This document shows positions 1-64,000 of a DNA stretch of 64,000 nt, in pieces. A model generated the notes under the pieces. The model searched no databases and had not been told where the DNA came from. It saw nothing but the letters and a program-made list of their open reading frames with translations. Both the position numbers and the translations under genes were made by a program. The stretch's first letter is position 1. Each line of letters begins with the position of its first letter. This DNA is from Stutzerimonas degradans (GTDB lineage: Bacteria; Pseudomonadota; Gammaproteobacteria; Pseudomonadales; Pseudomonadaceae): NCBI RefSeq assembly GCF_024448505.1, contig NZ_JAMOHV010000002.1, positions 186,001-250,000 on the forward strand. Reading direction: 5' to 3'.

Positions 1-1
1 G

Positions 2-637
2 GGCTATGAGCTGGCCTTCCATGCCGTCGAAAGCCTCGGCGAGTGGCGCAGCCTGAACATGCGCGTCGCGGCAACCGCGCTGTCCCATCGCGTGCCCTGC
101 TACGGCTATAGCTTCACCGAGGCGCGCCCGGACCCGCGCTTGAACATCGAGCGGCTGGAGCGCGACGGCGTTCCGCGCGGCCCGCTCTGGGGGCAGCTGG
201 CACGCGGCTTCGACCTCGAACATGAAGGTCGAACGCTGCGCAGTGAGGACTACCTGAGCTTCACCCGCGCGCCGCGGCGCGTCGTCATTGGCGGCGACAA
301 CGACCGTCCGCCGCTGCTTGCCGAGGCCTGCCGCGGCGCTCAGGTGCTGGTGCACGAAGCGACGTATAGCCAGACGCTGGTCGAAACCAGCGGCAATACC
401 TTCGGCCACAGCAGCGCCGCTCAGGTAGCGGCCTTCGCGCAGCAGGCCGAGGTGCCGAACCTGGTGCTGACGCACTTCAGCGCGCGCTACCAGCCCGGCT
501 CGCAGCGCGGACATTCCATCGAGGAGATCCGCCAGGAAGCGGCCACGGCGTATCACGGCCAGCTGTTTCTGGCGCGGGACTTCCTGCGGCTGCGCCTGGG
601 CAAGGACGGCGTCCTGCACGAGGTGGAGCCGACCTGA
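2..637 (+). CDS. rnz: Ribonuclease Z (5' truncated by window edge)
   Basis: Metallo-beta-lactamase-fold endonuclease that trims tRNA 3' ends. The reading frame is open from base 2, so the gene begins upstream of the window and only its C-terminal part (about 211 codons) is present. Visible RNase Z motifs are the metal-binding HEATY and GHSSAAQ segments and the late LTHFSARYQ motif. The N-terminal HxHxDH zinc motif lies outside the window. Identity as RNase Z rather than another metallo-beta-lactamase hydrolase is likely but rests on these C-terminal motifs only. Confidence 0.83.
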   Translation, partial: GYELAFHAVESLGEWRSLNMRVAATALSHRVPCYGYSFTEARPDPRLNIERLERDGVPRGPLWGQLARGFDLEHEGRTLRSEDYLSFTRAPRRVVIGGDNDRPPLLAEACRGAQVLVHEATYSQTLVETSGNTFGHSSAAQVAAFAQQAEVPNLVLTHFSARYQPGSQRGHSIEEIRQEAATAYHGQLFLARDFLRLRLGKDGVLHEVEPT

Positions 638-751
638 CCGGTACCGAATCCGGTGGCTCGTTCATCGGGTTCATGCTCGCCGTCGCACTCTGCGCTCGAT
701 GTCGGTCTAGGCTGTGGCGGGGCATCGATAACGCCTTCCCGGAGAACCCGC

Positions 752-1231
752 ATGAGCAGCAAGAACCGGATCTGCCTGTGGTACGACGGCGCCGCGCTGG
801 AGGCGGCGACCTTCTATGCCAGGACGTTTCCCGACAGCGCTGTCGGCACCGTCTATCGCGCGCCGGCGGACTATCCGGCGGGCAAACAGGGCGATGTGCT
901 GACAGTCGAGTTCACGGTGATGGGCATTCCCTGCCTGGGCCTGAACGGCGGGCCGGCGTTCCCGCACAGCGAGGCGTTCTCGTTCCAGGTGGCCACCGAC
1001 GACCAGGCCGAAACGGATCGCCTGTGGAACGCCATCGTCGGCAATGGCGGTCAGGAAAGCGAGTGCGGCTGGTGCAAGGACCGCTGGGGACTGTCGTGGC
1101 AGATCACACCGCGCGCGCTGACGGCCGCCATCGCCCATCCGGATGGCGCGGCGGCGCGGCGCGCATTCGAGGCGATGATGACGATGCGGAAGATCGACAT
1201 CGCAGCCATCGAGGCAGCGCTGGCCGGTTGA
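752..1231 (+). CDS. VOC-fold protein, PhnB / 3-dmu-9_3-mt type
   Basis: 159-residue protein of the PhnB-like vicinal-oxygen-chelate family. Family features are the YARTFPDS start of the fold, the LNGGPAF segment, and the C-terminal CGWCKDRWGLSWQI block. The open frame extends further upstream, but translation most likely starts at 752, where a GGAG motif lies just upstream and where family homology begins. The substrate is unknown. Members are often annotated as glyoxalase-like or wrongly as ubiquinone methyltransferase. It stands alone, with a convergent gene on its right. Confidence 0.85.
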   Translation: MSSKNRICLWYDGAALEAATFYARTFPDSAVGTVYRAPADYPAGKQGDVLTVEFTVMGIPCLGLNGGPAFPHSEAFSFQVATDDQAETDRLWNAIVGNGGQESECGWCKDRWGLSWQITPRALTAAIAHPDGAAARRAFEAMMTMRKIDIAAIEAALAG

Positions 1232-1248
1232 CCGACACGACCACCGCG

Positions 1249-1638
1249 CTATTCCTCTCGCCCGTTCCCGTCGCGATCACGTGTGTAGCGATGCGCGAGC
1301 GGGAACGTCGGCAGCCAGGCTTCGCGGCGCAGCGTCCAGCTTTCGTAGGTGGGCGTCAGCTGGTCGGGCGCATCCAGTGCGCCAAGGCTTACTTCGATCT
1401 CGTCCGCGCTGTGGGCGAACACCGACGAGCCGCAACGCGGGCAGAAGTGCCGCCCGGCGTACTCATGCGTCTCGCCCGTGATGCTCACCGCCGCCTGCGG
1501 GAAGATCGCCGCGGCGTAGAACAGCGCGCCGTGGTGCTTGCGGCAATCGAGACAATGGCACAGGCCGACCCGATAGGGCCGCCCGGAGGCCACGATGCGC
1601 ACGCTGCCGCACAGGCAGCCGCCGGTGAATCGATCCAT
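1249..1638 (-). CDS. GFA (Gfa/CENP-V) family zinc protein
   Basis: 129-residue protein with the zinc-cysteine pattern of the glutathione-dependent formaldehyde-activating enzyme family: GGCLCGSVR at the N-terminus, CHCLDCRKHHG in the middle, and HFCPRCGSSVF later. The ATG at 1638 is preceded by an AGGAG ribosome site 8 bases away. A possible TTG start 15 bases upstream would overlap that site and is rejected. The real substrate of most GFA-like proteins is unknown, so formaldehyde detoxification is only a family label. It is convergent with the VOC gene. Confidence 0.86.
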   Translation of the reverse strand: MDRFTGGCLCGSVRIVASGRPYRVGLCHCLDCRKHHGALFYAAAIFPQAAVSITGETHEYAGRHFCPRCGSSVFAHSADEIEVSLGALDAPDQLTPTYESWTLRREAWLPTFPLAHRYTRDRDGNGREE

Positions 1639-1785
1639 GCCGCGCTCCTGCAATCGAGTAGGTCAGCCATGAACGCTAGCACTCGCCGGGCGGATTGCGC
1701 GCCGAGCCGACCATCGAGCCGTGGTGCTGGCACCGGACGGGTTTCGCCGGTTAAATCGGTTCTCCACCCTTCGCCAGGAGCATCC

Positions 1786-2370
1786 ATGAGCAACGCACGC
1801 CAGGCCCAGCACCCCATCGCCTCGTCCTTCACCGCGCGCTGGTCGCCGCGCGCCTTCGACGGCCAGCCACTGAGCGAAGCGCGGATGCGCTCGCTGTTCG
1901 AGGCGGCCCGCTGGGCGCCCTCGGCCTACAACTTCCAGCCGTGGCGTTTCTGCTACGCGCTCGCCGGCACGCCGCACTTCGAGGATTTCGTCGCCCTGCT
2001 GGTGCCGGCCAATCAGGCCTGGGCGCGGCATGCCGGCGCACTGGTGGCGGTGCTGTCGCAAAGCACCCGTACGGCTGCTGACGGCGCGGAACAGCCCTTC
2101 CCCAGCCATGCCTTCGATACCGGCGCGGCCTGGATGAGCCTCGCCATGCAGGCCTACGACATGGGGCTGGCCACCCACGCGATGGGCGGGTTCGATGCCG
2201 AACGCGCGCGACGCTATCTCCGGCTACCGGCGAATGTGGCGATCCACGCCTTCGTCGCCATCGGCCAGCGCGGCGACGCCAGCGCCCTGCCCGAGGCGCT
2301 GCAGGCCCGCGAGCAGGCCAGCGACCGCAACCCGCAGGCGGGCTGGGTGTTCGAGGGACCGATGGCCTGA
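1786..2370 (+). CDS. Nitroreductase family protein
   Basis: 194-residue FMN-dependent nitroreductase-fold protein. The N-terminal RWSPRAF phosphate-binding motif and the APSAYNFQPWRF segment are characteristic, and the middle DTGAAWMSLAMQAY helix is typical of the fold. Such enzymes reduce nitroaromatics, quinones or related substrates with NAD(P)H; the physiological substrate is not predictable. The start is the ATG after CCAGGAG. The frame is open for over a kilobase upstream, but that part is a shadow of other genes. It is convergent with rarD, 16 bases away. Confidence 0.87.
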   Translation: MSNARQAQHPIASSFTARWSPRAFDGQPLSEARMRSLFEAARWAPSAYNFQPWRFCYALAGTPHFEDFVALLVPANQAWARHAGALVAVLSQSTRTAADGAEQPFPSHAFDTGAAWMSLAMQAYDMGLATHAMGGFDAERARRYLRLPANVAIHAFVAIGQRGDASALPEALQAREQASDRNPQAGWVFEGPMA

Positions 2371-2386
2371 GCGCGCAGCGTCGGGA

Positions 2387-3289
2387 TCAGGCGGCGCGCT
2401 TGCCCATCTTGCGCAGCGCCCGCAGCCCTTCCAGCACCAACACCGCGATGGCCAGCCAGATCGCGCCGTAAGTCAGCCATTGCTGCGGCGCGATGCTTTC
2501 GCCGAGCAACAGCGACACCACCACCAGCAACACCGGCTCGACGTAGCTGAGCAGGCCGAACAGGGCAAGATTCAGGCGCTTGCCGGCGATGATCATCAGC
2601 GCCAGCGCCACCGCGCTGAGCGCACCTAGACCGAAGATCAGTACCAGCAGGCGCGGGCTCGCGGCCACCTGGCGCAGCGTCTCGCCATCGGCCAGGGCGA
2701 ACGCGGCGGCGACCGGCAGGCTGATGACGAGGTCCAGCCACAGACCGCCGAGGTTGGCGGTACCGATCCAGCGGCGCAGGGCGAAGTAGCCGGGATAGCC
2801 GAGCGCGACCACTAGCACCGGCCAGGACAACGACGACGCCCGCAGCAGTTCGTTGCCGACGCCAACGGCCGCCAGCAGGCAGGCCAGCCGTTGCAGCCGA
2901 CTGATCGCCTCGCCGAACAGCAGTCGTCCGGTGAGCACCAGGGCCAGCGGCAGCAGGAAATAGCCGAGCGAAACATCCAGCCCATGACCGTTGATCGGCG
3001 CCCACATGAACAGCCACAGCTGCACGCCAACCAGCGCCGAGGACAGCGGCAAGCCCAGCCACAGCCGCGGCTCGGCGGGCAGCCGCGCCAGAATCGCACG
3101 CACCTCGCTCAGGCGCCCGAAACCGAGCAGCAGCAACGCCAGACACGGCGCGGTCAGCAGGATGCGCCAGCCATACACCTGCTGGCCATCCAGCGGCTGC
3201 AGCAACGTGGTGTAGTAGTAGAGCGTGGCGAACAGTGCCGATGCACCGAGCGAACTGAGCACGCCGGGCAGGCTGTTGTGAGTGTGCAT
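2387..3289 (-). CDS. rarD: EamA-family transporter RarD
   Basis: 300-residue inner-membrane protein with about ten hydrophobic helices, of the RarD branch of the drug/metabolite transporter superfamily. The N-terminal region ASALFATLYYYTTLLQPLDG and the following GWRILLTAP are RarD-like. Its transported substrate is uncertain; the family name comes from chloramphenicol resistance. A strong GGGAGG site precedes the ATG. It lies 39 bases downstream of hrpA on the same strand and may be co-transcribed with it. Confidence 0.85.
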   Translation of the reverse strand: MHTHNSLPGVLSSLGASALFATLYYYTTLLQPLDGQQVYGWRILLTAPCLALLLLGFGRLSEVRAILARLPAEPRLWLGLPLSSALVGVQLWLFMWAPINGHGLDVSLGYFLLPLALVLTGRLLFGEAISRLQRLACLLAAVGVGNELLRASSLSWPVLVVALGYPGYFALRRWIGTANLGGLWLDLVISLPVAAAFALADGETLRQVAASPRLLVLIFGLGALSAVALALMIIAGKRLNLALFGLLSYVEPVLLVVVSLLLGESIAPQQWLTYGAIWLAIAVLVLEGLRALRKMGKRAA

Positions 3290-3328
3290 GAGCCTCCCGG
3301 CATCTGCGTGGAACGGTCGCCCCGGCGA

Positions 3329-6300
3329 TCAGGGCTCGACCTGGCTCCACTGCTTGTTTAGGCGCTTGTCCGATACCGGCATCCGGGTTCCCAACTGCTG
3401 GGCCCACAGCGAGACGCGGTACTCCTCCAGCATCCAGCGGTACTGGCTCAGCTGCGGGTCGCGCTTGCCCTCCTGCTGGTGCTTGTGCAGCCGCGCCTGG
3501 TACTGCTCCCAGTAGCCGCCCAGCTCGCCGGACCAGACGCGATCACGCTGCAGCTGCGCGCCGATCTTCTCGAAGCGTTGCTCGATGGCCTTGAGATAGC
3601 GCGGGTATTCCTTCAGCCACTCGGCCGGCGTTTCGCGGACGAAGCCCGGATAGACCAGGTTGCCCAGCTGCGCCTTGATGTCGTTGAGCGCCACCGCCTG
3701 GGCCAGATCGATCTTGCCCTTGAAGCGCTTCTGCAGGCCGTGCCAGTGCTTGAGGATTTCCAGCGTCAGGCGCGCCAGCCGTTCGGCATGCGCGGTCCAG
3801 TCGCCGCGCTTGCGCTCGGCCAGCGACGCCAGTGCGGCGCCGTCACGCGGCAGCGCGACCTCGCCATCGAGAATGCAGCTGTCCAGGCTGGCCAGCAGGA
3901 CGTCCTCGACCAGTGCATCGACCTTGCCCATGTCACGGTAGAGCAGGCCGAGCTCAGTAAGGCCCGGCAACTTGTTGCGCAGGTACTTGGCGGGTTCCGC
4001 CAGCTGTTGCAACAACAGGCGCTGCAGGGCGCGGCGGTGCTGCCACTCGGCCTCGGCCTGGGTCGGGAAGCGCCCTTCCTTGACCACCCCAGCCTCTTCC
4101 ACCAGCGCCGGGTAGACGGTCATCGACAAGCCCGCCATCTTCGCCTGGGCCTTTTCAGCGACCTGGGCAAAACCCTTGGCCTCGACCGGCTTCTGTTCGG
4201 CCTTCTGCTGCGGCGGCGCCAGGGCGGCCTGGCTGGCCTCGGCGAAGCGCGCCGTCAGCTCGGCCAGGTCGCGGCCTTCGCCGAGGAACTTGCCGCGCGC
4301 ATCGACCACCTCGATGTTCATCTTCAGGTGGTTTTCCAGCCCGGCAGCGGCCTCGGCCCAGGCCTCGTCCGACACGCGGGCGCCGGTCATGCGGGTGAGC
4401 TCGCGGCCCAGCGCCTCGGGCAAGGCGCCTTCGCCGAACGCGATCTTGGAAAGCGCCGCGCCGACGAAGTCCGGCACCGGCACGAAGTTCTTGCGGATCG
4501 CCTTCGGCAGGCCGCGCACCAGCGCGACCGCCTTGGCCTCGATCAACCCCGGCACCAGCCAGTCGAGCCGTTCGCGCCGCAGTTGCGGCAACAGCGGCGC
4601 CGGCACGCGCAGGGTTACGCCGTCGCGCGGGTGGTTGGGTTCGAAGTGGTATTCCAGCGGCAACTGCAGCTCGCCGATGCGCAGGTGGTCCGGGTACTGC
4701 GCGGCGGTGACCTCGCTGGCTTCGCGGGCGAGCACGTCCTCCTCGCGCATGACCAGCAGCTGCGGGTTCTTCTGGCTCTCGCGCTTATACCAGTTCTCGA
4801 AGCTGGCGGTCTGGTAGATGTCCGCTGGCAGGCGCGCATCGTAGTAGCCGAACAGGGTTTCCTCGTCGGCGAGGATGTCGCGACGCCGCGCCTTGGCCTC
4901 CAGCTCGTCCATGCGTTCGAGCAGTTCGCGGTTGGCCGCCAGCGCGCGGGCACGGCTGTTGATCTCGCCGCGCACCAAGCCTTCGCGGATGAACAGCTCG
5001 CGCGCCGCGGGCGGGTCGATGGGCCCGTAGTGCACCGGGCGGCGGCCGACCACGATCAGCCCGTAGAGCGTGACCTGCTCGTAGGCCACCACCTGGCCGC
5101 GCTTCTTCTCCCAGTGCGGCTCGAAGTGGTTCTTCTTGATCAGGTGGCCGGCCAGCGGCTCGATCCAGTCCGGTTCGATCTTGGCCACCATGCGCGCGAA
5201 CAGCTTGGTGGTTTCCACCAGTTCGGCGGCCATCACCCACTGCGGCTTCTTGCGGCCGATGCTGCTTCCCGGATGTATCCAGAAGCGCCGCTGGCGCGCG
5301 CCGAGATAATCGCCGTCCTCGGTCTTGTGACCGATCTGGCTGAGCAGGCCGGCGAGGATCGCCTGGTGCACGGCGGCGTAGCTCTTGGCCTTCTGCGCGG
5401 CCTCGCTGGCTTCGTGCTGCTGGCGGACGATGGCGTTGACCTTGGTGTCCTTGGTGGGCGCGGGTTGGGAGGCGGAATCGGCCGGACGCGTGGAAGAGGC
5501 TGCGCCGTCTTCCACCCTACGATGCTTGCCGACGTGGCCGTCCGGGGCATCGGTTTTGCCCTTGGCGTAGGGTGGATGGCCGGAGCCATCCACCGCCTTA
5601 CCCGCGCCGAGCTTGAGCTCGCGAGCGATCAGCAGCAATTGCCGGTGCGCATCGCGCCACTCGCGCAGACGCAGGTAGTTGAGGAAGTGCTTGCGGCACC
5701 AGCTGCGCAGCGCGTTGGCGCCCAGCGCCTGGCGCTGCTCCTCGAAGCCGCGCCAGAGGTTGATCAGCGCGGCGAAGTCCGAATCCGGGTCCTTCCATTG
5801 TGCGTGGGCCTGATCCGCCGCCTGCTGGCGGTCGGCCGGGCGCTCGCGCACGTCCTGCACCGAGAGTGCGCTGGCGACGATCAGCACTTCGCCCAGGCTG
5901 CCAAGCCGCGCGGCCTCCAGCAGCATGCGGCCAAGGCGCGGATCGATGGGCAGGCGCGCCAGCTGGCGGCCCAACGGCGTCAGCTGGTTCTCGCGGTTGA
6001 CCGCCGAGAGCTCCTGCAGCAGGTTGAAGCCGTCGCTGATGGCCTTGCCGTCCGGCGGCTCGATGAAGGGGAAATCCTGAATATCGCCGAGGCGCAGGTG
6101 CAGCATCTGCAGGATCACCGCGGCGAGGTTGGTGCGCAGGATTTCCGGATCGGTGAACGCCGGGCGGGAGAGAAAATCCTCCTCGCTGTACAGGCGGATG
6201 CAGATGCCCGGCTCGACTCGGCCGCAGCGGCCCTTGCGCTGGTTGGCACTGGCCTGCGACACCGCCTCGATGGGCAGGTGCTGAACCTTGGCACGGTAGC

Positions 6301-7459
6301 TGTAGCGGCTGATGCGCGCGGTGCCCGAGTCGATCACGTAGCGGATGCCCGGCACGGTCAGCGAGGTTTCCGCGACGTTGGTGGCCAGCACGATCTTGCG
6401 ACCGGCTGCCGGACGGAAGATCTTCTGCTGCTCGGCCGGCGTCAGGCGCGCATACAGCGGCAGCACCTCGGTCAGGCGCAGGTTGGCCTTGCGCAGCATC
6501 TCGGCGGCATCACGGATCTCGCGCTCACCGGGGAGGAACACCAGCACGTCGCCCGGGCGCTGGCCGACGCTTTTCTCGTGAGCGGCGATCTCGTCCAGCG
6601 CCGCGAGGATGCCCTGATCGACGGTCAGATCGTCCTCGACCCGGTTGCCGTCCTCGTCGGTCTCGGCGGCCAGCGGGCGGTACCAGGTCTCCACCGGGTA
6701 GGTACGCCCGGACACCTCGATGATCGGCGCATCCGGAAGGCCGGCCCCATTGAAATGCTTGCTGAAGCGCTCCAGATCGATGGTCGCCGAGGTAATGATC
6801 ACCTTCAGGTCCGGCCGGCGTGGCAGCAGCGTTTTCAGGAAGCCGAGCAGGAAATCGATGTTCAGCGAGCGCTCATGGGCCTCGTCGACGATGATCGTGT
6901 CGTACTTTTCCAGGAAGCGGTCGTGCTGGGTCTCGGCCAGCAGGATGCCGTCGGTCATCAGCTTGATCAGCGTGCGCTCGGTGCTCTGATCCTCGAAGCG
7001 CACCTGATAGCCCACCAGTTCGCCCAGCGGCGCGCCCAGCTCCTCCGCCACCCGCGTCGCCACGCTGCGCGCGGCCAGCCGGCGCGGCTGGGTATGGCCG
7101 ATCAGGCCATTCACGCCACGGCCGATCTCCAGGCAGATCTTCGGCAACTGGGTGGTCTTGCCCGAACCGGTTTCACCGGCGATCACCAGCACCTGGTGCT
7201 TTTCCAGCGCGGCCTTGATCTCGTCGCGCTTGGCGGCAATCGGCAGGGCGTCGTCGTAACGGATCGCCGGTACGCTCTGCCGACGCGCCTCGACCTTGGC
7301 CACCGAGGCCTGGAAGCGCTCCAGCCACTGGGCGAGCTTGCCTTCATCGGGCTTCTTGCGCAGCTCGTGCAGCTGCCGGCGCAGGCGATGGCGGTCGGCG
7401 CTGAAGGTCTGGTCGAGGTTGTTGAACAGGGTATTGAAGGCGGGCGTTGCGTCGGTCAT
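3329..7459 (-). CDS. hrpA: ATP-dependent RNA helicase HrpA
   Basis: 1376-residue DEAH-box helicase. Walker A GETGSGKTTQ is near residue 94, followed by VDEAHERS (motif II), ITSATID (motif III), the helicase C domain, HA2 and OB-fold domains, and the long C-terminal DUF3418 region typical of bacterial HrpA. HrpA acts on stalled ribosomes and mRNA in related bacteria (family knowledge). The start is the ATG at 7459 (MTDATP); the frame continues 17 codons upstream without a better ribosome site. Residues about 622-657 are encoded by a REP doublet in frame, giving a low-complexity Pro/Ala/Ser-rich linker absent from the normal fold. Confidence 0.94.
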   Translation of the reverse strand: MTDATPAFNTLFNNLDQTFSADRHRLRRQLHELRKKPDEGKLAQWLERFQASVAKVEARRQSVPAIRYDDALPIAAKRDEIKAALEKHQVLVIAGETGSGKTTQLPKICLEIGRGVNGLIGHTQPRRLAARSVATRVAEELGAPLGELVGYQVRFEDQSTERTLIKLMTDGILLAETQHDRFLEKYDTIIVDEAHERSLNIDFLLGFLKTLLPRRPDLKVIITSATIDLERFSKHFNGAGLPDAPIIEVSGRTYPVETWYRPLAAETDEDGNRVEDDLTVDQGILAALDEIAAHEKSVGQRPGDVLVFLPGEREIRDAAEMLRKANLRLTEVLPLYARLTPAEQQKIFRPAAGRKIVLATNVAETSLTVPGIRYVIDSGTARISRYSYRAKVQHLPIEAVSQASANQRKGRCGRVEPGICIRLYSEEDFLSRPAFTDPEILRTNLAAVILQMLHLRLGDIQDFPFIEPPDGKAISDGFNLLQELSAVNRENQLTPLGRQLARLPIDPRLGRMLLEAARLGSLGEVLIVASALSVQDVRERPADRQQAADQAHAQWKDPDSDFAALINLWRGFEEQRQALGANALRSWCRKHFLNYLRLREWRDAHRQLLLIARELKLGAGKAVDGSGHPPYAKGKTDAPDGHVGKHRRVEDGAASSTRPADSASQPAPTKDTKVNAIVRQQHEASEAAQKAKSYAAVHQAILAGLLSQIGHKTEDGDYLGARQRRFWIHPGSSIGRKKPQWVMAAELVETTKLFARMVAKIEPDWIEPLAGHLIKKNHFEPHWEKKRGQVVAYEQVTLYGLIVVGRRPVHYGPIDPPAARELFIREGLVRGEINSRARALAANRELLERMDELEAKARRRDILADEETLFGYYDARLPADIYQTASFENWYKRESQKNPQLLVMREEDVLAREASEVTAAQYPDHLRIGELQLPLEYHFEPNHPRDGVTLRVPAPLLPQLRRERLDWLVPGLIEAKAVALVRGLPKAIRKNFVPVPDFVGAALSKIAFGEGALPEALGRELTRMTGARVSDEAWAEAAAGLENHLKMNIEVVDARGKFLGEGRDLAELTARFAEASQAALAPPQQKAEQKPVEAKGFAQVAEKAQAKMAGLSMTVYPALVEEAGVVKEGRFPTQAEAEWQHRRALQRLLLQQLAEPAKYLRNKLPGLTELGLLYRDMGKVDALVEDVLLASLDSCILDGEVALPRDGAALASLAERKRGDWTAHAERLARLTLEILKHWHGLQKRFKGKIDLAQAVALNDIKAQLGNLVYPGFVRETPAEWLKEYPRYLKAIEQRFEKIGAQLQRDRVWSGELGGYWEQYQARLHKHQQEGKRDPQLSQYRWMLEEYRVSLWAQQLGTRMPVSDKRLNKQWSQVEP
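5490..5594. repeat. REP doublet (REPIN-like) inside hrpA
   Basis: Two oppositely oriented REP-like units. The left unit is a hairpin (GTGGAAGA 5490-5497 with TCTTCCAC 5508-5515) next to CCTACG. The right unit is CGTAG (5566-5570) followed by a hairpin (GGTGGATGGC 5571-5580, loop CGGA, GCCATCCACC 5585-5594). The heads TCCACCCTACG (5511-5521) and CGTAGGGTGGA (5566-5576) are an 11-base perfect inverted repeat. The whole doublet is 105 bases, exactly 35 codons, and leaves the hrpA frame open. GTAGGGTGGAT hairpins are common extragenic repeats in Stutzerimonas genomes (recollection, not searched). Confidence 0.8.
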
Positions 7460-7545
7460 GGACAGCCGTGGGGCAATTCGTGAAGGGCGCGATTGTCGCA
7501 GATTTCGCACGGTGCCGAACGACGAGCCGACAGCCCTTCAATCGC

Positions 7546-7569
7546 ACCGCGCCGGCGAACCGGCGCGGT
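7546..7569 (-). terminator. Hairpin after aminopeptidase gene
   Basis: A 10-bp perfect stem (ACCGCGCCGG with CCGGCGCGGT) and a loop that reads UUCG on the minus-strand transcript. It sits 19 bases past the stop of the M28 gene and before hrpA. The uridine tail is weak, so it may terminate or stabilise the 3' end. Confidence 0.6.
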
Positions 7570-7587
7570 GGTCAGACGCTCAGACGA

Positions 7588-9198
7588 TCAGCGCAGCCAG
7601 AGACCCCAGCGGGATTTCTCCTGCACCTTCTGCGCACGCAGGGTCGTGGCACCCTGGGCGGCGCTGGCCGCGGCGGCAATCTCGTCATCGATGGCCTTGG
7701 TCGACAGCGACAGCCAGCTGGTGGCGAAGGCCAGCGCATCGCCGTGCAGCTCGAGGGCTTCGCTGGAGATGTTGGCGAGGTTGTCGCACTCGTTGTGATA
7801 GCACGGGTCGAACGCCTGTCCTGCCGCACCGCCATAGCGCTGCGCCTGGGCCTCGCTCTTCACGTCCTCGGCGCCGGTGAACAGCCCGCCAAAGGCGATG
7901 CCATCCTCGAAGAACTGCGCATAGTCGGAACGGAAGTCGATTTCCGTGCCTTCGGAAGGCTGGTTGCGCAGATCGAAGTACGCACGCAGCAGCCGCTCGA
8001 TGGCTGCCGAGCCGGGCGGGCCCTGCAGGCCGAAGTCCGAACCGTCGCCGTCATAGATGAAGTTGGCGAAGTTCGGCGAGCCGATCATGTCGGCGTTGAG
8101 GTAGGCCTTGATGCGCCGCTTTTCCTCGTCCGGCAACTGCGTGACGTAATGGGTCGAACCGACCAGACCGGATTCCTCCGCGCCCCACCAGGCGAAGCGC
8201 ACCTTGTTCAACGGATGGGCCTTGCTCATCAGCAGCGCCATCTCCAGCAATGCTGCGCTGCCGGAACCGTTGTCGTTGATGCCGGGGCCTTCGGCCACCG
8301 AGTCCAGGTGCGCGCCGACCATCACCACGTTGTCCGGATTGCCGCGACGCGTCTCGGCCAGGACGTTGTAGGTTTCGGTCTGCTCGCGGATCACGTCGAC
8401 CGTCATGCTCAATTGCAAGCCGGCGGTCTGCGCCCAGGCCGCACCGTTGTCGTAGGTGGCGAACAGCACCGGAATGCCGCCAGCGTAATCCGCACCGAGG
8501 GTGGCGCCCATCAGGCCCTTGCGGTCCTCGGTATCGCCCTGGTTGAAGATCACCACGCCGGATGCTCCCGCCGCGGCGGCCAACGTGGCCTTCTGGCCGA
8601 ACGCGCAGGTGCCGCGCTGGATCAAGGCAATGGCGCCAGCGGGGAAGCCGGCGAAGTCTTCTGCCTCGCAACCGCTGGTGGAGGTGTTGCCGGCACCGAG
8701 CGCGACGTCCACCGCTACCACCTGGGCGGTGACGGTGCCGGGATCGCTCTGCTCCAGGTAGGTGAAGTCCTCTTCCCAGACGTAGTTCTGCTGCTGCGGC
8801 GCCAGCGCATTGAGCACGCCGGGGCCGGTCGGGTAGAAGGCGAGGAAGGGAAAGGCCTGTACTCGCACCCGGTAGCCGGCGCGCTCCAGCTTGCTGCGCA
8901 CGTAATCCACCGAGGCTTGGTAGCCCGGCAGGCCGGAAGCGCGGTTGCCGTCGTTGAGGCTGGCGATGTCCTGCAGGCTTTGCAGGTGCTTGAGTACGTT
9001 GCCGGCCTGCAGACAGCGCGGCAGACCGAGCGGTGTGCCGACCATCAACGGCGAGCGGCAGACCGAGGCATCCGGTTTGCCGGGACTCCAGAAATCATCG
9101 AAACGTTGGGTCTCCACCGGTGGTGCGGCGAAAGCCGCGCCGGTAAAGGCCATTGCGAGAGAAGCGACTACCCGTAGTGCGTTGTTGTTCTTGTGCAT
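7588..9198 (-). CDS. Secreted M28 aminopeptidase with PA domain (PA2939-like)
   Basis: 536-residue zinc aminopeptidase close to the leucine aminopeptidase PA2939 of P. aeruginosa. A signal peptide ends near AAFAAPP. A protease-associated domain follows (SGCEAEDFAGFPAGAIALI). The M28 zinc site is seen in VGAHLDSVAEGPGINDN, WWGAEESGLVGS and LNADMIGSPN. It should be exported and release N-terminal residues, especially leucine, from peptides (family knowledge). The ATG at 9198 is chosen because it begins the signal peptide and has an AAGGA site; the frame is open 28 codons further up. It is a single-gene unit with a hairpin on either side. Confidence 0.92.
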   Translation of the reverse strand: MHKNNNALRVVASLAMAFTGAAFAAPPVETQRFDDFWSPGKPDASVCRSPLMVGTPLGLPRCLQAGNVLKHLQSLQDIASLNDGNRASGLPGYQASVDYVRSKLERAGYRVRVQAFPFLAFYPTGPGVLNALAPQQQNYVWEEDFTYLEQSDPGTVTAQVVAVDVALGAGNTSTSGCEAEDFAGFPAGAIALIQRGTCAFGQKATLAAAAGASGVVIFNQGDTEDRKGLMGATLGADYAGGIPVLFATYDNGAAWAQTAGLQLSMTVDVIREQTETYNVLAETRRGNPDNVVMVGAHLDSVAEGPGINDNGSGSAALLEMALLMSKAHPLNKVRFAWWGAEESGLVGSTHYVTQLPDEEKRRIKAYLNADMIGSPNFANFIYDGDGSDFGLQGPPGSAAIERLLRAYFDLRNQPSEGTEIDFRSDYAQFFEDGIAFGGLFTGAEDVKSEAQAQRYGGAAGQAFDPCYHNECDNLANISSEALELHGDALAFATSWLSLSTKAIDDEIAAAASAAQGATTLRAQKVQEKSRWGLWLR

Positions 9199-9474
9199 GG
9201 GTGACTCATCCTTGCGACGTGATTGATGGGCAGGCCGCTTAAGGCTTACACCACCACTCCCCGGTATCGGGGACGCGGCCATAGGGAGCTAGACCCGGCG
9301 GCTCGCCGCGGCGTTCTTGCGGGGGCGCCAGGCGGTCATGCCGTCGGTCGGGTCAGCGGAACTCCGCGGCAACGCGACGGCGCGGCGTACGGGCGCGCAC
9401 AGCTCACGCACCGGCCTGGTTGGCTGGAAGTGACGGCGGGGAGGTTTTCGGGAGGGAGTCGCAGGCAAGCCAAA

Positions 9475-9503
9475 CGCAACGGCGGCATTGCGCCGCCGTT
9501 GCG
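9475..9503 (-). terminator. Terminator of chemoreceptor gene
   Basis: A 12-bp perfect inverted repeat (9475-9486 with 9492-9503, five-base loop) starts just after the stop codon of the chemoreceptor. A short T-rich stretch follows on the minus strand. The 276 bases from here to the aminopeptidase start hold no recognisable gene and probably contain its promoter. Confidence 0.7.
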
Positions 9504-9509
9504 TCACGA

Positions 9510-11195
9510 TCAGACGCGGAACTGGCCGACCAGTTTCTGCAGGCGCTCGGCCACACCGCCGAGATCATGCGAGGTCTGCGCGCCTTGCGCGGCGTCGCTG
9601 GCCACCGTGTCCACGGCATCGGCGATGTGATGCACGCTGCGGTTGATCTCTTCGGCCACGGCGGTCTGTTCTTCGGCGGCCGCGGCGATCTGGGCGTTCA
9701 TCGAGTTGATGGTGCCGATCAACGCCGCGATGGCATCCAGCGATTCGCCGGCCTGGTTCGCCTGCTGCTGGGTGCTGTCGCCCTTCTCGCCGGCGCGCAG
9801 CATGGCGGTCACGGTGTGGCTGGTGGCGCTTTGCAGGCGGTCGATCATGCCCTGGATCTCGCCGGTGCTCTGCTGCGTGCGGCTGGCCAGTGCGCGCACC
9901 TCGTCGGCGACCACGGCGAAGCCACGTCCGGCCTCACCCGCTCGCGCCGCCTCGATGGCAGCGTTGAGCGCCAGCAGGTTGGTCTGCTCGGCGATGGCAC
10001 GGATCACGTCGAGCACGCCGACGATGCCTTTCACATCCTGCTGCAGCCCTTCCAGCGACTCGCCGCTGCCGCGCAGCTCAACTACCAGCTCGTGAATCTG
10101 GCGGATGCTCTGGTCGACCACCTGCTTGGCCGCCTGGCCCTGCTGGTCGGTTTCCTGCGCCGCTTCGGCCGCGCGCTGCGCGCTCATCGCCACCTCATGG
10201 GCGGCGGCGGACATCTCGTTGATCGCGGTGGCGACCTGGTCGGTTTCGTGACGCTGGCTGGCCATGGCCTGCTCGGAACGCTGCGCCTGGCTGGCCACCG
10301 CGCCGACCATGCCGGTCAGCTCGGTGGTGGTACCGGCGACCTGGCGTACCAGCAGATGAATCTTCTCGACGAAGCGGTTGAAGGCGCCGGCCAGTTCACC
10401 GAGTTCGTCCTTGCTGGTAACCGGCAGACGATGGGTGAGGTCGCCCTCGCCCTGCGCCATGTCGTCCAGACGGGCTTTGATCAGCAGCAGCGGCCGCAGC
10501 ACGGCGTTGCTCATGAACACGGCGAGAATCGCCATCAGTACCAGCAGCGCCGCGGCCGAGCCGAGCATGATGGTCACCAGCACGTCGATGCGCTGCTGGA
10601 ACTCGGCGCGCGCCTCTTCGACGTCGCGCTCGACGCCGTCGAGGTTGAGCGAGGTACCGAATGCCAGCTTCCACTTCGGCAGGTACTCGGCATAACCGAC
10701 TTTGGGCACCAGGGTGCTGCTGGCCGCCAGCCCGAAGCTGTAATCAACGTAATGGCTGCCGTTCTGCGCGGCCGCCACCAGTTCACGGATGGCATAGACG
10801 CCATTCGGGTCGCGGAAGTCGTAGAAGCTCTGGCCGATCTTGTCGCGGGTGTTGCCCTGCAGAACGCGTACGGACTTGTCGTCGTAGCCCCAGAAATAGC
10901 CATCCTTGCCGTAGGACAGGCGCTCGAGGATCGCCACCGCCTGGTCGCGCGCCTGCATGTCGCCGTCTGCCGACGCGTCGTAGATCGGTGCCAGCGCATT
11001 GCGCGCGAGCTGCACGTAGTTCTGCAGTTCGGCACGGCGGTCGCTGATCAGGCTCTGTCGGGTGTGCTCCTCCTGCTGCTCGGCAAGGTTACGCAGCTCA
11101 TACACGGCGATGCCGCTAAGCATGATCGTCAGGAGCAGGATCGGCCCGAGGGCCAGCAGCAGGAGTTTCGCGCGAAGTCGAAGATTCGAAAGCAT
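9510..11195 (-). CDS. Methyl-accepting chemotaxis protein, single Cache sensor
   Basis: 561-residue chemoreceptor. The order is transmembrane helix 1 (about 8-28), a periplasmic sCache_2-type domain ([11 protein letters not shown] and [14 protein letters not shown] blocks, about 35-180), transmembrane helix 2, HAMP, and the cytoplasmic signalling domain with the universal hairpin core [16 protein letters not shown] and [10 protein letters not shown]. It senses a periplasmic ligand and controls CheA. sCache_2 receptors in Pseudomonas often bind small organic acids, so an organic acid ligand is an inference. No C-terminal CheR pentapeptide is seen. The start is the ATG at 11195 ([10 protein letters not shown]), ten codons inside the open frame. 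Confidence 0.92.
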
Positions 11196-11400
11196 GGCAT
11201 CTATCTCTAAAGTACTAGCGACCACCGACCAAAGGTGATGGCACTTAGGTATTGCAAGAGCTTGTCGGCTTAATCCACGGGTTACTTAACCCCAACGATG
11301 AAAAAAACCTTTCAGCGTGAAGGGTCTCTCAGAAAACGCCTGTCAGTACCCGTCAGATGTGCCTAGCACCGGGGTTCCAGCGCCGCGGCGAGCATCGACC

Positions 11401-11441
11401 AAAAAAAAGCCCCGCGCAGCGTGCAGCTGGCGGGGCTTTTG
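11401..11441 (-). terminator. Terminator of fadD1
   Basis: On the minus strand, a stem AGCCCCGC / GCGGGGCT (11408-11415 with 11430-11437) is followed by a run of eight T. This is a canonical intrinsic terminator 14 bases past the fadD1 stop. Confidence 0.88.
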
Positions 11442-11454
11442 GCGTGCGGCTCGA

Positions 11455-13146
11455 TCAGCTCGCTTCGGCGAGCTTCTTCAATTCCTGGTCACGCAATTCC
11501 CGACGCAGGATCTTGCCGACGTTGGTGGTCGGCAGACTGTCGCGGAATTCGACGTAGCGCGGGCGCTTGTAGCCGGTCAGGTTGTCGTGCATGTGCTGCA
11601 TGACCTGCTCACGGGTCAGGCTCTCGCCCGGCTTGACCACCACGAACAGCTTGATCGCCTCGCCGGATTTCTCGTCCGGCACGCCGATGGCGGCGCACTG
11701 CAGTACGCCGGGCAGCGTGGCCAGCACGTCTTCCAGCTCGTTCGGGTAGACGTTGAAACCGGATACCAGAATCATGTCCTTCTTGCGGTCGACGATGCGG
11801 ATGTAGCCGTCGGCCTGGATCACGCCGATATCGCCGGTCTTGAAGAAGCCTTCGGCATCCATCACCTCGGCGGTGGCTTCCGGCCGTTGCCAGTAGCCCT
11901 TCATCACCTGCGGCCCCTTGATGCACAGCTCGCCGATCTCGCCCTGCGGCAGCTCCTGGCCGTCATCGTTGATGACCTTGAAGCGTGTCGAGGGCACCGG
12001 GATACCGATGGTGCCGAGCTGGATATGCGTGATCGGGTTGACCGAGGCTACCGGGCTGGTTTCGGTCAGGCCGTAGCCTTCGCAGATCGAGCAGCCGGTA
12101 ACCTGCTTCCATCGCTCTGCCGTGGCCAGCTGCAGCGCCATGCCACCCGACAGCGTGACCTTGAGCGCGGAGAAGTCCAGCTTGCGGAAGTCCTCGCTGT
12201 TGCACAGCGCGACGAACAGCGTGTTGAGGCCGACGAAGCCGCTGAAGCGGTAGCGGGCCAGGTCCTTCATCATCGCCGGCAGGTCGCGCGGGTTGCTGAT
12301 GAGGATGTTGTGGTTGCCGCTGAGCATCATCGTCATGCAATGAAAGGTGAACGCATAGATGTGATACAGGGGCAGCGGCGCGATGAGCACCTCGCGGCCT
12401 TCCTCGAGGTTCGACCCCATCAGCGCCTTGCACTGCAGCATGTTGGCGACGATGTTGCGGTGCGTCAGCATCGCGCCCTTGGCGACACCGGTGGTACCGC
12501 CGGTGTACTGCAGCACGGCGACGTCCTGGCCGTTCGGACTGGCGTCACGCACTGTCCGGCCGCGTCCCTGGGCCAGGGCATCGTTCAAGCGCACCGCCGA
12601 AGGCAGGCGGTAGGCCGGCACCATCTTCTTGACGTGCTTGACCACGGTGTTGACCAGCAGGCGCTTGAGCGGCGACAGCATGTCGCCGACCTCGGTGATC
12701 ACCACATGCCTGATCCCGGTCTTGGGCAGCACCGCCTCGGCCAGATGCGCCATGTTGGCCAGGCACACCAGCGCCTTGGCGCCGGCATCGTTGAACTGGT
12801 GTTCCATCTCCCGCGCGGTATACAGCGGGTTAGTGTTGACCACGATCAGCCCGGCACGCATGGCGCCGAACACCACGATCGGGTACTGGAGCAGATTGGG
12901 CAGCTGCACGGCGATGCGGTCGCCGGGCTGCAGATCGGTGTGGTGTTGAAGATAGGCGGCAAACTCGCCGGAGAGTCGATACAGCTCGCCGTAGGTCAGC
13001 GTCTTGCCGAGACTGCTGAAAGCCGGCTTGTCCGCGAAGCGCTCGCAGGACAGTTTCAGCACTGTCTGGATATTCTGGTACTCATCGGGATTGATTTCGC
13101 TGGCAACCCCAACAGGATATTTATCCTTCCAGAAGTTTTCGGTCAT
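11455..13146 (-). CDS. fadD1: Long-chain fatty acid-CoA ligase FadD1
   Basis: 563-residue AMP-forming acyl-CoA synthetase. It carries the P-loop YTGGTTGVAKG, the YGLTETSPV motif, FFKTGDIG, and the fatty-acyl signature around DRKKDMILVSGFNVYP, plus the C-terminal catalytic lysine region NVGKILRRELRD. It activates long-chain fatty acids for beta-oxidation at the inner membrane. It closely resembles P. aeruginosa FadD1, including the MTENFWKDKYP start. It lies downstream of fadD2 on the same strand with a 226-base gap, so it probably has its own promoter. Confidence 0.95.
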   Translation of the reverse strand: MTENFWKDKYPVGVASEINPDEYQNIQTVLKLSCERFADKPAFSSLGKTLTYGELYRLSGEFAAYLQHHTDLQPGDRIAVQLPNLLQYPIVVFGAMRAGLIVVNTNPLYTAREMEHQFNDAGAKALVCLANMAHLAEAVLPKTGIRHVVITEVGDMLSPLKRLLVNTVVKHVKKMVPAYRLPSAVRLNDALAQGRGRTVRDASPNGQDVAVLQYTGGTTGVAKGAMLTHRNIVANMLQCKALMGSNLEEGREVLIAPLPLYHIYAFTFHCMTMMLSGNHNILISNPRDLPAMMKDLARYRFSGFVGLNTLFVALCNSEDFRKLDFSALKVTLSGGMALQLATAERWKQVTGCSICEGYGLTETSPVASVNPITHIQLGTIGIPVPSTRFKVINDDGQELPQGEIGELCIKGPQVMKGYWQRPEATAEVMDAEGFFKTGDIGVIQADGYIRIVDRKKDMILVSGFNVYPNELEDVLATLPGVLQCAAIGVPDEKSGEAIKLFVVVKPGESLTREQVMQHMHDNLTGYKRPRYVEFRDSLPTTNVGKILRRELRDQELKKLAEAS

Positions 13147-13307
13147 GACCCTACTCCTAAGCGACAGCCTTCTTCACTGCACACAATGGCAGCTGTTTTG
13201 TTGTGTTTTGTAAACTTTTGTGCCGTGGATAGCGGCAAGAAGCCGGCCGAGGTTAGCAGCTTTGAAACTGAGCGAATAGAGCCATTTATGTACAACCAAG
13301 GCACAAA

Positions 13308-13333
13308 GTGACCGAATTTAAAAATTCGGTCAC
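13308..13333. promoter_or_regulatory. AT-centred palindrome between fadD2 and fadD1
   Basis: A near-perfect palindrome with 12-base arms (13308-13319 and 13322-13333; GTGACCGAATTT with AAATTCGGTCAC) and a two-base centre. It is 39 bases past the fadD2 stop and about 160 bases before the fadD1 start. It could be a weak transcription terminator for fadD2 (a few T follow on the minus strand) or an operator for fadD1. It does not fit the PsrA consensus I know. Confidence 0.5.
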
Positions 13334-13372
13334 CACCCAGATTGGCCGTGCCAGAGCGCCTGACCGGTGGTT

Positions 13373-15061
13373 TCAGGCGATATCGCGCAACTCGCGCCGC
13401 AGGATCTTACCCACTGGAGTCATCGGCAACGAGTCGCGCAGGACGTAGTGGCGCGGCAGCTTGTAGCCCGTGAAATTCTCGCGGCAGTAGCGCTGCAGTT
13501 CCTCGACGGTCAGCCCCGGCTCGCGCGGCACGATGAACAGCTTGACCGCCTCGCCGGATTTCTCGTCGGGCACGCCGATGGCGGCGCAGCTGGCGACCTT
13601 CGGGTGCGCCATGACCACTTCCTCGATCTCGTTGGGATAGACGTTGAAGCCGGAGACGATGATCAGGTCCTTCTTGCGATCGACGATCCGCACGAAGCCG
13701 TCCTCGTCGATGACGGCAATATCGCCAGTGCGCAGCCAGCCCGCATCATCGAGCACCTCGGCGGTCGCCTCCGGGCGCTGCCAGTAGCCCAGCATCACCT
13801 GCGGTCCCTTCACACACAGCTCGCCACGCGCACCGAGCGGCAGCTCGCGGCCGTCGTCGTCGATCACCTTGAGCAGCGTGCCCGGTACCGGCAGTCCTAC
13901 CGTACCCAGCCGCGAACGGTCGCCGTGCGGGTTGGCGCAAACCACCGGCGAGGTTTCCGTAAGGCCGTAGCCCTCGACCACGGTGCAGCCGGTCAGTTGC
14001 TGCCAGCGCTCGGCCACCGCCGAAACCAGTGCCGTGCCGCCGGAATTGGTGCCCTTGAGTGCGGAAAAGTCGATCCGGCGAAAGTCCGGATGGGACATCA
14101 GCGCGACAAACAACGTATTCAGGCCGAGGAAGCCGGAGAAACGCCAGCGCTGCAGCTCTTTGACGAAGCCGTTGATGTCGCGCGGGTTGGTGATCAGTAC
14201 GTTGTGGTTGCCAGTCACCATCATGCACATGCAATTCACGGTGAAGGCGTAGATGTGATAGAGCGGCAACGGCGCGATCATCACCTCCTGCCCCTCGCGA
14301 ATGACCGGGTGGCCCTTGTCATCCAATTGCTGCATGTTGGCCCGTACCTGCTGCATGTTCGCCACCAGATTGCCGTGACTGAGCATCGCCCCCTTGGCCA
14401 CGCCGGTCGTGCCGCCGGTGTACTGCAACACCGCAAGGTGCGTCTGGCTCAGCGGCACTGGCCGCAGGCTGTGGCGTGCGCCCTCGCGCAGTACCGTCTT
14501 GAACGAGACCGCCTGTGGCAGGCTGTAGGCCGGCACCATCTTCTTCACATGCCGGACCGCGGCGTTGACCAGCGCGCCCTTCAGGCCGGGCAGCAGGTCA
14601 CCGATCTTCGCCTCGATCAGGTAGTCGATGCGGGTGTCGGCCAGCACGTCCTGCACCTGCCGGCCGAAGGTATTCAGATACACCAGCGCACGCACGCCGG
14701 AATCCTGGAACTGATGGCGCATCTCCCGCACGGTGTACAGCGGATTGGTGTTAACCACCACCAGCCCGGCACGCAGCGCGCCGAACACAGCGATCGGATA
14801 CTGCAGCAGGTTGGGCATCTGCACGGCGATGCGCTCGCCCGGCTGCAGGTCGGTGTGGTTCTGCAGCCAGGCCGCAAAAGCCGCGGAGTGGCGTTCGAGA
14901 TCGCTGTAGGTCAGGGTGACGCCCATGTTGGTGAAGGCCGGACGATCCGCGTGCGCCTTGCAGGCACGCTCGAACACCTCGACCACGGAGCGGTAGGCGG
15001 ACATATCGATATCGCTCGGCACGCCGGCGGGACGTTTGTCATTCCAGAATTCAGGTTGCAT
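13373..15061 (-). CDS. fadD2: Long-chain fatty acid-CoA ligase FadD2
   Basis: 562-residue paralogue of FadD1 with the same motifs: YTGGTTGVAKG, YGLTETSPV, GWLRTGDIA, and DRKKDLIIVSGFNVYP. The N-terminus MQPEFWNDKRPAGVPSDIDM matches the FadD2 branch of pseudomonads. It activates fatty acids to acyl-CoA, probably with a chain-length range different from FadD1 (family knowledge). It is divergent from phaJ4; the 269 bases between them should hold both promoters. Confidence 0.94.
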   Translation of the reverse strand: MQPEFWNDKRPAGVPSDIDMSAYRSVVEVFERACKAHADRPAFTNMGVTLTYSDLERHSAAFAAWLQNHTDLQPGERIAVQMPNLLQYPIAVFGALRAGLVVVNTNPLYTVREMRHQFQDSGVRALVYLNTFGRQVQDVLADTRIDYLIEAKIGDLLPGLKGALVNAAVRHVKKMVPAYSLPQAVSFKTVLREGARHSLRPVPLSQTHLAVLQYTGGTTGVAKGAMLSHGNLVANMQQVRANMQQLDDKGHPVIREGQEVMIAPLPLYHIYAFTVNCMCMMVTGNHNVLITNPRDINGFVKELQRWRFSGFLGLNTLFVALMSHPDFRRIDFSALKGTNSGGTALVSAVAERWQQLTGCTVVEGYGLTETSPVVCANPHGDRSRLGTVGLPVPGTLLKVIDDDGRELPLGARGELCVKGPQVMLGYWQRPEATAEVLDDAGWLRTGDIAVIDEDGFVRIVDRKKDLIIVSGFNVYPNEIEEVVMAHPKVASCAAIGVPDEKSGEAVKLFIVPREPGLTVEELQRYCRENFTGYKLPRHYVLRDSLPMTPVGKILRRELRDIA

Positions 15062-15330
15062 TGTTATTAGCCTCTTGACCTGAGAGTGTCTGGCCCGTGC
15101 GGGTATCCGGGCTGAGCCGAACTTAGCAGCTCATCACCAAGGTGCAAGCGCGCACCAGCCCCCATCACCGCTGTGAATCTTCCATCTCCGACCAAGCGCC
15201 CCGGACGTCGGGACAAGCTTCGCGTCAACCACTAGAATGCAGCGCACCTTTTTCAGCCCGACCGGTGCGCGCGCTCTTCCGAGCAGGCACGCCGCTTCCC
15301 CCTCTCTGCGACCAAGGACAGATACCGAGC

Positions 15331-15801
15331 ATGAATACCATCAGCAGCACGCCCTACTCCGCACTGGAAGTAGGTCAGACCGCGAGCTTCGAGAAAACCG
15401 TCGGCGAACGCGACATCCAGCTGTTTGCGGCCATGTCCGGCGATCGCAATCCGGTGCATCTGGACGCCGAGTTCGCCGCTGGCACGCTGTTTCGCGAGCG
15501 CATCGCGCACGGCATGTTCAGCGGTGCGCTGATAAGCGCTGCCGTGGCCTGCACCATGCCGGGGCCGGGCACGATCTATCTCGGCCAGACCATGAAGTTC
15601 ACCCGCCCGGTGAAGATCGGCGACACCCTCACCGTGCGCCTGGAAATTCTGGAAAAGCTGCCGAAGAACCGCGTGCGCATCGCCACGCAGGTGTTCAACC
15701 AGAACGACGAGCAGGTCGTCGATGGCGAGGCCGAAGTGCTGGCCCCGCGCAAGCACGAAACCGTGGAGCTGAAGGAGCTGCCGCCGATCAGCATCGGCTG
15801 A
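15331..15801 (+). CDS. phaJ4: (R)-specific enoyl-CoA hydratase PhaJ4 (MaoC fold)
   Basis: 156-residue hot-dog-fold hydratase. The catalytic Asp/His motif is GDRNPVHLD, with ERIAHGMFSGALIS following, as in PhaJ enzymes. It hydrates trans-2-enoyl-CoA to (R)-3-hydroxyacyl-CoA, feeding beta-oxidation intermediates to polyhydroxyalkanoate synthesis. The ATG at 15331 has an AAGGA site 12 bases upstream and matches the PhaJ4 N-terminus; the frame is open well upstream. Position beside fadD2 and fadD1 supports a fatty-acid role. Confidence 0.9.
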   Translation: MNTISSTPYSALEVGQTASFEKTVGERDIQLFAAMSGDRNPVHLDAEFAAGTLFRERIAHGMFSGALISAAVACTMPGPGTIYLGQTMKFTRPVKIGDTLTVRLEILEKLPKNRVRIATQVFNQNDEQVVDGEAEVLAPRKHETVELKELPPISIG

Positions 15802-15852
15802 TCCACCCCTCCTCCCTGCCGCTCCGTGTCGTTGCGCGGACGGCTCGCCTGA

Positions 15853-15873
15853 CCGAGGTTTCCCCAACCTCGG
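15853..15873 (+). terminator. Hairpin downstream of phaJ4
   Basis: An 8-bp perfect stem (CCGAGGTT 15853-15860 with AACCTCGG 15866-15873) 51 bases past the phaJ4 stop. No strong T tail follows, so termination efficiency is uncertain. Confidence 0.5.
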
Positions 15874-15893
15874 CCACCGCATAAATCAAGAGC

Positions 15894-15919
15894 AAAAAAA
15901 AAGGCGACCTAGGGTCGCC
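15894..15919 (-). terminator. Terminator of ccoM
   Basis: Stem GGCGACC / GGTCGCC (15903-15909 with 15913-15919) followed on the minus strand by nine T. It lies 34 bases past the ccoM stop. Confidence 0.85.
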
Positions 15920-15952
15920 CAAATGCCTTGCGTGCTCTTTTATCGAGCGGGA

Positions 15953-16069
15953 TCAGCTGCGCTTTTTCTTTTGCGCGTCCCGCCAGATGAAATATGCGAA
16001 TCCACCGAGGAAGGCGACCATCAGGCCGACCGTGACAACCCCTGCGAGCACCACATTATCGACGAACAT
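15953..16069 (-). CDS. ccoM: Small cbb3 oxidase subunit CcoM
   Basis: 38-residue single-helix protein (begins MFVDNVVLAGVV, hydrophobic 6-29, ends with a Lys/Arg-rich tail). It matches, from memory, the small CcoM subunit found in the P. stutzeri cbb3-1 cytochrome c oxidase structure, which is encoded away from ccoNOPQ and aids oxidase assembly or stability. An AAGG/GGAG site lies upstream, a strong terminator follows, and Anr-type boxes sit upstream, as expected for a micro-oxic respiratory gene. It is too short for routine gene calling. Confidence 0.9.
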   Translation of the reverse strand: MFVDNVVLAGVVTVGLMVAFLGGFAYFIWRDAQKKKRS

Positions 16070-16138
16070 GAGACCTTCCCTCCGAAGCTGTTTTGCTGTC
16101 CGATGGGCGCACGTTAATGCGCTCTTCGGCGCACGAAA

Positions 16139-16152
16139 TTGATCGATGTCAA
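16139..16152 (-). promoter_or_regulatory. Anr/FNR box upstream of ccoM (proximal)
   Basis: TTGAT CGAT GTCAA, one mismatch from the Anr/FNR consensus TTGAT-N4-ATCAA. Its centre is about 76 bases upstream of the ccoM ATG. A start site near 16104 would place it at about -41.5, the activating position, with CATTAA (minus strand, near 16113-16118) as a possible -10. Confidence 0.72.
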
Positions 16153-16188
16153 TAGCCGCAGATAGCTGACGAAAAGCGTGCCCGGTGA

Positions 16189-16202
16189 CTGATCTGGATC
16201 AA
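16189..16202. promoter_or_regulatory. Second Anr/FNR-like box
   Basis: CTGAT CTGG ATCAA, one mismatch from the consensus, 36 bases beyond the proximal box. It may add to ccoM control. It reads equally well toward the right, but no plus-strand gene follows. Confidence 0.55.
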
Positions 16203-16356
16203 GAAAGAAGGGGTATTTCGAGGCGGAAATCGACGCGCTGGCCGGGTATCGCGGCGGGGAAGCGGGTGCTATCGGGAGAGGATTGGAACGGAGCGCCCAA
16301 CGGGCCGCGACAGCCGGTCGCGGCCGTGCTCGCCAGGCGTTCGTGCAACGGCGAAA

Positions 16357-16524
16357 TCAGCGTTTCTTCGGCTTCTTCTTGCCGCGGCTCTTCTTGTCCT
16401 GCCCCAGCGGCAGCGCCTGTTCGAAGGCCTTGCGCATCTCTGCGAGGCGCTTGTCGTTCTGCTCATGAATGCGCTTGCCGCGCTCGGCGCTGAAATCGAT
16501 CAGCTTGTCGTCGTCACTGCTCAT
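16357..16524 (-). CDS. Short charged hypothetical protein coupled to alkB
   Basis: 55-residue protein rich in Lys, Arg, Asp and Glu (MSSDDDKLIDFSAERGKR start, KKSRGKKKPKKR tail). Its ATG overlaps the alkB stop as ATGA, so translation is coupled. I recognise no domain; the basic tail suggests nucleic acid or ribosome contact, an inference only. Similar small genes sit beside alkB and rapA in other pseudomonads as far as I recall. Confidence 0.72.
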   Translation of the reverse strand: MSSDDDKLIDFSAERGKRIHEQNDKRLAEMRKAFEQALPLGQDKKSRGKKKPKKR

Positions 16525-17117
16525 GCTTGGGTCCGTGGGTGGATCAGGCGAAAGGTCAGGTTGAGGCGCGGCGCCCGGACCTTGCGGGTGCGGGCGATCT
16601 GGTGCTGCCAATGATGCTGGGTCGCCCCGCCCATGACCAGTAGCGAGCCATGTTCGAGGGCGATGGAATGCTCGATGCGCTGGCTGCCCTTGCGCCGCAG
16701 ATCGAAGCGCCGAGTGGCGCCGAGGCTCAGTGACGCCAGCAGCGGCTCGTGCCCCAGCTCCGGTTCATCATCGCTGTGCCAGCCCATCGCGTCCTGGCCG
16801 TCGCGATAGTAATTGAGCAACACACCGTTGAATGGCTGTCCCAGCTCGTCTTGCAAGCGTTCGCGTAGCGTCGCGAGCATGGGCGTCCAGGCAAGCGGCT
16901 CGTGCTGCAGGCCGGAATAGCGATAGCTCGCCTGCGCATCGCCGTACCAGGCCACCTGTCGAGGAATCGCCACGCGGCGGCCGTAAAGGCTGATCTGCGG
17001 CTGTTGCCACGGGGTTTGCTCGATCAATTCGGCCAGCCAGGCATCCGCCAGCGGCGCCGCGAGCCATTGCGGCAGATAGCGCAGATCGGCATCGGGCAGC
17101 GACAGCGGGGCGGTCAT
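16521..17117 (-). CDS. alkB: Alpha-ketoglutarate-dependent dioxygenase, AlkB family
   Basis: 198-residue Fe(II)/2-oxoglutarate dioxygenase of the AlkB repair family. The iron ligands are in WHSDDEPELG (HxD) and the distal GGATQHHWQH, and the 2-oxoglutarate-binding arginines are in APRLNLTFR. The family removes alkyl lesions from DNA or RNA bases by oxidation. The layout resembles ALKBH2/3-like bacterial members. ATG 17117 is preferred; the frame allows 12 more codons upstream. It overlaps the downstream 55-codon gene by four bases. Confidence 0.9.
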   Translation of the reverse strand: MTAPLSLPDADLRYLPQWLAAPLADAWLAELIEQTPWQQPQISLYGRRVAIPRQVAWYGDAQASYRYSGLQHEPLAWTPMLATLRERLQDELGQPFNGVLLNYYRDGQDAMGWHSDDEPELGHEPLLASLSLGATRRFDLRRKGSQRIEHSIALEHGSLLVMGGATQHHWQHQIARTRKVRAPRLNLTFRLIHPRTQA

Positions 17118-17156
17118 GCGCGGCGACTGCCCGAGCCGAACAATCTGCGGCACAGC

Positions 17157-17456
17157 TCAGACTTCGACATCCACCCACCGGCCCTGACGCGGGCGCTCGT
17201 CTGCATCATCGCGGGCATCGCCTTCGTTGGGGAGGTCAGGAGCCTGCTCGCCCGGCGTCGATCCGCGCCGCTGCCGCCGACGCTGCTCGTCGCGCAGCAT
17301 CTGCTCGGTTTCCTGCGGGTGGCGGCGGTCCAGCGCGATGGCACTTTCCCCGGCGGCCGGTTCCACCGGCGCGACGGGCTGGATATCCGGGCGCGGCTTG
17401 ACCGCGTCCTGCTGCGCACTGACCGGAAAGACGCCTGAGGGAATGGGTGGCAGCAT
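17157..17456 (-). CDS. Conserved hypothetical protein, Pro/Glu/Arg-rich
   Basis: 99-residue hydrophilic protein, probably disordered, with a central charged helix ([20 protein letters not shown]) and an acidic C-terminus. No signal peptide or membrane segment is seen and the function is unknown. It lies between rapA (divergent) and alkB (same strand, 39 bases downstream), an arrangement I recall from P. aeruginosa PA3306-PA3308. Confidence 0.68.
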
Positions 17457-17604
17457 GCGTGAGTCCTGTTGCGCATCGAGGCGGATCGTTGTTTGTCACT
17501 GTAGCAGGGCCGCTACACTTGCTGTGCTTGAAGGCCGTCGGTCGTCGTCGCTCTCGACGCGGCGTTCCGTTACCATAACCGGCTTTTTTCACAGCGGAGG
17601 CAGC

Positions 17605-20454
17605 ATGGCGCAGCAGTATCTACCGGGGCAACGCTGGATCAGCGACAGCGAGGCCGAACTCGGGCTGGGAACCATCCTGACCCACGACGGGCGAATGCTC
17701 ACCGTGCTCTATCCCGCCACCGGCGAAACCCGCCAGTACGCCACGCGCAGCGCACCACTGACGCGCGTGCGCTTCGCCCCTGGCGATGAGATCACCCATT
17801 TCGAAGGCTGGAAGATGACCGTGCGCGAAGTCGACGATGTCGACGGTCTGCTGGTCTATCACGGCCTCACCGCACAGAACGAAGCCCGCACCCTGCCGGA
17901 AACCCAGCTGTCGAACTTCATCCAGTTCCGCCTGGCCAGTGACCGCCTGTTCGCCGGCCAGATCGATCCGCTGGCCTGGTTCAGCCTGCGTTATCACACC
18001 CTGCAGCATCAGAGCGCCCAGCTGCAGTCGTCACTGTGGGGCCTGGGCGGCGTGCGTGCGCAGCCCATCGCGCACCAGCTGCACATCGCCAAGGAAGTCG
18101 CCGACCGCATCGCCCCGCGCGTGCTGCTGGCCGACGAAGTGGGGCTGGGCAAGACCATCGAGGCCGGCCTGATCATCCATCGCCAGCTGCTCTCCGGTCG
18201 CGCCAGCCGCGTGCTGATCCTGGTGCCGGAGAACCTTCAGCACCAGTGGCTGGTGGAGATGCGCCGGCGCTTCAACCTGGAGGTCGCGCTGTTCGACGAC
18301 GAGCGCTTCATCGAAAGCGACGCCAGCAACCCGTTCGAGGACGCCCAGCTCGCGCTGGTCTCGCTGGAATGGCTGAAGGACGACGAACGCGCCCAGGATG
18401 CCGCCTTCGCCGCCGGCTGGGACCTGCTGGTGGTCGACGAGGCGCACCACCTGGTCTGGCATCCGGACGGTGCCAGCGCCGAGTACCAGCTGGTCGAACA
18501 GCTGGCCGAAGTGATCCCCGGGGTGCTGCTGCTCACCGCGACCCCCGAACAGCTCGGTCAGGACAGCCACTTCGCGCGTCTGCGCCTGCTCGACCCCAAC
18601 CGTTTCCATGACCTGGAGGCCTTCCGCGCGGAAAGCAGCAGCTACCAGCCGGTCGCCCAGGCGGTACAGGAACTGCTCGATGACGGTCGCCTGTCGCAGG
18701 AAGCTCACGAGACCATTCACACCTTCCTCGGCGCCGAAGGTGAAGCTCTGCTCGCCGCCGCCACCGATGGCGACATCGAGGCCAGCAGCCGGCTGATCCG
18801 CGAGCTGCTCGACCGTCACGGCACCGGCCGCCTGCTGTTCCGCAATACCCGCGCCGCCGTGCAGGGCTTCCCGGAGCGCCAGCTGCACCCCTACCCGCTG
18901 CCCTGCCCGGCCGAATATATGGAACTGCCGCTGGGTGAACATGCCGAGCTGTACCCGGAGGTGGCCTTCCAGAGCCAGCAGGACGGCGGCGAGGCCGGCA
19001 CGCGCTGGTGGCAGTTCGACCCGCGCGTCGAATGGCTGATCGACACCCTGAAGATGCTGAAGAAGTACAAGGTACTGGTGATCTGCGCCCACGCCGAAAC
19101 CGCGCTGGACCTGGAAGACGCGCTGCGCGTGCGCTCCGGCATTCCCGCCACGGTGTTCCACGAGGGCATGAGCATCCTCGAACGCGACCGCGCCGCGGCC
19201 TACTTCGCCGACGAGGAGTTCGGCGCGCAGGTGCTGATCTGCTCCGAGATCGGCTCGGAGGGTCGCAACTTCCAGTTCGCCCATCATCTGGTGCTGTTCG
19301 ACCTGCCGGCGCACCCGGATCTGCTCGAACAGCGCATCGGCCGTCTCGACCGTATCGGCCAGCAGCACGTCATCCAGTTGCACGTTCCCTATCTGGAAAC
19401 CAGCCCGCAGCAGCGCCTGTTCCAGTGGTATCACGAGGCGCTGAACGCCTTCCTGGCCACCTGCCCGACCGGCAACGCCCTGCAGCACCAGTTCGGCCCG
19501 CGCCTGCTGACACAGCTGGAAGAAGGCGACGACGAGGCGTTCCAGCGCCTGATCGACGAGGCCCGCGCCGAGCGCGAGCGCCTCGAAGCCGAACTGCACA
19601 CCGGTCGCGACCGCCTGCTGGAACTCAACTCCGGCGGCGGCGAACAGGGCAAGGCGCTGGTCGAAGCCATCGAGGAACAGGACGACCAGTTCGCCCTGCC
19701 GATCTACATGGAGCAGCTGTTCGACGCCTTCGGCATCGACAGCGAAGACCACTCCGAGAACGCCCTGGTGCTGCGCCCCAGCGAGAAGATGCTGGATGCC
19801 AGCTTCCCGCTCGGCGACGACGAGGCGGTCACCATCACCTACGACCGCGAGCAGGCCCTGGCCCGCGAGGACATGCAGTTCCTGACCTGGGAACATCCCA
19901 TGGTGCAGGGCGGCATGGATCTGGTGCTGTCCGGTTCGATGGGCAATACCGCGGTGGCGCTGATCAAGAACAAGGCGCTCAAACCCGGCACCGTCCTGCT
20001 CGAACTGCTGTTCGTCAGCGAAGTGGTGGCGCCGCGCGCGCTGCAGCTGAGCCGCTTCCTGCCGCCGCTGGCGCTGCGCTGCCTGCTCGACGGTAACGGC
20101 AACGATCTGGCGACCAAGGTGGCGTTCGATACGCTCAACGATCAGCTGGAAAGCGTGCCGCGCAACAGCGCCAACAAGTTCGTCCAGGCCCAGCGCGACG
20201 TGCTCGCCGCGCAGATCGCCGCCGCCGAAGCCAAGGTCGCGCCGCGCCACACCGAACGCGTCGCCGAGGCGCAGCGCAAGCTCAAGGCCGGACTGGACGA
20301 AGAACTTGCCCGCCTGGTCGCGTTGCAGGCGGTCAACCCGAGCGTGCGCGACAGCGAGATCGAAGCGCTGCGCCAGCAGCGCGAAGAAGGCCTGGCCGCG
20401 CTGGAAAAAGCCGCGCTGCGCCTGGAGGCGATCCGGGTCCTGGTGGCCGGCTGA
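17605..20454 (+). CDS. rapA: RNA polymerase-associated ATPase RapA
   Basis: 949-residue SWI2/SNF2-like protein. N-terminal Tudor-like domains ([17 protein letters not shown] onward) are followed by the ATPase with [12 protein letters not shown] (motif I), [10 protein letters not shown] (motif II), the helicase C part with [10 protein letters not shown] and [10 protein letters not shown], and the RapA C-terminal domain. RapA binds core RNA polymerase and recycles it after transcription. The start at 17605 follows AGCGGAGG and begins with [11 protein letters not shown]; the longer upstream frame is not coding. It is divergent from the 99-codon gene. Confidence 0.96.
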
Positions 20455-20459
20455 GCTGA

Positions 20460-20483
20460 GGGCGGCGGGTTAGCCTGCCGCCC
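20460..20483. terminator. Hairpin between convergent rapA and CHAD gene
   Basis: Stem GGGCGGC (20460-20466) with GCCGCCC (20477-20483) in the 47-base space between two converging genes. It could act in both directions, though no clear T tail is seen. Confidence 0.5.
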
Positions 20484-20501
20484 GCCGAAGGCTCCGGGCG
20501 T

Positions 20502-21410
20502 TCAGCCCTGCTCGCTGCGCGCGATGCGCCAGTAGGCATCGAAGCGCGTCACCAGCGCTTTCGGCTTCTCGGCAAACAGGCGATGCCCCAGGCGCCGCGC
20601 CAGTTGCTGCAGCTGCGCACGCCGACGCTCGATGCAACGCCGCAGTTGCTCGTGGGTTTGCGCCTCGCCGAACAGCTCGGGTTCGTGCTGCATCAGCTGC
20701 TGCATCACCGCCAGATCGTGATCGTCGCCCAGCGCGTCGGCGACCCGCTTGAGCTGTTCGCACCGCCGCTCCATCGCCTCCGGCCAGCACGGCGACAGCA
20801 ACTGGCAGTGATACCAGTGATCCTTCACGCGCTTGCGCCACTCGTGCAGCAGTTCGTCGCTGCCGGCTTTCTCGGCACGCGCCAGGTCTCGCACGGCATC
20901 GGCATAGGTCCGCTTCAGCCCGTCGGCCAGCAGGGCGAAGCCCTTGCCCGCGAGTTGCCATTGTCTGGCGTCCGCGGTCAGCGCGCGCAGCTCGCCCAGC
21001 ACCTGCGCGACCTCCTCGTCGACGCCGGCGTGTACCTCGCCATCCGGTGCGGCACGCTGCTGCAACCGCACGCGCACCTGGCGCAGCGCCTCGCTGCCGA
21101 ACAGACGCCGGTTGCGCCGCGCCAGCGCGTCCCAGCTTTCCAGCATGGCCGTGGCATCGCGTGATTCGGCCAGCCGCCGGCCCATGTCGCGCAGGCGCCG
21201 GTTGTCGGTCCCGAAACGCCGGCCCAGCGGCTCACGCACCAGTCGCAACAATGCGCGCAGCTCCTTGAAGCGCTTGCGTGACTGGTGAATGCCCTCGGCG
21301 CGCTCCGCCGGTGCGGCGCCGAGCGCCTGGATCGCCCGGTCGATGCGATCCAGCGCTGCCTTGCGCACTTCCTTGGCGGCATTGCGTGACGGGCGTATCC
21401 GGTAGGCCAT
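20502..21410 (-). CDS. CHAD domain protein
   Basis: 302-residue all-helical CHAD protein. Conserved histidine/arginine positions include GIHQSRKRFKELRALLRL near the N-terminus and LLHEWRKRVKDHWYHCQLL in the second half, the repeated H-x-x-R-K-x-x-K pattern of the fold. CHAD proteins bind polyphosphate in known cases. The ATG at 21410 (MAYRIRPSRNA) is chosen because homology starts there; the open frame continues about 100 codons upstream as a shadow of the Hsp70 gene. It lies 55 bases downstream of the Hsp70-like gene. Confidence 0.87.
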   Translation of the reverse strand: MAYRIRPSRNAAKEVRKAALDRIDRAIQALGAAPAERAEGIHQSRKRFKELRALLRLVREPLGRRFGTDNRRLRDMGRRLAESRDATAMLESWDALARRNRRLFGSEALRQVRVRLQQRAAPDGEVHAGVDEEVAQVLGELRALTADARQWQLAGKGFALLADGLKRTYADAVRDLARAEKAGSDELLHEWRKRVKDHWYHCQLLSPCWPEAMERRCEQLKRVADALGDDHDLAVMQQLMQHEPELFGEAQTHEQLRRCIERRRAQLQQLARRLGHRLFAEKPKALVTRFDAYWRIARSEQG

Positions 21411-21465
21411 GACGATCCCCCTGTGCGGCAGCCATCCGACCGAGCGGACGCCGCTCGGACTCGGA

Positions 21466-22731
21466 TCAACCGTAGCGCTTGCGCGCCTCGATGGCCAGGC
21501 CGCTGCCGATGCTGCCGAAGCGGTTGCCCTGCGCGTGGCGGGCGCCCGGCAGCAACTCGGCGACACACTGCCGCAGCGCCGGCACAGCACTCGACCCGCC
21601 GGTGAAGAACACCGTGTCGACCGCGTCATGGCGCACGCCGGCGTCCGCCAGCAAGCGCTCCAGTCCGCCAGCGACGCGTTCGAGCAACGGCGCGATGGCG
21701 CGCTCGAAGCCGTCACGGGTCAGCTCCGCACACAGCGCCGGCTCGATGCGCTGAAAGTCGATGGCGTGGGATGCCTGCTCGGTCAGCGCGATCTTGCCGT
21801 GCTCCACCTGCATCGCCAGCCAGTGCCCGGCGCGCTGCTCGATCAGGCGGAACAGCCGGTCGATGCCGGTGGGGTCGACGATGTCGTAGCGCATGCTTTG
21901 CAGCGCCCGTTGCGAGGCCGGCGCATAGACCGCGTTGATGGTGTGCCAGGTGGCCAGGTTGAGGTGGGTACTGGTGGGCATCGGCGCGTCGCTCTTCATC
22001 CGGCTGCCATAGCCGAACAGCGGCATCACCCCGTGCAGGCTGAGCTGCTTGTCGAAATCGGTACCGCCGATATGCACGCCGCCAGTGGCGAGGATGTCCG
22101 CCTGGCGGTCATCGACCGCGCGCCGCTCGGGCGACAGCCGCACCAGCGAGAAGTCCGAGGTGCCGCCGCCGATGTCGACGATCAGCACGCGCTCCTCGCG
22201 CTCGATGCGCGACTCGTAATCGAACGCCGCGGCGATTGGCTCGTACTGAAAGGAGACGTCGCGAAAGCCGATCTTGTGCGCTGCCGCCGCGAGCATCTGC
22301 GCCGCTTCGCGATCGGCCTGCGGATCGTCATCGACGAAGAACACCGGGCGCCCCAGTACCACTTCCTCGAACGGCCGCCCGGCCACCGCTTCGGCACGCT
22401 GCTTGAGGGTGCCGAGAAACAACCCGAGGATGTCCTTGAACGGCATGGCGCTGCCGAGCACGGTGGTCTCGCTCTTCAGCAGCTTGGAACCCAGCAGGCT
22501 CTTGAGCGAGCGCATCAGCCGGCCTTCGTAGCCTTCGAGGTATTCGTTCAGCGCCTGGCGGCCGTAGACCGGCCGGCGCTCCTCGGTGTTGAAGAACACC
22601 ACCGAAGGCAGCGTCGGCTGCTCGCCTTCCAGCGCGATCAGCGAATCGACACCCGGCCGCCACCAGCCGACCGTGGAATTGGAGGTGCCGAAGTCGATGC
22701 CACAGGCGCGGGCGGGCGAAGCGTTCTGCAT
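21466..22731 (-). CDS. Hsp70-family (YegD-like) protein
   Basis: 421-residue actin-fold ATPase of the short Hsp70 group like E. coli YegD. Phosphate 1 motif GIDFGTSNSTVGW, phosphate 2 VDIGGGTSDFSLV, and adenosine motif FFTGGSSAVPALR are clear. It lacks a full DnaK-like substrate-binding domain and lid. Its client is unknown. The start at 22731 (MQNASPARACGIDFG) precedes the first motif directly; the much longer open frame is a shadow of the MFS gene. It may form a unit with the CHAD gene. Confidence 0.9.
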   Translation of the reverse strand: MQNASPARACGIDFGTSNSTVGWWRPGVDSLIALEGEQPTLPSVVFFNTEERRPVYGRQALNEYLEGYEGRLMRSLKSLLGSKLLKSETTVLGSAMPFKDILGLFLGTLKQRAEAVAGRPFEEVVLGRPVFFVDDDPQADREAAQMLAAAAHKIGFRDVSFQYEPIAAAFDYESRIEREERVLIVDIGGGTSDFSLVRLSPERRAVDDRQADILATGGVHIGGTDFDKQLSLHGVMPLFGYGSRMKSDAPMPTSTHLNLATWHTINAVYAPASQRALQSMRYDIVDPTGIDRLFRLIEQRAGHWLAMQVEHGKIALTEQASHAIDFQRIEPALCAELTRDGFERAIAPLLERVAGGLERLLADAGVRHDAVDTVFFTGGSSAVPALRQCVAELLPGARHAQGNRFGSIGSGLAIEARKRYG

Positions 22732-22820
22732 GGTGCGTACCGGACTGCCAAAAAACGGCCGCGCAGTGTACTGGAGCCGGCGCGCCGATGCAGTCCGGCT
22801 GTCGCATCCGTATGCCAGTG

Positions 22821-24167
22821 CTAGGCCGGCACCGCCTCGCCGGCCGCGCCATCTTCGGCCATGCCCGCCGTCATTCGCCGCGCATCCGCGCAGAACGTCC
22901 GCGACGCCTGGAACAGGAACAGCATGGTCAGCAGCAGCGAGGCAGGGATCAGGTACATCGCCCCGTGCAGCCCCTCGGCGCGGAACGTCTCGCTCATTTG
23001 CGCTGCACCTGCCGCCAGCATCGCCGCTTCGGCGAAATGATCCGAGAGCAGGCCCACCACCACCGTGCCCATGCCGCCACCGAGCAGATACAGCCCGGCG
23101 AAGAACAGCGCCATCGCCGTCGCCCGCAGTCGCGGTTCGACCACATCCTGGATGGCGGTGTAGACGCAGGTATAGAAGTTGTAGGAAAACAGCCAGCCGA
23201 CGCTGAACACCGCGACGAACACGCCGACCTCGATGCGCCCGGCCAGCAGCGCGTAGCCGGTGGCGAGCGTGGCGACCAGCATGCTCAGCGCCGCGAAGAT
23301 CAGCCGGCCGCGGGCGAAACGCTGGTGGATGCGGTCGGCGATCCAGCCGCCGAGGGTCAGACCGATCAAGCCGGTGAACCCGACGATCACCCCGGTGGCG
23401 ACCGACGCCTCCACCAGCGGTACGGCGTGATAACGCATCAGCAGCGGCACCATGAAGGCGTTGCAGGCATAGGTGGCGAAGTTGAAGGCCAGCCCGGCCA
23501 GCACCAGCCACCAGAACGTGCGAATCGCCAGCACCTTGCGCATCGGCTGCTGCACCGGCGCCTGCGAGACTTGCACCGCCTCCGCGGCGCCGCGCTGCGG
23601 CTCGCGGATCAGGAAGATGAACAGCGCCAGCACCAGCCCCGGCACCGCGGCGATGAAGAACGGCGCGCGCCAGCTGTCGAACGCCTCGACCATCGAGCCG
23701 ATGGTGAAGAACGCCAGGAGCAGCCCCAGCGGCAGGCCGAGCATGAAAATCCCCATCGCCCGCGCACGCTTGTGCGCCGGAAACAGGTCGCCGATCAGTG
23801 AGTTGGCGGCGGGCGCATAGCTGGCTTCGCCGATGCCGATGCCCATGCGCACCAGCAGAAAGCTCCAGAAGTTCCAGGCCAGACCATTCACCGCCGTCAG
23901 CCCGCTCCAGACGGTCAGCCCCCAGCCCATGATCTTGCGCCGCGAACCGAGGTCGGCCATGCGCCCCAGCGGCAGACCGGCGATGGCGTAGACGATGGTG
24001 AAGGCGGTGCCGATCAGGCCGAGCTGGAAGTCGTTGAGGCTCCATTCCAGGCGGATCGGCTCGGCGATGATCGCCGGAATGGTGCGATCGAAGAAATTGA
24101 ACAGGTTCGCCAGGAACAGCAGGAACAGCACGCGCCAGGCGTTCGAAGCTTGGGTGGAAGGCTGCAT
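22821..24167 (-). CDS. MFS transporter
   Basis: 448-residue transporter with twelve predicted helices. NLFNFFDRTIPAIIAEPIR is the first helix and loop, and LGRMADLGSRRK is the MFS motif A loop. The sequence resembles the spinster-like / organic-acid branch. The ATG at 24167 (MQPSTQASNAW) is preferred over one 30 codons upstream. It follows hyi by 120 bases on the same strand, so it may import a glyoxylate-pathway or sugar-acid substrate; this is an inference from context. Confidence 0.85.
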   Translation of the reverse strand: MQPSTQASNAWRVLFLLFLANLFNFFDRTIPAIIAEPIRLEWSLNDFQLGLIGTAFTIVYAIAGLPLGRMADLGSRRKIMGWGLTVWSGLTAVNGLAWNFWSFLLVRMGIGIGEASYAPAANSLIGDLFPAHKRARAMGIFMLGLPLGLLLAFFTIGSMVEAFDSWRAPFFIAAVPGLVLALFIFLIREPQRGAAEAVQVSQAPVQQPMRKVLAIRTFWWLVLAGLAFNFATYACNAFMVPLLMRYHAVPLVEASVATGVIVGFTGLIGLTLGGWIADRIHQRFARGRLIFAALSMLVATLATGYALLAGRIEVGVFVAVFSVGWLFSYNFYTCVYTAIQDVVEPRLRATAMALFFAGLYLLGGGMGTVVVGLLSDHFAEAAMLAAGAAQMSETFRAEGLHGAMYLIPASLLLTMLFLFQASRTFCADARRMTAGMAEDGAAGEAVPA

Positions 24168-24287
24168 GACGTCGGTCTCGATTGTTCTTGTTGTAACCGG
24201 CCAGACCAGCCGGGACTCGAACCTGACTCTAGAACCTGCCTCCCCCGTCGTCTGCAAACATCACCTGCGCTTATGCCGCGCGATGGC

Positions 24288-25070
24288 TCAGCGCGCCTGC
24301 CATTCGGCCAGCCAGGCCAGGCTCGCCGCGGTGCCCGCCTCGCCCGGCTTGTACTCGGCGCCGAGCCAGCCCGTGTAGCCGCTCGCCTGCAGGGCCTGCA
24401 GCGCGGCGCTGAAGTCGACTCCGCCACTGCCCGGCGCGCCGCGCCCGGGACAGTCGGCGAACTGCACGTGACCGATGCGCCCGCGCAGTTGTTCGACGCA
24501 TCCGGCGAGGTCCAACCCCTGCCGCGCCATGTGATAGAAGTCCAGCTGCGCCTGGCAGTTGGGATGATTGACGCGCTCCAGCAAGACGGCGAGATCAGCG
24601 GCGCTGTTGATCAGGAAGCCCGGCATGTCCAGCGGATTGATCGCCTCGCACAGCACGCGGATGCCGAGCATGTCGAAGGCATCGGCGGCCATCCACAGAT
24701 TGTGTTCGAGCGTCTCCAGCGCTTCCTCGCGCGCCACGCCGTCGGCCAGCCGTCCCGGCAGCACGTTGACGCAGGCCGGACGGACCATCAGCGCGTAGGT
24801 CAGGGCCTCCTGCAAAGCCGCCTCGAACTCGGCCTGACGCTCCGGCACCGCCGCCAGACCGGCGCCGCCCTGCATCAGATCGCCGGCCGGCAGATTGATC
24901 AGCACCAGCGGCAGGCCGGCACGGTCGAGCAGCCCCTTGAGCAACACGGCCGGCAGCTCATAGGGGAACTGGATTTCCACGCCGTCGAAACCGGCGACAC
25001 GCGCGGCCAGCACCCGCTCGGCCAGTGGCAGTTCGCCGAACAGCAGCGACAGGTTGGCGGCGATTTTCAT
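24288..25070 (-). CDS. hyi: Hydroxypyruvate isomerase family protein
   Basis: 260-residue TIM-barrel protein of the Hyi / xylose-isomerase-like family. It begins MKIAANLSLLFGELPL, and the metal-site strands include ALMVRPACVNVLPG, VLCEAINPLDMPGFLI and CQAQLDFYHMARQG. Hyi interconverts hydroxypyruvate and tartronate semialdehyde. Its ATG overlaps the stop of the reductase gene, giving a tight two-step unit. The closely related OtnI enzymes act on 4-carbon acid sugars, so the exact substrate is not certain. Confidence 0.87.
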   Translation of the reverse strand: MKIAANLSLLFGELPLAERVLAARVAGFDGVEIQFPYELPAVLLKGLLDRAGLPLVLINLPAGDLMQGGAGLAAVPERQAEFEAALQEALTYALMVRPACVNVLPGRLADGVAREEALETLEHNLWMAADAFDMLGIRVLCEAINPLDMPGFLINSAADLAVLLERVNHPNCQAQLDFYHMARQGLDLAGCVEQLRGRIGHVQFADCPGRGAPGSGGVDFSAALQALQASGYTGWLGAEYKPGEAGTAASLAWLAEWQAR

Positions 25071-25951
25071 GACTCGTCCTCACGGTACAGCTGCACCAGC
25101 GTCGCCGGGTCGCGCTGCAGGTTGCCCTGACTGCCGTGCAGACGCATCAGCTGCGCGGCCAGGCCACTCATCGGCGTCGCCGAGCCCTGCTCGCGGGACA
25201 GTTTCACCGCGGTATCCAGGTCCTTGAGCAGCGTGCGCACGTGCCATTTCACCGGTTCGAACTCGCTCGCCGCCATCTGCGGCGCGAGGATCTGCAGCGG
25301 CCGCGAGTCGGCGAAACCACCGGCCAGCGCCGGCGCCAGCAGGCTGGCATCGACCCCGGCACGCTCGGCCAGCGCCACCACCTCGGCGATCACCAGCGCA
25401 TTGCAGGCGACGATCATCTGATTGCAGACCTTGCTGACCTGACCCGCACCGACCTCACCCATGTGCGTCAGGCGCTGACCGAGATGCATCAGCACTGGCC
25501 GCACGCGCTCGACATCCTCGACCCGGCCGCCGGCCATGATCGCCAGCGTGCCGTTCTCCGCCCCCGCGGTGCCGCCGGAGACCGGGGCATCGACCCAGCG
25601 CATGCCGCTGCGGAATTCCAGCTCGGCGGCCATGTCGCGCGTCGCGCTGGGTTCCAGGCTGGAATGATCGACCAGCAGCTTGCCCGGCTTGCCGCCTTCG
25701 GCGAGCCCGCCCTTGCCGAACACCACCTCGCGCACGGCGGCGGTATCGGCCAGGCACAGCAGCACGATATCGGCAGCGCAGAGTTCGGCCGGCGTCGCCA
25801 CCGCCGTGGCGCCGAGCGCAACCAGCGGCGCGCATTTGTCGGGCGAGCGGTTCCAGACCAGCAGACGGTAACCGGCCGCCAGCAGGCGGCGACACATCGG
25901 CAGGCCCATCAGGCCGATACCGGCAAACGCAAGGGTGGGCAATGTGGACAC
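25067..25951 (-). CDS. glxR: NAD(P)-dependent 3-hydroxyacid dehydrogenase, tartronate semialdehyde reductase-like
   Basis: 294-residue beta-hydroxyacid dehydrogenase. The N-terminal Rossmann motif is FAGIGLMGLPMCRRLL. The substrate motif is DAPVSGGTAGAENGTL, and the catalytic lysine is in GQVSKVCNQM. Paired with hyi it fits 2-hydroxy-3-oxopropionate reductase, giving glycerate. No glyoxylate carboligase gene is next to it, so the pathway could instead be another sugar-acid route. The 124 bases upstream are shared with the divergent ABC transporter and should hold both promoters. Confidence 0.86.
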   Translation of the reverse strand: MSTLPTLAFAGIGLMGLPMCRRLLAAGYRLLVWNRSPDKCAPLVALGATAVATPAELCAADIVLLCLADTAAVREVVFGKGGLAEGGKPGKLLVDHSSLEPSATRDMAAELEFRSGMRWVDAPVSGGTAGAENGTLAIMAGGRVEDVERVRPVLMHLGQRLTHMGEVGAGQVSKVCNQMIVACNALVIAEVVALAERAGVDASLLAPALAGGFADSRPLQILAPQMAASEFEPVKWHVRTLLKDLDTAVKLSREQGSATPMSGLAAQLMRLHGSQGNLQRDPATLVQLYREDES

Positions 25952-26075
25952 AGGACAGCTCCTCGGAGAACGGCGAAGGTGCCGATTCTAGGCGCGAAAA
26001 CCGATCATGGCTAAGCGCGACCGTCCGCACCTATAATCGCCGCGCTTTTTCCGCCATTGAACCGGAGAACCCTCA

Positions 26076-26927
26076 ATGCTCAAGCGCTTCCTGGCAGCCG
26101 TCGCCGGCCTTGCCCTGTCCCTGTCCGTCACCGCCCTCCACGCCGCCGAAACCCTGCGGGTCTCTGCGATCCCCGACGAAGCCCCGACCGAACTGATCCG
26201 CAAGTTCAAGCCACTGGGCGAGTACCTGGAGAAGGAACTCGGCATGCCGGTGAAATTCACCCCGGTATCCGACTACGCCGCCGTGGTCGAGGCGCTGGCC
26301 TCCGACCGTCTGGACATGGCCTGGCTGGGCGGCTTCACCTTCGTGCAGACGCGCCTGAAGACCGGCAATGCCATACCGCTGGTGCAGCGCGAGCAGGACG
26401 AGCAGTTCACCAGCAAGTTCATCACCGCCGATCCCGCGGTCAAATCGTTGCAGGATCTCAAGGGCAAAACCTTCGCCTTCGGCTCGGTGTCCTCGACCTC
26501 GGGCAGCCTGATGCCGCGCTATTTCATGCTCAAGGACGGCATCGAGCCGGAGCAGTTCTTCTCCCGCATCGCCTATTCCGGTGCGCATGACGCCACCGCC
26601 GCCTGGGTCGAAGCCGGCAAGGCCGACGCCGGCGTGCTCAACGCCTCGGTATGGGACAAGCTGGTCGCCGCCGGCAAGGTGAACACCGACAAGGTGCGCG
26701 TCTTCGCCACCACGCCGACCTACTACGACTACAACTGGACCGTGCGCGGCACCCTCGAGCCGGCCCTGGCCGAGAAGATCAAGGCAGCCTTCCTCGCGCT
26801 CGACCCGGCCAACCCGGAACACAAGGCGATCCTCGACCTGCAGGCGGCCAGCCGCTTCATCGCGACCAAGCCGGAAAACTACGAAGGCATCGAGCAAGCC
26901 GCGCGCGCTGCCGGCCTGCTGAAGTGA
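26076..26927 (+). CDS. PhnD-type substrate-binding protein (putative selenate ABC transporter)
   Basis: 283-residue periplasmic binding protein with a signal peptide ending near [10 protein letters not shown]. The fold is the PhnD / phosphonate-binding type ([47 protein letters not shown]). This subgroup is annotated in many proteobacteria as a putative selenate ABC transporter component; phosphonate or another oxyanion is possible. An ACCGGAGAA site precedes the ATG. It heads a four-gene operon with overlapping starts and stops. Confidence 0.86.
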
Positions 26928-27727
26928 TCCTCAGCCTGAGCGGCGTGGGCCATACCCACGCCGACGGTCAGGCTGCGCTGTGCGACATCGAATTGCGGGT
27001 CGCCCAGGGCGAACGCGTGGCCATCATCGGACCGTCCGGTGCCGGCAAAACCACCCTGCTGCGCCTGCTGGCGACCGCGCTGAAACCGCAGTGCGGCCAG
27101 CTGGAACTGCTCGGCCAGCAGCCGTGGGCGCTTTCCGTCGCGCAGCGCCAGCGGCTGCGCGCGCGCATCGGGCTGATCCACCAGGCACCGCCGCTGCCGC
27201 CGCGGCAACGGGTGGTCACTGCGGTGCTCGCCGGTCGTCTCGGCCAGTGGTCGCTCGGCCGCAGCCTGCTCAGCCTGATCTATCCGCTGGACGCCGCTGG
27301 CGCCGCGGCCGAGCTGGGTCGGCTGGATCTGGCCGACAAACTCTACATGCGCTGTGACCAGCTTTCCGGCGGCCAGCTGCAGCGCGTCGGCATCGCCCGC
27401 GTGCTCTATCAGGCGCCGGAGCTGATCCTCGCCGACGAGCCGGTTTCGGCGATGGACCCGGTGCTCGCCAACTACACCCTCGGCGTACTCAACCGCGAGG
27501 CGCAGCAGCGCAACGCCACGCTGCTGGCCAGCCTGCACGCCGTCGAGCTGGCGCTGCAGCATTTCCCGCGGATCGTCGGCGTGCGCGCCGGGCGCATCCT
27601 GTTCGACAAGCCAGCCACCGCGGTCACGTCCGAAGAGCTGGCGGCGCTGTATGCCAACGAGCAGCTGAGCCATTCGCCAATTCCGGCCGCAGCCTTCGCG
27701 CCGCCCCTGCATATCCCGCGATGCTGA
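26924..27727 (+). CDS. ABC transporter ATP-binding protein, PhnC type
   Basis: 267-residue ATPase. Walker [10 protein letters not shown], signature [13 protein letters not shown], and Walker [14 protein letters not shown] are intact. The start is the GTG at 26924, which overlaps the previous stop (GTGA) and begins VILSLSGVG. The frame is open far upstream, but that is a shadow of the binding-protein gene. It energises the two permeases that follow. Confidence 0.9.
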
Positions 27728-28551
27728 ACCCCACCGTCACCCGCGACCCGGCGGCGCCGGCGCGCCTGCTGCTCACGCTGGTGGCGCTGACGCTGCTGTG
27801 GCCGGGGCTTTCGCTCAGCGAGCTGGACCTCGGCGTGCTATTCGATGGCAGCAACGCCGAGACGATGGGCGTATTCCTCGCCGGCTTCTGGCCCCCGGCG
27901 CATGACCAGCCGTTCCTTGCCCTGCTGGCGCAGGCCACGCTGGAGACCCTCGCCATCGCCACCGCCGGCATGGCGCTGGCGCTGCTGATCGCCCTGCCCG
28001 GTGCGCTGCTCGCCACGCGCGCGCTGTCGCTTTCGGCGCTCAGCCGAGGCGGCCGACCGGCATGGTGGGCACAGGCGCTGCGCTGGCCGGCGCGCGGCCT
28101 GCTGATCGTGCTGCGCAGCATCCCGGAAATCGTCTGGGCGCTGCTGTTCGTCCGCGCCGTCGGCCTCGGCCCAACCGCCGGTGTGCTGGCCATCGCCATC
28201 ACCTACGCCGGCATGCTCGGCAAGGTCTATGCGGAAATCTTCGAGTCGGTCGATCCGCAACCGGCGCGGGCACTGCTCGCCGCCGGCAGTTCTCGCCTGC
28301 AGGCGTTCTGCTACGGCGTGCTGCCGCAGGCGACCGGCGAGATGCTGTCGTACTCGGTCTATCGCTGGGAATGCGCGGTACGCGCCTCGGTGGTGATGGG
28401 CTTCGTCGGCGCCGGCGGGCTGGGTCAGCAGATGGACCTGTCGATGCGCATGTTCGCTGGTGGTGAGGTCGCCAGCATGCTGCTGACTTTCCTCGCGCTG
28501 GTACTGCTGGCCGACCTGCTCAGCCGGCTGCTGCGCTGGAGGTTCGCGTGA
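27721..28551 (+). CDS. ABC permease, PhnE type (first)
   Basis: 276-residue inner-membrane permease with about six helices and a cytoplasmic EAA-like loop ([21 protein letters not shown]). It starts seven bases inside the ATPase gene end. The [15 protein letters not shown] segment is typical of PhnE. It pairs with the next permease to form the channel. Confidence 0.88.
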
Positions 28552-29315
28552 AGCTCCTGGCCCGCCTGCTGATTCCGCTGGCGCTGCTCGCCACCGTGGT
28601 CGCCGCCTTCGCCTATCTGCAGCTGGACACCGCCACGCTGTTCGGGCGTGAAGGGCTCGGACAGATGGCCGCGTATGCGGCGGGCTTTCTCGATCCCGAC
28701 CTGTCACCGGCACATCTGCGCGCCATCGGCCGCGGCGCGCTGGAAACCCTGGCGATGTCGGCCATCGGTACCTTGCTCGCCGCCTTGCTGGGCCTGCTGC
28801 TGGCGTTACCCGCCGCCGGGCGCTTCGGCCGAGCCGCCCAGGCGGCCGCGCGTCTGCTGCTCAACGCGCTGCGGGCGATTCCAGAGTTGGTCTGGGCGGC
28901 GCTGATGGTGCTTGCTGCCGGGCTCGGGCCGAACGCCGGCACACTCGCCCTGGCCCTGCACACCGCCGGGGTACTCGGCCGGCTGTTCGCCGAGGCGCTG
29001 GAAAACACCCCACCGGCGCCAGCCGATGCGCTGCGCCTGAACGGCGGCGGACGCGTCGTCGCCTTCTGCTACGGCACCTTACCCAGCCTGTGGCCGCAGC
29101 TGGTGGCCTACACGCTGTATCGCTGGGAAAACAATATCCGCATGGCCAGCGTGCTCGGCTTCGTCGGTGCCGGCGGCCTGGGGCAGATGCTGCACATGAG
29201 TCTCAGCCTGTTCCAGGAAGCCCAGGCCTCGACGGTGATCATCGCCATGCTGCTGATGGTGCTGGCGGTCGACGCCCTCAGCGGTTGGGCGCGGCAGCGC
29301 TGGGTGCGCGGATAA
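28548..29315 (+). CDS. ABC permease, PhnE type (second)
   Basis: 255-residue permease homologous to the preceding one: LNGGGRVVAFCYGTLPSLWPQ in the EAA loop and [15 protein letters not shown] near the end. Its ATG overlaps the previous stop (GTGA context). Two different PhnE subunits imply a heterodimeric channel, as in the putative selenate systems. It is the last gene of the operon. Confidence 0.88.
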   Translation: MKLLARLLIPLALLATVVAAFAYLQLDTATLFGREGLGQMAAYAAGFLDPDLSPAHLRAIGRGALETLAMSAIGTLLAALLGLLLALPAAGRFGRAAQAAARLLLNALRAIPELVWAALMVLAAGLGPNAGTLALALHTAGVLGRLFAEALENTPPAPADALRLNGGGRVVAFCYGTLPSLWPQLVAYTLYRWENNIRMASVLGFVGAGGLGQMLHMSLSLFQEAQASTVIIAMLLMVLAVDALSGWARQRWVRG

Positions 29316-29343
29316 TCAGCGCGTCACCCACAGGCGCACCGTC

Positions 29344-29661
29344 TCAGTGCACGGCCGGCCGAGCGCCGCGCTCCTGTGCCAGCACCCAGGGCGCAACGAC
29401 CACTGCCCATAGCTGCGGATCGCGCTCCAGCCAGTCCTGCGCCTGCGGCGCATCCATTCTCAGCAGCTGACCGCCTTCCAGCCAGGCCGCAACCTTGGCG
29501 CGATCGTCCTGCGCCACGGCGAGCGCTACCTCGACCAGATCGAAATCGTTCGCGACCCGCAGGAGCGCGCCACGGGCGAAGAACGGCTGCAGTTCTTCCC
29601 AGGTAATCGGGGCCGTTTCGCCCAAAAGCTTGGCATAGAGAGTGCTTACATCGTCGGTCAT
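29344..29661 (-). CDS. DUF2288 family protein
   Basis: 105-residue protein matching DUF2288 by its pattern LYAKLLGETAPITWEELQPFFARG and the WLERDPQLWAVVVAPWVLAQE end. The function is unknown. It should be cytoplasmic, with no signal or membrane segment. The ATG at 29661 begins the domain; the longer open frame upstream is antisense to braC. The 198 bases to braC serve both divergent promoters. Confidence 0.82.
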   Translation of the reverse strand: MTDDVSTLYAKLLGETAPITWEELQPFFARGALLRVANDFDLVEVALAVAQDDRAKVAAWLEGGQLLRMDAPQAQDWLERDPQLWAVVVAPWVLAQERGARPAVH

Positions 29662-29859
29662 GGGAGCTACCGGAGTGAGGGGGCGGCCATCATAACGCGG
29701 CGCCGTGTCAGTCAAAACGCCCGGCTCTGCCGGCTGTGCAAAGAGAGGAGACACTTCTACACTGTGCCGGTACAGTTGCCGCACCGTTCCGGGACGATCG
29801 GCCCGTAACGCCTCTGCGACATGCAGGATCCAAACAATAATGATGCAAGTGGAGCGCAT

Positions 29860-30978
29860 ATGAAGAGCAACCAGCGTCTGTCCAAACTCGTTCTCGCCCT
29901 CGTTTTGAGCGGCACCGCCAGTTACACGCTTGCGGCCGATACCATCCGGATCGCTATGGCCGGCCCGGTGACCGGATCGGTCGCGCAATACGGGGACATG
30001 CAGTTCATCGGGGCCGAGATGGCCATCGAGCAGATCAACAAGGCCGGCGGGGTGAACGGCCAGCAACTCGAGGGCGTACGCTACGACGACGCCTGCGATC
30101 CGAAGCAGGCTGTGGCGGTCGCCAACAAGATCGTCAACGACGGCGTGCGGTTCGTGGTTGGCCATCTGTGCTCCAGCTCCACCCAGCCGGCGTCCGATAT
30201 CTATGAGGACGAAGGCATCCTGATGATTACCGCGGCATCCACCAGCCCGGACATCACCTCGCGCGGCTATCAGCTGATCTTCCGCACCATCGGCCTGGAC
30301 AGCCTGCAAGGCCCGACCGCCGGCAACTTCATCGCCGATCACGTCAAGCCGAAGAACGTCGCGGTCATCCACGACAAGCAGCAGTACGGCGAAGGCATCG
30401 CCACCGCCGTCAAGCAGACGCTGGAAAGCAAAAACATCAAGGTCGGCCTGTTCGAAGGCATCAACGCCGGCGACAAGGACTTCTCTTCGCTGATTGCCAA
30501 GCTCAAGCGCGAAGGCGTGGACTTCGTCTACTACGGCGGCTACCACCCGGAACTCGGTCTGCTGCTGCGCCAGGCGAAGGAAAAAGGCCTGAACGTGCGC
30601 TTCATGGGCCCGGAAGGCGTGGGTAACTCGGAAATCTCCGCCATCGCCGGCCCGGCTTCCGAAGGCATGTACGTGACCCTGCCGAAATCCTTCAACGAAG
30701 ATCCGAAAAACCAGCAGCTCGTCGAAGCCTTCAAGGCCAAGAAGCAGGACCCGAGCGGTCCGTTCGTGTTCCCGGCCTACGCCGCAGTGCAGGTGATCGC
30801 CGAAGGCATCGAGAAGGCCGGCAGTACCGACACCGACAAGGTGGCCGAGGCGCTGCGCAGCAACACCTTCGACACCCCGACCGGCGCGCTGGAATTCGAC
30901 GAGAAAGGCGACCTGAAGAACTTCAACTTCGTCGTCTACGAATGGCACCAGGACGGCACCAAGACCGAAGCCAAGTAA
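29860..30978 (+). CDS. braC: Branched-chain amino acid binding protein BraC
   Basis: 372-residue periplasmic Leu/Ile/Val binding protein of the type I fold. The signal peptide ends near SYTLAADTIRIAMAGP. A disulfide pair is expected from YDDACDPKQA and VGHLCSSST, and a ligand-binding segment is AASTSPDIT. It delivers branched-chain amino acids, and in Pseudomonas also alanine and threonine, to BraDE. The ATG at 29860 has a GGAG site nine bases upstream; the frame opens 13 codons earlier without a ribosome site. Confidence 0.94.
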   Translation: MKSNQRLSKLVLALVLSGTASYTLAADTIRIAMAGPVTGSVAQYGDMQFIGAEMAIEQINKAGGVNGQQLEGVRYDDACDPKQAVAVANKIVNDGVRFVVGHLCSSSTQPASDIYEDEGILMITAASTSPDITSRGYQLIFRTIGLDSLQGPTAGNFIADHVKPKNVAVIHDKQQYGEGIATAVKQTLESKNIKVGLFEGINAGDKDFSSLIAKLKREGVDFVYYGGYHPELGLLLRQAKEKGLNVRFMGPEGVGNSEISAIAGPASEGMYVTLPKSFNEDPKNQQLVEAFKAKKQDPSGPFVFPAYAAVQVIAEGIEKAGSTDTDKVAEALRSNTFDTPTGALEFDEKGDLKNFNFVVYEWHQDGTKTEAK

Positions 30979-30994
30979 TTTCCATCAGCCTCGC

Positions 30995-31017
30995 AAAGCC
31001 CACTTGCCGTGGGCTTT
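30995..31017 (+). terminator. Terminator or attenuator after braC
   Basis: Stem AAAGCCCAC (30995-31003) with GTGGGCTTT (31009-31017), 16 bases past the braC stop. It probably lowers expression of braDEFG relative to the binding protein, a usual layout for this operon. The next 211 bases to braD hold no gene. Confidence 0.72.
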
Positions 31018-31228
31018 GTCTTAGCGGGCGGCCCTGCCACAAGCATCGGGCCGCCTTGCCATACCTGTAATCCGACGAGCGGCCTGAACCGCAGGCCCGC
31101 CTCGAACCGGCACCGCGCGTGATCCGCGCGTCGTCGTACCGTAGTAGCGCCGCGCGGGTGTGCGGCGTGTTCGATGTGGGCAGCGCAGCCAACCGGAATG
31201 AAATTGCAGGGACTTCGGGAGAGCAGTG

Positions 31229-32148
31229 ATGCCTGAGCTTTACCATTACCTACAACAGCTGATCAACGGCCTCACCGTTGGCAGCACCTATGCCTTGATC
31301 GCCATCGGCTACACGATGGTGTACGGCATCATCGGCATGATCAACTTCGCTCACGGCGAGGTGTACATGATCGGCTCGTATGTTGCCTTCATCGCCATCA
31401 TCGGCCTGTCCATGCTGGGTCTGGATGCCTTGCCGCTCCTCATGATCGGCGCCTTCCTCGCCAGCATGATCGTTACCAGCGCCTACGGTTACAGCATCGA
31501 ACGGGTCGCCTATCGCCCGCTGCGTGGCAGTAACCGGCTGATTCCGCTGATCTCGGCGATCGGCATGTCGATCTTCCTGCAAAACGTCGTGCTGCTGGCC
31601 CAGGACTCCAAGGACAAGGCCATCCCCAATCTGATGCCGGGCAACTTCGTGCTCGGTGAAAGCACCATGAACGGCGTGACGATCTCCTACATGCAGGTGG
31701 CGATCTTCATCGTGACTTTCATCACCATGTACGGCCTGACGCTGTTCATCTCGCGCTCGCGGCTGGGACGCGCCTGCCGCGCCTGCGCGGAAGACATCAA
31801 GATGGCCAATCTGCTGGGCATCAACACCAACAACATCATCGCCCTGACGTTCGTCATCGGCGCGGCGCTGGCGGCCATCGCGGCGGTGCTGATCAGCATG
31901 CAGTACGGCGTGATCAACCCGCACATCGGCTTCCTCGCCGGCATCAAGGCGTTCACCGCCGCGGTGCTCGGCGGCATCGGCAGCATACCGGGCGCGATGC
32001 TCGGCGGTCTGGTGCTCGGCGTGGCCGAGGCCTTCGGTGCCGATCTGTTCGGCGACCAGTACAAGGATGTCGTGGCATTCAGCCTGCTGGTGCTCGTCCT
32101 GCTGTTCCGCCCCACCGGCATCCTCGGTCGCCCGGAGGTGGAAAAGGT

Positions 32149-32152
<4 letters not shown>
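31229..32152 (+). CDS. braD: Branched-chain amino acid permease BraD
   Basis: 307-residue LivH-type inner-membrane permease with about eight helices. [32 protein letters not shown] and the late [20 protein letters not shown] are hallmarks. An in-frame GTG lies directly before the ATG; the ATG gives the length usual for BraD. It partners BraE. Confidence 0.94.
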
Positions 32153-33401
<1,249 letters not shown>

Positions 33402-33405
<4 letters not shown>

Positions 33406-34169
33406 GCCGCCCGATTCTAGAAGTACGCGGCCTGAGCATGCGCTTCGGCGGCCTGCTGGCCGTCAACAATGTGGCCCTGAGCGTAAAGGAAAGACAGGTG
33501 GTCTCGATGATCGGCCCCAACGGCGCCGGCAAGACCACCGTATTCAACTGCCTGACCGGCTTCTACCAGCCGACCGCCGGGGAGATTCTCCTCGACGGCA
33601 CGCCGATTCAGGGCATGCCAGGCCACAAGATCGCCCGCCAGGGCGTGGTGCGCACCTTCCAGAACGTCCGCCTGTTCAAGGACATGACGGCCGTGGAAAA
33701 CCTGCTGGTGGCGCAGCACCGTCACCTGAACACCAACTTCCTCGCCGGTCTGCTGAAGACGCCGGCGTTCCGTCAGAGCGAGCGGGAGGCCATGAACTTC
33801 GCCGCGCACTGGCTGGAGCAGGTGAATCTGACCGATATCGCCAACCGTCCGGCCGGCACCCTCGCCTACGGCCAGCAGCGCCGCTTGGAGATTGCCCGCT
33901 GCATGATGACGCGCCCGCGCATCCTCATGCTCGACGAGCCGGCGGCCGGCCTGAACCCGAAGGAAACCGAGGATCTCAAGGCACTGATTGCCCTGCTGCG
34001 CGAGGAGCACGGCGTAACCGTTCTGCTGATCGAGCACGACATGAAGCTGGTGATGAGCATTTCCGACCACATCTACGTCATCAACCAGGGCACCCCCCTG
34101 GCCGACGGTACGCCGGAGCAGATCCGCAACAATCCGGACGTGATCAAAGCCTATCTGGGGGAGGCGTGA
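33402..34169 (+). CDS. braF: Branched-chain amino acid ATPase BraF
   Basis: 255-residue LivG-type ATPase. Walker A is GPNGAGKTT, Walker B is [13 protein letters not shown], and the signature is in [13 protein letters not shown], the usual LivG variant of LSGGQ. The start overlaps the braE stop (ATGA). The much longer upstream open frame in the same phase is a shadow of braE. Confidence 0.94.
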
Positions 34170-34171
34170 GC

Positions 34172-34873
34172 ATGCTGTCTTTCGATAACGTCTCCACCTG
34201 TTACGGCAAGATCCAGGCGCTGCATGACGTCAGCCTCAACGTCGAGCGGGGCGAAATCGTCACGCTGATCGGCGCCAACGGTGCAGGTAAGTCGACCCTG
34301 CTGATGACGCTCTGCGGCTCGCCCCAGGCCGCGAGCGGCAGCATCCGTTACGAGGGCGAGGAACTGGTCGGCCAGCAAAGCTGCGACATCATGCGCAAGA
34401 GCATCGCCGTGGTGCCGGAAGGACGCAGGGTGTTTGCGCGCCTGACCGTCGAGGAGAATCTGGCGATGGGCGGATTCTTCGGCAGCAAGGCCGACAACCA
34501 GCAGCAGTTGGACAAGGTGTTGCACCTGTTCCCGCGCCTGCAGGAGCGCCTTGCGCAGCGTGCCGGCACCATGTCCGGCGGCGAGCAGCAGATGCTGGCC
34601 ATTGGTCGGGCGCTGATGAGCAAACCGAAGCTGCTGCTGCTGGACGAACCGTCGCTGGGCCTGGCGCCGATCATCATCCAGCAGATCTTCGACATCATCG
34701 AACAGCTGCGTGAGGATGGCGTGACGATTTTCCTCGTCGAGCAGAACGCCAACCAGGCGCTCAGGCTGGCCGATCGGGGCTATGTGTTGGAAAACGGGCG
34801 CATCGTCATGCAGGGCAGCGGCGAGCAGCTGCTGAACGACCCGAAGGTACGCGACGCCTATCTCGGCGCGTGA
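34172..34873 (+). CDS. braG: Branched-chain amino acid ATPase BraG
   Basis: 233-residue LivF-type ATPase. Walker A GANGAGKST, signature MSGGEQQMLAIGRAL and Walker B LLLLDEPSLGLAP are intact. The ATG at 34172 (MLSFDNVS) gives the length of known BraG; a GTG at 34166 overlapping the braF stop is an alternative start. It is the last gene of braCDEFG. Confidence 0.94.
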   Translation: MLSFDNVSTCYGKIQALHDVSLNVERGEIVTLIGANGAGKSTLLMTLCGSPQAASGSIRYEGEELVGQQSCDIMRKSIAVVPEGRRVFARLTVEENLAMGGFFGSKADNQQQLDKVLHLFPRLQERLAQRAGTMSGGEQQMLAIGRALMSKPKLLLLDEPSLGLAPIIIQQIFDIIEQLREDGVTIFLVEQNANQALRLADRGYVLENGRIVMQGSGEQLLNDPKVRDAYLGA

Positions 34874-34930
34874 AGCGTCAATGAGAGCATCGCAGTCCGG
34901 GCGAGCGTCTCGGCTGCGGCGCCTCGTCCA

Positions 34931-35497
34931 TCAGGCCTTGGGCAGGGTCACGCCGCGCTGCCCCTGATACTTGCCGCCGCGGTCGCGGTAAGACACCTCA
35001 CAAGGCTCGTCGGACTGCAGGAACAGCATCTGCGCCACGCCCTCGTTGGCATAGATCTTCGCCGGCAGCGTGGTGGTGTTGGAGAACTCCAGCGTCACAT
35101 GGCCTTCCCACTCCGGTTCCAGCGGCGTGACGTTGACGATGATGCCGCAACGCGCGTAGGTGCTCTTGCCCAGGCAGATCGTCAACACATCGCGCGGGAT
35201 GCGGAAATACTCGACGGTACGCGCCAGCGCGAAGGAGTTCGGTGGAATGATGCACACCGGCCCCTTCACATCCACGAAGCTCTTCTCGTCGAAATTCTTC
35301 GGATCCACGGTGGCCGAATGGATGTTGGTGAACACCTTGAATTCATCGGCGCAGCGCACGTCGTAACCGTAGCTGGAGACGCCGTAGGAGATCAGTCGCT
35401 CACTGCCTTCGGTGCGCACCTGGCGCTCGACGAAGGGCTCGATCATGCCGTGCTCCTGGGCCATGCGGCGAATCCACTTGTCCGATTTGATGCTCAT
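34931..35497 (-). CDS. dcd: dCTP deaminase
   Basis: 188-residue trimeric dCTP deaminase, producing dUTP for thymidylate synthesis. The signature segments are [35 protein letters not shown], with the catalytic glutamate in [13 protein letters not shown]. It is convergent with braG and divergent from the cold-shock gene. Confidence 0.96.
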
Positions 35498-35824
35498 GGC
35501 TGGCGTCCTGAATAGGTTAATGGTCCTGCGAAGAGGCGCATCTTACCGAGCCTGGCACGGGTGTTCAAAGCCTGGCTACTGGCACGCCGCAACGGCCGTC
35601 ACAGCCAGCTGCAGCCGCCCGGCGAAGAAATCCAAAATAAAGCTCGCTTTGCTCCAGAAAAACGGTATTGTTACTGGGCTGCTGCTGCATGTGTCACCGT
35701 GAATCGCTACATGTTTAGATTTCGATCCAAATATCGATACGACTCCTATCTCCTTGCACACAGTGATGTTCGGGCCTTTTAGCCCGCACTTTATTCTTCA
35801 AAACTTGGTTCAAGGAGACATCAA
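35498..35824 (+). promoter_or_regulatory. Intergenic region and long leader of cold-shock gene
   Basis: 327 bases with no credible gene between dcd and the cold-shock CDS. They hold the divergent dcd promoter and probably a long csp leader, as usual for CspA-type genes whose mRNA folding responds to temperature. A small hairpin CGGGC / GCCCG lies at 35771-35786. An AAGGAG ribosome site at 35812-35817 sets the csp start. Confidence 0.6.
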
Positions 35825-36034
35825 ATGTCCAATCGCCAAACCGGTACCGTTAAGTGGTTCAACGATGAGAAAGGCTTCGGCTTCATCACTCCGCAATCCG
35901 GTGACGACCTCTTCGTACACTTCCGCGCCATCCAGGGCGACGGCTTCAAGAGCCTGAAGGAAGGTCAGCAGGTTTCCTTCGTCGCTACCCGCGGCCAGAA
36001 GGGCATGCAAGCCGAGGAAGTTCAGGTTATCTAA
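35825..36034 (+). CDS. CspA-family cold-shock protein
   Basis: 69-residue OB-fold RNA chaperone. RNP1 (KGFGFITP) and RNP2 (DLFVHF) are intact. The sequence is close to CapB/CspD-type proteins of Pseudomonas. It melts RNA structure at low temperature or during growth transitions. A strong ribosome site precedes it and a strong terminator follows. Confidence 0.96.
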
Positions 36035-36050
36035 CCTGTCCCTCGTGTTG

Positions 36051-36080
36051 AAAAAACCTCGCCTCGGCGAGGTTTTTTTG
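36051..36080 (+). terminator. Terminator of cold-shock gene
   Basis: Stem AACCTCGCC / GGCGAGGTT with a TC loop (36056-36074), flanked by A on the left and seven T on the right. It is a strong terminator that could work in both directions. The next 139 bases to the apbC stop hold no gene. Confidence 0.92.
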
Positions 36081-36218
36081 TGCCTGTGATTTGACTTCGC
36101 GCCGGACGGAGGTGGCTGCAGGCGCCCCCGTTCAAGCACAACGATCCCGCATACCACTTCGTACGGCCGGCCGTAGCTGCCCATCCAATCAAGGAAGGCA
36201 GCGACGCTGCCCGGCAGA

Positions 36219-37313
36219 TCAGTCGTCGGAAACCATAATCTTCGGCATCGACTGGGCGATGATCTGCCCGCTCTGTGCGATGCGCGCGCCGACGGTGCGG
36301 GCGATCTCCTGATAGATCATGGCGATCTGGCTTTCCGGGTCGGCGATTACAGTCGGCGTGCCCGCATCGGCCTGGCTGCGGATAGCCATCGACAGCGGCA
36401 GCGACGCCAGCAGATCGACGTTGTACTGCGCCGCCAGTTTCTCGCCGCCACCCTCGCCGAACAGATGCTCGGCATGGCCGCAGTTCGAGCAGATGTGCAC
36501 AGCCATGTTCTCCACCACGCCTAGCACGGGGATATTCACCTTGCGGAACATCTCCACGCCCTTCTTCGCATCCAGCAACGCCAGATCCTGCGGCGTGGTG
36601 ACGATCACTGCGCCAGTCACCGGCACCTTCTGCGCCAGCGTCAGCTGGATATCGCCCGTGCCCGGCGGCATGTCGATCACCAGATAATCCAGGTTGTCCC
36701 AGGCGGTCTGGGTGATCAACTGCAACAATGCACCGGACACCATCGGTCCTCGCCAGACCATCGGGGTCTTGTCGTCGGCCAGAAACGCCATCGACATCAC
36801 CTGCACCCCGTGGGCCTGCAACGGCACGAAGGCCTTGCCATCACGAATCTGCGGACGCGTGCCCTCGGCGATGCCGAACATGATGCCCTGGCTAGGCCCA
36901 TAGATGTCGGCGTCCAGCATACCGACGCGCGCACCTTCGCGCGCCAACGCCAGCGCCAGATTAGCGGCGGTGGTGGATTTGCCGACGCCACCCTTGCCCG
37001 AGGAAACGGCAATGATGTTCTTCACGTTGGCTAATGCCGGCACTTGCTCCTGCGACTTGTGCGCGCGAATCACGCAATCGACCTGCACGTCGGCACGGGC
37101 GACACCATCCAACCCCTCGATCGCCATTGCCAGCATCTGCGCCCAGCCGCTGCGAAACAGCCCCGCGGCGTAGCCCAGTTCGAGCTGAACGCTGACGCGC
37201 TCACCCTGAACGTCGATCGAACGCACGCAACCGGCACTCACCGGATCTTGGTTCAAGTGGGGATCGGTGTACTGGCGCAGTACGTTTTCCACAGCTTCAC
37301 GGGTGACGGACAT
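36219..37313 (-). CDS. apbC: Iron-sulfur carrier protein ApbC/Mrp
   Basis: 364-residue P-loop ATPase of the Mrp/NBP35 family. An N-terminal FeS-assembly (DUF59-like) domain is followed by the deviant Walker [14 protein letters not shown], and the cluster-binding CxxC is in [11 protein letters not shown]. It loads Fe-S clusters onto apoproteins. The ATG at 37313 ([12 protein letters not shown]) is preferred over one four codons upstream. It is divergent from metG, as in P. aeruginosa. Confidence 0.94.
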
Positions 37314-37493
37314 GGCTACTCCCAAGAAAGACCGAGCAAATCAGGCAGGCATATTACCGCGCAGTCAGCCGCCAGCCCACCGCAGCCGAAACGCAGCAGT
37401 TGCAGAACGCCGCGCGCCGGCTGCGCGGATGAAAAAAAACCGACACCCCTTTATAGTTGCAGCCTTTCTTTCGCAATTCCGAACGCAGACCTC

Positions 37494-39533
37494 ATGTCCG
37501 AAGCCCGCCAGATTCTCGTTACCAGCGCCCTGCCCTATGCCAACGGTTCGATCCACCTCGGCCATATGCTCGAGTACATCCAGACCGACATGTGGGTGCG
37601 CTTCCAGAAGCTGCGCGGCAACCAGTGCATCTACGTCTGCGCCGACGATGCCCATGGCTCGGCGATCATGCTGCGCGCGGAGAAGGAGGGCATTACCCCG
37701 GAACAGCTGATCGCTAATGTGCAGGCCGAGCACAGCGCCGATTTCGCCGACTTTCTAGTCGATTTCGACAACTTCCACTCGACCCACGCCGAAGAAAACC
37801 GCGAGCTGGCCGAGCTGATCTACACCCGCCTGCGCGATGCCGGGCACATCGCCACCCGCTCGGTGACCCAATACTTCGATCCCGAGAAGGGCATGTTCCT
37901 CGCCGACCGCTTCATCAAGGGCACCTGCCCCAAGTGCGGCGCCGAAGACCAGTACGGCGACAACTGCGAGAAATGCGGCGCCACCTACGAGCCCACCGAA
38001 CTGAAGGACCCGCGCTCGGCGATCTCCGGCGCCACCCCGGTGCTCAAGGACTCCAAACACTTCTTCTTCAAGCTGCCGGACTTCGAGGCAATGCTGAAGG
38101 AATGGACGCGCAGCGGCACGCTGCAGGAATCGGTGGCCAACAAGATCGCTGAATGGCTGGACGGCGGGCTGCAGGAGTGGGACATCTCCCGCGACGCGCC
38201 CTATTTCGGTTTCGAGATCCCCGGCGAGCCGGGCAAGTACTTCTACGTCTGGCTGGACGCGCCGATCGGCTACATGGCGAGCTTCAAGAACCTCTGCAAG
38301 CGCCGCCCGGAACTCTCCTTCGATACCTTCTGGAGCAAGGAGTCGAGCGCCGAGCTGTACCACTTCATCGGCAAGGACATCATCAACTTCCACACCCTGT
38401 TCTGGCCGGCCATGCTCGAAGGCGCCGGCTACCGCAAGCCGACCGCGGTCAACGTGCACGGCTACCTGACGGTGAACGGGCAGAAGATGTCCAAGTCGCG
38501 CGGCACTTTCATCAAGGCACGCACCTATCTCGAACACCTCAACCCGGAATATTTGCGCTACTACTACGCGTCCAAGCTCGGCCGCGGCGTCGACGACCTC
38601 GACCTGAACCTTGAGGACTTCGTGCAGAAGGTCAACTCGGACCTGGTCGGCAAAGTGGTCAACATCGCCAGCCGCTGCGCCGGCTTCATCCACAAGGGCA
38701 ACGACGGCGTGATGGTCGACGCCAACCCCGAGCCGGAACTCTGGGCCGCCTTCCAGGCCGCCGCGCCGAGCATCGCCGAGGCCTACGAGGCGCGTGACTT
38801 CGCCCGCGCCATGCGCGAGATCATGCACCTGGCCGACCGCGCCAACGCCTGGATCGCTGACAAGGCCCCGTGGGCGCTGAACAAGGTCGAGGGCAAGCAG
38901 GCCGAGGTGCAGGAAATCTGCGCATTGGGCGTCAACCTGTTCCGCCAGCTGGTGATCTTCCTCAAGCCCGTGCTGCCGAACCTGGCTGCCGCCGCCGAAC
39001 AGTTCCTCAACGTAGCGCCGCTGAACTGGAACGACCACGCAACGCTTCTGGCCAACCACAAGCTCAACGCCTTCACTCCGCTGATGACCCGCATCGAGCC
39101 AGCGAAGATCGAGGCCATGATCGAAGCCTCCAAGGAAGACCTCGCCGCGAGCGAGCCCGCCGCTCCCGCAGGCAACGGCGAATTGGTCAAGGAGCCGCTG
39201 GCGCCGGAAATCAACTTCGATGCCTTCGCCGCGGTCGACCTGCGTATCGCGCTGATCGAGAAGGCCGAGTTCGTCGAGGGTGCCGACAAGCTGCTGCGCC
39301 TGACGCTGGATATCGGCGACACCAAGCGCAACGTCTTTTCCGGCATCAAGAGCGCCTACCCGGACCCCAGCAAGCTCGAAGGCCGCCTGACCCTGTACGT
39401 CGCTAATCTGGCGCCGCGCAAGATGAAGTTCGGCATGTCCGAGGGCATGGTGCTGGCCGCCGGCCCCGGCGGCAGCGAAATCTACCTGCTCAGCCCGGAT
39501 AACGGCGCCAAGCCGGGTCAGCGCGTCATGTAA
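37494..39533 (+). CDS. metG: Methionyl-tRNA synthetase
   Basis: 679-residue class I synthetase charging tRNA-Met. Signatures are HLGH ([11 protein letters not shown]), a zinc knuckle with CPKCG and CEKCG, KMSKSRG, and a C-terminal EMAP-like tRNA-binding domain ([20 protein letters not shown]). The ATG at 37494 ([15 protein letters not shown]) matches the family start; the open frame extends far upstream in the shadow of apbC. Confidence 0.97.
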
Positions 39534-39594
39534 CCCGGCGTCGCGTGCCGGCGCCAACCACCGGCACACGACGCCCGACTTCAACGGAAACGCC

Positions 39595-39801
39595 ATGAGC
39601 GAGCCTGTCGAACCTTCCCGCTGCCCGCTCTGCGGCCAGCCCAACCAGTGCGCCGATTGCGATCCCGACGCGCAACAGCCGTGCTGGTGCATGTCGGCCA
39701 CCATCGCCCAGGACGCCCTCGAACGCGTCCCCGCGGCACTCAGGAACCGAGCCTGCCTCTGCCCGCGCTGCGCCCGCGGCGAAGCCCCAGTCAACACCTG
39801 A
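39595..39801 (+). CDS. Cysteine-rich CWC family protein
   Basis: 68-residue protein with the CWC pattern: CPLCGQPNQCADC, QPCWCM and CLCPRCARG. Eight or more cysteines suggest zinc binding. The function is unknown. Its stop overlaps the start of the pseudouridine synthase by one base, so the two are translationally coupled. Confidence 0.85.
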   Translation: MSEPVEPSRCPLCGQPNQCADCDPDAQQPCWCMSATIAQDALERVPAALRNRACLCPRCARGEAPVNT

Positions 39802-40493
39802 TGCGCCTGGACCGCTACCTCGCCGGACGCGCGCAACTCAGCCGCCAGGACGTCCGCCGCGTGCTCGTCGAAGGTCGCGCCCGGGTGAATGGCGAGGTGA
39901 TCCGAACGCCGGACCGGGAGGTGCGTCTGTTCGACCGCATCGAACTCGACGACGCACTGCTGCAGCCCGGCAAGGCCGCCCGCTACCTGATGCTGCACAA
40001 GCCAAGCGGCTGCGTCAGCGCCACCTGCGACCCGACGCACCGTACCGTGCTCGACCTGATCGAGGAGCCGGACAAGGCCGACCTGCACATCGCCGGCCGC
40101 CTGGACTTCAACACCACCGGACTGATGCTGCTGACCAACGACGGCCAGTGGTCGCGCCGCCTGACCCAACCGAGCAGCCTGCAGGGCAAGGTCTACCTGG
40201 TCGACACCGAGGACGAAATCGACTCCTGCTGCATCGAGGCCTTCGCCAGGGGCCTGTACTTCCGCTTCGAGAACCTCACCACCCAGCCGGCCCAGCTGGA
40301 ACTGCTCGGCCCACGCCGCGCCCGTTTGACCCTGCACGAAGGCCGCTACCATCAGGTCAAGCGCATGTTCGGCCACTTCCGCAACCGGGTCACCGCTCTG
40401 CACCGCGAACGCATGGGCCTCGTGCAGCTGGACCCAACCCTCGCGCCCGGACGCTATCGCCCGCTGACCACCGAGGAAATAGCCCAGATCTAG
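39801..40493 (+). CDS. rsuA: 16S rRNA pseudouridine synthase, RsuA family
   Basis: 230-residue pseudouridine synthase with an N-terminal S4 RNA-binding domain (LDRYLAGRAQLSRQDVRR) and the catalytic motif GRLDFNTTGLMLLTNDG containing the active aspartate. RsuA modifies 16S rRNA U516; RluE and RluF relatives act on 23S, so the exact target is inferred. It is the last host gene before the tRNA. Confidence 0.86.
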   Translation: MRLDRYLAGRAQLSRQDVRRVLVEGRARVNGEVIRTPDREVRLFDRIELDDALLQPGKAARYLMLHKPSGCVSATCDPTHRTVLDLIEEPDKADLHIAGRLDFNTTGLMLLTNDGQWSRRLTQPSSLQGKVYLVDTEDEIDSCCIEAFARGLYFRFENLTTQPAQLELLGPRRARLTLHEGRYHQVKRMFGHFRNRVTALHRERMGLVQLDPTLAPGRYRPLTTEEIAQI

Positions 40494-40573
40494 CCCGGCA
40501 CCGTCCGCTCACCAGAAAAAACCACCAACGCCCTTCATTTCACCCAGAGCTTCTGGTAAAAAGGCACCCCTCA

Positions 40574-40647
40574 GCGGGCGTCGTATAATGGCATTACCTG
40601 AGCTTCCCAAGCTCATGACGAGGGTTCGATTCCCTTCGCCCGCTCCA
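40574..40647 (+). tRNA. tRNA-Gly (anticodon CCC)
   Basis: 74-base tRNA with encoded CCA. The acceptor stem GCGGGCG (40574-40580) pairs with CGCCCGC (40637-40643). The anticodon stem-loop is TGAGC-TTCCCAA-GCTCA with anticodon CCC, and the T-loop is GTTCGATTC. The D-arm has the TCGTATAATGGCATTA form usual for tRNA-Gly(CCC). Phage genes follow, so its 3' end is the likely prophage attachment core. Confidence 0.95.
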
Positions 40648-40655
40648 GATTCTAC

Positions 40656-40681
40656 GGGGCCTCTACGGAGGCCCCTTTTTA
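40656..40681 (+). terminator. Terminator of tRNA-Gly
   Basis: Stem GGGGCCTC (40656-40663) with GAGGCCCC (40668-40675), loop TACG, followed by TTTTT. It starts nine bases after the tRNA CCA. Confidence 0.92.
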
Positions 40682-40686
40682 TTTGG

Positions 40687-40737
40687 TGACAGTTATGGCG
40701 ACAGTTACCGGCTTTCCGAGACGCCAGAAACTGTCAC
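40687..40737. repeat. Putative integrase arm-type sites beside tRNA
   Basis: Three copies of one short word: TGACAGTTA (40687-40695), CGACAGTTA (40699-40707, exactly 12 bases on), and the inverted AAACTGTCAC (40728-40737). Direct and inverted copies just past the tRNA fit tyrosine-integrase arm sites of an att region. The function is inferred from layout. Confidence 0.55.
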
Positions 40738-40811
40738 GAACTGCCCGCTCCCCAGCCATTTCAGGCGTCTAAGGTCTATGCAAATCATGCAGCATGAGGC
40801 GTAGACCAACC

Positions 40812-41513
40812 ATGTGCGGCCGCATAACTCAGTACCGCTACCCCATCGAGTACACCGAGCCACTCGGGCTGACAGTGATCAGCGGATTGGATCCAGCACC
40901 GATCGGGCGGTACAACGTGCCTCCGCAGTCGAAGGTTCAGCTACTGCATCAGGATGAGGATGGTTTGCGCATGGAGGGTGTGCGCTGGGGATACGCCCCA
41001 TTCTGGGCGCAAGGGAAAAGGCCGCCGGCGATCAACGCCAGGGTAGAGACTGCCGCGACGAGCAAGTTCTTTCGCGACATCTGGAGAACCGGCCGCGCCA
41101 TCGTGCCGGCGGACGGCTGGTATGAATGGAAGAAGGACGTGGCCGACCCGAAGGTCAAGCAGCCTTACTACATCACGCTGCGCACGGGCGAGCCGATGTA
41201 TCTAGCAGCGCTCGGCCAGTTCCCGCGTGGCGGCCAGGTCGAGCCCCGCGAAGGCGACGGCTTCGTGATCATCACCGCATCAAGCGGAGCGGGCATGCTG
41301 GACATTCATGACCGCCGCCCGCTGGTGCTCTCGCCCGAGTGCGCTGCCCATTGGCTGGACCCGGACCTTTCGCCAAACGAGGCCGAGGACCTAGCGACTG
41401 AGCATGGCCTCTGCATCGAGGAGTTCGACTGGCACCCCGTCAGCCGGGCCGTTGGCAACGTAAGGAATGACGGGCCGCAACTGATCGAGCGCATCAGCGA
41501 TCCAGCCATCTAA
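40812..41513 (+). CDS. SOS response-associated peptidase (SRAP / YedK / HMCES)
   Basis: 233-residue SRAP protein. The catalytic Cys2 is exposed in MCGRITQY. NARVET, GWYEWK, and the late MLDIHDRRPLVLS (active histidine) are all present. SRAP proteins form a DNA-protein crosslink with abasic sites in single-stranded DNA and so protect stalled forks. The start at 40812 is required because Met-Cys must be the N-terminus; the frame has an ATG six codons upstream that would destroy this. It lies between the tRNA and phage lysis genes, so it is probably prophage cargo. Confidence 0.92.
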   Translation: MCGRITQYRYPIEYTEPLGLTVISGLDPAPIGRYNVPPQSKVQLLHQDEDGLRMEGVRWGYAPFWAQGKRPPAINARVETAATSKFFRDIWRTGRAIVPADGWYEWKKDVADPKVKQPYYITLRTGEPMYLAALGQFPRGGQVEPREGDGFVIITASSGAGMLDIHDRRPLVLSPECAAHWLDPDLSPNEAEDLATEHGLCIEEFDWHPVSRAVGNVRNDGPQLIERISDPAI

Positions 41514-41559
41514 CCCCTGGTCCTCCCCAATCTACGCGTTCGCTTAAACGCCCCTTATA

Positions 41560-41575
41560 CTGTATATAGATACAG
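41560..41575 (+). promoter_or_regulatory. LexA (SOS) box
   Basis: CTGT ATATAGAT ACAG fits the gammaproteobacterial LexA consensus CTGT-N8-ACAG exactly, with an AT-rich centre and flanking TA and CA. It lies 46 bases past the SRAP stop and 16 bases before the next ATG, so it should repress the 97-codon gene. Confidence 0.85.
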
Positions 41576-41590
41576 CAAAGAGGCGCAGCC

Positions 41591-41884
41591 ATGTACTTCA
41601 AGATCCTCCCCCTTCGCGATCATGGGAAGCCGAGAGACAAGCAGCAGTTGAAGAGCATATCGCCGGCGCAGGGAGACCTTCGCATCGAGCATCAGCCGTG
41701 CAACGAACTTGGCAGGCCGGCGCGGGTTGCCTTCCTGTGTTGCCCCCAGCCGAACGATACCCCACTGGGGAAACTGCTCGACGTCGAGCTTCACAGCATG
41801 GCGCCAAACGGATTCATCGTGACAGGCGTAGAGCTGATTGATGGAGTGGCATACGGCCAATCCTGGCTTTGTCGAGAAAGCTAG
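41591..41884 (+). CDS. LexA-box hypothetical protein
   Basis: 97-residue protein directly behind a LexA box and an AAAGAGGCG ribosome site. It contains a conserved-looking core HQPCNELGRPARVAFLCCPQ with three cysteines. No domain is recognised and no signal peptide is seen. Expression should rise on DNA damage. Next to SRAP it may belong to a DNA-damage response carried by the prophage, an inference from context. Confidence 0.7.
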   Translation: MYFKILPLRDHGKPRDKQQLKSISPAQGDLRIEHQPCNELGRPARVAFLCCPQPNDTPLGKLLDVELHSMAPNGFIVTGVELIDGVAYGQSWLCRES

Positions 41885-42012
41885 TGCCTGGCTCAGTGAC
41901 CAGGAAGAGGTACCCAGGCGCCACGCTGCCTTCGTAACTCGACCAAAGCGTCATAGCGCGGTACAACATGCGTCAGACCAGACAGAGCGCACTATTTGCT
42001 AAGGGGCGACCG

Positions 42013-42285
42013 GTGAAAGCGATGAACCAACCCACCGCCTTTCTGTTCCTACAAGATTATTTCAGCCCCTTGGTATTTCAGGCGTCGATGGATTCTCCAT
42101 CTACCATCGCAGTAACCCTCATCGATCCGACGTCTGGCGATAAAATCGCTCTGCCGGGTATCTCATGCACTACCTCGCTCACCTACGAAGGCATTTTTGT
42201 CTTGATTCAAACTATCGAATCTAGGCTGGCCAAATCGATGCCGGGCTTTCTCGCCAGGCTGAATTTAGCTCGACGCCAGAGATAA
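42013..42285 (+). CDS. Hypothetical protein near the lysis cassette
   Basis: About 90 residues, no recognised domain (QPTAFLFLQDYFSPLVFQ near the start). The GTG at 42013 has an AAGGGG site six bases upstream; ATG at 42022 or at 41968 are alternatives. Base composition is less GC-rich than the host. It is convergent with Rz, 28 bases away. Confidence 0.5.
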   Translation: MKAMNQPTAFLFLQDYFSPLVFQASMDSPSTIAVTLIDPTSGDKIALPGISCTTSLTYEGIFVLIQTIESRLAKSMPGFLARLNLARRQR

Positions 42286-42312
42286 TCCGTTCAGGCCACC
42301 GCGTATGCCCTT

Positions 42313-42789
42313 TCATTCTGCGGCTGCCGCTCTCACTCCGTCATAAACCCGCTCACAGGTGAGCCCGGCACCTCGGGAACGGTCAGCCTGTTCTGCCATT
42401 GCGCGGCCTGCTGACTCCATTTCGACAAGCACGTCGGCGAACACTGCGGCGGCGTTTGCCCTTGCCTGGCGCTCGCCGGCAGTTCCGGCATTGCAGGTAG
42501 CGAGTTGAGTGGCAAGTCGGCCAGCCTCCCGGCGCAGCCCTGCAGCAACAACACCAGCATCAGCGGCAGCGCGCCGCAGGTTTTCCAGTTCTTCATGGCC
42601 CTTCTGCCCCTCGGTATCGGCTACTGCCTGTTGTTGACGCTCCACGACACGCACAACTTGCACCGCCTGGTACTGGTCCTGCGCGATGCCCTCTCCCAGC
42701 CGCCAGCCGTTCACCTTCCAGCCCGCCACGAAGCACAGCGCAGCCAGCAAGCCGTAAACGGTTGAGCGCTCAACCCATGCGCCGATCAT
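42313..42789 (-). CDS. Rz: Inner-membrane spanin Rz (DUF2514-like)
   Basis: 158-residue i-spanin: one N-terminal transmembrane helix (about 11-30) and a long periplasmic coiled coil (AVADTEGQKGHEELENLRRA onward). With Rz1 it fuses the inner and outer membranes in the last step of lysis. Its ATG overlaps the endolysin stop (ATGA). The entire Rz1 gene is nested in another frame. Confidence 0.86.
   Translation of the reverse strand: MIGAWVERSTVYGLLAALCFVAGWKVNGWRLGEGIAQDQYQAVQVVRVVERQQQAVADTEGQKGHEELENLRRAAADAGVVAAGLRREAGRLATQLATCNAGTAGERQARANAAAVFADVLVEMESAGRAMAEQADRSRGAGLTCERVYDGVRAAAAE
42333..42596 (-). CDS. Rz1: Outer-membrane spanin lipoprotein Rz1, embedded in Rz
   Basis: 87-residue o-spanin candidate wholly inside the Rz gene in a shifted frame. 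It has a lipoprotein signal peptide ending in the lipobox LLQGC (Cys21) and a short Pro-rich mature part (LPLNSLPAMPELPAS). Embedded Rz1 is a classic lambdoid arrangement. The start is the ATG at 42596. Confidence 0.84.
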   Translation of the reverse strand: MKNWKTCGALPLMLVLLLQGCAGRLADLPLNSLPAMPELPASARQGQTPPQCSPTCLSKWSQQAAQWQNRLTVPEVPGSPVSGFMTE

Positions 42790-43418
42790 GCGAACACCTC
42801 CTGTCCCGCTCGCCACAGCGCAAGGCGCTGTGGTTGGCCGTGCGTGCCGCCGTTGATGCGGCGGGTGATTGCCTCGAACCGGCCGGCGTCGGCGAGTTCG
42901 TTGAGGCCGTTGCTGGCCCAGTACCACGCGGCGGACAACGCGGCCCATTCGGGCTGCTCGAGCAGCTCGGGTTTCGTCAGCAGATCCACGCCGATCGCAT
43001 CGCCGCAGGCGCGGTAGTTGTCGCGGCCGGTGAGCTGGATCAGCCCGCGCCCGCGATACCGCCAGCCGTCACCACTCACTGTCGGCCCGTTGCCCAGCCG
43101 ATCGGCATAGACGTGGTTGGCGATGGCCTCGGGCCGACGCGCCAGCCGCTGCGCCAGTGCGTTCGGCTGACCATCGGCATCGCGGAACCGCGCAGGCCAG
43201 GTCGCGGCGAGCCCGACGGCGCTGTAGTTGAGGCTTTCCACCAGCCGACGCAGCTGGCCTGACTCATGCCCGGCCTGAGCGAGAAACGCAGCACGCCGTA
43301 CCGGGCTGTCGATGCGGTAACGGCTCATGGCCCGGTTGAGCGCGGAAACAAAAACGCCCGCGACAGGGCGGGCGTTGGGGAGGATGCGCAGCAGCTGCTG
43401 CTCAGTCAGTGATCGCAT
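42786..43418 (-). CDS. GH19 chitinase-like endolysin
   Basis: 210-residue glycoside hydrolase family 19 protein. The catalytic glutamate is in FLAQAGHESGQLRR, and the GDGWRYRGRGLIQLTGRDNY block is diagnostic. Phage members cleave peptidoglycan. No signal peptide is seen. No holin was recognised next to it. ATG 43418 has a GGAG site; it heads the Rz/Rz1 lysis cassette. Confidence 0.92.
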   Translation of the reverse strand: MRSLTEQQLLRILPNARPVAGVFVSALNRAMSRYRIDSPVRRAAFLAQAGHESGQLRRLVESLNYSAVGLAATWPARFRDADGQPNALAQRLARRPEAIANHVYADRLGNGPTVSGDGWRYRGRGLIQLTGRDNYRACGDAIGVDLLTKPELLEQPEWAALSAAWYWASNGLNELADAGRFEAITRRINGGTHGQPQRLALWRAGQEVFA

Positions 43419-43431
43419 GTTTTCTCCAGGC

Positions 43432-43456
43432 AAAAAAAAGCCCGCTCAAAGCGGGC
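43432..43456 (-). terminator. Terminator of propeller moron
   Basis: Stem GCCCGCT / AGCGGGC (43440-43446 with 43450-43456), loop CAA, followed on the minus strand by eight T. It separates the propeller gene from the endolysin. Confidence 0.9.
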
Positions 43457-43485
43457 CTAAAAATGGCTTTGTTCGTAGTGCTGAC

Positions 43486-44469
43486 TTACATCCGACTCAA
43501 TACTCCTGTGCGATCGTTAAGCATAAATGCCGTGCCAGCCGCATCGCGCAATATGATCTCGTTGCCCGCACGCCCATCCATATCCGTGACCGAGTCAATG
43601 GAATAGTTTCCGCCCGCTATCGGGTAGTCGCGCGAATATCCTTGGGCGTGGGAGATGATGCGAATAAGCCCCTGCATCACCAGGATAATCTCATCCCCCG
43701 CTTTACCATCGGTATCAGCGGTGCGGCCGTAAATTGCCCACGATGAACTCGTGGTAGCTGGATACTCTTTAAGCCGCGGCGACTTAACCCCACCGCTGAT
43801 TACATAGACTGTACCGGCCGTGCGGCCTACTACCTCAAGGCCCGCTTTAGAATCGAGTTGGGAGGTGCTAAAGATCGCGCTATAGCCTTGGAAATTGAAA
43901 TCCCTCATCTGATAGGTACGAGGGTCCATCAATTTCACTCCACCCCCCATATTGATAACGAGGTCAGGCCCAGCACCACCTAGGTTAGCTATACCGAAAA
44001 GCGCCCATGTCCCGGTATGATTGAAATCTATATCTCTGTAGTTTTGGGTCGCATCATGGATAAACTTAATGCCGCGATAGGTATTTATTACAACCTCTTC
44101 ACCGGCCTTATTATTTAGCTCAAGAATCCCCACGATAGACCAAGATATGTTTCCGACAGCATAGGTCCGAAGGGTTTGGGTGGAATGCGAAATCACCGCC
44201 AGATCATTACCGGCACGAACCACCAGTTCGAGCCCCGGCTTTCCATCGGTATCCCTTGCATCTACAAAAGACCAAGCCAAGTTTCCAATTTGGTAATTTC
44301 TCTGATCCCCGCCAGCTTCTACAACCCGGATAGATGCACCCTCTTGATATACCGTCTGCTTCTTCCCGGTTCCTTTAAGATCCCAAGAGCCCAGATACGT
44401 TGCGGCCGAACATACCTGCGAGGCGAACAGGGGAATGCATGCAAGCATGATTAAATTCCATTTCTTCAT
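43486..44469 (-). CDS. Secreted seven-repeat beta-propeller protein (moron)
   Basis: 327-residue protein with a signal peptide ending near VCSAATY. Six VCBS/FG-GAP-like repeats occur near residues 74, 119, 163, 206, 253 and 296 (DTDGKPGLELVV, LNNKAGEEVVIN, LDSKAGLEVVG, DTDGKAGDEIIL and relatives), 43-47 residues apart, plus a degenerate one near 26. That predicts a seven-bladed propeller with Ca-binding loops. The gene is clearly AT-richer than its neighbours, has an AGGAG site and its own terminator, and lies between tail and lysis genes. The role is unknown; envelope modification or host fitness is a guess. Confidence 0.8.
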   Translation of the reverse strand: MKKWNLIMLACIPLFASQVCSAATYLGSWDLKGTGKKQTVYQEGASIRVVEAGGDQRNYQIGNLAWSFVDARDTDGKPGLELVVRAGNDLAVISHSTQTLRTYAVGNISWSIVGILELNNKAGEEVVINTYRGIKFIHDATQNYRDIDFNHTGTWALFGIANLGGAGPDLVINMGGGVKLMDPRTYQMRDFNFQGYSAIFSTSQLDSKAGLEVVGRTAGTVYVISGGVKSPRLKEYPATTSSSWAIYGRTADTDGKAGDEIILVMQGLIRIISHAQGYSRDYPIAGGNYSIDSVTDMDGRAGNEIILRDAAGTAFMLNDRTGVLSRM

Positions 44470-44757
44470 TACCGACTCCTTTTTTAAATGAGCAAAAATC
44501 TTAATCCGCACAACCACTGAAAAATATGATGGGCGTCAGATTTATAACCAGCAACTTTTAATCACCGACGAACGGCGGATTAATCCCAGGTAAGAGTTCG
44601 GGGGCTAACCAGTTGCTATTTCGCGAACAAAAACCGCACGAGACTGACTTTGATTGTTCACGAGCATGCACATTCCTTGAGCGCAGTCATGGAGCGACCG
44701 GCAAGTCATGGCACTATGCCACCCCTCTCGGAAACAAGCGCGAGCTGGGTGCTGGGT

Positions 44758-44783
44758 AAAAAAAAGCCCGCACTTGGCGGGCC
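44758..44783 (-). terminator. Terminator ending the tail-fibre transcript
   Basis: Stem GCCCGC / GCGGGC (44766-44771 with 44777-44782), followed on the minus strand by eight T. It should stop leftward transcription from the tail genes before the moron. Confidence 0.85.
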
Positions 44784-44845
44784 TCGGGAAAACCACGGCT
44801 ACACACGAGAGGGCGTGCAGGTAGTGGCGATATGATGCCACCATT

Positions 44846-44861
44846 TGTGAAATGTGTCACA
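44846..44861 (+). promoter_or_regulatory. CRP/Vfr-like palindrome, TGTGA-N6-TCACA
   Basis: Exact TGTGA AATGTG TCACA. It lies ten bases after a -10-like TATGAT, so it would cover the transcription start of the plus-strand gene. That position suits a repressor operator better than a CRP/Vfr activator site. The binder is unknown. Confidence 0.5.
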
Positions 44862-44890
44862 CTTTAGACCATTGCCGACAGGGAGTCAGG

Positions 44891-45250
44891 ATGCGCTACC
44901 AGGGAACCGACCGCCGCCAGTGCACCGCGCTGCGCAATCACATCGACGCACTCCTGGCTGACGGCGCTTCGCTGATCGGTCGAGATCCCGTCAGGCTCGT
45001 CTACAAAAAACAGACGCTGACCGTTCAGCACGGCATGCTGCTCAGCGAACCGACACCGTCCGAACTTATCGATGCGCTCAACCTGTTGACCGAAGGCGAG
45101 GACAGCGCGCGCGCGGCGGCCATTGAAACCTGCCTGCGCTACCTCGACAGCGCGCTAGCTCCCTACCCGCCGTTTCGCTACCGGACCCACGAGCTGAACG
45201 AAAATGCTGCCGTTTCTGGTTCGATTTTTTTGGATCGCGAATGGCAGTGA
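44891..45250 (+). CDS. Hypothetical protein, plus-strand accessory gene
   Basis: 119-residue protein, start ATG after GGGAGTCAGG. No domain is recognised. It has a basic N-terminus (MRYQGTDRRQCTALRNHIDA) and predicted helices in the middle. It runs against the late operon and has its own upstream palindrome, so it may be expressed from the lysogen. A role in lysogeny or exclusion is speculative. Confidence 0.6.
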   Translation: MRYQGTDRRQCTALRNHIDALLADGASLIGRDPVRLVYKKQTLTVQHGMLLSEPTPSELIDALNLLTEGEDSARAAAIETCLRYLDSALAPYPPFRYRTHELNENAAVSGSIFLDREWQ

Positions 45251-45328
45251 TGCTGCTCTCCATCGCTGGCATCAGCCAATCGGGAGACGGAACGGCGCAG
45301 GCGGTTGAACGCGGTACGCACACGGAGA

Positions 45329-45745
45329 TCAGGAGTTCACGTTAATCACATGAGCTCCAACAGGGAACGGGTTCGCCGATCTGTTCCAGCGGATCGTGTA
45401 CCCAACGTACTGAACGCCGATATCCGTTGCCGTCGATTTGGTGAACGTCACACCGTTGACCGTGATCGACGTAAACGGCAGCTGGTCGCGGTTTGAATAG
45501 CTTCCGCGAACCGTCAGGTAGACGAACTGGTTCTGGCCGTGCCAGTACAGGTCGAGGATTTCGCCAGTGGCCCCAGGCGTAGCAGCGGCACCTGGGACGA
45601 TATTGAAACTGGCCGGATCAAGCCCGCCAATGTTCGACGCACCTCCCGCACCTGTAGAAGCGAAGCCGTAGTTGTTTTCAGCTGTGGCGGATACCAGCTT
45701 ACCTTGCGCCGCTCGCGGAAACCCCGCCACAACACCGGGCATCAT
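45329..45745 (-). CDS. Phage tail-fibre associated hypothetical protein
   Basis: 138-residue Gly/Ala/Thr-rich protein (MMPGVVAGFPRAAQG start). It has a predicted beta-rich C-terminal half with FTSITVNGVTFTKS. Its ATG overlaps the fibre stop, so it is translated after it. It may be a fibre tip or a fibre chaperone; neither is proven by sequence. Confidence 0.65.
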   Translation of the reverse strand: MMPGVVAGFPRAAQGKLVSATAENNYGFASTGAGGASNIGGLDPASFNIVPGAAATPGATGEILDLYWHGQNQFVYLTVRGSYSNRDQLPFTSITVNGVTFTKSTATDIGVQYVGYTIRWNRSANPFPVGAHVINVNS

Positions 45746-47229
45746 GCTGCCACCGTTTGGCCGATCACGTCCCATACGTCCGTGGCGACCTTCTTGAGCG
45801 TCACGGTCATGCGGGCGGTCATGCTGAGCGTCCCGCCCGATGGGGCGTTGAGGGTGACGCCGCTGGCTGCGGCCAGCGTGACGTTGCCGAGTGCGCGGAT
45901 GGTGATTTCTGTCCCGATCTCGAATGCGACAGAAGCGTTGGACGGAACGGTTAGGGTGATGGCGCTCGTCGTACCGGGGCGCACGTAGTTCCAGGCGTCG
46001 GTCAGGGTCAGCGTGCGGCTGGTGGCCGTGGTGATGAGGGAAGACTTGTCCTGCTTGGTAGCTGGGTTGAAGTTGCCGGTGTGCCAGATTTCTTGCCAAG
46101 GGGTCCACGCAGCCCCATTCTTCCAGCGGGTGAAAGTTGCCACGCTGGACCCGCTCGGTTTACTAGCCCGCTGCCAAACATAACTATCAGAGTAGCTGAC
46201 AACCTCCAGCATATAGCCAGCGCCGCCTGTTTCTGGCCGGTTCAGGGCGGTACCTAAAAGTCGATAGAAGCCTGTCGTCAACGCGGTGTCTGCGTCTGAG
46301 ACATCTACGCCAGAAGTTGTTCCCACCCCAAACAACGCCATCGCCGCCCTCACGAACGCCGTGGTCGCAATCGATGTGTCGGTGTCGGTCGCGGCGGGTG
46401 TCGGCGCCGTCGGGTTGCCGGTAAACGCCGGGCTGTTAAGGTCGGCTTTCAGCCCCAACTGCGCCTGAATCTTCCCCAACGCCGACAACACGCTATCCGC
46501 CGCCGTCACTGCCGTGGACACGGCGAGGCTCAGCCCGGTCAGCACCGTGTTGCGCACGCGGTGTTCGCTGAAATACAGGTTCGTCGAACCCTCTGCCAGG
46601 GCGTCAGTAGTGCCGGGCGATGGGTTGATCTCAGCGTAGACGGAGCCGGTCCAGCGGTACTGGCGCGTCGGGTTCGCGGCCGTACCCTGGTTGATGGCGA
46701 TGTAGATTTTCCCGCCCTCGCCCGTGGTTGGGAACTCTGCGGTCGTTAAGAAGTCCAGCACCTCATCGACGTAGCTAGGCAGCTGGCTGGCCGGGATACG
46801 GGCGAACTGGTCCAGAGTGGCCACGCCGCCAGACACGCCGCGCTCGGTCGTGCCGATCTTCCCGTCGAGAGCCGTTTGCAGGCCGGTGACGGTGCTGATT
46901 GCCTGCGTGCCGGTATGGGTGGAACGGTCGCGCAGCTGGGCATCCGTGGCATTCGCCGTTGCACCGGCAGCGATACCGTCCAACTTGGTCTTCATCGCAC
47001 TGGCCGACCACCAGGCAGCGACGGCCTGGAACACACGCTGCGCGGTCCATGCGCGACGAGTCGTTGCGGTGCCCTGCTCTGCCTCTGCCTGGGTGACGGT
47101 CGTCGCCGTCCACTCGCGAGCGTCGGTGAGCCGCGGGTCGGTGTCATGCACGACGCCGGCCAGCGTGTCGCCAGTCGGCAGCTGTTTGCGTTGCCCGTTT
47201 ACGAGCACGAGAGGTCGGCGGGCTGTCAT
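45742..47229 (-). CDS. Tail fibre protein with pyocin-knob-like region
   Basis: 495-residue fibre. The N-terminal region carries repeat-rich helices (DAQLRDRSTHTGTQAIS is a common fibre motif). The middle has STTLYFSE-like SEHRVRNTVLTGLSL and TIATTAFVRAAMA-type segments, followed by a knob region with GFYRLLGTALNRPETGGAG. Such proteins bind the host surface and set host range. Confidence 0.85.
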   Translation of the reverse strand: MTARRPLVLVNGQRKQLPTGDTLAGVVHDTDPRLTDAREWTATTVTQAEAEQGTATTRRAWTAQRVFQAVAAWWSASAMKTKLDGIAAGATANATDAQLRDRSTHTGTQAISTVTGLQTALDGKIGTTERGVSGGVATLDQFARIPASQLPSYVDEVLDFLTTAEFPTTGEGGKIYIAINQGTAANPTRQYRWTGSVYAEINPSPGTTDALAEGSTNLYFSEHRVRNTVLTGLSLAVSTAVTAADSVLSALGKIQAQLGLKADLNSPAFTGNPTAPTPAATDTDTSIATTAFVRAAMALFGVGTTSGVDVSDADTALTTGFYRLLGTALNRPETGGAGYMLEVVSYSDSYVWQRASKPSGSSVATFTRWKNGAAWTPWQEIWHTGNFNPATKQDKSSLITTATSRTLTLTDAWNYVRPGTTSAITLTVPSNASVAFEIGTEITIRALGNVTLAAASGVTLNAPSGGTLSMTARMTVTLKKVATDVWDVIGQTVAA

Positions 47230-47747
47230 CAGAGGGTTACCGGGTCGCTGTCATCGGTGACCAGCTCGGTGGCGGACTTCGCCGTGCCGACGTACTGGCT
47301 GATCTTGTTGGCATTGAGGGCGTCGGTTTCATCGAGCGGGGTGGCGGTTACGCCGCCGGCCGTGTCGAGGTAGTAGCGCGCGCCTGGGGTGAGGCCGGTC
47401 AGGGCGGAGTTGACGCCATCCATCGGGTAGACGGTCGCGGTCGCCGCGCTGGCGAACGCCTCGGTCACGAAGCCGTCGGCGCGCCGGCCGTTGCTGTTGT
47501 CGGCCAAGCGCACGGAGAAGGTGCCGGCGTTGTCGTGGAAGTTGACGAACTTGCCAGCGCCGATCGCCTCGGAAGCGACTGCGGACACGGTGTCGGCACC
47601 GATACCCAGCGGCATCAGCGACTGGTCGAGTTTGCCGTCCGGGCCGGTGGCGACGATTTTGCCGGCGTCGGCCACGCCTGCCGAGGCGACCAGCCCCTCG
47701 ACGAGTTTGCGGGCGCCATTGAGCAGCGTCATGTAGCGAGAGGCCAT
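47229..47747 (-). CDS. Phage tail-tip/fibre region structural protein
   Basis: 172-residue protein without a firm family match. It has a short N-terminal helix (MTLLNGARKLVEGLV) and a beta-rich, Ala/Gly/Thr-rich body containing a DUF2190-like stretch. Its start adjoins the next tail gene and its stop overlaps the fibre start by one base, so it is part of the same operon. It may be a small decorating or fibre-adaptor subunit. Confidence 0.6.
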   Translation of the reverse strand: MASRYMTLLNGARKLVEGLVASAGVADAGKIVATGPDGKLDQSLMPLGIGADTVSAVASEAIGAGKFVNFHDNAGTFSVRLADNSNGRRADGFVTEAFASAATATVYPMDGVNSALTGLTPGARYYLDTAGGVTATPLDETDALNANKISQYVGTAKSATELVTDDSDPVTL

Positions 47748-47749
47748 GT

Positions 47750-48244
47750 TCAGTTCTCCAGATCGATGGGGTCTTGCAGGTTGAGGGTTATGCGGGTGGC
47801 GGAAGTGGCGGCGCCGAGCAGCACGCAGTAGCCATCTGCGGGTGCCGTTTGGGTAAGGCTGCCGTTGGCGCCGAGGTAGATGCGCCCCGGCTGCCAGCTC
47901 CAGCTGTTGTCATCCAGCACGCCGGAGCGCTGCACGTTGACGGGGCCGCCAGCCGGCGCGGCGGTGAGCGAGAGGCCTAGCAGCAGATCGATGTGGGCGG
48001 CGTCGCGGTAGTCGAGCGCACGGACAAGGCCGTCCAGCTCGTACACCGCACGCAGCGCGCTGAGGGTTTCGCCGGCAATGCGTTGCAGGGCGCTGCCACC
48101 GGTTGGTCCGGGTGGGCCGGGCGGCCCTTGCTCGCCGACCGTGACGACGCTCGTATCTTCATCCGGCTCCAGCGCCACGGCGTACTCGACGCCGGCCTCG
48201 ATGACCAGCACCTCCGGGTCGCCGCAGATTGCTACGGTGCTCAT
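47750..48244 (-). CDS. Phage structural protein with collagen-like segment
   Basis: 164-residue protein. Residues around 40-50 read GEQGPPGPPGPTG, a short collagen-like Gly-X-Y run, between an N-terminal beta domain and a C-terminal beta domain. Collagen-like runs in phage fibres help trimers form. The exact role is unknown. Its ATG overlaps the upstream gene stop by four bases. Confidence 0.65.
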   Translation of the reverse strand: MSTVAICGDPEVLVIEAGVEYAVALEPDEDTSVVTVGEQGPPGPPGPTGGSALQRIAGETLSALRAVYELDGLVRALDYRDAAHIDLLLGLSLTAAPAGGPVNVQRSGVLDDNSWSWQPGRIYLGANGSLTQTAPADGYCVLLGAATSATRITLNLQDPIDLEN

Positions 48245-48816
48245 ACGGTCACCTCGCGGCTGACGGTGACGGCCCCCTGCAGGTAGCGCTGAACGGTGCC
48301 GTCCGGGAATTGCACCTCGAGGTCATACACGCCATCGGTCCATGTCAGCGCGGCGGTTTGCGCGGCGCTGAGGGTGCGGGTGATCGTGCCCAGGCCGGTG
48401 ATGGCGAGCGCGCCGTTCTCGGTGGTCAGCTCCAGCAGCACGGCGCCGCCGAGTTGGGCGCGGATCTGCATGCGTGCAGTGGCGCCGGTGAGGTCCACGG
48501 GAGGCTTGTAGATCAGCTGCCCGCCGCTGGGCGAGAGGCAGAAGGCGGACAGTGCGTTGATTTCCAGCGTGGCGGCATCCACGACCGTGACGCGGTGCGG
48601 TGACTCACGGGTCGAGCGATTAACACCCTGCATGCCGTTGACGCCCTCCACCCAAGCCAGCCAGCTGCCCGGCAAGCCGTGATCGACGGTGAGCCGAAGG
48701 GGTGACCCGCTGATGCCAGTGATCGGACGGTATTCGTAGCGCGGCTGCATCAGCCGCAGGGTGTCGCGCAGGGTCGAGCCCTGAACGATGTGCAGATCAA
48801 TGATGGCGGGGCGCAT
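48241..48816 (-). CDS. Phage tail-region protein, beta-rich
   Basis: 191-residue protein of unknown function. The C-terminal half (GVYDLEVQFPDGTVQRYLQG) looks like a small beta-sandwich seen in BppU-like tail proteins that sit at baseplates; this link is tentative. It lies in the tail tip operon, coupled to its neighbour by ATGA overlap. Confidence 0.6.
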   Translation of the reverse strand: MRPAIIDLHIVQGSTLRDTLRLMQPRYEYRPITGISGSPLRLTVDHGLPGSWLAWVEGVNGMQGVNRSTRESPHRVTVVDAATLEINALSAFCLSPSGGQLIYKPPVDLTGATARMQIRAQLGGAVLLELTTENGALAITGLGTITRTLSAAQTAALTWTDGVYDLEVQFPDGTVQRYLQGAVTVSREVTV

Positions 48817-48818
48817 GG

Positions 48819-49454
48819 CTACACCTCCTCTAGCCAGATGCCGTAGGTCTGGCCGGCCACCATTGATGAGAGGCCTTCGACCGTGACAATGGTGTAGCTC
48901 GATGCGATCAGATCGAGAGCAATCCAGTCCATCCCGGCAGGCATGAGGCCGTCTATGCGAATACGCACAGTCGCGCTGATCTGTGCATCGATCTGGAAGG
49001 TAATCGTGGTATTGGTGGCGCCCTGCTCCGTCGTCAGCATGAGGATTCCTCGATCCACGCCGCCGAGAGAGATGGTCGCGGGAGTCAGTGCCCCGTAGGC
49101 CCCGTCTTGGAATCCGGCGCCAGCCCCGCTCGCCGCAGCTGTCAATTGATATGGCGCCACGCCAGATCCCTCCAGAGCCTCCACGCGCGCGAACAGATCA
49201 GCCAAAAGGCCAGCCGTGACTGCGCAGTAGATGACGCTGTCAGTCGGCCAGTCCTGATCGGTCGTGCCTTCCAGCCCGCGGGCCAGCGTTGCGGTACCGC
49301 CTGCTACCGTCGCGCCAACGATCTCCCAGCGGGTCGGCGTGAACTTCGAGTCGGCCAGCGTTAGTCGGAAGTCGCCGTCTGGCAGATTCAGCGCGAGCGA
49401 TGTTGCGCCAGACGCCAGCGTTACCGACTGGCTCCAGTTGTTGATGAATTGCAT
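48819..49454 (-). CDS. Phage tail-region protein
   Basis: 211-residue beta-rich protein, unknown family. It begins MQFINNWSQSVTLASGATSL and contains ARGLEGTTDQDWPTDSVIYC, a motif seen in tail hypothetical proteins of Pseudomonas siphophages. It is part of the tail tip operon, nine bases after the large tail protein. Confidence 0.6.
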   Translation of the reverse strand: MQFINNWSQSVTLASGATSLALNLPDGDFRLTLADSKFTPTRWEIVGATVAGGTATLARGLEGTTDQDWPTDSVIYCAVTAGLLADLFARVEALEGSGVAPYQLTAAASGAGAGFQDGAYGALTPATISLGGVDRGILMLTTEQGATNTTITFQIDAQISATVRIRIDGLMPAGMDWIALDLIASSYTIVTVEGLSSMVAGQTYGIWLEEV

Positions 49455-49463
49455 GGGTGTTCC

Positions 49464-51029
49464 TCAGACGTAGCAGACGGGTACCGTGTCGCGCGCAAAT
49501 GCTCCTGTGACCGGGCAAAGGCTCGCGTAGGCAAGGCGGTCGTAGGTGCCGGGGTCGCCGGATTTATCGATCTGGAGCGGCGGAACTGTGATCGCTCCTG
49601 ACGGGCCGGCGATCGGTGTCGCGTAGTGGAAGCTGGAAGCACCGTCGTCGACTTGCCCCGGCCGGAACCAGCTCACCGATCCGTATAGCTGCGCGCTGTA
49701 GCGGTACGGGCAAGGCTGCAAGTAACGCCAGGGTACGCCAGGCTCTGACCACCATTGCTGAAGTCTTCGGCCTACGCGCGGCGCAACCTCACTGTAGAAG
49801 CCGTAGGTGTAAAGGCCACCCATGAAAACCGTTTCCGGCGTGCCGCTGGATGATGTTGCGAACGAGGCGCCTGGCGTGCACGTAATCTGCACCGAGTAAT
49901 CGCGAGTGGCTGTTGCGTCGACGTAGATCAGTGTCTCGGATGATGTCTCGGTGATTTGCAACTGGTCGCTGGCGAGCACTGCGCCGCCGAGGCGGTAGGT
50001 CATGCTGAGCGTGCTTGTCCAGGACTGCTCCAGTTCAAAGGTGCCGTTGAACTGCTGGCCTTCTGGAATTGAAGTAGGCCCGGTATAGATCAGTGGCACG
50101 GACGACCAGGTGGTTATGGCGCGGTGCTCTAGGGTCAACTCCTGAACGGCCCCGGCCGCGCTGTAAAGCATGCCGACCACCCACCCAGAGAATCCGCTTT
50201 CCTCGCCTGACGTGACTACGTTGTGTGTCGCCAGAGTCGCCGCGATATCGCCGCCAGGTACCTGCGACACGGTGTGCGATCCGTCTGGCTCGCGATTTAG
50301 GTAGTAGTTGTCCACGGAAAGAGTCGTCGGCTGATCAACGTACGTGCCAAGCGTTTGCGTTCTGGTTTTGCGCACCACAACCGACGGGATGCAGCTGGAA
50401 CCCGCCCCGCTCAGCGTGATCTCCACCCAGCCAACGGGGCGCCAGCGCCAGAACAGCTCGAACGGCTGCGAGTACTCGACGGACACCTCGAACATGGCGC
50501 CATTGCCTGTGGGGCTGGTGTGGTAACGGCGCAGGCGGGTGCCGGTGGTACCGGTTAGCTGCGGCGTCGACTGCCCCATGTTCGGTACGGTCACGTTGTA
50601 GGTGTACGCCTCCGGCTCGCCACCCAGCACACCAAAGCGCGCGAGGGTGACAGTGCAGACTCCGCCGCTGACATGTGCAGATGACAGGTCCGTCGTGACC
50701 AGCCAGCGCGCACCGGCTGGGTCGATGTATATCCACCCTGGCAACTCTGCGCCGTAAAGCTGGTTGCCGGACAAGATGGCCTGCGTCCACCATTCCAGCC
50801 CTGCGGCGGCGTCGTCAGCGGCCTGCTCCGGCGTGCGAGTGATGCCGGGCGCGTTCGGGTGGGCAATAAGCGCAGTGCTTCCGCGCTGCCAATGCTCTCC
50901 GCTCGGCTGCGGATAGGGCATGGTCGCTGCGTTCGGCAGGGTCAACAGACCTTCCCTGACAAGTCCGTGGTACGGGTTCCCCCGCAACGCTGTCGGCCTG
51001 CCAAGGTTCAGCGATAGCGAATCCGTCAT
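49464..51029 (-). CDS. Large phage tail tip protein
   Basis: 521-residue protein with an Asn/Gly/Ser-rich, beta-strand-rich sequence and no recognised enzyme motif. Its size and its place after the tape measure and two hub-like genes suggest a tip or hub component. The start (MTDSLSLNLGRP) overlaps the upstream stop by four bases. Confidence 0.62.
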   Translation of the reverse strand: MTDSLSLNLGRPTALRGNPYHGLVREGLLTLPNAATMPYPQPSGEHWQRGSTALIAHPNAPGITRTPEQAADDAAAGLEWWTQAILSGNQLYGAELPGWIYIDPAGARWLVTTDLSSAHVSGGVCTVTLARFGVLGGEPEAYTYNVTVPNMGQSTPQLTGTTGTRLRRYHTSPTGNGAMFEVSVEYSQPFELFWRWRPVGWVEITLSGAGSSCIPSVVVRKTRTQTLGTYVDQPTTLSVDNYYLNREPDGSHTVSQVPGGDIAATLATHNVVTSGEESGFSGWVVGMLYSAAGAVQELTLEHRAITTWSSVPLIYTGPTSIPEGQQFNGTFELEQSWTSTLSMTYRLGGAVLASDQLQITETSSETLIYVDATATRDYSVQITCTPGASFATSSSGTPETVFMGGLYTYGFYSEVAPRVGRRLQQWWSEPGVPWRYLQPCPYRYSAQLYGSVSWFRPGQVDDGASSFHYATPIAGPSGAITVPPLQIDKSGDPGTYDRLAYASLCPVTGAFARDTVPVCYV

Positions 51030-51475
51030 GGCTGGGCAAACTCCATCACTACCGGTTCACCATTGGCATCGTGCATGGTGATTTTTTTCAACGGCTCAAC
51101 ATCCAGGCTGATCAGGCCGTCGCTACTGGTAAGGGTGATTCCCGCGTGATACTCGCGTGCCAGGGTTGCGCCAGCGCCTGAAGCGCCCTCGATCAACGGG
51201 CTGGCAATGCCGGCCGTAGTTGCCGCGCGCGGCTTGTAGGGCGCGCTGCTGCGCTGCGCCGGAATCGAGCCGACCGGGTCAAGGCGTTTCAGTGGGCGCG
51301 ACTGGCGCGGCGGGCGCACGAGGCTGTTGATGTCCTCGACAACCGCCTCACCGCGCCGCTCTGCCTCGATCTGCCGACCGATGGCGCGGCGCTCTGCCTC
51401 AATCTGACTGCCGATGTTGCGACGGGACTGCTCGTTGGCGCGGCCAATGGCTCGGCGCTCATCTCCTAAGGCCAT
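51026..51475 (-). CDS. Small tail protein with repeated ERRAIGR helix
   Basis: 149-residue protein. The N-terminal third holds three similar heptad-like units (DERRAIGRANE, EAERRAIGRQI, EAERRGEAV), a likely coiled coil. The C-terminal half has beta-rich sequence (YHAGITLTSSDGLISLDVEP). It may link two tip proteins. The function is not known. Confidence 0.62.
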   Translation of the reverse strand: MALGDERRAIGRANEQSRRNIGSQIEAERRAIGRQIEAERRGEAVVEDINSLVRPPRQSRPLKRLDPVGSIPAQRSSAPYKPRAATTAGIASPLIEGASGAGATLAREYHAGITLTSSDGLISLDVEPLKKITMHDANGEPVVMEFAQP

Positions 51476-51478
51476 GTC

Positions 51479-53158
51479 TTACATCTCCAGCAGGTCATTC
51501 GGGACGCCGACGCGAAACAGCGTGGCAGCGGTCAGCGGCAGCTCATCCCGCACGGTGTCGGGAATCTCCGGCGCTTCCAGATCGAACCGCCGCGGGTACT
51601 GTTCACCCAGACCGCCGCCCGACCAGTTGCCGGAGAAACCCAGTTTCGTCTCGTCGTATGGCGGGTCTTCCAGCCGTCCGCCGATCTGGGTCGGCAATGC
51701 AATGCTTGCGCCCTCGCCCGGGTCTATCGGGGTAGCGCCGAGCCGCGCCGGCATGATCAGCGGGTCGCTCGTGCCGCCGCCGCGCATGATCGCGATGCTG
51801 ATCGCAGTCATGGCCGAGCCTGACGCCAGATCGAACGTATCGACCACCCGCCGGCACTTGCCCCTGGCGCGAACGCCGGAGCAGTCCAGTTCGAGGGTGT
51901 GGATCAGGTCGATACCCAGCGCCATGCTGGCTGGCACCTGCCAGCTGAGTACGGTTTCACGGCTGGCGGCGAGCAGTTCCGTCACGCCCTGGTTGGCGAC
52001 CACATCGAATACTGCGGCGCGGCGCGCCTCGTCGAACTCGTCCTGATAGGCAGTTGCAACGCCGGCCATATCGCCATCAGTCCACTCCACCGCCGCCGTG
52101 CTTTCAATCTGCAGTGTGGCGCCCTGACGCTGTACGACCTGCGTCGCCGCAACCTCGCCGGCTGGCAATGCGAGCGTCAGCGTGTAGGTCTCGGTGACCG
52201 TCTGCACCCAGCGCCGGCCACCGGTGATGCCGGTACCGATGACCAGATCGTCGAAGTTGTTGATCCACGGCGAGCCGGTGCCGCAGGGATCTGGCGCACT
52301 CAGCGGCGCGGTGACGTAGCTCTCGCTGACGATTGCGAACCCGGCGCCCGTGACTGCGCTTTGCACCATGTCGATGGTGGGCAGATCGTGCGCATCCAGA
52401 CGCCAATCGCAGAACGAACCGGCCGGCACGAGCCAGGTGTAGTGCTGGTTGCGCTGCCATAGGCGGTCATAGCGGTAGCTGAGTTCGATCTCGATGCGAT
52501 TGGTGGTGCTGGACAGATCAGACTGCTGCAGCTGCAAGGTCTGATAGGCCACGGTGCCCTCGCCGAATACGAAATGCGGAGCGCCGGCGTACCAGCTGGT
52601 GACGCGCAGCTCGCCGGTTGGCGCGCAGTCCAGACTGACCGGCCGGGTGCTCAGGCGTTCAAGCGCATAGTCCCAGTGGCTGCGCCCCTCAATCGGCTCG
52701 AACACGTCCGCTGACCAGTAGCCGCCGACCAACGCATCGATGGCCGCAACGGTCATGCCCTCGACGCGCTGCTGCAGCTGGTCTGAGCATTCACAGCTCA
52801 GCAGGCGGGTGACCGGGTTCCAGTCGGCGCGGCTGACCTGGCCGGTGAAGCGCCGCGCTTCGGTCGTGTTGCCCGCGCTCGTGGTGATGTAGTCGATGGT
52901 GACGCTGCGGCCCTTCCAGTCCGGTGGCACAACGGGCGCGCCCGGCGCGACGAACAGGTCGAAGCCGGCAATGCCCGCGGCGGCCTCCTCCCGGTCGATC
53001 GTTACTGCGCCGGTGAGCTGGGCCGTGAGGTTCTCGCCGCCCACCAGCACCCGCAGCGCCCAGACGAACGATTGGCCACGCACCACATATACCGGCTCAG
53101 CCGCACCGCCCGGCAGGCTATTGAGCGGCCCGGAGTTGAGGGGCGATCCGTTGAGCAT
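51479..53158 (-). CDS. Phage tail hub / tip protein
   Basis: 559-residue protein. The mid-region (RRFTGQVSRADWNPVTRLLS, ECSDQLQQRV) resembles hub proteins of siphovirus tails that form the tip below the tape measure. Its ATG (MLNGSPLNSGPLN) overlaps the stop of the preceding gene; the longer open frame upstream is a shadow. Hub assignment is by order and by fold resemblance. Confidence 0.65.
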   Translation of the reverse strand: MLNGSPLNSGPLNSLPGGAAEPVYVVRGQSFVWALRVLVGGENLTAQLTGAVTIDREEAAAGIAGFDLFVAPGAPVVPPDWKGRSVTIDYITTSAGNTTEARRFTGQVSRADWNPVTRLLSCECSDQLQQRVEGMTVAAIDALVGGYWSADVFEPIEGRSHWDYALERLSTRPVSLDCAPTGELRVTSWYAGAPHFVFGEGTVAYQTLQLQQSDLSSTTNRIEIELSYRYDRLWQRNQHYTWLVPAGSFCDWRLDAHDLPTIDMVQSAVTGAGFAIVSESYVTAPLSAPDPCGTGSPWINNFDDLVIGTGITGGRRWVQTVTETYTLTLALPAGEVAATQVVQRQGATLQIESTAAVEWTDGDMAGVATAYQDEFDEARRAAVFDVVANQGVTELLAASRETVLSWQVPASMALGIDLIHTLELDCSGVRARGKCRRVVDTFDLASGSAMTAISIAIMRGGGTSDPLIMPARLGATPIDPGEGASIALPTQIGGRLEDPPYDETKLGFSGNWSGGGLGEQYPRRFDLEAPEIPDTVRDELPLTAATLFRVGVPNDLLEM

Positions 53159-53664
53159 CAGGTTTCTTCCCAGGTGATGGACCAGCTGTGGCTGGCGGTG
53201 CCTGAATCCTGCGTTTCGGATGGGCGGCGCGCCTTGACGCTGTAGACCGGCATCCAGCAGACCCGGTAAAGCGTCGCTCCGGCCACGGCCGCGAGGGTCG
53301 CAACGCCGTCGAGCAAATTGCAGGCGGTGTTGACCCAGGCGCCGCCGACCAGCGCTTGCCCCCACGGCGCAACATCCGGCCGGGGCGTGCCACGCACGGT
53401 ATGCACGAGGCCGGCTCCGGCGATGCTTTGCACTTTCGTTGATCTGAGTTCCAGCGGCTGGCTGTAGTCCAGCCCGTGAAGCCCTGGCGGCATCCAGCCG
53501 GCTCCACTGATGGAGCCAGACATGCGCTCCCAATGAGTCATGGACACCAGCGCGCCGTCACTCATGCGCAGGGAGGTTTCGCCGCCGATGGGCTCCTCGC
53601 TCAAAACCGGGGCGCCAGAATGCAGCTCGAGCGGAATGCCTCCGAGCATGATCGGGGTTGTCAT
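53158..53664 (-). CDS. Phage distal tail-like protein
   Basis: 168-residue protein (MTTPIMLGGIPLELHSGAPV). Its place, first gene after the tape measure unit, is where siphophages keep the distal tail protein, and the N-terminal beta segment fits that family loosely. It is separated from the tape measure by a terminator, so it may depend on late antitermination. Confidence 0.6.
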   Translation of the reverse strand: MTTPIMLGGIPLELHSGAPVLSEEPIGGETSLRMSDGALVSMTHWERMSGSISGAGWMPPGLHGLDYSQPLELRSTKVQSIAGAGLVHTVRGTPRPDVAPWGQALVGGAWVNTACNLLDGVATLAAVAGATLYRVCWMPVYSVKARRPSETQDSGTASHSWSITWEET

Positions 53665-53682
53665 GGGTTAACTCCGGGCATC

Positions 53683-53705
53683 AAAAAGCCCGCGCGTGGC
53701 GGGCT
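53683..53705 (-). terminator. Terminator between tape-measure unit and tail-tip genes
   Basis: Stem AGCCCGC / GCGGGCT (53687-53693 with 53699-53705), followed on the minus strand by five T. It lies just beyond a 55-codon gene. Confidence 0.8.
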
Positions 53706-53732
53706 ATGCAGGCTTTGAAAGCGAGGCTCGGC

Positions 53733-53900
53733 TTACGGCTTTGGATCAGTCGAAGGGCCAGCCAGTATTTTATCGAGGGCCTCCCTTATGTCGTGAGGGA
53801 GTGCGTAGTGATCATCGTCGTACGCTATCGAATCATCACGCTCCACTATTCGCCGCAACAGTTCAGTCGGCACCAACTTGTAGTCTGTAGGGTTTCCCAT
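53733..53900 (-). CDS. Small acidic hypothetical protein after tape measure
   Basis: 55-residue protein (MGNPTDYKLVPTELLRR). ATG at 53900 has a GGAG site. It resembles short phage proteins with the ERDDSIAYDDDHYALP segment of unknown function, and is followed by its own terminator. It is perhaps a small regulatory or cargo gene. Confidence 0.6.
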   Translation of the reverse strand: MGNPTDYKLVPTELLRRIVERDDSIAYDDDHYALPHDIREALDKILAGPSTDPKP

Positions 53901-53910
53901 ATTTGCTCCG

Positions 53911-56049
53911 TCATCTGTGAGTCCGGCCGAGCTTCCTGGCTGCCATTCGCAACTGATCAAGCTGGCCGGCATCAGTGAACACCTGGAACGTGTCGCCGCC
54001 AAGATTGAAGTCGACCGAACCGAGGTTGCGCGGTGCAGTGTCCAGGCTGGCTACCGTTCCGACAAAGCCGCCATCGGCGAAACGCGGGATCGGAATGCCG
54101 CGGTTGAGCATGTCGAGCGCATGCTTGCCCAGCTTGCGAACCGCAGCAGCCCGGATGACATACTCGCCATTGGAGAGCAGCGCCGGGATGCTGTCGCTGG
54201 TTCCGGTACCGGGGCCGCGGATCAGGCCGCCAGTGGCAAAGCCGGACGGTTCAGGACCTGGGTCTTGCAGGGTGTAGGGCTGCGTAAAGTCGTTGGCAGC
54301 CACTCTGACAGGGATGACCAGTTGCTGCCCTAGCTGCTCCGCAAGCTGCTGAATCTGGCTCTTCACGCCGTTGAGGCTTTCCTCATCCATCTTGAAACTG
54401 ATCGGCGCATCCTTGAGCTTGTCGGCTTGCTTCTTCAGAGCGTCCATCTCGTCGCGAATGGACTTGATCTTCGCCTCCGCGTTGCTCTGCTCGATGTCGT
54501 TGGCGGCCAGTTCGATATCCTGCAGCTCTCCGATGAAGCCGGCAAAGCCGTAGGTGTTCTCGCCGGCCGCGGCCAGATCCTGCAGCATCTTGAGCGCTGC
54601 CTGCGCCTGCGCCTTGGCGCCCTCCACATCACCGGCCTGTAGAGCCTGTCGAGCGCCTACCTTCAGGGACTGCGCAGCACCGTAAGACGCATCACCTTGC
54701 CCGTTCAGGCCGGACAGCGCCTCGCGGTAGCGCGCCTCAATCTTCAGGCGTTCATCGCGTACTTTCTTGAGCTCGGAAAGCGCCGTCTTTTCAGCAGAAA
54801 CCAGGCGCTTTGCACCATCCTCAGCTTGTTTGACCAGTTCGTCGCGCGTGGCCTTGAGCGCGGTGACGTACTCGCGCTGACTTGCGATTTCCCCCTGGCG
54901 GGTCGCCTCGGCGGCTGACGCCGCCAAGTCTGCCGCCACCTGAAGCTCAGCATTCATGCCGGCTTGCTCGGCGACGATAGCGGTACGCAGCGCAACCAGC
55001 GCATCCTTCTTGGCCTGCAGCTCCTCTGGTGAGAACAGCAGCCCGTCGATTGTGGTGCTCAGGCCAGTACCCTGAAGGCTGCGGTCGAGATCGGCGATCT
55101 GTTGGTCTATCTGATCCAGTTCAGTGACCATTCCCGCCGAATTCGCAGCAACAAAGGCAATGCGCTTGCCGAGGCCAACGAATTCGGATGCGCCCTCAAC
55201 TGCCGTTCCGGCCAGCTTCGCAAGCGCAGAGGCCAACGCTACCAGGTTGTCGACTACCACCGGGTCGCTCAGGGTATCAGCGAGGGACTTGATAGCGTCC
55301 ACCAGCGGCTGCGTGTCAGCCTGACCGATCGCCCTGTTCCAGCTATCGGTCAGTTCCGTCATGGCGCCGCCAACGGTTTGCGGCAGCGACTCGGCCTCCC
55401 GACGTAGCGTGTCCAGCTGGCCGACCAACGCATCGGTCACGACATCAGCGGTCAGCTCGCCCTGCGCGGCCATCTCCTTCAGCGCGCCAATCGGCACACC
55501 GAGCGAGTCGGCCAGCGCTTGCATCAGGCGCGGCGCTTGTTCGGCCACGCTGTTGAACTCGTCGCCACGCAGCGCACCAGAGCCCAGCGCCTGAGCGAAC
55601 TGGATGACTCCGTTCTCCGCTTCCTGAGCCGAAGCACCGGACACGCGGAACGAGGTGGCAACCGCTTCGGTTACTTGCAGGATTTCTTCCTGACTGCGCC
55701 CCGCTTCTTTCAGCGGGCGACTGACGCGGCCATACAGGGTCGCGAGCGACTCCAGCGGCGTCTGCGTAGCCTGTGCAATACGGCGAAGCTCGGTCTGCGC
55801 CGTGTTGAACTCTTCCTGCGACTCGGTTGCCAGGCGCAGGCGTGCATTCATCAGGCTGTATCCATCCGCCGCATTGGCGATGCCGCGAATCGCGCCAGCC
55901 AGCGCCGAGACGGAGAACACGCCAACCAGAGCCTTGCCTGCGGCGGCCAGCTTGCTGTTCATGGTTTCGATCTGGCCGTTGACCTCATCGAATGCACGCT
56001 TGGTGTTGTTCTTGCCATCGATGACCAGCTGAGTCTTTACGGTAGCCAT
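53911..56049 (-). CDS. Tail tape measure protein
   Basis: 712-residue protein that sets tail length and helps DNA ejection. The N-terminal motif ALVGVFSVSALAGAIRGI and the following tape-measure domain (QFAQALGSGALRGDEFNSV) are typical. Long coiled coils fill the middle, and the C-terminus has FATGGLIRGPGTGTSDSIPA and LSNGEYVIRAAAVRKLG. The ATG overlaps the stop of the frameshift extension. Confidence 0.93.
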   Translation of the reverse strand: MATVKTQLVIDGKNNTKRAFDEVNGQIETMNSKLAAAGKALVGVFSVSALAGAIRGIANAADGYSLMNARLRLATESQEEFNTAQTELRRIAQATQTPLESLATLYGRVSRPLKEAGRSQEEILQVTEAVATSFRVSGASAQEAENGVIQFAQALGSGALRGDEFNSVAEQAPRLMQALADSLGVPIGALKEMAAQGELTADVVTDALVGQLDTLRREAESLPQTVGGAMTELTDSWNRAIGQADTQPLVDAIKSLADTLSDPVVVDNLVALASALAKLAGTAVEGASEFVGLGKRIAFVAANSAGMVTELDQIDQQIADLDRSLQGTGLSTTIDGLLFSPEELQAKKDALVALRTAIVAEQAGMNAELQVAADLAASAAEATRQGEIASQREYVTALKATRDELVKQAEDGAKRLVSAEKTALSELKKVRDERLKIEARYREALSGLNGQGDASYGAAQSLKVGARQALQAGDVEGAKAQAQAALKMLQDLAAAGENTYGFAGFIGELQDIELAANDIEQSNAEAKIKSIRDEMDALKKQADKLKDAPISFKMDEESLNGVKSQIQQLAEQLGQQLVIPVRVAANDFTQPYTLQDPGPEPSGFATGGLIRGPGTGTSDSIPALLSNGEYVIRAAAVRKLGKHALDMLNRGIPIPRFADGGFVGTVASLDTAPRNLGSVDFNLGGDTFQVFTDAGQLDQLRMAARKLGRTHR

Positions 56050-56590
56050 CAGGCGAAGTCCTTGAGTAAGCGTTTGAAGTCTTCAGGCTTGGCGTTAGCC
56101 GCCCGCGCGGCGATGAGCGCGACCCGGTTCGCAGCGCGGTCCTCTTTGTCGATAGCCGCGAGGAATACTTCGATCTGCTGCAGGTTGTAGTCCTGCACGG
56201 CAGCTAGATCATGGCCGGCGCCAATCAGTCGCTGGACGACGGAGCCCCACTCAGCGCCCTTACCATTGCCGGCAGGGCTTCGCCGAAAAAACTGGAATTG
56301 ACCCGCACTACCTCGACGAGCAGTTGCACGCAAACGGTCGCTGGGAGAAACCACAACTGCCAGCGCTTGAGGCTGGTGGTCACCAGCAGAACCTTGCGCA
56401 ACTCGCGGCTGTGCGTGGCGGCATAGCGATTGATCTGCTGCACGCTGGCCTGACTGAACAGCTCGACCAGGGCGCCGGCCGACTTGCCGTAGCGCTCGAA
56501 GTGGCGCAGCTTCACCGGCAGGATCTGCACGTCACGCCCCATCACCTCGACGGTGACCGGCTCTGGAAACAGGATTTTCAGGTCGCTCAT
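56049..56590 (-). CDS. Tail assembly chaperone GT fusion (via -1 frameshift)
   Basis: Frameshift product: the first 102 residues of G, up to NSSFF, then 78 residues in the -1 frame (RRSPAGNGKGAEWGSV through KPEDFKRLLKDFA), about 180 in all. The T frame has no start codon and ribosome site of its own, and the slippery site lies in the overlap. In lambda the analogous gpGT recruits tail tube and tape measure during assembly. Evidence is sequence and order only. Confidence 0.82.
56225..56590 (-). CDS. Tail assembly chaperone G
   Basis: 121-residue protein (MSDLKILFPEPVTVEVMG), product of normal reading. The position between tail tube and tape measure is that of lambda gpG. Most ribosomes should make this form, and a minority the GT fusion. 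Confidence 0.84.
   Translation of the reverse strand: MSDLKILFPEPVTVEVMGRDVQILPVKLRHFERYGKSAGALVELFSQASVQQINRYAATHSRELRKVLLVTTSLKRWQLWFLPATVCVQLLVEVVRVNSSFFGEALPAMVRALSGAPSSSD
56285..56291 (-). other. -1 ribosomal frameshift slippery heptamer
   Basis: On the minus strand T TTT TTC, in the correct phase (codons AGT TTT TTC, Ser-Phe-Phe). This is an X XXY YYZ heptamer. Reading shifts into the frame ending at 56049. Confidence 0.85.
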
Positions 56591-56605
56591 GCCAAACTCC
56601 GGGCA

Positions 56606-56629
56606 ATAAAAAACCCGCCGTGGCGGGTT
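56606..56629 (-). terminator. Terminator between cargo pair and tail chaperones
   Basis: Stem AACCCGCC / GGCGGGTT (56612-56619 with 56622-56629), loop GT, followed on the minus strand by T. It ends the cargo unit upstream of G/GT. Confidence 0.85.
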
Positions 56630-56648
56630 GTAATGAAACGCCTGCCGC

Positions 56649-57053
56649 TCAATGCATGAGCAACGGGATCAGGCCTAGGATCGATACCGCGCCCCAGATG
56701 ATAATGGCCACGATGATGGCCGCCGGGATCGCTGCGAATGCGAGTTTGACTAGCAGCGTCACCAGCGAGCCAAATTGAATCTGCACATCGGTCACCACGA
56801 CAGGTGCCGCCGTCGATACGTTGCGCGCTCGGATGCGGTTGCGCTCATCCTCTGCGCGACGCTCGCGCCCCTCCTCAACCGAGAGCATCGCGCCGCGCCA
56901 AGCGCCCGCCAGTTTGCTTGAGGGCTTCTCTTCGGCGGCATCAACAGTCAAATGGCTCACCTTGGCGTAATAGACGCCGCAGCTCGGGCATTGATCTGGG
57001 CTTGATTGAATCTCTGACATCGTTGGCTCGTAGCCACACTTTGGACACTGCAT
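56649..57053 (-). CDS. Zinc-ribbon membrane protein (phage cargo)
   Basis: 134-residue protein. An N-terminal zinc ribbon has CPKCG and CPSCG (Cys3/6 and Cys25/28 approx). A charged linker (EEGRERRAEDERNRIRARN) leads to a C-terminal membrane segment of one or two helices (about 96-130). The function is unknown. A strong GGGAGG site precedes it. It is inserted between tail tube and chaperone genes, so it is likely cargo. Confidence 0.75.
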   Translation of the reverse strand: MQCPKCGYEPTMSEIQSSPDQCPSCGVYYAKVSHLTVDAAEEKPSSKLAGAWRGAMLSVEEGRERRAEDERNRIRARNVSTAAPVVVTDVQIQFGSLVTLLVKLAFAAIPAAIIVAIIIWGAVSILGLIPLLMH

Positions 57054-57069
57054 TGGGTTCCCTCCCGGA

Positions 57070-57600
57070 TCAGTTTTTATAGCCGGACTGGTAGGTCGAC
57101 CGGACGCATCCACCAGCATCGTAATTGACGCTTGTCACATCGACGTATTTGTCGTTCCAGTAGGTGGTGGTTCCTGCGCCGCGGGCGCTGCCGTCGCGAT
57201 TGGCAGGGCCGTACATGCCCTCGACGTCCTTGCGTGACATGCCCGGCACGACTTCGCCACGGACCTTCGCGGTGCGTAGGTCGCGTTCAGACAGGCCGGT
57301 ATCGCAGCCACGCTGCGGTGCGCTGCCACCGACAACCACTGGCCCCTTGCTCGGCGCCTGCTCGGGGGGTTGCGCGGTATGGGCCGGCGCGGGCGGGGTC
57401 GCCATCTGCACCGGTGCGCTCGAACCACTCGGTGCGGCGTTATGGGCGCGGACGACATCTTCAAGGCCGCTGTTGCGCGGGCAATTGGCGTTCTTCGTAA
57501 ACGTGACCTTCCCGGCCTCGTCGACGCATTTGAAAATGGTGGCGGCGCCGGCCTGCGAGGAAAGCAAAAGCGCCGCCAAGATGAAGCCGAAATTTCGCAT
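57070..57600 (-). CDS. DUF4124 periplasmic protein (phage cargo)
   Basis: 176-residue exported protein. The signal peptide ends near SQAGAATIFKC. The DUF4124 domain (CVDEAGKVTFTKNANC) follows, then a Pro/Ala linker and a C-terminal region with a BamE/SmpA-like motif VVPGMSRKDVEGMYGPAN. It probably sits in the envelope. It comes before the zinc-ribbon membrane gene by 16 bases, so the pair may act together. Confidence 0.75.
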   Translation of the reverse strand: MRNFGFILAALLLSSQAGAATIFKCVDEAGKVTFTKNANCPRNSGLEDVVRAHNAAPSGSSAPVQMATPPAPAHTAQPPEQAPSKGPVVVGGSAPQRGCDTGLSERDLRTAKVRGEVVPGMSRKDVEGMYGPANRDGSARGAGTTTYWNDKYVDVTSVNYDAGGCVRSTYQSGYKN

Positions 57601-57647
57601 CAGGTTCCCTCCTTTTCGGACATGAGAACCATATCACGCAGCCAGCA

Positions 57648-57676
57648 CCCAAGCCCACCACGCGGCTGGGCTTGGG
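57648..57676 (-). terminator. Hairpin after tail tube gene
   Basis: A 10-bp perfect stem (CCCAAGCCCA 57648-57657 with TGGGCTTGGG 57667-57676), ten bases past the tail tube stop. No T tail. It marks the end of the head/tail-tube unit and the start of the cargo pair. Confidence 0.65.
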
Positions 57677-57685
57677 CCTTGGCGC

Positions 57686-58426
57686 TTAATCCACGTCCTT
57701 GATGACCATGTACTGGCTGATGCCGGTGCCGATCTTGGTCGGGTCCTTCTCGACCTTAGCGGTGAATTCCATGCCCTGGAACTCGTCGCCGATGAAACTC
57801 AGCGTGGCCGGCGAGTGGTTGACGCGGAACACCTCGATCACCACAGGCTTGCCAGAGCGAGCTTCGTTGAGGCCAACGAACACCTGACGAAAGCGTTTGC
57901 CGGATTTGACCAGCGCCTGGATGGTGGCGTGCTTGGCGTAGCTGTAGTTGACCTTGATCGGCGTGGCGACGGAAATCGCACCGGTTTCGGTAATGATGGG
58001 GAACCCGGCAGGGTCCAGGGTGTAGTCGGTATCCAGAACGTATGTGGTCAGGCCATCGGAGCTGGTTACCTCTACGTTCGTGGCGCCCGGGTTGGCGAGC
58101 AGGATCAGCGCGCCGGGGTGCGCAGTATGCGGTTCACCCGTCACGGTGCCGGCCGCCACGTCAGTGGCGTTGCCGTAGAGGGCGCGCGCCATGTTGGCCG
58201 TTTTGAAGTGGCGGGCGTTGTAGGTGACGTTGAGCGCACTGATGCGCTGTACCGACGCATCGAGGCCGCCGCCGGGTGTGGTGTAGTCCTGTTCCTCGAT
58301 TTCCTGCGGGGTGGCCTCGTAGCTGAGGGAGTTGCAGTTGCCGACGAAAATCAGCCCCTGAGGGTCGTCCAGATCCTCGAGGTACTGTTTGCCTACCCCG
58401 AGAAACGCACCGCGCAAATCAGCCAT
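57686..58426 (-). CDS. Major tail tube protein
   Basis: 246-residue protein (MADLRGAFLGVGKQYLEDLD). Beta-rich, with GNCNSLSYEATPQEIEEQDY and LNVTYNARHFKTANMARALY blocks, typical of siphophage tube proteins in Pseudomonas and related hosts. Position between tail-terminator and chaperone genes supports this. Confidence 0.8.
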   Translation of the reverse strand: MADLRGAFLGVGKQYLEDLDDPQGLIFVGNCNSLSYEATPQEIEEQDYTTPGGGLDASVQRISALNVTYNARHFKTANMARALYGNATDVAAGTVTGEPHTAHPGALILLANPGATNVEVTSSDGLTTYVLDTDYTLDPAGFPIITETGAISVATPIKVNYSYAKHATIQALVKSGKRFRQVFVGLNEARSGKPVVIEVFRVNHSPATLSFIGDEFQGMEFTAKVEKDPTKIGTGISQYMVIKDVD

Positions 58427-58607
58427 GACTCACCTCCTCATGAATACCGCCGACGAGGCCGCGCTTTTCGAGCCAGGCCTTCTCATTGGCAGTGACGTTG
58501 ATCGTTGCGCCGGCCTTGTGCTGCTCGCCGCGGTGGGTGTGCGCTTTGTTCAGGACGACCTGAACCTCGGCAGCCTGCGGGGCAGGCACCGGTGGTTTGC
58601 TGCTCAT
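58419..58607 (-). CDS. Small phage protein, DUF7210-like
   Basis: 62-residue protein with a KAHTHRGEQHKAGATINV segment, as in small phage proteins found before the tail tube. It overlaps the tube gene start by eight bases. The function is unknown. Confidence 0.72.
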   Translation of the reverse strand: MSSKPPVPAPQAAEVQVVLNKAHTHRGEQHKAGATINVTANEKAWLEKRGLVGGIHEEVSHG

Positions 58608-58611
58608 GGAG

Positions 58612-59070
58612 TCAGTCTCCGTTGATGATGGTATGCAGGTGGACCGGGATCAGGACGGACGCGACCTGGGTGCCGTTGCCCGGCGGGAATTCCTCGGGGG
58701 GGCCAAGCTCGGTGCTGACCACGCCTGGAGGCGCCCAGCGCAGGAACTGGCCGTGCTCAGGGAGTAGGCATTGCAGCAGATCGAGCTGGAGGTCCTCGAT
58801 GGCGCTGTCGTAGTCGTCGAGGCCGGCATCGACCGCGCCCACCACGCTGAAGCCGGGTGCTGCCCGAATGGCGCCAGGCCCGGCGACAGGCTGTAAGCCC
58901 GCCGCTTTTTGCACGCAGATCAGCGGAAACCCGACGCCTGCGGCCTCGAGCACCTCACTGAACCAGCCGGTGCGGACGTTGGTGCCTGCGTTGGTCCGGT
59001 AGCCATTGGCGACCGTGATCGTTTGCAGGCGCGCTACGAGGGCGAGGCGAGCTTGGGTGAGGATGTTCAT
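58612..59070 (-). CDS. Tail terminator / minor tail protein U-like
   Basis: 152-residue protein (MNILTQARLALVARLQTI). Place and size match the tail-terminator protein of lambda-like phages that caps the tube. It overlaps the upstream gene by four bases. Assignment rests mainly on gene order. Confidence 0.65.
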   Translation of the reverse strand: MNILTQARLALVARLQTITVANGYRTNAGTNVRTGWFSEVLEAAGVGFPLICVQKAAGLQPVAGPGAIRAAPGFSVVGAVDAGLDDYDSAIEDLQLDLLQCLLPEHGQFLRWAPPGVVSTELGPPEEFPPGNGTQVASVLIPVHLHTIINGD

Positions 59071-59381
59071 CGGGACTCCATGCAGGCTGCGGTTATCCAG
59101 TGGCCGTCATCCGAGACGATTTCCTCGACGACGTAACGGCAGCGCTGGAACGTGAACACGCCGCCGCGCGCGCCGCAATCCAGCGCGGACTTACGCCAGG
59201 TGACGGCCAGCGGGATGGCGATGAACATGCCATCGGCGCCGACACGCTCCAGGTTGCGTTCGATGATCACCGTGATGCCGGCCGCCACGGGGATGCCCGT
59301 GGCGTCGGCGTAGTCGGCGGTGCCGTCATTGAGGCTGGCGATGATGGCGGCGTCCATGTCATCGACGAGGGCGCCAAACAT
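59067..59381 (-). CDS. Head-tail connector protein
   Basis: 104-residue protein (MFGALVDDMDAAIIASL). Sits where lambda keeps FII-type connector proteins, between capsid genes and tail-terminator gene. Family resemblance is weak, so the call is by context. Confidence 0.62.
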   Translation of the reverse strand: MFGALVDDMDAAIIASLNDGTADYADATGIPVAAGITVIIERNLERVGADGMFIAIPLAVTWRKSALDCGARGGVFTFQRCRYVVEEIVSDDGHWITAACMESR

Positions 59382-59383
59382 GA

Positions 59384-59569
59384 TTAGGCGCCCTCGCCGT
59401 CAGCTTCCTGCGGCTTACCGCCGCCGCGGGCCTCGACCAGCTTGCCCTTGGCGAGCAGCCGCGCGGCCAGTTCAGGGGTGGCCGGGCTAAAGGGCTCACC
59501 CTGCAGAATCAAGCGGCTGCCCTCCTGCAGGCAACCGTTGGCAACGATGTATTCAGGTTTCTTGGCCAT
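59384..59569 (-). CDS. Small capsid-adjacent protein
   Basis: 61-residue protein starting MAKKPEYIVANGC. A central FSPATPELAARLLAKGKL helix and a Gly/Glu/Ala tail. It follows the major capsid gene by four bases, an arrangement like lambda FI. The function is unknown. Confidence 0.65.
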   Translation of the reverse strand: MAKKPEYIVANGCLQEGSRLILQGEPFSPATPELAARLLAKGKLVEARGGGKPQEADGEGA

Positions 59570-59573
59570 GACG

Positions 59574-60602
59574 TTACACCACGTCTGCAAAGATGAAGGC
59601 ATCGGGTTCCAGTAGGCCTGCCAGCGGGGCGCTTTGCAGCTTCAGCCAGCGAGCCGAGGGCTCCTGAGTGACCCAGGATTTCGGGAAGCGAGCGGCCTCG
59701 ACCATGCCACTCTCGATCGCTTCCAAGTCCTGGATGGCGCCGTAGAGCATGGCGTTGCGGGTGTTGGACGCGCCGAGGATGAGGCCGCCAGCTGCGATCA
59801 TCGGCTGCTCGTCGCCGGCGTCATCCAGGTACCACTCATCGTAGGCATAGAGGTCGATGCCCGGGTCGTTGAGGTAACCGAGGTAGGTGACGCCGTCCGG
59901 CAGTTCCTGCGGGACGATCAGGCCCAGGTCGACGCGGCGGGTGTTGAGTTGCTTCATCACCATGTCGTTGCTCTGGAAGGCGTCGGTGGCCTCGCCGCTG
60001 AGTACGGCGACGTTGGCGGTGCGGCCGCTGTCCTTGGCGATTTTGCGTTTCCAGGCGCGCAGGTTGGCGAGCGGGTCGGAGGCGGCGGCGGTCCAGACGT
60101 CGGTGGTGAGGGTGATCTTGTGGTCGGCAGCCATCAGGAAATCGATGGTGTCGTCCACGCCCTCGCCCAGAACGCGGATTTGCCCGGTGCTCAGGGCCTG
60201 AGCGCACATCCATTCCTCGCGGCGGGCGATCTGGTCGTCGAGGTCGGCCAGGTCCTTACCGAGCTGGCGGCCGGCGCGCTCGAGCGGGGTGGTGGTGGCG
60301 TAGGGGTTGTCACCGGCCGCGCGCTTAAGGATCAGCTCAGCGGTGGTTTCGAGCTTCGGCTGGATGTACGGCGGCGCGTAGGTGTTGCTGGCGTAGCCGT
60401 CGCGCAGGACGGTGCTGCCGGGCAGGCGCGGGTGCACGAACGGCGCCATTTTGCGCTGGCCTTTGATGATGTCGATGTCGACGTTTTTGGTGGCGAAGGT
60501 GCGCGGCACGCCGGCGTTGAAGAAGGTCTGCTGCAGGAAGCGGCGGGCCGGCTTCATCTGCTCGACCGCTTCGAGCATGGTGCGAGTGTCGAAAATATCC
60601 AT
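59574..60602 (-). CDS. Major capsid protein, gpE family
   Basis: 342-residue capsid protein of the lambda gpE family: FFNAGVPRTFATKNVDIDII, RKMAPFVHPRLPG, and ARREEWMCAQALSTGQI are typical. It builds the icosahedral shell, with decoration protein D made from the next gene upstream. Confidence 0.93.
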   Translation of the reverse strand: MDIFDTRTMLEAVEQMKPARRFLQQTFFNAGVPRTFATKNVDIDIIKGQRKMAPFVHPRLPGSTVLRDGYASNTYAPPYIQPKLETTAELILKRAAGDNPYATTTPLERAGRQLGKDLADLDDQIARREEWMCAQALSTGQIRVLGEGVDDTIDFLMAADHKITLTTDVWTAAASDPLANLRAWKRKIAKDSGRTANVAVLSGEATDAFQSNDMVMKQLNTRRVDLGLIVPQELPDGVTYLGYLNDPGIDLYAYDEWYLDDAGDEQPMIAAGGLILGASNTRNAMLYGAIQDLEAIESGMVEAARFPKSWVTQEPSARWLKLQSAPLAGLLEPDAFIFADVV

Positions 60603-60617
60603 CAGGGTCAGCTCCTA

Positions 60618-60968
60618 TCAGCGGACGAACAGGGAAAGGGGGCGCAGCGCGGCTTTCACGCTGGCGAGGGTGTGGCCGGTGCCGAGGGTCAGCTGACTGC
60701 CGAGCACTTCGCCGGTCAGGCGGACGATGCCGGGAGCGGCGCCAGCGGTGGTGTCGATGTCGGCATCGAGGATGGCGGCCGGGGTCTGGGAGCCGTCGGT
60801 GGCGGCCGACAGGGACAGGATGTATTCACCGCTGGCGGTGACCTGGCCGAGCACGGCGCCGGCGCTCAGCACTTGGGTGGCGCCGATGGTTACGCCATCC
60901 AGCACGATGGGGAAATCGCCCGCGCTGAGGCTGTCGGGGGTGTAGGTGGAAACGGTGGGGTTAGGCAT
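60618..60968 (-). CDS. Head decoration protein, gpD family
   Basis: 116-residue protein with gpD-like pattern: AGDFPIVLDGVTIGATQVL at the N-terminus and TGEVLGSQLTLG later. It trimerises on the expanded capsid and stabilises it. It lies between the protease and the major capsid gene, as in lambda. Confidence 0.88.
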   Translation of the reverse strand: MPNPTVSTYTPDSLSAGDFPIVLDGVTIGATQVLSAGAVLGQVTASGEYILSLSAATDGSQTPAAILDADIDTTAGAAPGIVRLTGEVLGSQLTLGTGHTLASVKAALRPLSLFVR

Positions 60969-60980
60969 GGTGGGCTCCTA

Positions 60981-61385
60981 TCAGCGGCGGGTGGCGCCAG
61001 CGACGATGGCGCTGACGGCGGTTTTGCGTTCGACGGTGGCCTGATCGCTGCCGGGCGGCGTGGCGGTAGTCGTGCCGGCGGCGTCGGCCTTGATGCCGGC
61101 GAGGTTGATGCCGCGATCAGTGGCGGCTTTGAACAGGGTCAGGGCGGCGGCCTCGACGCTGCTGCCGTTTTCGATGGCGGTAGTGATTTCCTGCTCGAAC
61201 CCCTTGGCGGCCAGGGCGTTGATGCCATTGATGCGCGCGCGCTCAGCCTGGGTCGCGGTAGCGCTGGCTTCGGCCTTGATGGCTTCGACGTCGACCTGTT
61301 CGGCGGCGGCGATCTGGAGGGTTTGCGGGTCGGTGCCGGCGGCGATGGCTGCCTGCAGCTCGGCCGTGGTGCGGACGATGGTCAT
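60981..61385 (-). CDS. Nested scaffold protein (Nu3-like), internal start
   Basis: 134-residue product from an in-frame internal ATG at 61385 (MTIVRTTAELQAAIAAG). An AGAGGAAA ribosome site precedes the ATG by about eight bases inside the protease gene. Helical, Ala/Glu-rich, as expected for scaffolding. Lambda makes Nu3 in the same way within gene C. Inference from the ribosome site and domain border. Confidence 0.72.
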   Translation of the reverse strand: MTIVRTTAELQAAIAAGTDPQTLQIAAAEQVDVEAIKAEASATATQAERARINGINALAAKGFEQEITTAIENGSSVEAAALTLFKAATDRGINLAGIKADAAGTTTATPPGSDQATVERKTAVSAIVAGATRR

Positions 61386-62210
61386 GCTGGGTTTCCTCTG
61401 GTTGGCGGCCGGGCTGGCCAGTTCGGTAATCAGTGATTCGAGGGAGCCGAGGCGATGGGCTAGGCCGGACTCGACGGCGGCGGCGCCGACCTTGAGGCCG
61501 CCGTGGTCGCCCATGCCTGGCACGTCGGCGACATTGACGCCGAGGTTGCGCGCGACCTTGGCGACGAACACGTCGGAGAGTGCGTCGATGGTTTTGGCGA
61601 TCTCGGCGCGGCCGGCGTCGGTGCCGATATCAGGCCGCTTGTTGGGGGCGTTGCTGCTGGTGATGGTGTAGCGCTTCTCGCCGGCAGCAGCCTCACGGGT
61701 GACGACCTCGACCACCACGCCGATGCTGCCGACCAATGCGGTGTCGTCGATGACCACTTCGTCAGCGGCGCTGGCGAGCCAGTAGGCGCCGCTGGCCATG
61801 CTGCCGCCGCCGTAGGCCTTGATCGGCTTTTTGCTGCGGGCGGCGTAGATCATCTCCGACAGTTCGTTGATGCCGTTGGCCTCACCGCCTGGGCTGTCGA
61901 TGTTGAGGACGATGCCGCGCACCTTGGGGTCGTCGAGCGCGGACTGAAGGTCAGTGGCCAGCTCCTGGGTGCTGGTCGCCCCGCTGATGCGGGTGAACAG
62001 GTTGGCGTAACGCATGATCGGCCCGGTGATGGGGATAACCGCCACGCCATCACGCAAGGTGACGGTGCGGGTGTTGTCCAGCGGTTTGCCGAGGCGCGCC
62101 TCCAGCGCTTCGGGGTCGCCCTGGCGATCAGCGATGGCCATCAGGTTGTCGAGGGCGTCGGGCAGCATCAGCCAGGGCCGCGATGCGGCCAGCTCGAAGG
62201 CGCGGTGCAT
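60981..62210 (-). CDS. S49 capsid maturation protease with scaffold domain
   Basis: 409-residue ClpP-fold protease of the S49 family, lambda gpC type. Catalytic Ser140 is in GGSMASGAYWLAS, and Lys191 in SSNAPNKRPD completes the dyad. The C-terminal third (from about 276) is the scaffold, rich in Ala/Glu helices. The start at 62210 has GGAGG upstream and is preferred over the longer frame. It cuts itself and scaffold in the prohead. Confidence 0.92.
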   Translation of the reverse strand: MHRAFELAASRPWLMLPDALDNLMAIADRQGDPEALEARLGKPLDNTRTVTLRDGVAVIPITGPIMRYANLFTRISGATSTQELATDLQSALDDPKVRGIVLNIDSPGGEANGINELSEMIYAARSKKPIKAYGGGSMASGAYWLASAADEVVIDDTALVGSIGVVVEVVTREAAAGEKRYTITSSNAPNKRPDIGTDAGRAEIAKTIDALSDVFVAKVARNLGVNVADVPGMGDHGGLKVGAAAVESGLAHRLGSLESLITELASPAANQRKPSMTIVRTTAELQAAIAAGTDPQTLQIAAAEQVDVEAIKAEASATATQAERARINGINALAAKGFEQEITTAIENGSSVEAAALTLFKAATDRGINLAGIKADAAGTTTATPPGSDQATVERKTAVSAIVAGATRR

Positions 62211-62226
62211 ATGCAATCCTCCGAGG

Positions 62227-62580
62227 TCAGACGCCTGCCGGCTGAGCCACAGCGCGTACAAGCGCCATGATTCCAGTCTGGATATCGGTTTTGCCGATAG
62301 CGGCCCAGCGCAGCGGCTCAGCAGCCTGGAACCGACGAAACTCGTGACACTCATCAGATGCCCCGGTGTGTTCGGTGTACGGCGCGCCGAGGTACTCGCG
62401 GCCCTCCATCGAACGGCGAGCGGCCAGTTGTTTGGTTTCCAAGTCAGTACCCAGGCGGCCAGCTAGTTCGGCCTGCAACTGCAGCAGTTCCGCACCTTTG
62501 GCCTTGATCCTGTTCATCAGATCAACCTCTTCCTGGCGCAGATCGCGGTAGCCGCTGATCTTGCGGTGTTGGTTTTCCAT
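62227..62580 (-). CDS. Acb2/Tad1-like hairpin protein (putative cyclic-nucleotide sponge)
   Basis: 117-residue protein whose N-terminal part matches the Acb2/Tad1 helical-hairpin family (HRKISGYRDLRQEEVDLMNR) and whose C-terminus has IGKTDIQTGIMALVRAVAQP. Tyr11 and Lys26 fall at the numbers I recall as essential for cyclic-dinucleotide binding in Acb2 of phage PaMx33. Acb2 sequesters CBASS signals and Tad1 relatives Thoeris signals. A middle insertion (TDLETKQLAARRSMEGREY) makes it longer than PaMx33 Acb2. It is set between the portal and the protease genes. Confidence 0.78.
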   Translation of the reverse strand: MENQHRKISGYRDLRQEEVDLMNRIKAKGAELLQLQAELAGRLGTDLETKQLAARRSMEGREYLGAPYTEHTGASDECHEFRRFQAAEPLRWAAIGKTDIQTGIMALVRAVAQPAGV

Positions 62581-62584
62581 GCTG

Positions 62585-64000
62585 TTATTCCTCGTCGGGT
62601 TGCTGCGGCGCCGCTGCGGGCTCCGGGGTGGCGCCCTTGGGTGGGCTGTAGAGGCCTGCGGCGCGGCGCTGATCGACCTCGCGCAGACGCTGGCGATAGA
62701 CCTGCTGCCAGGGCTCGCCAGTCATGGCGGCGGTCTCCAGGGTTTCGTTGCTGACGCCGATTTCGATGCGTTTGCCGGCAGCGTTGGCCTCTTTCAGTTC
62801 GTCGATGGCGCCTCGCGCCGGACCGATCCAGATTGCCTGGCAGTAGGCTTTTCGGCGGGCCGGGTCGGCGTAGCCGGGCAAGTTGATCAGGCCGCGGGCT
62901 ACGGCTTCGTCGATGATCAGTTCGCGGCTGGGCTGGCAGAAGTCGCAGGCGAGCCACCAGCGGCGCAGGCTGTAGAAGCGCCAGGCTTGCAGCATGGCAG
63001 CGCGAGCGGCGCTGTAGCTGCTGTTGTAGTGCAGCAGCAGTTCGTCTGCGGGCAGCTCCAGGGCGGCGCCGATTTCCTTGACCACGGCCATGAAGAACGG
63101 ATCGAACTGAGCGTTGGGCCGCGCCGGGTTGGCGATCACCGGTTCCTCGCCGCGCCCCAAGTCGACCACGGCGCCCTCTCCCAGCTGCAGGTCGCCAGGC
63201 TCGGAGGCTACGTCGGTGTATTCATCGCCCAGTGCGGACAACGGAAGGTTTCCGGCGTCGAACTCGCTGTTCTTCTTGATGAATACGGTGAACATGGCGG
63301 AGATGACGGCGGCCATCAGTTCGGCGCTGCTGTAGCGCTCCAGCTTCTGCAGCGGCTCGAGGACCGGCGACAGGTAGGGCGCGCCGCGTTTCTGCCCGGG
63401 GCGTTCCTTGTCTGCCATGACGTGCAGCACGCGGCGGCGGCCAGTGGTTGCGCCGAATACGGGCAGGCGCTGCCAGCTGAGCGGTGTGCGGCGATTGAGT
63501 TCGTTGGCGTAGCCGGTGCAGACGTGGTACGCGACAGGCGCGCCGAGGGTGTCAAACTCGACGCCATCGACCAGCCATTCGCTGTCCAGCATGCTGCCGG
63601 GGTTGCTGACGCGGTCGGTTTCAATCAGTTGCAGGCGGGTGCTGTAGAGGCACCCTTCCCGCTCGGCGTCCGGGGTGGCGATGAACACGTCGCCACCCAC
63701 CATAGCCGAGACAAGCACCAGCGCCTGGAGCTGGTAGTGGTTGAGACTGGCCTCTGCGTCACACTCGCGCGGGTCGTCGGCGTACAGCGACCAGAGGCGG
63801 TCGAGCTGGGCATTTAGGCGCTCGGCAGCTTTTTCGTCGATACCTAGCGCTTCGTGGTCGACCTGGGCGCGGCAGACGAGCCCGGTACCGACCACGTTGG
63901 TGCGCAGGCGCATGATGGCGGCGCGCGCTACCAGGTGGTTGCGCATGGCATCCCGCGAGCGAGCGACCAGCATGCTGCGTTCGCCGCTGTTGAGGTCGCG
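62585..64000 (-). CDS. Phage portal protein, lambda family (5' end outside window)
   Basis: Lambda gpB-type portal; at least 471 codons in the window, with the frame open through the right edge, so the N-terminus is missing. Typical segments are RLQLIETDRVSNPG, VLHVMADKERPGQKRGAPYL, and LLHYNSSYSAARAAMLQAWR. It forms the dodecameric ring for DNA packaging. It is followed closely by the Acb2-like gene (four bases). Terminase should lie just upstream, beyond the window. Confidence 0.93.
   Translation of the reverse strand, partial: RDLNSGERSMLVARSRDAMRNHLVARAAIMRLRTNVVGTGLVCRAQVDHEALGIDEKAAERLNAQLDRLWSLYADDPRECDAEASLNHYQLQALVLVSAMVGGDVFIATPDAEREGCLYSTRLQLIETDRVSNPGSMLDSEWLVDGVEFDTLGAPVAYHVCTGYANELNRRTPLSWQRLPVFGATTGRRRVLHVMADKERPGQKRGAPYLSPVLEPLQKLERYSSAELMAAVISAMFTVFIKKNSEFDAGNLPLSALGDEYTDVASEPGDLQLGEGAVVDLGRGEEPVIANPARPNAQFDPFFMAVVKEIGAALELPADELLLHYNSSYSAARAAMLQAWRFYSLRRWWLACDFCQPSRELIIDEAVARGLINLPGYADPARRKAYCQAIWIGPARGAIDELKEANAAGKRIEIGVSNETLETAAMTGEPWQQVYRQRLREVDQRRAAGLYSPPKGATPEPAAAPQQPDEE

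Follow-up and report, generated by a model that had tools for sequence, protein, structure and literature searches.

Acb2-family proteins sequester the signalling molecules with which bacterial antiviral immunity raises the alarm. Solved members are the Acb2 proteins of PaP2 and PaMx33 (8h2j, 8h2x and 8ixz), with a PaP2 chain of 93 residues, and Vs.4 of phage T4 (7uq2), with a chain of 89 residues. In PaMx33, the acb2 gene adjoins DNA-replication genes and a terminator and lies outside the head operon. According to a review (PMC12043709), Acb2 has a higher affinity for cA3 and cAAG than for dinucleotides and acts in lysogenic induction rather than in maintenance. The same review likens Tad1, known from a C. 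botulinum prophage (PDB 8smd as given in PMC11722364), to Acb2 as a hexamer with trinucleotide sites, but describes for it an N-terminal sheet of four beta strands and a pocket for gcADPR. For T4 Acb2, PMC12657218 reports that the substitution Y8A disrupts cyclic dinucleotide binding and that F82C weakens binding.

An Acb2 family member in Stutzerimonas degradans

The window, i.e. the whole stretch of 64,000 nucleotides from S. degradans that was analysed, contains an open reading frame on the minus strand (62227..62580) that starts with ATG, ends with TGA and encodes 117 amino acids plus the stop. A first-pass annotation had placed this reading frame between portal and protease genes and assigned its product to the Acb2 family. 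The frame and its position were borne out, the strand, which had not been given, being the minus strand, and the family assignment is in agreement with matches in Pfam, PHROG and the PDB. The profile search that had been proposed gave 59.1 bits for PF24729, the Acb2/Tad1 hairpin family, where the cut-off is 27 (E 4.9e-16, profile positions 1-58 of 58), PHROG 717 was matched at E 2.2e-26, and PaP2 Acb2 (8h2j) was found in a PDB sequence search at E 2.7e-22, all far above what chance would give. This last alignment comprises two blocks, residues 1-42 and 78-115, and leaves the middle of the protein without a match. With a profile built from 80 relatives, T4 Acb2/Vs.4 (7uq2) was reached at E 2.9e-6, and the Acb2 proteins of PaP2 and T4 are the nearest solved relatives among the sequence and fold matches listed. 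PADLOC gave no match to the sponge protein, and NCBIfam gave nothing above its cut-off. Judged by its sequence, the 117-aa protein is a member of the Acb2/Tad1 hairpin family and, among the matches listed, is nearest to Acb2; since this family is already known, the S. degradans gene is a further member of it and a common length variant.

The AlphaFold2 model of the monomer, computed from 80 sequences, has a mean pLDDT of 92.5 and a pTM of 0.77. Helices are predicted at residues 4-7, 16-58, 76-87 and 89-112 and a small beta bridge (62-63/66-67) in the turn, which corresponds to the short N-terminal helix and two long antiparallel helices of the Acb2 fold. Residues 1-10, a part of the ligand site, are the least certain stretch of the model (mean pLDDT 61). 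The top eight rows of a Foldseek search are Acb2 or T4 Vs.4 chains (best E 6.6e-6, five rows with E ≤ 0.001), and a BFVD fold search gave nothing at E ≤ 0.001. VIA-align matched the model to 8h2j with a Z of 9.8 and an rmsd of 2.0 over 90 residues, and to the T4 protein with a Z of 9.1. Since unrelated helical hairpins score up to Z 8.8, the fold taken alone is weak evidence; it is the sequence match that carries the Acb2 case, and the fold agrees with it and adds little. The two-helix hairpin foreseen for this protein was recovered by the monomer model, Foldseek and VIA-align, and no other fold was indicated.

The conservation of putative ligand-site residues was determined in 110 aligned proteins, consisting of the window protein and all 109 distinct relatives collected. 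Tyr11 (codon 62548..62550, minus strand), Lys26 (codon 62503..62505, minus strand) and a C-terminal TDIQTGIMALVRAVAQP block, to which the first-pass annotation had drawn attention, are present at the positions it named. The profile alignment to 7uq2 pairs Tyr11 with T4 Tyr8 and Lys26 with a T4 lysine. Lys26, which we take to be a key Acb2 residue of the dinucleotide site, is invariant in 110/110 proteins together with Arg91, Met105 and Arg109; Arg91 is the equivalent of PaP2 Arg67, presumably the arginine of the trinucleotide site. Besides Tyr11, Lys26 and this arginine, the protein shares its N- and C-terminal motifs and the hairpin fold with the PaP2/PaMx33 proteins. The similarity to T4 Vs.4, which likewise includes profile and fold matches, amounts to about 22-25% identity, and the position of T4 Phe82 is occupied in the alignment by Ala112, which counts against the sponge reading.

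Tyr11 is kept in 109 of the 110 proteins, the exception being L094 (5001-5321) with a cysteine, which may reflect an error in sequencing or a natural variant that no longer binds dinucleotides. A Tyr11 that is invariant throughout was seen only in an 80-row alignment (the window protein and 79 of the 109 relatives) and was rejected on the full set. At the C-terminal kink, which is otherwise strongly conserved, VGQQ replaces VAQP in four relatives (L067, L109, L115 and L119).

A cassette-like gene in the prophage head operon

The acb2-like gene is preceded by a portal gene of the lambda family (62585..63973; PF05136, E 9.6e-92; PHROG 21) and followed by the gene of an S49-type head maturation protease (60981..62210; PF01343, E 6.8e-19; PHROG 53, E 2.1e-88). 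The genes for the head decoration protein D (60618..60968; PF02924, E 8.1e-17) and the major head protein (59574..60602; PHROG 29, E 3.5e-92) lie further downstream, all of them on the minus strand. Only 4 nt separate the portal stop from the acb2 start, and the last portal codons contain a ribosome-binding site of the GAGGA type that serves acb2 (62588..62594, minus strand, from the junction sequence). The automatically called protease reading frame (start 62354) overlaps acb2; the true start is likely the ATG at 62210, which has a GGAGG motif ahead of it (62218..62222, minus strand). No promoter-like site was found within 60900-64000, which together with the portal and protease flanks supports the suggested place inside the head operon. 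The earlier description of this setting was correct in putting acb2 between portal and protease, but overlooked both the cassette-like nature of the gene and the CBASS of the host.

To compare this arrangement with that of related phages, the best 80 of 180 viral contigs with a related portal (77-93% identical in the best segment) were surveyed. The portal-protease junction is without acb2 in 79/79 readable relatives, the remaining contig (L145) stopping before the junction, and no acb2 match was found anywhere in the 80 stretches. In the 79 empty junctions, the protease starts between -17 and +5 nt from the portal stop. When the junction is aligned with its acb2-free counterparts in L135 and L136, the insert extends over approximately 62212..62583 (minus strand) and comprises acb2 with its leader of 3 nt and the present ribosome-binding site of the protease; the edge is shifted by 1-2 nt in comparison with L138 and L139 and is indistinct in comparison with L193 and L210. 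In the empty site of L136, the bases that now serve acb2 as ribosome-binding site stand directly before the protease; the cassette appears to take over the former protease site and to supply a new one. The GC content of the insert is 0.605, compared to 0.653-0.680 in three head genes, and the GC3 of acb2 is 0.68, compared to 0.83, 0.87 and 0.88 in these head genes. From the sequence, acb2 looks like a cassette that was recently added to the head operon. It lies on the same strand as the genes for the decoration protein and the major head protein, two genes ahead of them.

A similar order is found in distant phages. In L116, where the portal match has 26% identity, portal, acb2 and a Clp-type protease follow each other in the same order, and L123 has reading frames of sizes like those of this order in L116. 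In L121 (portal 42% identical), acb2 precedes the terminase, and the protease match starts shortly after the portal match. As so distant a phage as L116 shares the order, acb2 may have entered the slot between portal and protease on more than one occasion. With the window portal as probe, a recognizable portal was detected just upstream in 2/122 acb2 loci (L116 and L123), a count that is no estimate of the frequency of acb2 in head operons because this probe misses unrelated phage types.

Other copies of the gene have different surroundings. Closely similar forms occur in Vibrio phage VP882 (p26, 117 aa, 78.1% identity), where the gene follows a DNA adenine methylase gene, in Aeromonas phage HJ05 (116 aa, 77.6% identity), and in Pseudomonas phage JBD67 (108 aa, 65.5% identity), where it stands among the head genes of a Mu-like phage; all three differ from the S. 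degradans prophage in phage type and neighbours. Pfam searches with ten hand-picked proteins from seven loci identified a Mu Gp36 protein, a lysozyme, a D12 methylase or a DUF1804 protein next to other acb2 copies. As neighbours and positions differ among copies, acb2 moves between phages and between slots.

Some further features of these relatives were recorded. In VP882 (L044) and in L053, acb2 directly follows the adenine methylase gene, perhaps as a shared accessory pair. Many Xenorhabdus genomes have short acb2 forms of 75-80 aa (L018, L020-L024, L026-L028 and L030-L037, of which L020 is not from Xenorhabdus), and X. lircayensis, X. vietnamensis and X. beddingii have two acb2 copies on different contigs. 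In several Pseudomonas phage records (H7-H11 and others), the acb2 match falls on a feature named 'NAD/FAD-utilizing enzyme', a name that was probably given to acb2 or to a neighbour in error.

The head operon belongs to an element of approximately 44 kb bounded by a 44-bp direct repeat. One copy of the repeat lies in the 3' part of a tRNA-Gly(ccc) gene (40604..40647, plus strand), and its partner, outside the window (C2:270751-270794), adjoins an integrase gene (PHROG 1, E 1.4e-37). Between the repeats lie genes for spanin, tail fibre, tail, head and terminase proteins, a CII-like regulator and a cytosine methylase. The last of these, a C-5 cytosine DNA methylase gene in the early region of the acb2 prophage (L133 6223-7998), is a second possible anti-defence gene.

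The hairpin-tip insert and alternative functions

The protein exceeds the PaP2 chain, which has no tip insert, by 24 residues. The first-pass annotation had described this middle insertion as unusual; its size was confirmed, but the 109 distinct relatives include 80 with a length of 100-120 aa, 27 of these with at least 115, and 29 with at most 93, so that the insertion is not unusual, even though the sample leans towards the query (it includes the best 80 of 221 viral matches, all 80 of them long). An oddity peculiar to the 117-aa protein could therefore be rejected. Long forms were also found at 13/42 bacterial-genome loci and in the named phages VP882, HJ05 and JBD67. The additional residues are predicted to form a small turn at the hairpin tip (residues 59-75, codons 62355..62406, minus strand). 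In a set of 23 distinct forms of at least 116 residues, from which the divergent L106 was left out, pN/pS is 0.08-0.17 in the conserved regions, indicating purifying selection, 0.38 at residues 44-58, the helix extension that precedes the turn, and 0.46 at residues 59-75, the most variable region. The tip insert is best read as tolerated length variation, situated, in the model, away from the dinucleotide pocket.

An insert that acts as a functional cap, alters ligand range or assembly and sets the forms of 115-120 residues apart as a distinct subclass is, in our view, improbable. Gly60, Gly65, Gly73, Glu77 and Cys78 are invariant in the 23 long forms, and the turn is confidently predicted (block pLDDT 93 for residues 61-70 and 97 for 71-80); however, the turn is also the least conserved region, a 43-residue helix separates it from Tyr11 in the model, and the invariant glycines may merely shape it. 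Far less probable still is that the protein is Tad1-like and sequesters the gcADPR of Thoeris, as the first-pass annotation had also considered. Although Pfam joins Acb2 and Tad1 in one hairpin family, the high-ranking sequence and fold matches are all Acb2 or T4 Vs.4 chains without a Tad1 chain among them, which is weak evidence since the absence of a row excludes nothing. Furthermore, the model has no counterpart of the N-terminal sheet and gcADPR pocket of Tad1, its strands being limited to the two-residue bridge in the turn, and TIR_2, the only TIR model tried for Thoeris, had no match in the host genome at E 0.01, which argues against gcADPR as the ligand. The location between portal and protease might suggest that the protein serves in head structure or assembly and has no more than the hairpin in common with Acb2, the least probable reading of all: the readable relatives of the head module (from the best 80 of 180) uniformly do without acb2, the copies of other phages adjoin lysozyme, D12 methylase, Mu Gp36 or DUF1804 genes or the PaMx33 replication region, and the protein has the N-terminal motif of Acb2 proteins with proven function. 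Family membership by sequence, the matching predicted monomer fold, the conserved ligand-site residues and the cassette-like insertion into a prophage head operon are, as a whole, best explained by a gene that very probably encodes an Acb2-family cyclic-oligonucleotide sponge.

The resident CBASS and the putative role of the sponge

PADLOC detected a type II CBASS (Cap4, CdnD-like cyclase, Cap2 and Cap3) in the host genome (G000), outside the window at C15:109930-114866 (L131 6931-11867). Its four adjacent genes match a SAVED-PDDEXK effector (3e-210), the cyclase (1.3e-164), an E1-E2 protein (2.4e-231) and a JAB protein (7.5e-62), and because CD-NTase, effector, E1-E2 and JAB genes adjoin in one operon, the system can be regarded as complete. 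The cyclase matches 7ljl, a 'Cyclic AMP-AMP-GMP synthase', over its full length (E 1e-174), and the effector matches Cap4 7yib (E 3.8e-206). At the motif given as QGSI for cAAG enzymes (PMC13424991), the host cyclase has QGSV. The products of E. cloacae CdnD are cAAA and cAAG, and Cap4 responds to cAAG, according to PMC9117128. Since the cyclase and Cap4 resemble cAAG-type proteins and cAAG is a reported Acb2 ligand, the sponge and its probable target occur in one genome. On the basis of these similarities, the likeliest target in the present host would be the cAAG-type signal made by the resident type II CBASS. mCpol of Panoptes, searched with a single model, had no match in the host genome at E 0.01.

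A competing explanation, which we rate slightly below an even chance, is that Acb2 works against hosts other than the present one and that the coexisting CBASS is incidental. Among 56 genomes of the source genus, acb2 exceeds the cut-off in 2 (5 at E ≤ 0.001), and the CdnD-like cyclase of the host occurs in 2, only one of which also has acb2. SMODS cyclases were found in 7/56 of these genomes and in 7/37 acb2-bearing genomes, the latter representing 38 of 42 loci after omission of L021, L026, L027 and L041 from repeat genomes. Thus, no enrichment of CBASS in acb2 genomes was seen, and the coexistence of sponge and CBASS may be due to chance. Of the two source-genus genomes with acb2 over the cut-off, only the S. 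degradans genome has a SMODS match, and another genome (G023) has the same cyclase and two more SMODS matches without acb2. That the nearest relatives of the cassette are found in unrelated phages and genera also favours other hosts, whereas the closeness of the resident CBASS to solved cAAG enzymes, together with cAAG as a reported Acb2 ligand, favours the host's own system. The presence tables are consistent with both.

A sponge that meets the resident, putatively cAAG-type CBASS would act as follows. Upon prophage induction or infection, a late transcript would be made, from which, as the gene spacing suggests, acb2 would be translated along with portal and the downstream head genes, so that the sponge would appear at the same time as the capsid proteins. 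By analogy to known members of the family, the protein would assemble into the Acb2 hexamer and sequester cyclic di- and trinucleotides without cleaving them, and Cap4 or other CBASS effectors would presumably stay off until lysis. The reported action of Acb2 at lysogenic induction suits the place of acb2 in this genome. As a capsid mutation helps an acb2-deleted phage to escape CBASS, according to another review (PMC10419184), co-expression of sponge and capsid may be apt, although this is speculation. We also put forward, tentatively and with more doubt than belief, that capture by the head operon couples synthesis of the sponge to that of the suspected CBASS trigger, as an antidote dosed with capsid synthesis, and that long forms use their structured tip to tune either assembly or, with regard to cAAG, the trinucleotide site.

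A limited literature search, outside the primary Acb2 papers, yielded no earlier report of Acb2 in a head operon, and within the literature searched the combination of a clean cassette at the portal-protease junction with a resident, putatively cAAG-type CBASS is new to us. With this locus, the settings of a known anti-CBASS sponge come to include the head operon of a prophage integrated at tRNA-Gly. It is also an unusually clean case of acb2 movement, as relatives with portal fragments of up to 93% identity have no acb2 at the junction. The proposed production of sponge and capsid from one message bears on a point that the literature leaves open, namely the escape of acb2-deleted phage from CBASS with the help of capsid mutations (PMC10419184). 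Finally, a single isolate that combines the sponge, its prophage and a probable target would permit a direct test of whether prophage induction needs the sponge.
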